From NCBI GenBank assembly GCA_903832475.1, contig CAILBQ010000569.1, positions 1 through 36,146 on the forward strand: a stretch of DNA of 36,146 nt, written 5' to 3'. The position numbers and the translations under genes were made by a program. Below, one piece after another: positions 1-36,146 of this stretch; the stretch's first letter is position 1, and each line of letters opens with the position of its first letter. The stretch comes from an uncultured Acidobacteriota bacterium (GTDB lineage Bacteria > Acidobacteriota > Terriglobia > Terriglobales > Acidobacteriaceae). The notes below the pieces were generated by a model. The model searched no databases. It was given only the letters and a program-made list of their open reading frames with translations, and was not told where the DNA came from.

Positions 1-112
1 CCACCAGGTAGTCCGCCTTCGTCTTCACCAGCGAAGCGCGAAACAGCGACACCCCCATCAGCAGCACCGCAATCACCACCAGACAAATCACATAAAGCGA
101 AGACAAAGGCAT
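1..112 (-). CDS. N-terminus of a sodium:solute symporter (SSS)-like membrane protein, truncated by window edge
   Basis: Reverse-strand translation from ATG at 112: MPLSSLYVICLVVIAVLLMGVSLFRASLVKTKADYLV; hydrophobic first TM followed by an 'ADYLV' motif typical of the SSS N-terminus. Not in ORF track because it is cut by the edge. Confidence 0.55.
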   Translation of the reverse strand, partial: MPLSSLYVICLVVIAVLLMGVSLFRASLVKTKADYLV

Positions 113-522
113 TTCCCTCGCGTTCGAAAGTAATGCGAGTGTAACGGATGGGCCACGGGTTCTTCGATTCTTCGGGAGGATTGGCGGTTGTGAAGCCGAC
201 GACGGGGAGGCGAAATTGAGGGGAGGGGGGGTGGGGTACCCCGTTTCTCACGCAACTTGTTGATGGTAAGTGAGATAGACGTTAAAAAAGAGTGCTTTTG
301 CGACGTTTTGCGACACTTTTGTGTGCGTCTTTCGGGAATCCGAACGAATTCGCACGATCTCCCGTGTCGGTTACTGATTCATTGTGCGCTTCGAGACGCC
401 CATCTTCCAAGAGAGAAAAAGGATATCCGAGAGGCCTTCCCGTTTTGGGAGGGCGGTCTGTCATCGATACGTGAGTAACGCGGCGAAGTGTCCCACCCCG
501 GACTTTACGAGGCTTCCTTCCG

Positions 523-837
523 CTACCCGGCGGCGAGGATGCTTTCCAGGGTTGCCCGTGCGTGCGCCGCGTTCAAGCCGCGCAGCAGCAACAGCTTGGT
601 CCGACCTGACTCTCCATGAGCGATGGTGATCGAAGATCGAGTCAATCCGAGAAGCTTGGACAGATAAGCGATGAGCGCCTCGTTGGCCTTCCCCTCGAGC
701 GGCGGCGCCTGCACGGCGATCTTGATGGCCTCGCCTTCGCCATACAGGCCCATGATGGCCGTCTTCTTCGCTCCCGGCTGAACCCGCACAGCCAGCGTGC
801 AGCCATTCTCATGCTCGCGCAGGTATGCGGCGCTCAA
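523..837 (-). CDS. DUF167 / YggU family protein
   Basis: Translation contains LAVRVQPGAKKTAIMGLYGEGEAIKIAVQAPPLEGKANEALIAYLSKLLGLTRSSITIAHGESGRTKLLLLRG, the DUF167 signature. Likely TTG start at 837 overlapping the TGA of the upstream yggS-like gene. Confidence 0.85.
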   Translation of the reverse strand: MSAAYLREHENGCTLAVRVQPGAKKTAIMGLYGEGEAIKIAVQAPPLEGKANEALIAYLSKLLGLTRSSITIAHGESGRTKLLLLRGLNAAHARATLESILAAG

Positions 838-1583
838 GCAGGATATTCCCGCGCCCCGAACAAAGCGGTGCCGATCCGAATACGCGTCGCGCCTTCCGCA
901 ATGGCCAGCGCAAAGTCCCCGCTCATGCCCATCGAAAGCATCGGCAGATGCAGCCGCGCATGCTGCTGCGCAAGCTCGTCTCTCAACTCCCGCAGCCGCC
1001 GAAAACACCCGCGCGTTTCCTCTTCAGGAACATCGAGGGGAGCAATCGTCATCAGCCCTTGCGCGTCCAGATGCTTCAGGTCCGGAAGCCTCTCCAGCAG
1101 CGCACTCAGCTCCGCCGAATCCGGCGCCAGACCAGCCTTGCTTTCTTCGGAACTCAGCTTGATCTCCACCAAAACCGGCAGCTTCTTGCCGCCCCAAAGC
1201 ACATTCGCCGCAACCGCCGCGTCGAGCCGCACAGCCAGCTTCACCGAATCCAAGGTGTCAACGCCATCGAAGACTTCAACGGCCTTGTTTGCCTTATTCG
1301 ACTGCAGGTTGCCGATCATGTGCACGCGAATCTGGCTGCGCACTGTCGCCGTCTCGCCGGGCGCGGCGCTCACCGCCAACTGCGCTGACTTGACCGCAAA
1401 TTCCTGCACGCGGCTCTCGCCAAACAGATGCAACCCAAGCCGCTCCGCTTCGACCAGCGCCTCGCTCGGATGCGTCTTCGAAATGGCCATCAACTCAACT
1501 TCGGCCCGCGGCCGGCTCGCTGCGCGGCAAGCCCGAGCAATCGCCTCTTCCACCCGCGCCAGATTGTCCGCCAGCTTCGACAA
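834..1583 (-). CDS. yggS: YggS/PROSC family PLP-homeostasis protein
   Basis: 249 aa; motifs VELMAISKTHPSEAL, HMIGNLQSNKANKAVEVFDGVDTLDS, GLMTIAPL, LSMGMSGDFALAIAEGATRIRIGTALFG. Confidence 0.93.
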   Translation of the reverse strand: MSKLADNLARVEEAIARACRAASRPRAEVELMAISKTHPSEALVEAERLGLHLFGESRVQEFAVKSAQLAVSAAPGETATVRSQIRVHMIGNLQSNKANKAVEVFDGVDTLDSVKLAVRLDAAVAANVLWGGKKLPVLVEIKLSSEESKAGLAPDSAELSALLERLPDLKHLDAQGLMTIAPLDVPEEETRGCFRRLRELRDELAQQHARLHLPMLSMGMSGDFALAIAEGATRIRIGTALFGAREYPA

Positions 1584-1687
1584 CTTCCAACCTCAACTTA
1601 ACTGACCGGTGGGAACGAGCATCGCCTCGACCTCAGCGTCAGCAACCGAGAAGTGGCCCGCAGAGCGGGCGATCAAGAGAACGGAGT

Positions 1688-2620
1688 TCAGCGCCCGTGT
1701 TCTTCCAGGTAGCGCTCAGCTTCGAGAGCCGCGGCACAACCGGAACCGGCCGCGGTGATGGCCTGACGATACTTCCTGTCCTGCACGTCGCCGCAGGCAA
1801 ACACGCCTGGAACCCGCGTATGAACCTGATCCTTCGTGACAATGTATCCGTCGTCGTCGAGATCGATCTGCCCGTGAAACATCTTGGCGTTCGGCTCATG
1901 CCCGATGCCGAGGAAGAATCCCGTCACCGGCAGCACGCTCTTCTCATTGGTCTTCACATTGCGAATATGCAGTCCGCGCACCGACTTCTCTTCCACGCCC
2001 AGCACTTCCTCAACGACGGTGTTGGTCATCATCTCGATCTTGGGATGAGCAATCGCTCGTTCCAGCATGACCTTGGAAGCGCGAAAGCTCTCTCGCCGAT
2101 GCAGCAGGTAGACCTTGGTGGCGAAGCGGGTGAGAAACAGCGCCTCTTCCATGGCGGTATCGCCGCCGCCGACCACGGCAATGTCGTGGCCATTGAAGAA
2201 GAATCCATCGCAGGTGGCGCAGCTTGAGACGCCATGCCCGATCAGCGCCTGCTCGCTGGGCAATCCCAACCAGCGCGCGCTGGCGCCGGAAGCGATGATC
2301 AGCGTCCGAGTGCGAATGTCGCCGTGCGAAGTCTTCAGGTGAAACGGATGCGTCGCCAGGTCAACCGAGACCAGGTGGCTCATTTTGAATTCGGCGCCAA
2401 ACCGCGTCGCCTGTTTCTTCATGTTCTCGATCAGCTCCGGTCCCTGAATGCCGTCCGGCCAGCCGGGAAAGTTCTCCACCAGCGTGGTGATGGAAAGCTG
2501 CCCGCCGGGCTCGTGCCCTTCCAAAACCAGCGGCTTGAGGTTGGCGCGTGCGCTATAGATGGCGGCGGTAAGGCCTGCGCACCCGGAACCGAGAATCACT
2601 GTGTCGCGAATATCTTCCAT
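1688..2620 (-). CDS. trxB: Thioredoxin-disulfide reductase
   Basis: From MEDIRDTVILGSGCAGLTAAIYSARANL; FAD motif GSGCAG, redox SCATCDGFFF, NADPH motif GGGDTAMEEA...HRRESFRA. The 360-aa ORF extends further upstream, but ATG at 2620 is the homology-consistent start. Confidence 0.95.
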   Translation of the reverse strand: MEDIRDTVILGSGCAGLTAAIYSARANLKPLVLEGHEPGGQLSITTLVENFPGWPDGIQGPELIENMKKQATRFGAEFKMSHLVSVDLATHPFHLKTSHGDIRTRTLIIASGASARWLGLPSEQALIGHGVSSCATCDGFFFNGHDIAVVGGGDTAMEEALFLTRFATKVYLLHRRESFRASKVMLERAIAHPKIEMMTNTVVEEVLGVEEKSVRGLHIRNVKTNEKSVLPVTGFFLGIGHEPNAKMFHGQIDLDDDGYIVTKDQVHTRVPGVFACGDVQDRKYRQAITAAGSGCAAALEAERYLEEHGR

Positions 2621-2829
2621 GTCATTTACCTTCCCGATTGTAACGGGTGCCAGGCGATGGCGGCCCAGCCAGCTTGATCTCCAGCCGAATGTCTGCGATT
2701 GGCGTCTCATTGGATGCGACAGCCTGTCGAATCGGCTCGAAGCTGACGTTTTCGCCGCTTCAGAGCCCAAAGAAGGATTCTGGCCAGATCGCTTCTGCTC
2801 TGCGAATCGAACGCACAGGCGATACCATC

Positions 2830-3036
2830 ATGCGTATGGCGAATCTGACTCTGATTTATGGAATGCGCCTCTTGCCCGAGGGCGAAGTCGCCCAGGTAGA
2901 GGACGCCACGCTGAAACTGGCTAACGGCCACGAAGCCCACGTCACGATGCATGTTCTGGAGGGATCGCGGGAGCAGATCGAGGCGCAGTTGCGGATGAGC
3001 ATCGACGCGTTTTTTGATTTCTACCCGGAACTCTGA
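2830..3036 (+). CDS. Small hypothetical protein (68 aa)
   Basis: In-frame ATG at 2830: MRMANLTLIYGMRLLPEGEVAQVEDATLKLANGHEAHVTMHVLEGSREQIEAQLRMSIDAFFDFYPEL; coherent soluble composition. Confidence 0.6.
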   Translation: MRMANLTLIYGMRLLPEGEVAQVEDATLKLANGHEAHVTMHVLEGSREQIEAQLRMSIDAFFDFYPEL

Positions 3037-3170
3037 GGACTTACTAATTTTTGGAAGAATCTAATGAAAATATTCTAGGAATTCGCACCCGGGCCGATGA
3101 GGAAGTTGTCGAAGTTAGCGATTTCTCATGAGAATCCTTTGAGGAACTGCAACACTCCGGCAAATTCACG

Positions 3171-6100
3171 TTGAAGGCTCTTGCCGTGCCGCAATTCGCT
3201 CGCTTTCGCTGCCTCGATTTCCCCGATTTTTCGACAGGTTTTCGACCGAGGCTGTTTCCCTTTGCAGTAGCCGCGCTGTTTTTCGCCCTGATTGCTTCAA
3301 GCGCGGCATTCGCCGGAGGTCCGCGATACGTCGCCGGGGTCAGCTATTTCAACCCTGCGGTGAAAGGCCAGCCGCTGCATTGGGCCAACGGGCAGCTCTC
3401 TTATTTCGTGGATCAGGGACCGCTCGGCCCCCTGGCGAACAGCCAGGCGACGGCGATGGTGGACGCGGCCGCCGCGCTGTGGAGTTCTCTGCCTACCGCG
3501 GCCGTAACGCTGACTGACCAGGGAAATCTTGCCGAAGACGTCAACGGCGGCAACATCGTCGCCGGCCAGGGAGTTCTTCTTCAGCCGGCCGACGTCACTC
3601 GCGACGCTACACTGACGCCGGTCGCGGTGATTTACGACTCGGATGGCTCGGTCATTGACGCACTGGAAGGCATCAGCGCAAGCCAGCCCGACAACTGCGA
3701 GCAGAATGGCGTTTTGACCTGGATCGACGCCATGAATCCGGATGCCACCCTGGGCCACGGCGTCATTTTGCTCAACGGCCGCTGCGCCACTAGTCCCAGT
3801 TTGCTCACCATGATGAGCTACCAGTTGCAGCGGGCATTCGGCCTCATCCTCGGCCTCGATCTCTCCCAGGTGAACGATGGCGCTCTCAACCTGACGGCGA
3901 CCGAGCCGCTGGCTACACTCGCCTGGCCCATCATGCAGCCGGTCAGTGCCGAGTGCGGACCGGGCGGCGGTACGTGCATTCCCAACCCGGGCGTGCTTCG
4001 AATGGACGATGTGGCGGCACTGAACCGGCTTTACCCGGTCACGGCCGGCAACCTGGCCAGCTTCCCCGGCAAGGTGCTGACCGCGGCCAACACCGTCTCC
4101 ATCCAGGGAACCATCTCCTTCCGCAATGGCGTGGGAATGCAGGGCGTCAACGTGGTGGCGCGGCCGCTCGACGGCAATGGCAAGCCGATGTACGCGGATA
4201 CAGTCACGGCGGTTTCCGGCGTTTACTTCGCGGGCAACCACGGCAACCCGGTGACGGGATGGACGGACGCCAATGGAAATCGCCTGGACCGATTTGGCAG
4301 CGACGCCGCTTCCCTGCAGGGATTCTTTGACCTGAGCGGAATTCCGCTTCCTGCGGGCGTCACCATGGCCAGCTACCAGGTGACCTTCGAACCGGTCAAT
4401 CCGCTGTACATCGACAACATCTCGGTCGGGCCATATGTGCTGGGCTCTCCGTCGCCTTCCGGCACTCTTCCCGCGCAGAAAGTCAGCGGCATGCAGGCTG
4501 GCTCGGCGACGACGCTTTCCGTGGTGAGCCCCAACTCGGCCAGCGCCATGGTGGGCGATCTGGGCGGATCGCCTGGGAGCAGTTTGGACGGGGGTCGCTC
4601 CATCGACAAGCAGCCGCACGTCATCCTGCCGGCGGGAGGATCGATTCCCGTTCTTCCGGTATCGGCAACCGGTACTGAGTCGAACCCGATCCCACTGCCA
4701 AGATCCGGGCAATGGACGAGCCGTCTCGGACACGTCAACGGCAGTGACTGGCTGATGATGCCGGTGCGAGCCAATCGCCTGTTTACGGTGATCACGCAAG
4801 CCCTCGCCGAGAATGGCGCTCCCAGCGCGACCAAGGCCATGCCAGCAATCGGCGTTTGGGACGGGTTTGCAGCGACCGGTTCCCCTGCCGTCGGCTGGGC
4901 TCCCGCGGCCAATGGATTCGCTCCCGGGGAAACCTGGCTGCAGGTAGCGACTTTAGGTAATGACATTGTTCGCATCGGAGTCGCCGACCAGCGCGGAGAC
5001 GGCCGTCCCGATTACGTTTATCGAGGATGGGTTCTCTACGCCGATACTGTTTCGCCGGCGCGCCTGCCTTCTACGGGCGGCACCATTGTCATCCGCGGCA
5101 TTGGTTTCCGCGCGGGGGACACGGTGCAGGTAGGCGGCATGCCTGCTCAGGTGGTATCTATTCTTCCCAACGAAATCATCGCCGTTGTGGCGCCGGCGCC
5201 CAGTGGGACGACCTCTTCCCAGGATGTTGAAGTTGACGATGGACCGCTTTTCAATGCCTCCGCCGTGATTCCTGGATGCATCAGCTACGACGCAGCTTCA
5301 GGGGATGCGCTGCGCATCCTCAGCGCTCCCCAGGGATTGGCGCCTCTCAACGTTCCTCAGCAATTCTCCGTTCAGGCGGTCGGCGTCGACGGAAAACCCG
5401 CAGCCGGCGTCACCGTGCAATACGCCCTCACCGGCGGAGTCGCCACACTGGGCTGCGGCCAGTCTTCTTGCGCGGCGACTACGGGAGGCGACGGGCTGGC
5501 CTCGCTCGCCATCACGGCGACCAGCGCATCGGTCGCGGCAGTCACGGCTTCGCTGCAGAACGGCGCGGCCGTTCAGGCGCAGTTTGCCGGCGTCGCGCCA
5601 GCCGTCCTGACTGCGGTGACGCCTACGTTGTACATCGCGGCGGGAGCCTCGATCGCGTGGCCGGTGCAAGCTATGGCGCAGATCAGCGGGAGCCCTGCAT
5701 CCGGGCAGCAGGTAACCTGGCAAAGCGGGTCGGGCATTGCCGCACCATCTTCCCCAACGACGACGGATGGCAACGGGATGGCCTGGGCTACGCTCGCCGT
5801 GGGTCCTCTGGCTGCCGGGCAGACGGCAACGGCCAACGCGTGCCTGGGCAGTTCCTGTGCAGCCCTCAGCGCGTTTGGCGCGCGGCCGCAATTTGCCACC
5901 CTCATGGGACTTTCCGGCGTCAGCCAGACGATGGCTGCCGGGACCACGCCCGCCCCGGTCGTTCTGCGCGTTCTGGACATGAACGGGCATCCCTTGGCAG
6001 GAGGTACGGTCAGCGTCACCCAATCGCTTTTCAGCTGGACGCCGCCGTGCCCGCCTCATGGCCGCTGCGCCGAGGCGCATTTGCTGGCTCGTCAAACTAC

Positions 6101-6236
6101 CACGCTCACGTCTGCGCTGGACGGAACGATCAGCCTCGTACCGCTGACGCTCGCCGGCGTCCCGACTTCACTCTCGGGCATCGCAACGACCGGCAACACC
6201 GCGGCCCTCTCCTTCCAGGTGGAACAGCATCCCTGA
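3171..6236 (+). CDS. Large secreted protein with matrixin-like N-terminal region, IPT/TIG and bacterial Ig-like (Big_1-type) domains
   Basis: 1021 aa; signal peptide LFPFAVAALFFALIASSAAFAGG; C-terminal part of a matrixin fold (RMDDVAALNRLYPV); IPT/TIG-like segment (STGGTIVIRGIGFRAGDTVQVGGMPAQVVS); Ig-like segments (AVGVDGKPAAGVTVQYALTGG). TTG start is uncertain. Confidence 0.75.
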   Translation: MKALAVPQFARFRCLDFPDFSTGFRPRLFPFAVAALFFALIASSAAFAGGPRYVAGVSYFNPAVKGQPLHWANGQLSYFVDQGPLGPLANSQATAMVDAAAALWSSLPTAAVTLTDQGNLAEDVNGGNIVAGQGVLLQPADVTRDATLTPVAVIYDSDGSVIDALEGISASQPDNCEQNGVLTWIDAMNPDATLGHGVILLNGRCATSPSLLTMMSYQLQRAFGLILGLDLSQVNDGALNLTATEPLATLAWPIMQPVSAECGPGGGTCIPNPGVLRMDDVAALNRLYPVTAGNLASFPGKVLTAANTVSIQGTISFRNGVGMQGVNVVARPLDGNGKPMYADTVTAVSGVYFAGNHGNPVTGWTDANGNRLDRFGSDAASLQGFFDLSGIPLPAGVTMASYQVTFEPVNPLYIDNISVGPYVLGSPSPSGTLPAQKVSGMQAGSATTLSVVSPNSASAMVGDLGGSPGSSLDGGRSIDKQPHVILPAGGSIPVLPVSATGTESNPIPLPRSGQWTSRLGHVNGSDWLMMPVRANRLFTVITQALAENGAPSATKAMPAIGVWDGFAATGSPAVGWAPAANGFAPGETWLQVATLGNDIVRIGVADQRGDGRPDYVYRGWVLYADTVSPARLPSTGGTIVIRGIGFRAGDTVQVGGMPAQVVSILPNEIIAVVAPAPSGTTSSQDVEVDDGPLFNASAVIPGCISYDAASGDALRILSAPQGLAPLNVPQQFSVQAVGVDGKPAAGVTVQYALTGGVATLGCGQSSCAATTGGDGLASLAITATSASVAAVTASLQNGAAVQAQFAGVAPAVLTAVTPTLYIAAGASIAWPVQAMAQISGSPASGQQVTWQSGSGIAAPSSPTTTDGNGMAWATLAVGPLAAGQTATANACLGSSCAALSAFGARPQFATLMGLSGVSQTMAAGTTPAPVVLRVLDMNGHPLAGGTVSVTQSLFSWTPPCPPHGRCAEAHLLARQTTTLTSALDGTISLVPLTLAGVPTSLSGIATTGNTAALSFQVEQHP

Positions 6237-6283
6237 CAAAACGAGGCCATGTACACTGAAAATCCGGAGGCAGGCCGAAGTAG

Positions 6284-7393
6284 ATGCCGAAACTTCCCCA
6301 AGCTTCGACTCACATCCGATCCGCTTCCATGGCCGCTCCCATCCCGGTTTCGTCCCCCGCTCTGAACCCCCAGACGAACCCGCGGACGCTGGTCCGGGAT
6401 GAGTCGCTGGACATTGCCAAGGGCTTTGGCATCATCCTGGTGGTGCTCGGCCACACCATGCTGGGGCTGATCAACTCCGATTTCTTTTCCACGCCGAGGG
6501 TCTGGCCGGATGCGACTACGTTCACCATCTATGCCTTTCACATGCCGTTGTTTTTCGTCATTTCCGGGCACCTGGCATCGGGCAAGCACCGGCCTGCCGG
6601 CACGACGATTGCGCGCCTGATCCCCACCATCGTGTATCCCTATTTTCTGTGGTCGATCGTGCAGGGCCTTTCGCAGGTTCTGATGACCAAGTACACCACC
6701 AGCCACGTGCCGATCTCAGCGCTTGCCAAGATTCTCTGGGTTCCCATCGTTCCCTACTGGTTCCTGTATGCGTTGTTCTTCTGTCATCTCGGATACCTGG
6801 CCATTCGCAAGCTGACTCAGGGGTTGCAACTCACCCTGGCGATGCTGCTGTACCTGGCGGTGATGCTGCTGTTCCGGCAATTGGGACATCGACTGCCGCT
6901 CATTGTGAGCGAGACCGCAAGAGGGTTTGTCTTTTATGTGCTGGGCGCCGTCTCCGTGGGACTGGTGAAAAGATTCGGACTACGGACGGCTCTGATCGCG
7001 ACAGCGGCGTTTGCCGTCACCGCATGGATCGTGTACCACTCGCACTGGCCTGGCCTGGTGGTCTCGTTCGTCACGCTGGGGCTTGCGTCTGCCGGCATTG
7101 CGGCTACATTGGCATGGTCTCGCCTGCTGGCGCCGCACCGCAATGCGGTCATCCGAACGCTTGCGTTTCTGGGTGCGTATTCGATGAGCATCTATGTGAT
7201 TCACATCCTCATCACCGCCTCGGTGCGCATCGTTTTGAAGCGGCTGGGCGCACATGACAGCGTGATTTTCACAATGATCGAAATTGCTGCGTCTACCTCG
7301 CTGGGCGTTTCCATTCCTCTTGGAATCAATTGGATAGTGAGCAGGCTTTCTCTGGATCGCTGGTTCGGCCTGCAGCATATGGATACCGCCTGA
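6284..7393 (+). CDS. Acyltransferase 3 family membrane protein
   Basis: ESLDIAKGFGIILVVLGHTMLG...FTIYAFHMPLFFVISGHLASG, multi-TM; classic acyltransferase-3 N-terminal motifs. Confidence 0.88.
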   Translation: MPKLPQASTHIRSASMAAPIPVSSPALNPQTNPRTLVRDESLDIAKGFGIILVVLGHTMLGLINSDFFSTPRVWPDATTFTIYAFHMPLFFVISGHLASGKHRPAGTTIARLIPTIVYPYFLWSIVQGLSQVLMTKYTTSHVPISALAKILWVPIVPYWFLYALFFCHLGYLAIRKLTQGLQLTLAMLLYLAVMLLFRQLGHRLPLIVSETARGFVFYVLGAVSVGLVKRFGLRTALIATAAFAVTAWIVYHSHWPGLVVSFVTLGLASAGIAATLAWSRLLAPHRNAVIRTLAFLGAYSMSIYVIHILITASVRIVLKRLGAHDSVIFTMIEIAASTSLGVSIPLGINWIVSRLSLDRWFGLQHMDTA

Positions 7394-7467
7394 TGTGGAC
7401 GACGGTACTGTTTCCGATACTTTCGGGGCGGTTCCGGCATCTCAATAGCAGAGGGTAGCCATAATCC

Positions 7468-8901
7468 ATGAGTCAATTGACCTCGAAATTTCCTTCGGCC
7501 TCGGGCCGCAAGCCTCGCGTGGTCATCGTTGGTGCTGGTTTCGCCGGCATCAACGCCGCGATGGCGCTCAAGAAGTTGCCGGTCGACGTTACCGTCATCG
7601 ATCGGCGCAATCACCACACGTTTCAGCCCCTGCTGTACCAGGTGGCGCTGGCCGTTCTTTCGCCGGCGCAGATCGCCCAGCCCATCCGCACTGTTCTCAG
7701 CCGGAACACCAATACCGAAGTGCTGATGGACGAAGTAACCGGCATCGACACCGGGGCTCATCAGCTGAAACTGGGCAGCGGGACGACGATCGCCTACGAC
7801 TACCTGATTCTGGGAACTGGCGCGACACACTCCTACTTCGGTCATGAGGAGTGGTCTGCTTTTGCGCCTGGCCTGAAGTCGATTGAAGACGCACTCGAGA
7901 TTCGGCGTCGCGTGCTGCTGGCGTTTGAGCTCGCCGAGCGGCACATGCTGGAACATGGCTGGCATCCACCGCTTAATTTTGTCGTGATTGGAGGAGGTCC
8001 GACCGGCGTGGAACTGGCGGGCGCAATCTCCGATATTGCGCGGCTGTACATGCAGCATGATTTCCGCCACATCGACACGGCGCAGGCCCGGGTCATGCTG
8101 ATCGAAGGCTCTCCGCACATTTTGGGCACTTATCCGCAGGATCTTCAAGAGAAAGCGGTTGCGCAGCTCAAGGAATTGAAAGTCGAAGTGTCCACGAACA
8201 AACGGGTCACGGAAGTCGGCCCGAATTTCGTGAAGGTCGATGACGAACGCTTAGAGGCGGTTGTCATTCTATGGGCTGCCGGGGTGAAGGCATCGCCGCT
8301 GGGCAAGATGCTGGGCGCGCCGATGGACAAGAAGGGCGGCGTGATCGTCGACCAGCAGCTGAATCCGCCGAACATGCCGGAGGTTTTCGTTTGCGGGGAT
8401 TTGGCGCATCTGGAACAGGATGGCCATCCTGTTCCAGGAGTCGCCCAGCCTGCCATGCAGATGGGCAGGTTTGCGGCCAAGGCAATCGGGCAGGATCTCG
8501 AAGGAAAGCCGCGCGGGAATTTCCGCTACTTCGACAAGGGAGATATGGCGACCATTGGGCGGCTCGCGGCGGTGGCCAAGATCGAGTGGCCGTTCAAGGC
8601 GCATTGGGGCGGATTCATGGCCTGGGTCACCTGGCTGGTGGTGCATATCTACTTCCTGATTGGCTTCCGCAACCGCATCACGATTTTCGCGACCTGGGCG
8701 TGGACGTATTTCACGTTTACGGATGGAGCGCGGCTGATCACGGGCGACCAGCGGCTATCCGGATGGCAGGAATCGACGGAAGGCACCGCGAAGGATCCTA
8801 AGAATCCTGTCCCTGGCCAGATTCAAACTAAACCGCACGACGACCCGGGCCGGGAATCCCGGGCGGTGGTCCCGGACGCCGAGTTGGTGAAACAGCCATA
8901 G
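7468..8901 (+). CDS. ndh: Type II NADH dehydrogenase (NDH-2), FAD-dependent pyridine nucleotide-disulphide oxidoreductase family
   Basis: RVVIVGAGFAGINAAMALKKLPVDVTVIDRRNHHTFQPLLYQVALAVLSPAQIAQPIR; second Rossmann FVVIGGGPTGVELAGAI; GDLAHLEQDGHPVPGVAQPAMQMG; C-terminal membrane-associating segment. Confidence 0.9.
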   Translation: MSQLTSKFPSASGRKPRVVIVGAGFAGINAAMALKKLPVDVTVIDRRNHHTFQPLLYQVALAVLSPAQIAQPIRTVLSRNTNTEVLMDEVTGIDTGAHQLKLGSGTTIAYDYLILGTGATHSYFGHEEWSAFAPGLKSIEDALEIRRRVLLAFELAERHMLEHGWHPPLNFVVIGGGPTGVELAGAISDIARLYMQHDFRHIDTAQARVMLIEGSPHILGTYPQDLQEKAVAQLKELKVEVSTNKRVTEVGPNFVKVDDERLEAVVILWAAGVKASPLGKMLGAPMDKKGGVIVDQQLNPPNMPEVFVCGDLAHLEQDGHPVPGVAQPAMQMGRFAAKAIGQDLEGKPRGNFRYFDKGDMATIGRLAAVAKIEWPFKAHWGGFMAWVTWLVVHIYFLIGFRNRITIFATWAWTYFTFTDGARLITGDQRLSGWQESTEGTAKDPKNPVPGQIQTKPHDDPGRESRAVVPDAELVKQP

Positions 8902-8916
8902 TAAGCTGGAAAGATC

Positions 8917-10233
8917 ATGCTGGACCTGGCCTTTGTGCGCAACAATCTGTCGCTGGTGGAAGAAAAGCTGCGCGCACGCGGGGCCGATCCGGCGGCATTG
9001 CTGGGCGATTTCCATTCACTGGACGCACGCCGGCGCGAGGCCATCACCCAATCTGAGCAATGGAAGGCGCGGCGCAACGACCTCAGCCAGCAGGTTGGTC
9101 AGTTGAAGCGAACCGGCCAGGACGCCACTGCTCTGATGGAAGAAACCAAGGCGCTCAAGGAGCGGCTGGACGAACTGGACGCCACCGCGGCGGCGCTGGA
9201 CGAGCAGATGCGGCAGTCGCTGGCGCGCATTCCCAACCTCACCCGCGACGAGGTTCCGGCGGGGAAATCCGAGGCCGACAACGTAGTCGTCAAGACCTGG
9301 GGGACGGCTCGCGAATTCGAGTTTGAAGCCAAGCCGCACTGGGAACTGGGCGAAAAGCTTGGCATTCTCGACCTGGAGCGCGCCGCCAAACTGAGCGGAG
9401 CGCGGTTTGCCGTCTACAAAGGAGCCGGGGCAAGGCTGGAGCGCGCGCTGATCAGTTTCATGCTCGATCTGCACACCACGACGCACGGCTATACGGAAAT
9501 TTTGCCGCCCTTCATGGTGAACAGCAAAAGCCTCTTCGGGACCGGCCAGCTTCCGAAGTTTGCGGAAGACCTGTTCCGCTGCGACGACGGGACGGAGTTC
9601 GTGCCCGGCGAGTACCGCGACAATGATCACTGGCTGATTCCGACGGCCGAAGTGCCGGTCACGAACCTCTATCGCGACGAAATTCTCGAAGACAGCAAGC
9701 TGCCCATTTCTTTTACGGCTTATACGCCATGCTTCCGGGCCGAGGCCGGCGCGGCGGGGCGGGATACGCGCGGGATCATCCGCCAGCATCAGTTTCAAAA
9801 GGTCGAGCTGGTCAAGTTCGTGCGCCCCGAAGAGTCCGACGCCGAGCACGAGCGGCTCACCCGGCACGCCGAGACCATTCTCGAACTGCTGGAATTGCCT
9901 TACCGGCGCATGCTGCTGTGCAGTGGGGACACGGGTTTCTCGGCCGCGAAAACTTACGACCTGGAAGTCTGGCTCCCCGGACAGGCGCTCTATCGCGAGA
10001 TTTCGTCCTGCTCGAATTTCGAAGCGTTTCAGGCCCGCCGCGCCAACATCCGCTACAAGCCAGGCGGCAAAGGCAAAAACGAGTTTGTCCATACGTTAAA
10101 CGGCAGCGGACTGGCTGTCGGACGGACCTGGCTGGCGATTCTCGAAAACTACCAAATGGCGGATGGCTCGGTGCGGATTCCCGAGGTGTTACGGGCCTAC
10201 ATGGGCGGGTTGGAGCGCATCGTCGCTCCCTGA
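8917..10233 (+). CDS. serS: Seryl-tRNA synthetase
   Basis: [22 protein letters not shown] coiled-coil arm; class II motifs including [31 protein letters not shown] and [20 protein letters not shown]. Confidence 0.97.
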
Positions 10234-10264
10234 AGCCCACGGCCACAGGAAGACAGAAGGATTC

Positions 10265-10639
10265 ATGCAAAAGACGTTAAAAAGCTACTTCTTTTGGACT
10301 CACCAGCGCGGCAGCTTCCATTACGACGTGATGGTGACGCTGATTCTCCTCTTCATTTTTGTGACGCCCCACCTTTGGAACTATGGCGACAAGCCATCGC
10401 CGATTGCGTCCATGACAGAGCCGATTTCGGTCACCAGCGACGGAGACCACGGATTGATCCTGACCGTTCCTATTCGCGACGTGCAGGTTGATCCCAGCGC
10501 CAGCGAGAACACCGTTCGCAAAGCGTTGAAACAGGCCATCCAGCCGGTGACCGGGGATGCCGTGTTCGTCGCAAAATGGATCACGGTTTCGGACGCTTCG
10601 GGTCATCCCGCGGCCTGGCAAGTCTGGGCACATAAGTAG
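10265..10639 (+). CDS. Hypothetical single-TM protein with periplasmic C-terminal domain
   Basis: MQKTLKSYFFWTHQRGSFHYDVMVTLILLFIFVTPHLWNYGDKP...; one TM then soluble domain; upstream of LolA-like gene on the same strand. Confidence 0.65.
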   Translation: MQKTLKSYFFWTHQRGSFHYDVMVTLILLFIFVTPHLWNYGDKPSPIASMTEPISVTSDGDHGLILTVPIRDVQVDPSASENTVRKALKQAIQPVTGDAVFVAKWITVSDASGHPAAWQVWAHK

Positions 10640-10712
10640 CCTTCCTGTATGCCTCCTACAATCGATTGGCATCTTTGTCCGTCGCCGATTCATCTATTCA
10701 GTCTGGTGAACT

Positions 10713-11462
10713 ATGACTTCGCTCGTGAAAAGCATTCATTCGATTCGATTTTTCCAGAAATCTTTATGCGCTACGTCGCTTCTGGCGATGGCAGTTCTGG
10801 GTGGTACGTCTCTGGCGCCGGCCGCTGTGGCTGCCGACGATCTGACCAGCGTTCTGAACAAGCTGGACGCCTCTTCGGCCAAGTTCAAAACGGCGCAGGC
10901 TGACATCACTTCTGAAAACACGCAGACCGCCCCAATTGTCGACACGGACACGCAGACCGGGGCGGTGCTTTTCGAGCGCCAGAACGGCCAGTTGGAAATG
11001 GCCCTGCATCTGAAGACCGACAACGGCCAGCCGGCACAGAAAGACGTTGTCTACGCCGATGGCCTGTTGAAGTTTTACGAGCCGCTGCAGAAACAGGTAA
11101 CGGTCTTCAAGGCGGGCAAGAACCAGGTGCAGGCCGACACCATCCTGACCGTTGGCTTTGGTGGAAGCGGCAAAGACCTGCAGAAAAACTGGGATGTCAC
11201 GTATGCGGGCGCTGACAAGGTCGACGGCAAGCCGACGGCCAAGCTGGCGCTGGTTCCCAAGGACGCCGGGATGAAGAACAACTTTCCCAAGGTCTTTCTG
11301 TGGGTCGACATGGATACGGGCCTGGCGGTGAAGCAGCAGTTCTTCGATACTTCCGGCAACTATCGCGTCGCCACCTACCGCAATGTCAAGCTGAATGCTC
11401 CGCTGCCGGCAAAGGCTTTCGAGTTGAAGACGGCTCCGGGCACGCAGATCATCAACCGGTAA
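10713..11462 (+). CDS. LolA-like outer-membrane lipoprotein carrier protein
   Basis: Signal peptide, then LNKLDASSAKFKTAQADITSENTQTA...GAVLFERQNGQLEMALHLKTDNGQPAQKDVVYADGLLKFYEPLQKQVTVFKAGKNQ...; LolA/LolB-like beta fold pattern. Confidence 0.75.
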   Translation: MTSLVKSIHSIRFFQKSLCATSLLAMAVLGGTSLAPAAVAADDLTSVLNKLDASSAKFKTAQADITSENTQTAPIVDTDTQTGAVLFERQNGQLEMALHLKTDNGQPAQKDVVYADGLLKFYEPLQKQVTVFKAGKNQVQADTILTVGFGGSGKDLQKNWDVTYAGADKVDGKPTAKLALVPKDAGMKNNFPKVFLWVDMDTGLAVKQQFFDTSGNYRVATYRNVKLNAPLPAKAFELKTAPGTQIINR

Positions 11463-11484
11463 TGGAAGGCCGAGCGCCGACACC

Positions 11485-12900
11485 CTAAATTCTGGGACGC
11501 GAGAAAATGCGCTGTAAAGCGATGCCGCCAGTCGCGAACAGGATGGGGAAAAACTCCAGGGTGTAGCGCGTCTCCGGAGCCTCGATGGTGAGCAGCAGCA
11601 GGCTGCGCAGCACCAGGTAGGCGGCCATGTACGGCCATAGACGCGGCCGATACAAAAAGCCCGCCAGCCCAAGCAGCAGGAAAAGCAGATTTACCCCGGC
11701 ATAGGCCCAGCTGAAGCGGGTTTCCGGCCGGTGTTGGCTGTACTGCCACCAATACAGGTCGATGGTGAGATTTTCGACTCGCGGACGCAGGGTCATGTCG
11801 GCCAGGCGTCCGAGAGGCAGAAGGACCGCGTCGCGTAACGGGTGATCGGCGGCGCGCTGACGGGCCAGGGCTTCGAAGCGCGCGTCGAGTGCTGGCGTCA
11901 GGTCCTGATTCTGGTTGTAGTCGGCGACCAGGGCGCTGGTCTGCTGCTTCTGCTGCGGGGAGTCGAAGGCTCGTTCCGGCAGCTGGTTGAAATCGAGCGG
12001 ACTGTCGGGGACATTCCAGTACACATCCTCGGTGCAGGCAAAATCCAGACACCAGGTCTTGACCCAGTGCTGCCAGCCGAGATGCGGATCCTCGCCGGGA
12101 TCGTTGGCATAGCGCGGAGCGAGCGGCTCGAAGACATGGAAAGTGTGCCAGTTGCGGCCGGCCCAGACGGCGAAGGGCAGAACGGAAAGCAGTCCGCAAA
12201 GCATGGCCGGACGCAAGGCGCTGGACAGCGAAATTTGAGAGCCACGAGCAAGAATCAAGGCCGGCCACAAGGCAAATGCCAGTAATGCTCCGTCGGGGCG
12301 AAGCATGGCGGCGCTGCTGATAGCCAGGGTGAAGAAGACCCAAAACAGCCGGGAACTCTCGCCGCGGGCACTGGTGCCAGGGTTCCGGCTTTCCAGAATG
12401 CGCTGCAGCGACCAGAGGGCGAGACAGATCATGTCGAAGGTGAGCGACTCGGTCAGAGGCGCGGAAGCATAGACCGCGGTGAAGGGGCACATCGTCGCCA
12501 GCCACAGCGCATTCAACCCGGCGCGCGGCGTGCTGATGCGTCGTACAAAATCGGCCAACAGGACGCACGCACCCAGTTCCAGGAAGATCTGCAGATAGCC
12601 CACGCCGGTGTACTGATCGACGCCGAAGACGGCGAAGCAGGCAGCCAGAAATAGCGGGTAGCCGGGCAGGCGAATCAGTGACGAGTGGATCACGCCGCTG
12701 CCGTCGGTGATGGCGAACTGGCCGTGCAGAAGCAGATTTTTTGCGAAGTTGCCGTAGATCAGCGCGTCACCCTGTCCCTGCGGGAACGCCCGCCACATCC
12801 ACAAACGAAGAACCAGCCCTCCGATGAGGGCGGCCAGGCCTCGCCAGACAAGGCGGGAGGGCCAGCTTACACTGATAAAAGGAGTGGGCGTCGATTTCAT
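11485..12900 (-). CDS. GT-C superfamily membrane glycosyltransferase (GT39/ArnT-like)
   Basis: 471 aa multi-TM; QGDALIYGNFAKNLLLHGQFAITDGSG...RLPGYPLFLAACFAVFGVDQ matches GT39/PMT-like loop motifs. Confidence 0.75.
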   Translation of the reverse strand: MKSTPTPFISVSWPSRLVWRGLAALIGGLVLRLWMWRAFPQGQGDALIYGNFAKNLLLHGQFAITDGSGVIHSSLIRLPGYPLFLAACFAVFGVDQYTGVGYLQIFLELGACVLLADFVRRISTPRAGLNALWLATMCPFTAVYASAPLTESLTFDMICLALWSLQRILESRNPGTSARGESSRLFWVFFTLAISSAAMLRPDGALLAFALWPALILARGSQISLSSALRPAMLCGLLSVLPFAVWAGRNWHTFHVFEPLAPRYANDPGEDPHLGWQHWVKTWCLDFACTEDVYWNVPDSPLDFNQLPERAFDSPQQKQQTSALVADYNQNQDLTPALDARFEALARQRAADHPLRDAVLLPLGRLADMTLRPRVENLTIDLYWWQYSQHRPETRFSWAYAGVNLLFLLLGLAGFLYRPRLWPYMAAYLVLRSLLLLTIEAPETRYTLEFFPILFATGGIALQRIFSRPRI

Positions 12901-13181
12901 GCGCGTCCGCCCGCCAGATTTGCTGTCGCTTTTGGATTTCCTGCCGCTCGACTCATCGTGAGCGCGACGAAATTTTTCGAAATCGCCGGCCGCACTCCTG
13001 AGCGTAACGCCTTGTTCGTGCTGAATTTGGGATTTCTTCCTGCCTTGAATTGACGCACCGTACCTGCTTTCATACGATTCGAGTGTAACCGTGGACGCGG
13101 CTTGTGTCGGAGTCTGCCTAGCCCCAAGTGTCTGCGAGTGTTCGCGCCGGCTAACCCCAGTTCTTCGACCAAAGGCCCCCC

Positions 13182-16100
13182 ATGCCCGACCGCCAGATCT
13201 TCTTCGACCCGCAACGCAAACGCTGGAAGCGCCTTCGCCGCATCCTCGACATTTCCGCTGTCACCTTTACCGTGGTCGTGGCCATCTTCATCTTCAACGT
13301 GCTGCGCCAGCAGCATCTGCCGGAGTTGCTGCTGCCATCGCCCAAGCACAACTACAAGGCGATCAGCGACCGGCAATCCGATTTGATGCGCGCGGAGCGG
13401 GCCAAGGAAAAGCCGGCCCGTCGAAAGACCAATCGCAAGGCTTCCGACGTTCCCTTCAATTCCGGCGAAGGCATTCGCGCGGCGTACTATCGGCCCGACG
13501 ACGCGGCCAGCTACTCCACGTTCAAAGAGCACGTCCACCAGATCGACATCGTGTTTCCCATGTGGCTGCATGTTTCGCAGCCGGACGGCAACCTTATGGG
13601 CGAGAGCAGCGACGATACGCGCGAATACCGCCTGGTCGACGAACACGGCGTGCATGATCCCGACGATCTGAACAAGATCAAGAATGTGATTTCGGCAGCC
13701 AAGGAAAACACCGAGATCTTTCCCAACCTGAGCAGCTACAATCCGCAAAATCACAGCTTCGACCCAGCCATCGGCACGATCGTTCTCGACCCGGTCAAAC
13801 GCCAGGAATTGCGCAGGCAGATCATGGCGTTCTTTGCCGGGATGCCCGCCTATCGCGGATTGTCGCTCGATCTCGAAAACTTCCCAGACAATGCGCAGGA
13901 CGCCTATCAGCAATTCATCCAGGAACTTTACGCGGATATGCACGCTCGCAATCTGCGGCTTTATGTCAACGTCGAAGTTTCCGCCGATGATGACATGCTC
14001 AAGCGCATGGCCGCCAACTCCGACGGCCTCATCCTCATGAATTACGACGAGCATGAGGTAGAGAGCGAACCAGGGCCGATCGCCTCGCAGACCTGGTTTC
14101 TGAACAACCTCAAGCGCGTGTTGAAAGACGTGCCCAAGGAAAAAATCGTCTGCGCGCTGGGCAATTACGGCTACGACTGGACCATGTCCATTCCCGACCC
14201 TAAGGACAAGAAGCATCCCAAGCCAAAGATCGTGAACACGGAAGACCTCTCCGTGCAGGAGGCCTGGCAGCGGGCAGCGGACGCGGACGCCGATCTCGAT
14301 CTTGATTACGATTCGTTGAACCCGCACTACTCGTTCATTGACGAGGACAAGCACATTCGCCACGTGGTCTGGTTTCTTGACAGCGTGACCACGCTGGACG
14401 AAATGCGGGGCGCACGAGAGCTGGGCATTCAGACGTTTGCGCTGTGGTCGCTGGGCCAGGAAGATCCTTCGACCTGGGCAATCTGGGACAAGCCCAGCAG
14501 TGCGGACGCCTTGACGGCCCTGGGCAGCGTTGCGCCCGGTCATGATGTCGACGATGAAGGCACCGGGGATATCATCCGCATCACCAACACTCCGAAGAAC
14601 GGCAAGCGCGTCGTGCAACTGGATACGGACGAACCCGATCTACGCCGCAGGCTCATCATCGACGAGCACATGGATACGTATCCTGCCGGCTACCGGATCG
14701 AGCTGTACGGCTATCATCCAACCCAGGTGGCGCTGTCCTTCGATGACGGTCCCGATCCAGCGTGGACACCGAAGATCCTCGACATTCTGAAGAAGAAGAA
14801 CGTCAAGGGAACGTTCATGCTGATCGGCTCGCAGGCGCAGGAGAACGTGGGCTTGATGCAGCGCATCGTGCGCGAAGGCCACGAGATCGGCAATCACACC
14901 TATTCGCATCCGGACATCAGCGAAATTTCAACACGCCAGCTGCAGCTCGAGTTGAACCTGACCGAGCGGCTTTTTGTCAGCAAGCTTGGCATTCAGCCGC
15001 TCTACTTCCGACCGCCCTATGACATCGACGAAGAGCCTGATACGGACGATCAGGCCGAGCCAGCCTATCGCGTTCAGCAGATGGGATACGTCATTGTCGG
15101 CAACAAGATCGATACCGATGACTGGAACGAGCATCCCCGCAAGACGCCTCAGCAAATCACTTCCTCGGTGCTGGAGCAGTTGGACAACCGCAAGACCAAT
15201 CCGCAGTTTCAGGGCAGCATCATCCTCATGCATGACGGCGGCGGCAATCGCGCACCCACGGTTGCGGCGCTGCCCGTCCTGATCGATGCGCTGCGCGCGC
15301 GCGGTTTTGAAATCGTGCCCATATCGCAGCTGATGGGCAAGACCACGGCGGAGGTCATGCCCAAGATCACCGGCATGCAGTACTGGCGCGCACGGGCCGA
15401 CTCGGTTGCTTTCAGCATCCTGTCCCTCTTTGGACATTTCGTGGTGTCAGTTTTCTTCGTGGGCGACGTATTGATGAGCGCGCGACTGATCCTGGTCGGC
15501 GTGCTGGCCATCATTGACCGCCTGCGCGGACACAAGCCGGGCAATCCGGCATTCACGCCGCCTGTGGCTGTCCTGGTACCCGCGTACAACGAAGAAACGG
15601 TCATCGTTCGCACGGTACGTTCGGTGTTGAATTCCACCTATCCTGACCTGCACGTGGTGGTGATCGACGATGGCTCGAGCGATCGCACTTCCGAAGTGGC
15701 TCGGGACGCTTACGGCCCCGAGATTGCCGCGGGCAAAGTGGCTGTGCTGACCAAAGCAAATGGAGGCAAGGCGGCCGCGTTGAATTACGCCGTCGAGCGG
15801 CTTACAGAAGAGTTCTACGTAGGGATCGATGCCGATACCGTGATTGCGCCCGACGCCATCGCCAAGCTGATGCCGCATTTCGAAGATCCCCTGGTAGGCG
15901 CCGTTGCCGGCAATGCCAAGGTAGGCAATCGCGTGAACCTGTGGACGCGCTGGCAGGCGCTTGAATACATCACCAGCCAGAATTTCGAGAGGCGCGCGCT
16001 CAATTTGTTCAACGTGGTCACCGTCGTTCCCGGTGCCATCGGCGCGTGGCGCACCGGGCCGGTTCGCAAGGCAGGCGGCTATCCGCTCAACACCGTAGCC

Positions 16101-16712
16101 GAAGATGCCGACCTGACCATGAGCCTGCTGGAGCAGGGACTGAAAGTCGTGTATGAAGACCGTTCGCTGGCCTTCACCGAGGCGCCGATCGACGCTAAGG
16201 GCCTGATGCGGCAGCGATTCCGCTGGTCCTTTGGCACGCTGCAGGCGGTGTGGAAGCATCGTGCTGCCTTCACACGCAACAAGGCTATGGGGCTGTTCGC
16301 ACTGCCGAATATCGTGGTGTTTCAGATGCTGCTGCCGCTGGTGTCACCGTTCATCGACTTGATGTTCCTGGTCGGCATCGGGCAGTTTCTCTGGGACCGC
16401 TATTATCACCCCGATGCGGCGAGCGCGGACAGCTTCGAAAAGCTACTGGCCTACTTCCTTACGTTCATGGTCATCGATTTTGTGACGTCGGCCGTGGCGT
16501 TCAGCCTGGAACGAAAGCATCCGGCCAACAAGGGCGATGGATGGCTGCTGTTCCATATCTGGCTGCAGCGATTCGCGTACCGACAGGTGTTTTCAGTGGT
16601 GCTGTTCAAGACGGTGAAGCGAGCTATCGACGGGCGGCCATTCAACTGGGACAAGATCGCACGCACTGCCAAGATGAGCAAGCAGACAGACAAGCTGATC
16701 GAGGGCGTCTAG
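13182..16712 (+). CDS. Trifunctional GH18-like / NodB polysaccharide deacetylase / GT2 (PgaC/cellulose-synthase-like) fusion
   Basis: 1176 aa. N-terminal TM; GH18 beta4 motif GLSLDLEN; NodB motifs LSFDDGPDP, HTYSHP, YFRPPYD, MHDGGG; GT2 motifs VLVPAYNEE, DDGSSDRT, GIDADTV, EDADLT, QRFRW; C-terminal TMs. Confidence 0.93.
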   Translation: MPDRQIFFDPQRKRWKRLRRILDISAVTFTVVVAIFIFNVLRQQHLPELLLPSPKHNYKAISDRQSDLMRAERAKEKPARRKTNRKASDVPFNSGEGIRAAYYRPDDAASYSTFKEHVHQIDIVFPMWLHVSQPDGNLMGESSDDTREYRLVDEHGVHDPDDLNKIKNVISAAKENTEIFPNLSSYNPQNHSFDPAIGTIVLDPVKRQELRRQIMAFFAGMPAYRGLSLDLENFPDNAQDAYQQFIQELYADMHARNLRLYVNVEVSADDDMLKRMAANSDGLILMNYDEHEVESEPGPIASQTWFLNNLKRVLKDVPKEKIVCALGNYGYDWTMSIPDPKDKKHPKPKIVNTEDLSVQEAWQRAADADADLDLDYDSLNPHYSFIDEDKHIRHVVWFLDSVTTLDEMRGARELGIQTFALWSLGQEDPSTWAIWDKPSSADALTALGSVAPGHDVDDEGTGDIIRITNTPKNGKRVVQLDTDEPDLRRRLIIDEHMDTYPAGYRIELYGYHPTQVALSFDDGPDPAWTPKILDILKKKNVKGTFMLIGSQAQENVGLMQRIVREGHEIGNHTYSHPDISEISTRQLQLELNLTERLFVSKLGIQPLYFRPPYDIDEEPDTDDQAEPAYRVQQMGYVIVGNKIDTDDWNEHPRKTPQQITSSVLEQLDNRKTNPQFQGSIILMHDGGGNRAPTVAALPVLIDALRARGFEIVPISQLMGKTTAEVMPKITGMQYWRARADSVAFSILSLFGHFVVSVFFVGDVLMSARLILVGVLAIIDRLRGHKPGNPAFTPPVAVLVPAYNEETVIVRTVRSVLNSTYPDLHVVVIDDGSSDRTSEVARDAYGPEIAAGKVAVLTKANGGKAAALNYAVERLTEEFYVGIDADTVIAPDAIAKLMPHFEDPLVGAVAGNAKVGNRVNLWTRWQALEYITSQNFERRALNLFNVVTVVPGAIGAWRTGPVRKAGGYPLNTVAEDADLTMSLLEQGLKVVYEDRSLAFTEAPIDAKGLMRQRFRWSFGTLQAVWKHRAAFTRNKAMGLFALPNIVVFQMLLPLVSPFIDLMFLVGIGQFLWDRYYHPDAASADSFEKLLAYFLTFMVIDFVTSAVAFSLERKHPANKGDGWLLFHIWLQRFAYRQVFSVVLFKTVKRAIDGRPFNWDKIARTAKMSKQTDKLIEGV

Positions 16713-16733
16713 CTGTTCTTGATGGAGGGGGCA

Positions 16734-16764
16734 AGCCTGGTCAAGCTTCCACGCTGACCAGGCT
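16734..16764. repeat. 10-bp perfect inverted repeat between convergent genes (possible 3'-end stem-loop)
   Basis: AGCCTGGTCA (16734-16743) - 11 nt - TGACCAGGCT (16755-16764); overlaps the stop codon of the minus-strand gene. No strong U-tract. Confidence 0.5.
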
Positions 16765-17418
16765 GCCTTTGGACTGCAGGTAGGCAAGCGCCGGGCCTGC
16801 GGTGCGGATGCCGGCCGCCAGGTTTGCCTTCAACGCGGAGACCAGGGTTTCGTACGGGCTTTGCGCCGACGTTGTGCCTGCCGACGATTCCCCATTTCCA
16901 TAGGCTGTATTCAAGAACGCAACCAGGCTGCTGACCGAGTCATTGGCAGCGGCGCCGGAAGGGGCATTCGACCCTGGAGGCAGCAACAGCGCCTGCACCA
17001 GATTGAGCTGCAATTGACTTTGCACCTGGCTGCTCTCGAAGGTCGGATTCGTCGTAGCAGACTGAGCCGGTGAAGAGGCTGCCCGAAGATTCGCGGAGGA
17101 GCTCGTGGCGTTCAGGTAAGTTGCAAGCGCAGCCTGAGCGTCAGTGAAGCTCCCAGTCTCCAAGGCCGACCCCACTCCGGAAAGCAGCGCTCCCAGAGCG
17201 CTGTTCTGCGCCGGGCTGGTGGGAGAGATGGCGTCCAGCGCGTGCAGCAGGGATTGGCTGGAAGTCAGATCTCCCGCAGAAATCGCGGTCTGCAACTGGC
17301 TCAACAGGCTGTCAAAGGCCGTTTGCGGGGCAGACGCGTTGCCCGTGCTGGTGTAGTTGATCGTAGAGACGACGCTCGAGACAGGAAGGATAGCCAAGGT
17401 GCTCATGGTGAACTCCAT
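16741..17418 (-). CDS. Hypothetical Ala/Ser-rich protein with internal helical repeats
   Basis: MEFTMSTLAILPVSSVVSTINYTSTG...; repeats FDSLLSQLQTAISAGDLTSSQSLLHALDAI and LGALLSGVGSALETGSFTDAQAALATYLNA. Confidence 0.6.
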   Translation of the reverse strand: MEFTMSTLAILPVSSVVSTINYTSTGNASAPQTAFDSLLSQLQTAISAGDLTSSQSLLHALDAISPTSPAQNSALGALLSGVGSALETGSFTDAQAALATYLNATSSSANLRAASSPAQSATTNPTFESSQVQSQLQLNLVQALLLPPGSNAPSGAAANDSVSSLVAFLNTAYGNGESSAGTTSAQSPYETLVSALKANLAAGIRTAGPALAYLQSKGSLVSVEA

Positions 17419-17557
17419 CGCTTGCCTGGGCCAGTCTTCTTTTGGGCCAGCCCTCAGGAGTGACAAGCATTCCTGTGAATTGTTTCGGCAATCGAGACAG
17501 AAACTTTAGCCGGGATCGCGAAATATTGCGCGGCCGGGATTCGCGGCACCCTTAAAC

Positions 17558-19276
17558 CTAGGCGTCGTCGTAATCCTCCGTCAGCGATTGCAGAAAAGCT
17601 ACCAGCGCCGCCACATCCGCCTGCGACAACGACATGCCGGCAAACTCCGGAGGAGCGTTCCGCAGAAGGCCTTGGTGAGCCAGCGTCGAATTTGCGATAT
17701 AGAACTGGATCACGTCGTCCAGGTGCAGTTTGCTGCCGTTGTGGAAATACGGCGCCGAGTCCTCAAGGTCGCGCAAGACCGGCGTCTTGAACTGGCCAAT
17801 GGTCGAAGCCAGCCCGTTATCGACCGAGCAGTCCTTCCCCTGCGCACAGACAAAGCTGGCCAGGTTGCCCTGCGGCGTTGGGATGTCAGGATTTTGATGG
17901 ACATTCCACATGCCCAGGTCGGCGTAGTTGGGATTGGCGGCAGAAGCCGCACGTCGGAACGCTTCGCTGGCATTGGGGTGATTTGCGCTGGCCGGCAAGT
18001 ATCGATCGAAGGCGGCATTGCGCTCCGTCAAGGACGGGATGTGCAGTTGCATAAAGGCGCCCGCGCCGTGCACGCCGTCGTATTCTTCCTGGCTGACGCC
18101 GGTGTTGTGAAAGACAAAGTCAGTGAAGTCAGGAGCCTGGTGGCAGGCGGCGCAGTTGCCGGCATGCTGGTTGTCTCCGCCGCCAGTCGTGGCCGATTTC
18201 AGGAAGATTTTCAGCCCGGCCAATTCCGTCGCTCCGAACTGGTAGGGGTTGGCGTGGTATTTGAAGCTGCCATCGGCGCTGGTGATGTAGGTGGGATTCG
18301 ACAGCGCCAGCACGGCGTTATAGAGACGCAGGTTATAGGCGGCGCGCGTTTCGCCGGCCAGCACTTCCTGGGGAAGATGGTTGTCGCGCAGAAAGTTATC
18401 GTACGGGCTGCCCACGTAGCGCTTGTATTCGTCGCGCTGAAAGAGCAGATCTTTCATGTACTGAGCGACACAGGTGGCCAGCAAGTCGACGATCTGTTGA
18501 TCGGTGGCCGTGCTCACGTCGATGCGCAGGCCGACGGGCAGCAGCAGGTCGCTGGTGATGCGCGGATCGAGGCCGGCAAAGAGAGTGCCGTAAGAAAGGC
18601 CATTGGTGCGATCGGAAGCAAGCTGGCTCGATCCATCGTCTTCGCGCACCACGCGCGCAATGTGAGCCAGGGCCTGCTGCTGCTGCGTTGGCTGCCAGCC
18701 AAAGTTGCGGCCAGTCATGGTGCCGCGGACCAGATCTTCGCCCGACGCGAACTCGCCGTCGAAGTGAAGAAACAGCGGCGTCGACCGGGCTGTGAAGCTG
18801 TCCACCATCTGCATGGAATTGCGCGGCGTGTGGGTGAAGCCGTTCATCGCCTGGGGGATCGGGCTTCGCGTGGTGAAGTCAGAATAGGTCCGGTTGCCTG
18901 CTCCCGAGACACCTTCAAACTCGGTGACGAAGTGGCAACTGCGGCAGTTGATGGCCTCTCCCGCAAACGGCCCGGGCAGAGAGCCGTTGGTAGTTTCAAC
19001 CTGCGCGACAACAGGGTCGCCGACGGCCAGCGGCTGATTGACGCCGCTCATGTGGCTGGCGAAGTACTCGCCAAATCGAGTATCGAGAAAGATGCGTTCG
19101 CCGATCGAATCGGCGGCCGGCGTGGTGGCTTCGCTGGCAGGCGCCACGGGAGCTTTCCCCGAGCCGCATCCTGCCAGCAGGGCAATGCACATACAAGAAA
19201 GGATCAGAGCCAGAGGATTGCGGGCGACTCCGCGAGATGCCGTCGAAGAGGCCGCGTGGCCAGGGAACAGACTCAC
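17558..19276 (-). CDS. Di-haem cytochrome c peroxidase/MauG-family lipoprotein
   Basis: Haem motifs CRSCH and CAACH; lipobox LLAGC; FKTPVLRDLEDSAPYFHNGSKLHLDDVIQFY. Likely GTG start at 19276 overlapping the upstream stop (GTGA). Confidence 0.85.
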   Translation of the reverse strand: MSLFPGHAASSTASRGVARNPLALILSCMCIALLAGCGSGKAPVAPASEATTPAADSIGERIFLDTRFGEYFASHMSGVNQPLAVGDPVVAQVETTNGSLPGPFAGEAINCRSCHFVTEFEGVSGAGNRTYSDFTTRSPIPQAMNGFTHTPRNSMQMVDSFTARSTPLFLHFDGEFASGEDLVRGTMTGRNFGWQPTQQQQALAHIARVVREDDGSSQLASDRTNGLSYGTLFAGLDPRITSDLLLPVGLRIDVSTATDQQIVDLLATCVAQYMKDLLFQRDEYKRYVGSPYDNFLRDNHLPQEVLAGETRAAYNLRLYNAVLALSNPTYITSADGSFKYHANPYQFGATELAGLKIFLKSATTGGGDNQHAGNCAACHQAPDFTDFVFHNTGVSQEEYDGVHGAGAFMQLHIPSLTERNAAFDRYLPASANHPNASEAFRRAASAANPNYADLGMWNVHQNPDIPTPQGNLASFVCAQGKDCSVDNGLASTIGQFKTPVLRDLEDSAPYFHNGSKLHLDDVIQFYIANSTLAHQGLLRNAPPEFAGMSLSQADVAALVAFLQSLTEDYDDA

Positions 19277-19683
19277 GGCTTGCCTCCCGCAGCGCCTGCC
19301 GGGGGAAGCGTGCGCAGATATGTAATCACCTGCCAGCGCTGTTGCTCGGGCAGAGAATTCCACGGCGGCATGCCCTTGTAGGGGTTGCCATTCCTCAGCA
19401 TCCAGGCCAGCTGACCATCGGTCGCGTGGCGGACACGCTCGCTGCGCAGGCTGGGCCGATTGTGCAGGCCATTCGCATCCACGCCGTGGCAGCGAGCGCA
19501 GTTTTCCTCGAAGATGATCTTGCCTGCGGCGGCGGCCTTGGCCTGGCCGGCCAGCGGGTTGACGCGGGCCTTGTCTTCATCCGGCACACGGGCCAGCCAC
19601 TTGCCATCGGCTTCCGCCATCAACAGCGAGGACGAGGAGTACAGGATGGCTGCGGCGGCAACCAGAAGCATTCGCATTTTCAT
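19273..19683 (-). CDS. Mono-haem c-type cytochrome
   Basis: Signal peptide MKMRMLLVAAAAILYSSSSLLMAEA; AAAGKIIFEENCARCHGVDANG (CXXCH); distal Met-type region GNPYKGMPPWNSLPEQQRWQVITYLRTL. Confidence 0.88.
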   Translation of the reverse strand: MKMRMLLVAAAAILYSSSSLLMAEADGKWLARVPDEDKARVNPLAGQAKAAAAGKIIFEENCARCHGVDANGLHNRPSLRSERVRHATDGQLAWMLRNGNPYKGMPPWNSLPEQQRWQVITYLRTLPPAGAAGGKP

Positions 19684-20570
19684 TGAGCATTCCTTTTCGA
19701 CGGAGATTTGAAGAGGTCCCGAATCTGCTGGACCTCATACGATATCTTGAACCGCCAGAGCGTCCCGATGCTGTTGTCGTTCAGACCAAACTGCGGCGAA
19801 AAGCTGTAGGTGACTCCCGCCGGAGTGCGGAAATCGAAGACCGGGCCGGCATATTGCGAGGTCTGCGCCAGGCCGAAACTGTAGCGCGTGCCGAGGCCGC
19901 CATAGAGTTCCGCGCCGGCGTCGAAATTCTGCAGGCAGAATGTACAGCGCTGGGAGGAGGCGACCAGCGTCAGCGGCCTCGCGGCGCCGAGCGAGTAGCC
20001 GAATTCCCACGGCTCATTGGAGAGATTCTTCTCGGCAATGAAATTCTCCGAGACGTTCCAGCCCTTGAAATTGCTGGACAGAATGAGCTTGCTCTCCAGC
20101 GAATGCTCCACGATGGGATGGCTCTGGCTGTTGTTGACCTGGAAAGACGAGATGCCGTCGTGTCCCGTCACTTCAAGAATGCTCTTGTCGGCTCTGCTGA
20201 CCGATTCGTATTCGACATACAAGACCGGCGTGACAAAGTATTCGCGTGGCAAGGGGCGGAAGCGGTTCTCAAAACGGAAGCCGGTAAAGACGGTTGAATC
20301 GTTGTCGGTCGCCTGGCCTTGCGCGTAGACCTCCGTCGTCCACCACGCCGTGGCGCCGTATTCGAGCTCCATCGTGGGGCTGAAGAATGCGTTCGCGTCT
20401 TTTGGCGAAGCTGTCAGGCCCTTGAGGGCGATTTCGAGATTGCCCGGTTCTTCGAGGTCGGTTGAGTAGGTGACGAAATAGGGTTTCTCCTGAGCGCGCA
20501 GCAGCGGGACGGGTAGAAGAAAGACAGCGGCCCAAGACAAGACGCGGGCGAAAGCAGGAGAAGCGAACAT
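19680..20570 (-). CDS. Putative outer-membrane beta-barrel protein
   Basis: Signal peptide (VLSWAAVFLLPVPLLRAQ); alternating aromatic beta-strands (MELEYGATAWWTTEVYAQGQ, TGFRFENRFRP, YFVTPVLYVEYESV); ATGA overlap with downstream cytochrome. Confidence 0.65.
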   Translation of the reverse strand: MFASPAFARVLSWAAVFLLPVPLLRAQEKPYFVTYSTDLEEPGNLEIALKGLTASPKDANAFFSPTMELEYGATAWWTTEVYAQGQATDNDSTVFTGFRFENRFRPLPREYFVTPVLYVEYESVSRADKSILEVTGHDGISSFQVNNSQSHPIVEHSLESKLILSSNFKGWNVSENFIAEKNLSNEPWEFGYSLGAARPLTLVASSQRCTFCLQNFDAGAELYGGLGTRYSFGLAQTSQYAGPVFDFRTPAGVTYSFSPQFGLNDNSIGTLWRFKISYEVQQIRDLFKSPSKRNAQ

Positions 20571-20654
20571 CAGGTGGCACTCCAAAACGGACTTCAGGGA
20601 CGAAGAAAGAAGTCAGGAAATACGCGGCGACGACAAAGGAAGCGTCGAACTCGG

Positions 20655-20705
20655 ACCAAATCTGTCGGATACTGCGATAAACGGAGACTAAATCGGTCGG
20701 ATATT
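20655..20705. promoter_or_regulatory. Pair of direct repeats in divergent promoter (candidate operators)
   Basis: ACcAAATCtGTCGGATAcT (20655-20673) and ACtAAATCgGTCGGATAtT (20687-20705), 32-bp period. Confidence 0.55.
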
Positions 20706-20774
20706 CCTGTCAACATCCTGCAACACCCGTGTTTCACCCGCTGGGACGCGCTTCCTCAGATAAACTGGGGCTGT

Positions 20775-22400
20775 ATGAGCTATTCAACGGTTCCTGAAAT
20801 CGCGCTGCGCTCGCCGAAGGGCGAGTTTGTGAACGAGCCCTTTGTTAACTTTGCCGAGGCAGCCAACGCCCGCTCCATGCGAGAAGCCCTGGCCCATGTT
20901 GCCACTCACCTGGGCCGCGAATACGACCTGATCATCGGCGGCCACCGTGAGAAGACCACAGGCAAGATCACTTCGATCAATCCTGCGCGGCCGTCGCAGA
21001 TTGTCGGCGTGCATCAGAAAGCCGGCGCCGAACATTCGCAGGATGCGATGGATTCCGCGCTGCGCGCCTTCCATTCCTGGAGCCGGGTGCCGGTTGAGGT
21101 GCGCGCTTCCCTGCTGCTGCGCGCGGCGGAAATCATTCGCGAGCGCAAGTTTGAATTTTCCGCATGGCTCACCTATGAAGTCGGCAAGAACTGGGCCGAG
21201 GCCGACGCGGATACGGCCGAGACTATCGACTTTCTTGAGTTCTATGCGCGGGAAGCGTTGCGGCTGGCCAAATCGACCACGCCGATCCAGCTGCCGGGTG
21301 AATACAACCGCCTGCTCTACATTCCCCTCGGCGTGGGCGCGGTTATTCCTCCCTGGAACTTTCCTTTCGCCATCATGGCGGGCATGACGGCAGCCTCGAT
21401 CGTGACCGGCAACACCGTGATCCTCAAGCCGTCGAGCGACTCGCCGACGATTGCCGCGCGGTTCATGGAAGTGCTGGAAGAAGCGGGCATGCCGGCGGGC
21501 GTGGTCAACTTCTGCCCAGGGTCGGGAGCGACCTTTGGCAACGCCATCGTCGAACATCCCAAGACGCGCTTCATCGCCTTCACCGGCTCGAAGCCGGTGG
21601 GCCTGGACATTCACGAGCGCGCCGCGAAGACCCAGCCCGGCCAGATCTGGATCAAGCGGACGGTGCTCGAGATGGGCGGCAAGGATTCCATCCTGGTCTG
21701 CGCCGATGCCGATGTGGACGATGCCGCGAATGGTGTTGTGGCCGCGGCGTTTGGCTTCAGCGGGCAGAAGTGTTCGGCCTGCTCGCGCGCCATCATCGAA
21801 GCGCCCATCTATGACGCCTTCGTCGAAAAAGTGCGCGAGCGCGTGGAGAAGCTGACCGTCGGCGATCCGGTCGAGAATCACAACATGGGTCCCGTCGTGA
21901 ACGAAGGCGCCATGCGAAGCATTCTCGAATACATTGCCAAGGGCAAGGAGGAAGGCCGTCTGGTCTCGGGCGGCGCAGCGGTCGAGACCGAATCCGGCGG
22001 CTACTTCATCCAGCCCACCGTGATCGCCGATGTCGACCCTGACGCCGTCATTTCGCAGGAAGAGATTTTCGGACCGGTGCTGGCCCTGATCAAGGTCGAG
22101 AGCTACGAAGAGGGGCTGGCCGTCGCCAACAACACGGAGTTCGGCCTGACCGGCGCCATCTACACCGCCGATCGCGCGCGGCTCGATCACGCCGCCGCCG
22201 AGTTCCATGTAGGCAATCTCTACCTGAATCGCAAGTGCACGGGAGCCATGGTAGGCGCTCATCCGTTTGGCGGATTCAACATGAGCGGCACGGATTCAAA
22301 GGCCGGCGGACCGGATTACCTGCTGCTGTTTACGCAGGCCAAGTCGGTAGCTGAAAAGCTCAGCAACATCGATAAAGCGGCCGACAGCAAGGGCATCTGA
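20775..22400 (+). CDS. pruA: L-glutamate gamma-semialdehyde (1-pyrroline-5-carboxylate) dehydrogenase, aldehyde dehydrogenase family
   Basis: PLGVGAVIPPWNFPFAIMAGMTAASIVTGNTVILKPSSDSP; LEMGGKDSILV; GFSGQKCSACSRAI (catalytic Cys); EEIFGPVLALIKV; start at MSYSTVPEIALRSPKGEF. Confidence 0.9.
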   Translation: MSYSTVPEIALRSPKGEFVNEPFVNFAEAANARSMREALAHVATHLGREYDLIIGGHREKTTGKITSINPARPSQIVGVHQKAGAEHSQDAMDSALRAFHSWSRVPVEVRASLLLRAAEIIRERKFEFSAWLTYEVGKNWAEADADTAETIDFLEFYAREALRLAKSTTPIQLPGEYNRLLYIPLGVGAVIPPWNFPFAIMAGMTAASIVTGNTVILKPSSDSPTIAARFMEVLEEAGMPAGVVNFCPGSGATFGNAIVEHPKTRFIAFTGSKPVGLDIHERAAKTQPGQIWIKRTVLEMGGKDSILVCADADVDDAANGVVAAAFGFSGQKCSACSRAIIEAPIYDAFVEKVRERVEKLTVGDPVENHNMGPVVNEGAMRSILEYIAKGKEEGRLVSGGAAVETESGGYFIQPTVIADVDPDAVISQEEIFGPVLALIKVESYEEGLAVANNTEFGLTGAIYTADRARLDHAAAEFHVGNLYLNRKCTGAMVGAHPFGGFNMSGTDSKAGGPDYLLLFTQAKSVAEKLSNIDKAADSKGI

Positions 22401-22463
22401 ATCCGAAGTATTAAGCCGCGGCTTGGAGAAGCTGAACAAATCCGCCAACTCCATGGAGACCTT

Positions 22464-23258
22464 TTGGAATTTTCGTTGCAACACAGGCTGATGATTGCGT
22501 GCGCCGTTGCGCGCGACGCGGGAGCGCTGCAGAAGCGGCGTTTCCTCGATCGCGAAACCATGATCTACAAGTTCAAGGGTCCGCAGGATTACCTGACCGC
22601 GACGGACGGAGAAGTCGAAAAGCTCGTGCGCACTCGGCTTCTTGAAGCCTTTCCGGAAGACACCTTCCTCGGCGAAGAGGACGGCGGCCAGGTCAGCGAC
22701 TGCACGTGGGTGGTCGATCCCATCGATGGAACGTCAAACTTTGCCCGCGGTATTCCCTACTTCTGCGTGTCGATTGCTTTTGTGCTCCGGGGCAAAGCAG
22801 TCCTGGGGGTGATTTATCAGCCCATGAGCGACGAGCTATACTCCGCTGCGACCGGCCAGGGCGCCACATTGAATGGGGAACCGATCAAGACATCGAATAC
22901 AACGCAGCTCGACAAGTCGCTTATCGAAGTCGGCCGCGCGTCGCGCCAGCCGCAGGAAGCCTACCTCGGCATGCTGGACAAGGTGATGCGCTCGGGCGCC
23001 GGCATTCGCGGAGCTGGTTCAGGCGCACTGGCTATTGCTAACGTAGCGACGGGGCGTGTCGACGCGTGCTTCGAGAACCACATGTACGCCTGGGACTGTC
23101 TTGCTGGCCTAGTGCTGGTCGAGGAAGCCGGCGGCCGCGTCAGCGACTTTCTCGCCGGCGACGGCCTGCTGAAGGGGAACCAGATTCTCGCGGCGGCGCC
23201 GGGCATGGCCGACGAGATCTCCTCTCTGCTCGGCGTGCCGCTCCTGCCTGCGAAATAG
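22464..23258 (+). CDS. Inositol monophosphatase family protein
   Basis: FLGEEDGG, WVVDPIDGTSNFARGIPYFCVSIAF, YAWDCLAGLVLVEEAGGRVSDF; TTG start or downstream ATG. Confidence 0.9.
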   Translation: MEFSLQHRLMIACAVARDAGALQKRRFLDRETMIYKFKGPQDYLTATDGEVEKLVRTRLLEAFPEDTFLGEEDGGQVSDCTWVVDPIDGTSNFARGIPYFCVSIAFVLRGKAVLGVIYQPMSDELYSAATGQGATLNGEPIKTSNTTQLDKSLIEVGRASRQPQEAYLGMLDKVMRSGAGIRGAGSGALAIANVATGRVDACFENHMYAWDCLAGLVLVEEAGGRVSDFLAGDGLLKGNQILAAAPGMADEISSLLGVPLLPAK

Positions 23259-23325
23259 GCGGCTCGCACGAGCATGGCTCGCAACCATCCATTTCGTCCG
23301 ATAATAGGAATGGAGCCACGCGCCC

Positions 23326-24771
23326 ATGCTGAAACGAAGGAACACTCTCGCCGCCGATGACTTTACCTCTCCATCGAACACGCGCGAGAAGGCGCTGCGC
23401 GTCAATCTCGATCCGACTCGCTACGGCAGCTTCGCGGAGATCGGCGCGGGCCAGGAAGTGGCTCGCTGGTTCTTTCGTGTAGGCGCGGCTGCTTCCACGA
23501 TTTCGAAGAGCATCTCGGCCTACGACATGGCGGTCAGCGACGCCATCTACGGCCATACGCGGCGTTATGTTTCGCGCGAACGGCTGGAAAGCATGCTGGA
23601 CCACGAGCACACACTCAATCTGGAACGGCTGGGTCCGTCGCGCGGCGAGACCACGGCGTTCTTCGCCTTCGCCGACACGGTGGCAGCGCGCAATTTTCAA
23701 GGCACCAATGAATGCCACGGCTGGATGGGCATTCGCTACCAGGCGCGGCCGCACGACGAAGATTCGCAGCTGGTGATCCATGTCCGCATGCGCGACCACG
23801 AAAACAGCGCGCAGCAGGAAGCGCTAGGCATTGTCGGCGTCAACCTGCTCTATGCCGTCTGCTTTCTGGATCACGATCCGGAAAAGATGCTGGAGTCGCT
23901 GCTCGACAACCTCAGCACCGAACGCATCGAGATCGATATGGCGGAGTTCTCCGGCGCCCAGTTTCGCGAGGTCGACAACCGCGTGATGAGCCTCAAGCTG
24001 GTGCAGCTCGGGCTGAGCGGCGCGGCCATGTTCGGCCCGTCTGGCGCGGTGCTGCAGCCCTCCGAAGTGCTGCGCAAGCGGCCGGTGCTGGTCGAGCGCG
24101 GCAGCTTCCGCCCCGTGACCAGCGTGAACATGGACATGCTCGATTGCGCCCGCGAGCGCTTTGCGGCAGAGCTCGAAACCCCCCAGGAACAGATCGTCGA
24201 GCTGATGGAAATCACCATGCGCAACCTGCTGGTGACCGGCGAAATCGATCTCAAAGACTTTCTGGCCCGCGCCGACATGCTGGCCGCCACCGGCAAGATC
24301 GTGCTCATCTCGGATTACTTCGAATACTACCGGCTGGCGGCGTGGCTCGCCCGTTACACCACCGAGCCGATCGCGCTCACCATGGGCATCCCCAGTCTGG
24401 AAGAGATTTTCACCGAGCAGTATTACTCCGACCTTGAAGGCGGGATCCTCGAAGCCTTCGGCCGCCTCTTCACCAAGAACCTGCGCATCTATGTCTATCC
24501 CTGGCGCGATCCTTCGACCAACGTCCTGCGCACCACGGAGAACATCGTGCTGCCCGCACATGTGACCGGCCTCTATCGCCACATTCTCGATGGCAACAAG
24601 ATCCTGCAACTGGAAAACTACAATCCCAGCCTGATGCATATCTTCTCGCGCGACGTGCTCAAACGCATCCAGGACGGCGATCGCACGTGGATCACCATGG
24701 TGCCGCCGGAGATAGCGGAGATCATCCAGCGGCGCAGGTTTTTCGGCTACCAAGAAGCGCTGACTCACTGA
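23326..24771 (+). CDS. Conserved protein of unknown function (about 480 aa family)
   Basis: MLKRRNTLAADDFTSPSNTREKALRVNLDPTRYGSFAEIGAGQEVARWFFRVGAAASTISKSISAYDMAVSDAIYG; recalled as a recurrent family inconsistently annotated as TonB-dependent receptor or nicotinate-nucleotide adenylyltransferase, with neither signature visible. Confidence 0.75.
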   Translation: MLKRRNTLAADDFTSPSNTREKALRVNLDPTRYGSFAEIGAGQEVARWFFRVGAAASTISKSISAYDMAVSDAIYGHTRRYVSRERLESMLDHEHTLNLERLGPSRGETTAFFAFADTVAARNFQGTNECHGWMGIRYQARPHDEDSQLVIHVRMRDHENSAQQEALGIVGVNLLYAVCFLDHDPEKMLESLLDNLSTERIEIDMAEFSGAQFREVDNRVMSLKLVQLGLSGAAMFGPSGAVLQPSEVLRKRPVLVERGSFRPVTSVNMDMLDCARERFAAELETPQEQIVELMEITMRNLLVTGEIDLKDFLARADMLAATGKIVLISDYFEYYRLAAWLARYTTEPIALTMGIPSLEEIFTEQYYSDLEGGILEAFGRLFTKNLRIYVYPWRDPSTNVLRTTENIVLPAHVTGLYRHILDGNKILQLENYNPSLMHIFSRDVLKRIQDGDRTWITMVPPEIAEIIQRRRFFGYQEALTH

Positions 24772-24854
24772 CCTTCAGGCCCTCTGAAGATCGCGGATAC
24801 GTCGTCGGCATTCTCATGTGGAGGCTCACGCCGTCCGCATAGTAAGCTACGCGG

Positions 24855-26597
24855 ATGAGAATCGCCCTCGCTGCACTGTTCGCCTTTTCCGTCTCTGCTT
24901 TGGCCGCCGAAAAGCCCGCCGCCGTCGCGACTCACGCCGCAACCTCATCCTGCACCTGCGAAACGCTGGACCTGGCCACCATCGCCCGTATCCGCGATGA
25001 GGGCTTCAACCACTCGCACATCATGGAGTACGCCAGCGGCCTGTTCGACGGCATCGGCCCGCGGCTCACCGGCTCGCCCGAGTTCGCGCGCGCCACGCAG
25101 TGGTCGATCGATCAGCTCAAGCACATGGGCGCGACCAATCCACACGCCGAGTCCTGGGGCGACTTTGGCATGGGCTGGACGCAGATCGGCACCTCGGTCG
25201 AGATGACTTCGCCGTCAAGCGCGACCATCCTCGCCCAGGCCACGCCGTGGTCGCCCGCAACAGCCGGCGAAGTCACCGCCGACGTGATCGCCGTTCCTTC
25301 CCTCGAAGACGAAAAGGACTTTGCCAAGTGGAAAGGCAAGCTTTCCGGCAAGATCATCCTGTACGGGAGCGAGCCCAAGATCAATCCCAATCCCGAACCG
25401 CTGCTCGAACACTACGACGCAACAAAGCTTGAGCATTTTGCCAGCTACCCGCTGGATGGAGATCAGTCCGACAGCTATGTTCTTCCCGACGACTCGGCTC
25501 TCTGGGAAAAGGTCTTCAAGCAGATGGCATTCAAGGAGAAGGTCGGACACTTCTTTGCCGACGAGCATGCCGTTGCCGTGCTGGTGCCGGGGGGATCGGG
25601 CGGCGTGATTCACGACGACACCGGCAGTTCGCTGGGATGGTTTGTCTACCAACCGGATCACAAGCAGGCCTTGCCTTCAGCCGTGATCGCCAACGAAGCT
25701 TTCGGCCGCATGGCCCGGTTGCTCAAGCACGACGTGCCGGTATCGCTGCACATCGACATCGCCACCAAATTCAACGGCGACATAGTGGAAGGCAACAACG
25801 TGATCGCCGACATTCCCGGCACCGATCCCGCGTTGAAGAACCAGGTTGTCATGCTGGGCGGCCATCTCGACAGCTGGATTGCCGGTACTGGCGCCACCGA
25901 CAACGGCGCAGGCTCGATCATCGCCCTCGAGGCCATGCGGATTCTGCGCACCCTGAACATCCAGCCGAGGCGCACCATCCGGGTCGGCCTGTGGGGCGGC
26001 GAAGAACAGGGCATTTTCGGCTCGTCCGGCTATGTGAGGACCCACCTGGGCACTTTGCAGTATTCCACCAAGCCGGAAGAGCAGGTGGTTCCGGAATTCC
26101 TGCGCCAGCAGACCGGGGCGGTGCAGCTCAAGCCAGACCATGCCACATTCGACGCCTACTTTAACGCCGACAATGGAACCGGCAAGCTGCTCGGCATCTT
26201 CAGTGAAGGCAATGCCGCCGCTGCCAACATTTTCGAGCAGTGGATGGCCCAGCCCACCCCGCTGCGCGACTTGGGATTCACCACGGTCTCGCTGCGCAAC
26301 ACAGGCTCGACAGACCATGTTCCGTTCAATCAGGTTGGCTTGCCCGGCTTCCAGTTCATCCAGGACCCGCGCGACTACGGCACCCGCACCCACCATTCCA
26401 ACCAGGACACCTATGAGCGATTGTCTGAGCCGGATTTGAAGCAGGCTGCGGTCGTCATGGTCATCTTCGTCTACAGCACCGCGCAGCGCGACGCCATGCT
26501 GCCGCGTAATGCCATGCCCCACCCAGAACTGGAAGAGCAGCAGGCCAAGCCGCTCGAGGGAATTTACCCGGGAGCGGTCAAACCGGAAACGAAGTAG
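24855..26597 (+). CDS. Secreted M28-family (carboxypeptidase Q-like) peptidase
   Basis: Signal peptide MRIALAALFAFSVSALAA; VVMLGGHLDSWIAGTGATDNGAGSIIALEAMRIL; WGGEEQGIFGSSGYV; TGSTDHVPF; HHSNQDTYE. Confidence 0.9.
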   Translation: MRIALAALFAFSVSALAAEKPAAVATHAATSSCTCETLDLATIARIRDEGFNHSHIMEYASGLFDGIGPRLTGSPEFARATQWSIDQLKHMGATNPHAESWGDFGMGWTQIGTSVEMTSPSSATILAQATPWSPATAGEVTADVIAVPSLEDEKDFAKWKGKLSGKIILYGSEPKINPNPEPLLEHYDATKLEHFASYPLDGDQSDSYVLPDDSALWEKVFKQMAFKEKVGHFFADEHAVAVLVPGGSGGVIHDDTGSSLGWFVYQPDHKQALPSAVIANEAFGRMARLLKHDVPVSLHIDIATKFNGDIVEGNNVIADIPGTDPALKNQVVMLGGHLDSWIAGTGATDNGAGSIIALEAMRILRTLNIQPRRTIRVGLWGGEEQGIFGSSGYVRTHLGTLQYSTKPEEQVVPEFLRQQTGAVQLKPDHATFDAYFNADNGTGKLLGIFSEGNAAAANIFEQWMAQPTPLRDLGFTTVSLRNTGSTDHVPFNQVGLPGFQFIQDPRDYGTRTHHSNQDTYERLSEPDLKQAAVVMVIFVYSTAQRDAMLPRNAMPHPELEEQQAKPLEGIYPGAVKPETK

Positions 26598-26651
26598 CCC
26601 AACAGCAATTTCCGATTATTTTTCACCGCCTGTTGGCCCATTCGCGTCGCC

Positions 26652-27371
26652 TTAGGTGCCCGTCCGGTGGATCGCCTGCACATTGCTGAGATAGGCGTCC
26701 TCGGCGGCGCTGGCGATCTCTTCAGCCTCGATGCGGCTGCCCACATCCGCGGCGGCCTGCGCCAAGACCCGGTGATGCAGCGTAAACAGGGCGAGTTCCA
26801 GTCGATCGCTGACACCGGTCTTGTCATAGATGGAGCGCAGATAATTCTTGATCACCTGCTCAGTCGTTTTCAGACGATGTGCGATTTCGCGATTCTTGCA
26901 TCCCTGGACGATCAGGGCAACGATGCGCATCTCTTTGGGCGTCAAGCGGTCACGGACACGCGTCCCCACCATGTCCTCTTCCACCACCTCATTCAGGAGC
27001 GCATGCAGAGGCTGCCAGGTTTCGCCGGCAGCCACCTTGCGGACGCACTCCACCAGCGCCGAACCTGTGGTATTGCGAAAAATCACGCCATGAAAGCCCT
27101 GCTGCAAGAAGGTTGTTGGCGACTCCGTATTCTCGGCAATCGCGATGCCGCGGCTGTTGCTGGTCTCGAGCAGCAGCCTCAGGCGGGACATCTCCGGCTT
27201 GAGTGCCGAGGCAAAAATGACCACCGTGCCGGGGAACGTGGTGATCGCATGCATCATGCGCTCACTGTCGGAGCACTGCGCGATAATACGGATGTTTTCG
27301 TCCATGGCCAGGACTTTGGCTGTCCCCGCCCGGAAGATCGCCTGTGAATCTGCGAGTATGACTTTGTTCAT
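26652..27371 (-). CDS. NarL/LuxR-type regulator with degenerate receiver domain
   Basis: C-terminal LTPKEMRIVALIVQGCKNREIAHRLKTTEQVIKNYLRSIYDKTGVSDRLELALF (LuxR HTH); N-terminal receiver-like MNKVILADSQAIFRAG... lacking the phospho-Asp. Confidence 0.88.
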   Translation of the reverse strand: MNKVILADSQAIFRAGTAKVLAMDENIRIIAQCSDSERMMHAITTFPGTVVIFASALKPEMSRLRLLLETSNSRGIAIAENTESPTTFLQQGFHGVIFRNTTGSALVECVRKVAAGETWQPLHALLNEVVEEDMVGTRVRDRLTPKEMRIVALIVQGCKNREIAHRLKTTEQVIKNYLRSIYDKTGVSDRLELALFTLHHRVLAQAAADVGSRIEAEEIASAAEDAYLSNVQAIHRTGT

Positions 27372-27599
27372 TTCCCGCCTCGCCCCTGCGCCAGATCGAA
27401 AAGTTAGCACACGAAGAGGAAACGTGCTCCCGCTCCGCATACTCGGTTTGTTCCGCAGTCAGGTTATCGGCGACAACCGCAACTACTTTCTATTGGTCCA
27501 TTTCGCGACAGTTGAAACTTGGAATTCGTCAAGAGGTGGTCTCACACGTTAGTTTACACGATAGTAACCTTACCTCCCATATTCAGCTTACAGGACGCT

Positions 27600-27650
27600 T
27601 TGTTGATTCCGCGAGAGAAAACGCGGAAGAAGTTGCCGTCAAATCAACAA
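27600..27650. promoter_or_regulatory. Nested inverted repeats upstream of REC-TrxR gene (candidate leader structure)
   Basis: TTGTTGATT (27600-27608)/AATCAACAA (27642-27650) enclosing CCGCG (27609-27613)/CGCGG (27622-27626). Confidence 0.4.
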
Positions 27651-27711
27651 CAAAATTCCCAAAATGGGCCGCTGGAGGCATGCACCGCTCACCCGCTACA
27701 CTGAGAAAGCT

Positions 27712-29379
27712 ATGAACAGGCCCATCCTTCTCGCGGTAGACGATGACATCAGTGTTCTGGAGGCGGTCGTTCAAGATCTTCGCCGCCAGTATGGCTCCAC
27801 GTACCGTGTGATTCGCGCGGGCAGCGGCCAGGCTGCCTTGGATACGTTGAGCCAATTGAAGTCCCGCGACGAAGCCGTGGCCCTGCTGCTCAGCGACCAG
27901 CGCATGCCCGGCATGACCGGCGTCGAATTCCTTGAATCCGCGCAAAAGATCTATCCCCATTCCAAGCGGGTCCTGCTGACGGCCTACGCCGATACCGAGG
28001 CCGCCATTCGGGCCATCAACACGGCTCGCATCCACTATTACCTGACCAAGCCGTGGGATCCGCCTGAAGAAAAGCTGTATCCGGTCCTCGACGATTTGCT
28101 GCAGGACTGGAATGCCGGGTACCAGCCGAAATTCGAAGGACTGCGAGTGATCGGTCACCGCTGGTCGTTGAAAGACCACCAGCTGCGCAGCTTTCTCTCG
28201 CGCAACCATGTGCCCTACCGCTGGCTCGATGCGGCAGCCAGCGAAGACGCTCAGAGACTGCTGTCCGAAAAATCGCTCGATCCCGAAGCGCTGCCCGTAG
28301 TTCTGTTTTCGGATGGCAGCGCGCTGGTCGATCCCGAACAGGATGCTCTCGCGGCCCGGGTCGGTTTGCGCACCCAGGCGGCCCAGGATTTCTATGACAT
28401 GGTGGTCATCGGCGCCGGTCCGGCCGGTCTGGCGGCTGCTGTCTATGGAGCATCCGAAGGGCTGAAGACCCTGGTCATCGAGCCCGATGCCCCGGGCGGG
28501 CAGGCGGGATCGTCCTCACGTATTGAGAATTACCTGGGGTTCCCCTCCGGCATCAGCGGCGCCGACCTGGGACGCCGCGCGCACATGCAGGGAGTTCGAT
28601 TCGGCGCTGAGTTCCTCACCCAGCGGGCTGTCGGCCTCCGCGTGGACGGGCAATACCGCTTCGTGGTGATGGCCGATGGACGGGAAGTTTCCAGCCACGT
28701 CCTGCTTTTGGCTACCGGCGTGAATTACCGTAAATTGGACATTCCCGGAGCCGATCTGCTCACCGGCAGGGGCATTTACTACGGCGCGGCGCTGGTCGAG
28801 GCTTCCGCCTGCAAGGATGAAAACGTCTATATCGTTGGAGGCGCGAACAGCGCCGGACAGGCTGCCTTGCACTTCGCGAAATTTGCCTGCACGGTAACGA
28901 TGCTGGTGCGCGCCGACAGCCTGGAAGCAAGTATGTCGAAATACTTAATCGATGAGATCGCCCGCACATCGAATATAGTAGTCGAACCGAACACTCAAGT
29001 TCTGTCGGCCGAAGGCGAGGAACATTTGCACGCCATTTGCATCCGCGGTCCGCAGGGGCAGGCACGTCGTGAAGCGAGTTCCCTCTTCGTGTTCATCGGC
29101 GCTGTTCCGGGAACTGAGTGGCTGCCGGATGTCATGCTTCGGGACGAAAAAGGGTTTGTGCTGGCAGGACCCGACCTGACCACGCCGGAAATGAAGGCGC
29201 AGGGAAAGTTTGCCAGGCTGTGGAAGGAACGACGGGATCCCTTCCTGCTGGAATCGAGCGTGCCGGGGATCTTCGTGGCCGGGGATGTACGCCATGGTTC
29301 GGTGAAGCGGGCTGCCTCGGCAGTCGGCGAAGGGTCGATTGCCGTGCAGTTTGCCCATCAGTATCTGGCAAGTTTTTAG
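27712..29379 (+). CDS. Response regulator receiver fused to thioredoxin-reductase-like FAD oxidoreductase
   Basis: REC: LAVDDDISVLE, LLLSDQRMPGMTG, YLTKPWD; middle thioredoxin-like linker; FAD: DMVVIGAGPAGLAAAVYGASEGLKTLVIEPDAPGGQAG; second Rossmann VYIVGGANSAGQAA; GIFVAGDVRHGSVKR. Confidence 0.9.
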   Translation: MNRPILLAVDDDISVLEAVVQDLRRQYGSTYRVIRAGSGQAALDTLSQLKSRDEAVALLLSDQRMPGMTGVEFLESAQKIYPHSKRVLLTAYADTEAAIRAINTARIHYYLTKPWDPPEEKLYPVLDDLLQDWNAGYQPKFEGLRVIGHRWSLKDHQLRSFLSRNHVPYRWLDAAASEDAQRLLSEKSLDPEALPVVLFSDGSALVDPEQDALAARVGLRTQAAQDFYDMVVIGAGPAGLAAAVYGASEGLKTLVIEPDAPGGQAGSSSRIENYLGFPSGISGADLGRRAHMQGVRFGAEFLTQRAVGLRVDGQYRFVVMADGREVSSHVLLLATGVNYRKLDIPGADLLTGRGIYYGAALVEASACKDENVYIVGGANSAGQAALHFAKFACTVTMLVRADSLEASMSKYLIDEIARTSNIVVEPNTQVLSAEGEEHLHAICIRGPQGQARREASSLFVFIGAVPGTEWLPDVMLRDEKGFVLAGPDLTTPEMKAQGKFARLWKERRDPFLLESSVPGIFVAGDVRHGSVKRAASAVGEGSIAVQFAHQYLASF

Positions 29380-29400
29380 TTTTTGGAGAGATGCGCAGCC

Positions 29401-29457
29401 ATGACGTTCGAAGATCTGGATCGGCGAATTGAGGAGACTGCGCAGGCAGAGCGATGA
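29401..29457 (+). CDS. Possible 18-aa micro-ORF between REC-TrxR and kinase genes
   Basis: ATGACGTTCGAAGATCTGGATCGGCGAATTGAGGAGACTGCGCAGGCAGAGCGATGA = [24 protein letters not shown] just upstream; its TGA overlaps the kinase ATG (ATGA). Confidence 0.35.
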   Translation: MTFEDLDRRIEETAQAER

Positions 29458-30887
29458 ACACCAGCGAAGTACAGGAACCCAGCACGCAAACCATCGTCTT
29501 GAGCGATTACGCCGAGCAACTCAGCCATGTCGCAGCCTTCGCCGACGTTTCCCCGGATGAGCTCTGCGGACTGACCTCGGCCGAGCTGATCAAGATGCCT
29601 ACGAACGGCACGATTCTCGATCCCAATAATCCTGTGCGCGCCTATTGGGTTGTTCTCGAAGGTGAAGTCTGCGCCGACCGCGTCGAGCAGGATGGTTCCC
29701 TCACCCGCATCGGCATCGCCAAGGAAAACGAGACATTCGGAGAAGTCGTTCTGCTCGCCGGCAAGTCGCCGACCGTGCGGGTTCTGACCGCCAAGCCATC
29801 CGTTCTTTTGCGCTTTTCAGAAGACGCTTTCTGGAGCCTGATGGCCTGCTGCCCTCCTGTGCGCAAAGTCATCCTGTCGCACATGGCGCAGCGTTTGCAC
29901 GCCTACCAGGCCGAGGCGGCCCATCGCGAAAAACTGATTTCCCTAGGCACGCTGGCGGCGGGCTTGATGCATGAGTTGCATAATCCGGGTTCGGCCGCCA
30001 AGCGCGCCGCGTCGCAGTTGCGTGCCAACCTGCTGCGCCTGCAGGAGTTGAGCCTGCGCTTCTGCGAACATGAAACCAGCCGCGACCAGATTTCCTGCAT
30101 GCGCGAGCTCCAACTGGAAGCGATCGCCCACGCCAAATCCTCCACCATGAGTTCCCTGGAACAGTCGGACGCTGAAGAATCGATGGGTGAGTGGCTGGAA
30201 ACAGCCGGCGTCGAGAATGCTTTCAAGATCGCCCCAACCCTGGTCAGCATTGGCCTCGATCCGCAGGAACTGGTGTGCATACGCGACGCTTTTGCCGGTG
30301 ACGGGCTTTCGGATGCTCTGAACTGGCTGGAAGCGCTGGTCTCCAGCGTTTCGCTCGTCGAGGCCGTGGAGGAAAGCATCTCGCGCGTTTCGGAACTGGT
30401 CATGGCGGTCAAGAAATTCGCCTACGACGATCGCTGCACCCTGCGCGAAGTCGACGTGCACGACAGCATTCAGAGCACGCTGACCATTCTCGGCCACAAG
30501 ATGCGTCAGCGCCAGATCCGTGTCGTCAAGCACTTTGACGCCGCCCAGCCGAATATCCGCACCACTGGCGTAGCCATCAGCCAGGTCTGGACCAACCTGA
30601 TCGACAACGCCATCGATGCCTCTCCCGAAGGCGGCCAGATCGATGTGCGCACGTGGACCGAGCCCGGCTACCTGGCGATCGAGGTAACCGACCACGGAGC
30701 GGGAATTCCCGAAGACCTCAAGGCACGCATCTTTGAGCCGTTCTTCACCACCAAGCCGGTCGGAAAAGGCACCGGTCTGGGCCTGGAAATCGTTCAGCGC
30801 ATTGTGACGCAGAGCTTTGGCGGCAAGATCGAAGTCGAGTCGAAGCCGGGTGAAACGCAATTCATCGTTCGCCTGCCGCAGTCGTAG
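29454..30887 (+). CDS. Cyclic-nucleotide-binding-like domain plus sensor histidine kinase
   Basis: N-terminal jelly-roll ([40 protein letters not shown]); H-box [30 protein letters not shown]-box [15 protein letters not shown]-boxes [25 protein letters not shown]. Confidence 0.9.
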
Positions 30888-31023
30888 TCTGAACACCTCA
30901 TCCTCCCTGCAACATCCCGAATCATCCCGGAACGAAACTCCTCGTCTCCCTCCTCGGCTCATGATTTGAAGTTGCCTCCGCCGCCGCCGATAAGACGCTC
31001 ATTGAGCATCAGGAGCGGCAGGC

Positions 31024-31992
31024 ATGGCAGATCACATCGAGATTCTTGAGGCGGCGCTCAGCGCGCTCCATGAAGGAATCATCGTGCTCGACAACGAGCA
31101 GCGCATAGTCTTCTGGAACCCCGCAGCGACCGCCATGGCCGGATACGCAAGCGTGGAAATGCTGGGACGTCCGCTGCCGGGAGGCTTCTACGAAGTCGAC
31201 CTCGCTCACCACGGTTCCAGCCAGAGCGACGGCGGCAGCAAAGTTGAAAGTCCGGCCGGAAACGAAACTGGAATCCACGAGGTCCTTGCCCACCAGCGGC
31301 CCGTTCTGGTCAACATCTGCCATCAGCGCCACCACACTTTCCCCGCCATGCTGCACCGCACACCGCTCCGCGACGCCCTGGGCGCACGCGTGGCAACCAT
31401 GCTGCGATTTCACACCGTAGAAGAGATCGATACGTTGCTGCATGGCGAGTGCAGCGACGACGGCGCTACCGAGCACCGGCTGGAACATAGCCAGGCCGGC
31501 ATCGAAGACCGGCTGGACGAAGCCAGCCGCGAGTGGGTCGCCAACGGTATTCCTTTCGGCGTGATGTGGGTGTTGGTCGATCAGGCAGCGAACCTGCGCA
31601 AGACGCATGGCCGCGACGCTTCGGAATCCATGATGGACATCGTCGAGAAATCACTGCTGCACGGTCTTCGACCTACGGAAATCCTGGGGCGCTGGGGATC
31701 GAATGAGTTTCTGGTTCTCTCTCACGAGCGCACCATAGACATGCTGGACGCGCATGGCCGCTACCTGGCAGGCATCACGCGCACCGCCGACTTTCGTTGG
31801 TGGGGTGACCGCGTCGGCCTCACCGTCAGCATTGGCGTAGCCCAGGCGCAGGTCTCCGAAAGCCTCTCCTGCCTGCTCAAACGCGCGCAAAAAGCCATGC
31901 ATAGCAGCCAGTACAGCGGCGGCAACTGCGTTACCCATCTCAATCCAAAAGACATGGCCAATACAGGGGGGCAGGAATGTTTGCAATCATAG
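31024..31992 (+). CDS. PAS domain plus degenerate GGDEF protein
   Basis: PAS: LEAALSALHEGIIVLDNEQRIVFWNPAATAMAGYASVEMLGRPLP; GGDEF-type fold with RWGSNEFLVLS and VGLTVSIGVAQ...LLKRAQKAMHSSQYSGGN. Confidence 0.85.
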   Translation: MADHIEILEAALSALHEGIIVLDNEQRIVFWNPAATAMAGYASVEMLGRPLPGGFYEVDLAHHGSSQSDGGSKVESPAGNETGIHEVLAHQRPVLVNICHQRHHTFPAMLHRTPLRDALGARVATMLRFHTVEEIDTLLHGECSDDGATEHRLEHSQAGIEDRLDEASREWVANGIPFGVMWVLVDQAANLRKTHGRDASESMMDIVEKSLLHGLRPTEILGRWGSNEFLVLSHERTIDMLDAHGRYLAGITRTADFRWWGDRVGLTVSIGVAQAQVSESLSCLLKRAQKAMHSSQYSGGNCVTHLNPKDMANTGGQECLQS

Positions 31993-32846
31993 GCATCGTC
32001 GTCGTCTTCGGGGCCATCGTCGCCGGGTATCTGATGGAAAAAGGCAACATGATGGTGCTGGTGCAGCCGGCGGAACTGATCATCATCGGCGGCGCGGCAC
32101 TGGGCACACTGCTCATCGCCAACCCGCTGCACATCATCAAGGCCATCTTGGGGGGCGTGATGGGCGTCCTGAAGCCATCGCAGTTCAACAAGGCCCGCTA
32201 TCTTGAAACCCTCAAGATGATGTTCGAGTTCCTCAACAAGGTGCGCAAGGAAGGCCTGCTTTCGGTCGAAATGGACGTGGAAAAGCCCAAGGAAAGCGCC
32301 ATCTTCAAGAAATATCCGTCCTTTCTCAAGGACCACCACGTTATGGATTTTGTCTGCGACACCTTGCGCATGGCTATTACCGGCGGTGTCGAGCCCTTTG
32401 ACATGGACCAGATGATGGAGCGCGACATGGAAGTCCATCATCACGGCGTGGCCACGCCCATTGCATCGCTTTCTACCGTCGCCGACGCATTGCCTGGCCT
32501 GGGCATCGTCGCCGCTGTGCTTGGCGTGGTAATCACCATGGGCGCGATCGGCGGACCTCCGGAAGAGGTGGGTCACAAGGTAGCTGCCGCCTTGGTCGGC
32601 ACTTTCCTTGGCATCCTGTTGTGCTACGGCCTGGTGGGGCCGCTCGCCGCCAACATGACCAAGGGTGCGGACGAACATAACGACTACCTCGGCGTTCTGC
32701 GCGTGCTCATGCTTTCCTTCCTCAAAGGCAACGCGCCTTTGATCGCCATTGAGATGGCTCGGCGTGCTATTCCCGCGCATGTGCGGCCCTCGTTCGCCGA
32801 GACAGAAAAAGCCTGCAAGGGCGGCGGCGCTCCCGCGGCGGCATAA
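31977..32846 (+). CDS. motA: Flagellar motor stator protein MotA
   Basis: MFAIIGIVVVFGAIVAGYLMEKGNMMVLVQPAELIIIGGAALGTLLIANP; PGLGIVAAVLGVVITMGAIGGPPEEVGHKVAAALVGTFLGILLCYGLVGPLA. Confidence 0.95.
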   Translation: MFAIIGIVVVFGAIVAGYLMEKGNMMVLVQPAELIIIGGAALGTLLIANPLHIIKAILGGVMGVLKPSQFNKARYLETLKMMFEFLNKVRKEGLLSVEMDVEKPKESAIFKKYPSFLKDHHVMDFVCDTLRMAITGGVEPFDMDQMMERDMEVHHHGVATPIASLSTVADALPGLGIVAAVLGVVITMGAIGGPPEEVGHKVAAALVGTFLGILLCYGLVGPLAANMTKGADEHNDYLGVLRVLMLSFLKGNAPLIAIEMARRAIPAHVRPSFAETEKACKGGGAPAAA

Positions 32847-32863
32847 GAGCTGAGGAGCCATTC

Positions 32864-33874
32864 ATGTCTGAACCAAACAAGCGCCCCATCATCGTCATCA
32901 AGAAAAAAGGCGGCCACGGCGGCCATCACGGCGGCGCATGGAAGGTGGCTTATGCCGACTTTGTTACCGCGATGATGGCGCTGTTCATCGTGCTGTGGCT
33001 GCTGAATTCCAGCGTCAAAGTGAAGAAGGCTGTCGCCGGCTACTTCAACGATCCGAAGAGCTCCTCCAAGGAAACCGGGTCGGACAAGTTGGGTGACGAC
33101 GACAGCATTCCTGTCGACAAGAAAAACGTGGAGAAGCTAAAGGAACAAATTCAAAAAGCAATCAAAGAACAAAAGGACCTGGAAAAGCTGGCCAAGCAGA
33201 TCGAGATCACTATCACGCCAGAAGGCCTGCGCATCGAGTTGATTGAAGACAAGAAGGGCACCTTCTTCGAGAGCGGCAGCGCCAAGCTGAGTAGCACCGG
33301 TCAGGAGCTGTTGGGCATGCTTGCCGGGCAGCTCAAGACCTTGCCCAACCGGCTGCTGCTGGAAGGTCACACCGATGCGCAGCCTTATTCGAGCGACAAC
33401 GGCTACACCAACTGGGAGCTCTCCGCCGACCGTGCCAACTCCGCGCGGCGGCTGCTGCAACAGGATGGCGTTGGCACAGGACAGATTTCGCAAGTGCGTG
33501 GTTTCGCCGACCAGATGCTGCGTGTGAAGAACGATCCTCTCGACCCTACCAACCGGCGCATTTCACTGATCGTTCAATGGGTGCAGGCAACCGGGCCGCC
33601 GGAAGCCGCGAGCAAGGAAGGTGAGACGAAGGAAGGCGCAAAAGCCGAGGCAAGCAAGGCCGGCGACGCCAGGCAGCCTGAGAGCAAGGCTGGGGATTCA
33701 GCGCCCGCGAAGAGCGAAGAAGGTAAGGGCGAAGCAGCCAAGCCTGCGGCAACTTCAGCAGCAACAACCCCGGCTTCTGCAGCCGCTGGCAAGCCAGCCG
33801 CAAGAGCCGTTGCGCCCAAGCCCGGTTTGATGGACCGGCTCAAGGGCATGCTGCCGGGAAGCAAGAAGAAATAG
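32864..33874 (+). CDS. motB: Flagellar motor protein MotB
   Basis: HGGAWKVAYADFVTAMMALFIVLWLLNSS (conserved Asp); OmpA-like NRLLLEGHTDAQPYSSDNGYTNWELSADRANSARRLL; A/K/E-rich tail. Confidence 0.95.
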   Translation: MSEPNKRPIIVIKKKGGHGGHHGGAWKVAYADFVTAMMALFIVLWLLNSSVKVKKAVAGYFNDPKSSSKETGSDKLGDDDSIPVDKKNVEKLKEQIQKAIKEQKDLEKLAKQIEITITPEGLRIELIEDKKGTFFESGSAKLSSTGQELLGMLAGQLKTLPNRLLLEGHTDAQPYSSDNGYTNWELSADRANSARRLLQQDGVGTGQISQVRGFADQMLRVKNDPLDPTNRRISLIVQWVQATGPPEAASKEGETKEGAKAEASKAGDARQPESKAGDSAPAKSEEGKGEAAKPAATSAATTPASAAAGKPAARAVAPKPGLMDRLKGMLPGSKKK

Positions 33875-35740
33875 CTAGCAGCAGCGATACGGCGCAGCCG
33901 GTTCCAGGGCCACCTTGCCGGGCTCGCTCGTCAACGCGTCCTGCGATGGCGGAGGCACACCGCGCAGCGTTTCGATGCAGCGCACCGCCGCCAGGCCCAC
34001 GATGACGATAGCGCCCACAATGAATACCGACATGAGGCTGATCTCGATCCATCCCTGCAACTCGCTACCCGGCTTGTGCGCCATGGGCCAGAAGAGATTC
34101 TCAATCGAGAGCGTGCCGGCACATACCGTGGTCACCAGCACAAACAACGCCGGCACCAGCGTGCACCACGCATAGCGCGCCTTGCCATGATTCACGAGGT
34201 ATGTCGTCATGGTGGCGAGCGCGATTGACGCAAGCAGTTGGTTCGCTGTTCCGAAGAGCGGCCAGATGGTGGCGATGGTTCCGCCCCAGATGAGGTAGCC
34301 CCAGCTGATGACAATTACGGCAGTCGCGAGCAGGTTGGAGGGCAGCCAGTTGGGCCGGCCCAGCGGCTTGTAGATCTTGCCCATCAGCTCCTGCATGACG
34401 TAGCGGGCAACGCGTGTTCCGGCATCGATCGTCGTCAGAATAAACAGCGCCTCGAACATGATGGCGTAGTGATACCAGTAGCCAGTCAAAGCCGCCATGC
34501 CGGGGATGCCGCGAAAGATCTGAGCCATGCCGATGGCCAGCGAAACCGCCCCGCCCGTCCGTCCCGCAAGCTGCTCGCCAACCTCGCGCGAAAATTCCGG
34601 CAGGTTCACCGCATGCATGCCGAGATGCGCATACAAGGCCGGAGGCACGTTGATGGCGAAGTAATCGCCCGGCGCCAGCGAGCAGGCCGCAATCAGCGCA
34701 AGCACGCCGACCAGCGACTCGGCCAACATGGCTCCATAGCCGATGAAGCGAGCTTCTGTTTCCTTGTCGATCAGCTTCGGCGTGGTGCCTGAAGCCACCA
34801 GCGAATGAAATCCAGAGATCGCTCCGCAGGCAATGGTCACAAACAGGAAGGGAAAAAGCTTGCCCGGAATGACCGGGCCCCCGCCATGCACGTACTGTGT
34901 AAACGCCGGAAACTGCAGCTGTGGATGCACGATCAGCACTCCGGCAATCAGCGCCGCCAGCGTGCCCAGCTTCACATACGTGGACAGATAATCGCGCGGC
35001 TCGAGCAGCAGCCATACCGGCAGCACCGAGGCCAGGAACCCATACGCGCAGAGCAGCAGCACGATCTGATGTCCGTTGAAGAGGAGCAGGTGCGCAAAGG
35101 AAGAATTTGCGATCCAGTGGCCGCCGATCAGCGCGCCCATAATCGCCAGCACGCCAAAGATCGACGGCGCCAGCACCACGATCATGCCTCTGTTGCTCTT
35201 GAACATCCATACGCCCATGATCATGGCGATGGGAATGGTGCTGCCGATGGTGAAGATCCCCCACGGGCTCTGGCTCAGGGCATTCACGACAATAATGGCC
35301 AGGCCAGCCATGGCCACGATGAGAATCAACAGAACCGCGATCATGGCCAGCAGGCCGGTGAACGGGCCGACCTCGCGCTGCACAATATACGGGAGCGATT
35401 TTCCGTTGTGGCGCAGCGAACCGATGAGCACCGTCAAGTCCTGCACCGCGCCGGCGAGCACCGCTCCCGCCACCAGCCAGATCAGCCCTGGCGCATAGCC
35501 GAACTGCGCGGCCAGTGTCGGCCCCACCAGCGGCCCGGCCCCGGCAATCGCTGCGAAATGGTGTCCGAACACCACCCACTTGGGCGAGGGCACATAGTTG
35601 TGCCCGTCCTTAAAGCGATGCGCCGGCGTGATGTTGCGATCGTCCAGCATGAACGCACGCGTCGCCAGCAGCGCGCTGTAGTAGCGATACGCCACGACAA
35701 AAATGCCCAGGACAACCAGCAGCAAGGGAAGCGTATTCAC
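33875..35740 (-). CDS. cstA: Carbon starvation protein A (CstA/BtsT-type transporter)
   Basis: YYSALLATRAFMLDDRNITPAHRFKDGHNYVPSPKWVVFGHHFAAIAGAGPLVGPTLAAQFGYAPGLIWLVAG; multi-TM; GTG start at 35740. Confidence 0.96.
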   Translation of the reverse strand: MNTLPLLLVVLGIFVVAYRYYSALLATRAFMLDDRNITPAHRFKDGHNYVPSPKWVVFGHHFAAIAGAGPLVGPTLAAQFGYAPGLIWLVAGAVLAGAVQDLTVLIGSLRHNGKSLPYIVQREVGPFTGLLAMIAVLLILIVAMAGLAIIVVNALSQSPWGIFTIGSTIPIAMIMGVWMFKSNRGMIVVLAPSIFGVLAIMGALIGGHWIANSSFAHLLLFNGHQIVLLLCAYGFLASVLPVWLLLEPRDYLSTYVKLGTLAALIAGVLIVHPQLQFPAFTQYVHGGGPVIPGKLFPFLFVTIACGAISGFHSLVASGTTPKLIDKETEARFIGYGAMLAESLVGVLALIAACSLAPGDYFAINVPPALYAHLGMHAVNLPEFSREVGEQLAGRTGGAVSLAIGMAQIFRGIPGMAALTGYWYHYAIMFEALFILTTIDAGTRVARYVMQELMGKIYKPLGRPNWLPSNLLATAVIVISWGYLIWGGTIATIWPLFGTANQLLASIALATMTTYLVNHGKARYAWCTLVPALFVLVTTVCAGTLSIENLFWPMAHKPGSELQGWIEISLMSVFIVGAIVIVGLAAVRCIETLRGVPPPSQDALTSEPGKVALEPAAPYRCC

Positions 35741-35855
35741 AAGCGGGGAAGCACCTCAAAGCCTGGCGGGAAAAGCCTGGCGAGCTGTTCGGCAAGTATA
35801 TCAATGGCGAACTGCCCCCTTGCTCCTCGCTCCCCACGCCCAAGAATCTGGCTCC

Positions 35856-35978
35856 TCAATAAGTAAAGTACAGCCGCACCAGCGCCATTCCAAAGGCAAA
35901 GGCAAACCCATACTTGAATGACTCAATATCGATCGCAGTTCTACCCCTCTTGCGAACAAGCCGTCCGAGCAATGACAT
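35856..35978 (-). CDS. Small 40-aa single-TM protein upstream of cstA
   Basis: ATG at 35978 preceded on minus strand by GGGAGGGACA (strong SD); MSLLGRLVRKRGRTAIDIESFKYGFAFAFGMALVRLYFTY-stop. Below ORF-track length cut-off. Confidence 0.5.
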   Translation of the reverse strand: MSLLGRLVRKRGRTAIDIESFKYGFAFAFGMALVRLYFTY

Positions 35979-36012
35979 TGTCCCTCCCGAGGCCAACGGG
36001 CTCAGCAGGGGG

Positions 36013-36030
36013 AGCCCTCATAGGGCTTTT
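36013..36030. terminator. Short GC-rich hairpin followed by T-run on + strand
   Basis: AGCCCT-CAT-AGGGCT then TTTT; could equally be a leader hairpin of the minus-strand transcript. Confidence 0.3.
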
Positions 36031-36051
36031 ATAGTGTCATTATGGCACTAT
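36031..36051. promoter_or_regulatory. Near-perfect 21-bp palindrome, candidate operator
   Basis: ATAGTGtCATtATGgCACTAT; arms ATAGTG/CACTAT and CAT/ATG, one mismatched pair. Confidence 0.5.
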
Positions 36052-36098
36052 CGTCCACCATGTTCAACTCGAAATGCCGGGGTGGTATCCTACGCGTA

Positions 36099-36146
36099 AT
36101 GAAGGCTACGGACTCAAAATCGGCACAAGCTAGCGAATACGACAGG
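36099..36146 (+). CDS. Possible N-terminus of a divergent gene, truncated by window edge
   Basis: ATG AAG GCT ACG GAC ... = MKATDSKSAQASEYDR open to the window end; too short to assign. Confidence 0.3.
   Translation, partial: MKATDSKSAQASEYDR

Follow-up and report, generated by a model that had tools for sequence, protein, structure and literature searches.

Biofilm adhesion depends centrally on poly-GlcNAc polymers, and workers on the Pga system acknowledge that the coordination of chain deacetylation with chain cutting still awaits an explanation (PMC5933820, PMC7112194). A single gene found in the window, that is, in the whole 36,146-nucleotide stretch analysed here (contig CAILBQ010000569.1 of an uncultured bacterium of the family Acidobacteriaceae), brings this point into focus, since it joins a hydrolase-like, a deacetylase and a polymerase domain. 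Here, we addressed whether such a polypeptide may synthesise and tailor a hexosamine polymer, which polymer that would be, and whether the protein is likely to act alone. If a single chain indeed holds synthesis, deacetylation and cutting together where the polymer leaves the synthase, their coordination becomes accessible via mutants of one protein.

The gene is an intact plus-strand ORF at 13182-16712 with an ATG start and no internal stop, encoding one polypeptide of 1176 aa. Its best match, at 83% identity, comes from Acidicapsa dinghuensis; the closest matches all belong to Acidobacteriaceae, and the 70 loci of reference genomes with 54-83% identity all come from Acidobacteria or members of that group. 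The alignment used to compare active sites holds 90 full-length sequences; among them are Alphaproteobacteria, one Prevotella and one Deinococcus, with identities of 31-37%. Conservation extends over the whole length, and F7 and R14 of the N-terminal motif are invariant across phyla in the entire set, a point in favor of the ATG at 13182. The gene appears monocistronic, as the upstream gene is divergent and the downstream ORF lies on the opposite strand, and a shared operon with the neighbors was rejected. Confidence in the AlphaFold2 model is good between residues ~80 and ~740 and poor (pLDDT below 50) in the C-terminal membrane part. The following parts are distinguished:

13182..16712, plus strand: whole gene, TM - GH18 - NodB/CE4 - TM - GT2 - TMs (domains, conservation, profile, AlphaFold2 model, folds)
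13182..13298, plus strand: predicted cytosolic N-terminal motif (FFDPQRKRWKRLRR) and first TM helix, aa 21-39 (alignment)
13464..14519, plus strand: predicted periplasmic GH18 of SleL/YdhD type, about aa 95-446, with D230/E232, MxYD at 286-289 and W422
14709..15341, plus strand: predicted periplasmic NodB/CE4 deacetylase, about aa 510-720, NodB1 order MT1-MT5 (Pfam, fold, motifs)
15405..15515, plus strand: TM region, aa 742-778, predicted to return the chain to the cytosol (hydropathy; long helix 731-780 in the model)
15540..16265, plus strand: predicted cytosolic processive GT2 core, about aa 787-1028 (Pfam, motifs, fold)
16287..16629, plus strand: C-terminal TM or interface helices, about aa 1036-1149 (hydropathy; model helices of low pLDDT)

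Two of the three domains are recognized by Pfam far above the respective cut-offs: NodB (PF01522) with 102.5 bits and GT2 (PF13641) with 119.3 bits. The deacetylase carries the catalytic Asp, the metal-binding Asp-His-His and all motifs from MT1 to MT5 expected of a CE4 enzyme of NodB1 class (D521, D522, H572, H576, R610, D647-W648, H684), and its part of the model matches Bc1960 with a TM score of 0.82 (Foldseek). The order MT1-MT5 with DW is found in the query and in every fusion tested. In the polymerase, the D, DxD, (T/A)ED and QxxRW signature of processive GT2 enzymes is represented by D829/D830, D883/D885, E974-D975 and Q1011-R-x-R-W1015 (QRFRW), and the fold resembles hyaluronan and cellulose synthases (Foldseek). 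Catalytic residues of both domains are invariant in 90 of 90 full-length relatives; thus the complete NodB motifs and the processive GT2 motifs reported in the preliminary description are borne out well beyond the single sequence.

Recognition of GH18 is less direct. Pfam GH18 (PF00704) scores under the reporting threshold in the query and gives no match with its excised GH18 region alone, so that the domain was assigned by way of a profile, the relatives and the fold. When 47 relatives are combined into a profile, residues ~150-430 match YdhD (3cz8, E 1.9e-24), Chromobacterium chitinase 5jh8 (8e-24) and YaaH/SleL (1.6e-18), and relatives from Deinococcus, Sphingomonas, Prevotella and two Acidobacteriaceae pass the PF00704 cut-off. 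In the AlphaFold2 model, this part matches 5jh8 with a TM score of 0.83 by target length (Foldseek). The domain thus combines a TIM barrel with a catalytic DxE containing the acid Glu; the motif is GLSLDLEN with D230/E232, accompanied by M286, Y288, D289 and W422. The earlier assignment to a DLE type with retained catalytic Glu stands, the DxE being of shortened form (S at 228) with E232 present. SleL/YaaH and YdhD of Bacillus spores, the best matches in sequence and fold, have the catalytic DxE and MxYD in common with the fusion but are free spore-cortex enzymes, outside any synthase. Another GH18 match, on contig C609 (L002), was considered as a second fusion and turned out to be a separate SleL-like protein. 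With the intact ORF, the domain and fold matches and the conserved active sites, the proposal of a single polypeptide combining GH18-like, NodB and GT2 domains is confirmed.

Hydropathy places TM segments of the fusion at 21-39, 742-778, 1036-1062 and 1088-1106, their exact limits being of low confidence. Basic residues precede the first of them, and the GH18-NodB part comes next. GT2 enzymes require nucleotide sugar from the cytosol, so the GH18-NodB cassette is expected in an external loop between the first two TM segments of the synthase, at the exit of the polymer. This fits the predicted succession of TM, periplasmic hydrolase/deacetylase, TMs, cytosolic GT and TMs. In such an arrangement, the cytosolic GT2 would polymerise UDP-GlcNAc and let the growing chain leave by its own TM channel, and the cassette, flanked by the first TM and by the one ahead of the GT, would face the periplasmic exit. 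NodB may then de-N-acetylate some residues of the emerging chain in the course of secretion, and GH18, whose catalysis needs an N-acetyl group, may trim or cut it, so that a poly-GlcNAc which is cationic, deacetylated in part and controlled in length would result. Judged from the sequence, partly deacetylated poly-GlcNAc or a chito-polymer is the likeliest product.

Comparison with known systems gives this scheme both support and correction. The preliminary description knew of no product for a polymerase fused to a deacetylase, but such a precedent exists in Streptomyces: MatB (SLI_3306/SCO2962) is a NodB-TM-GT2 fusion whose product, assigned to PNAG, is anti-PNAG-positive and is removed by dispersin B, not by chitinase (PMC4391728, PMC5972031). 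The present protein has the same architecture, with extracellular NodB1-type CE4, TM link and cytosolic PgaC-like GT2 in one chain; MatB is the closest characterised protein, and MatB-like proteins are its nearest GH18-free relatives. MatB has no GH18, hence the fusion represents a variant, and it differs further in that its partner, MatA, is another membrane protein and that the Streptomyces host is monoderm. With E. coli pgaABCD, the fusion has in common a synthase with related GT2 (PgaC, 29% identity, 121 bits), a de-N-acetylase and a periplasmic-side hydrolase, whereas PgaB and PgaC are separate proteins, and PgaB consists of NodB2 plus a hydrolase of family GH153 (PMC5933820) in the order NodB-GH. 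The fusion shows neither the NodB2 organization of PgaB (MT5 N-terminal, no MT4), having NodB1 order with DW, nor a C-terminal GH153, its hydrolase being a GH18 placed N-terminally to NodB, and similarity of the query NodB or GH18 to E. coli PgaB was undetectable. Neither by sequence nor by class do the deacetylase and the hydrolase resemble PgaB, and a fused PgaB-PgaC was rejected as the NodB class and the hydrolase family differ. A complete Pga system was likewise discarded: searches of the draft genome, which is 88% complete, detected no pgaD and, for pgaA, nothing beyond partial TPR matches below the cut-off, an observation that counts against the favored scheme as regards an exit through the outer membrane. 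Rhizobial NodB (NodB1 deacetylase, 31.9%) and NodC (GT2 chito-oligosaccharide synthase, 28-29%) offer the third parallel, differing as separate short proteins with an oligomer product and no GH18.

Relatives of the design seem to have been glimpsed before, as PMC7112194 mentions that some divergent pgaB clades of Gram-negative bacteria carry a fused GT domain, their operons being devoid of pgaA and pgaD. In these GT-PgaB fusions, the GT is N-terminal and the canonical hydrolase domain is absent, and the available text names neither a partner nor a GH18-NodB-GT2 combination. A search of the open literature, largely without subscription papers, found no study of the three-domain GH18-CE4-GT2 form, which leaves its absence unproven. 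What is known already comprises each of the domains and the NodB-GT2 fusion, and the three-domain form is present in databases.

On the linkage of the polymer, the evidence is divided. By GT2 ranking, other fusions are the nearest, followed by Streptomyces and Kocuria NodB-GT2 proteins (215-217 bits), E. coli PgaC (121 bits), NodC (92-94) and BcsA (50); the best NCBIfam match is the full-length PgaC/IcaA equivalog model TIGR03937 with 163 bits, far under its cut-off of 422. By analogy, the GT2 similarity and the MatB precedent favor a beta-1,6 linkage. The alternative that the product is chitin- or chitosan-like (beta-1,4), made as by NodC plus NodB and trimmed by a GH18 of chitinase type, overlaps with the preferred reading, from which it departs in linkage alone, and is a serious contender, if somewhat short of an even chance; in that case the PgaC-like score of the GT2 would mislead. 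It is favored by sequence features of the tailoring domains: the closest matches of the GH18 are chitinases and beta-1,4 glucosaminidases of the spore cortex, and the NodB1 class, unlike that of PgaB/IcaB, is the one to which all characterised chitin and peptidoglycan deacetylases belong in a survey (PMC10967932). Pfam Chitin_synth_2 also passes its cut-off, weakly, with 35 bits. Against a beta-1,4 product stand the higher score of the GT2 with PgaC than with NodC and the association of MatB-type NodB1 deacetylases with PNAG. A GT2 tree intended to separate PgaC from NodC ancestry left most deep forks unresolved and was set aside. Every characterised PNAG deacetylase covered by that survey belongs to NodB2 (PMC10967932), whereas the fusion is NodB1, which speaks against a PNAG product.

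Whether the protein acts alone is a question addressed to its genomic surroundings, where a divergent gene and the region between the two genes come into play:

11485..12900, minus strand: partner, a polytopic GT-C-fold glycosyltransferase (PMT_2-like) of 471 aa (fold, co-occurrence, position)
12901..13181, no strand: 281-bp intergenic stretch separating the divergent pair, presumably with regulatory signals for both genes

Promoter and terminator scans at the fusion locus gave nothing above chance. The PMT_2 match of the partner is weak (27 bits), yet its AlphaFold2 model is confident (pLDDT 87), and Foldseek relates it to AglB, OST/STT3, ArnT and PMT with modest TM scores of 0.36-0.48 by query length. 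Together with this GT-C fold it possesses an invariant Asp in the first external loop, D45, presumably catalytic. GT-C enzymes (ArnT, PMT, AglB) take lipid-linked sugar donors outside the cytosol, on which ground the partner is proposed to decorate or anchor the polymer. It lies divergently upstream of the fusion in 84 of 88 host-family loci having at least 1.2 kb of upstream flank. Using a profile of 13 members against 396 Acidobacteriota genomes, the partner was revealed in 53 of 69 fusion-bearing genomes and in none of 327 fusion-free ones (Fisher p of 7e-52 overall and 4e-14 outside the host family, kinship of genomes being ignored). In six genomes outside the profile set (five of family f5, plus G299), partner and fusion occur on different contigs; in family f22, the partner can sit downstream of the fusion on the same strand; and G388, the sole host-family genome without the fusion, is also without the partner. 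If fragments and a second gene copy in one fusion carrier are left aside, members reach E-values of 1e-88 or better and the next-best homologues 1e-31 or worse, so the subfamily is discrete. Its absence from 16 of the 69 carriers makes it an accessory rather than a universal component, and plasmid records gave no match outside Acidobacteriota. Synthesis and tailoring by one gene, as initially supposed, are therefore doubtful in Acidobacteriota: the fusion is probably not a one-gene system there, and its co-occurring GT-C partner appears to have gone unremarked.

Our preferred reading, which we hold to be fairly probable, is that the single protein synthesises, secretes, deacetylates and trims poly-GlcNAc, and that in Acidobacteriota the adjacent GT-C transferase probably adds, in the periplasm, a lipid-carrier sugar to the polymer or its anchor. 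A bolder version, in which the fusion and its dedicated partner make up a distinct widespread system for partly deacetylated poly-GlcNAc with an added lipid-carrier sugar, exported without PgaA/PgaD, is rather doubtful; if true, it would add a type of surface glycan undescribed in Acidobacteriota. The locus also provides two specific genes from which to approach the surface glycans made by these abundant soil bacteria with poorly known envelope polymers. The soluble EPS of two Granulicella strains is reported to be a hetero-polysaccharide without acetate signals, amino sugars being absent from the standards (PMC5259719), which calls for caution in assuming abundant PNAG.

Three further explanations compete with this reading. 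The product may be a periplasmic or envelope-anchored glycan, with GH18 and NodB acting on peptidoglycan or on the anchored chain and the GT-C enzyme attaching or decorating it. Such an assumption would suit the missing outer-membrane export partner (in a draft genome 88% complete), the resemblance of GH18 and NodB to peptidoglycan-active SleL and PgdA-type enzymes, and a partner fold of the class using lipid-linked donors outside the cytosol, but a processive GT2 is unnecessary for peptidoglycan and the polymer of the MatB-type fusion is extracellular, albeit in a monoderm host; on balance we consider it unlikely. Quite improbable, and somewhat more so, is the use of GH18 as a mere binding or length-measuring module with catalysis confined to deacetylase and synthase. 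D230 is invariant in 90 full-length relatives and E232 is retained in 89 of them, a pattern not easily accounted for if the domain had no catalytic role. In the one exception, Sulfitobacter faviae, E232, M286, D289 and W422 are all changed while the NodB and GT2 sites are intact, so hydrolysis is not essential everywhere and seems separable, making GH18 look like a tailoring, non-essential step; this natural GH18-dead relative is usable as a control. Least probable is an association of the partner reflecting conserved gene order and shared ancestry devoid of function, for even though the serS-lolA context is kept in about two thirds of host-family loci (SerRS 31/47, LolA 35/50), relatedness of genomes overstates the Fisher p and some carriers do without the partner, the separate contigs, the two different gene orders, the complete lack of the partner in fusion-free genomes and the joint absence in G388 speak against it.

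The three-domain design is neither rare nor unique to the window. Of the 69 Acidobacteriota carriers, 43 belong to the host family, which is represented by 44 genomes, and 26 to other families, and plasmid records contain the same architecture in Sphingomonadaceae, Sulfitobacter, Prevotella nigrescens and Deinococcus, annotated only as “glycosyltransferase”, thus reaching Alphaproteobacteria, Bacteroidota and Deinococcota. In Paenibacillus, GT2, deacetylase and GH18 are encoded by separate genes in a row, and in Kocuria a NodB-GT2 gene adjoins a chitinase gene; such adjoining genes for the same activities support the idea that the three domains share one substrate. In Sphingomonas and Sphingobium, the fusion is flanked by MprF and AcvB/VirJ genes, a neighborhood consistent with a role in a cationic surface.

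The glycosyltransferase subfamily of GT-C fold, whose gene lies divergently upstream of the GH18-NodB-GT2 fusion gene (window 11485-12900, - strand), is present in 53 of the 69 Acidobacteriota genomes carrying the fusion vs none of the 327 non-carriers, and in some Acidobacteriota genomes the two genes are unlinked. In part of family f22 (loci L138, L140, L156, L158 and L159), the fusion adjoins a gene for a large, TPR-repeat-containing sigma-54 activator, possibly a regulator of the partner-less fusion variant; a class I tRNA synthetase gene, probably encoding IleRS, adjoins the fusion at the same loci.

Loci on plasmid records and one further ORF of the window are the following:
L117 4780-14553 and L118 5752-12453, fusion-gene regions of Sphingomonas and Sphingobium
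L120 5632-9003, three-domain relative of the fusion gene, Sulfitobacter faviae plasmid
L124 4119-11749, row of separate genes (deacetylase, GT2, deacetylase, GH18), Paenibacillus cellulositrophicus plasmid
Window 16741-17466, - strand, ORF of 241 aa

MprF and AcvB/VirJ-type genes flank the fusion genes of Sphingomonas and Sphingobium, which suggests that these genes and the fusion serve one cationic-surface programme. In the Sulfitobacter relative, the GH18 active site is degenerate and NodB and GT2 are intact; the next gene bears DUF3131. The Paenibacillus row is an unfused counterpart of the fusion.

For the 241-aa ORF, neither a Pfam family nor a homologue in related loci was found, and it may be lineage-specific or else no gene. 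Further on, two long ORFs of 601 and 597 aa overlap on opposite strands (window 17558-19381), either of which may be the coding one; that of the - strand gives a weak cytochrome c match. Window 27664-30887 encodes a fusion of a response-regulator domain with a thioredoxin-reductase-like oxidoreductase; next comes a histidine kinase that has a cyclic-nucleotide-binding domain.
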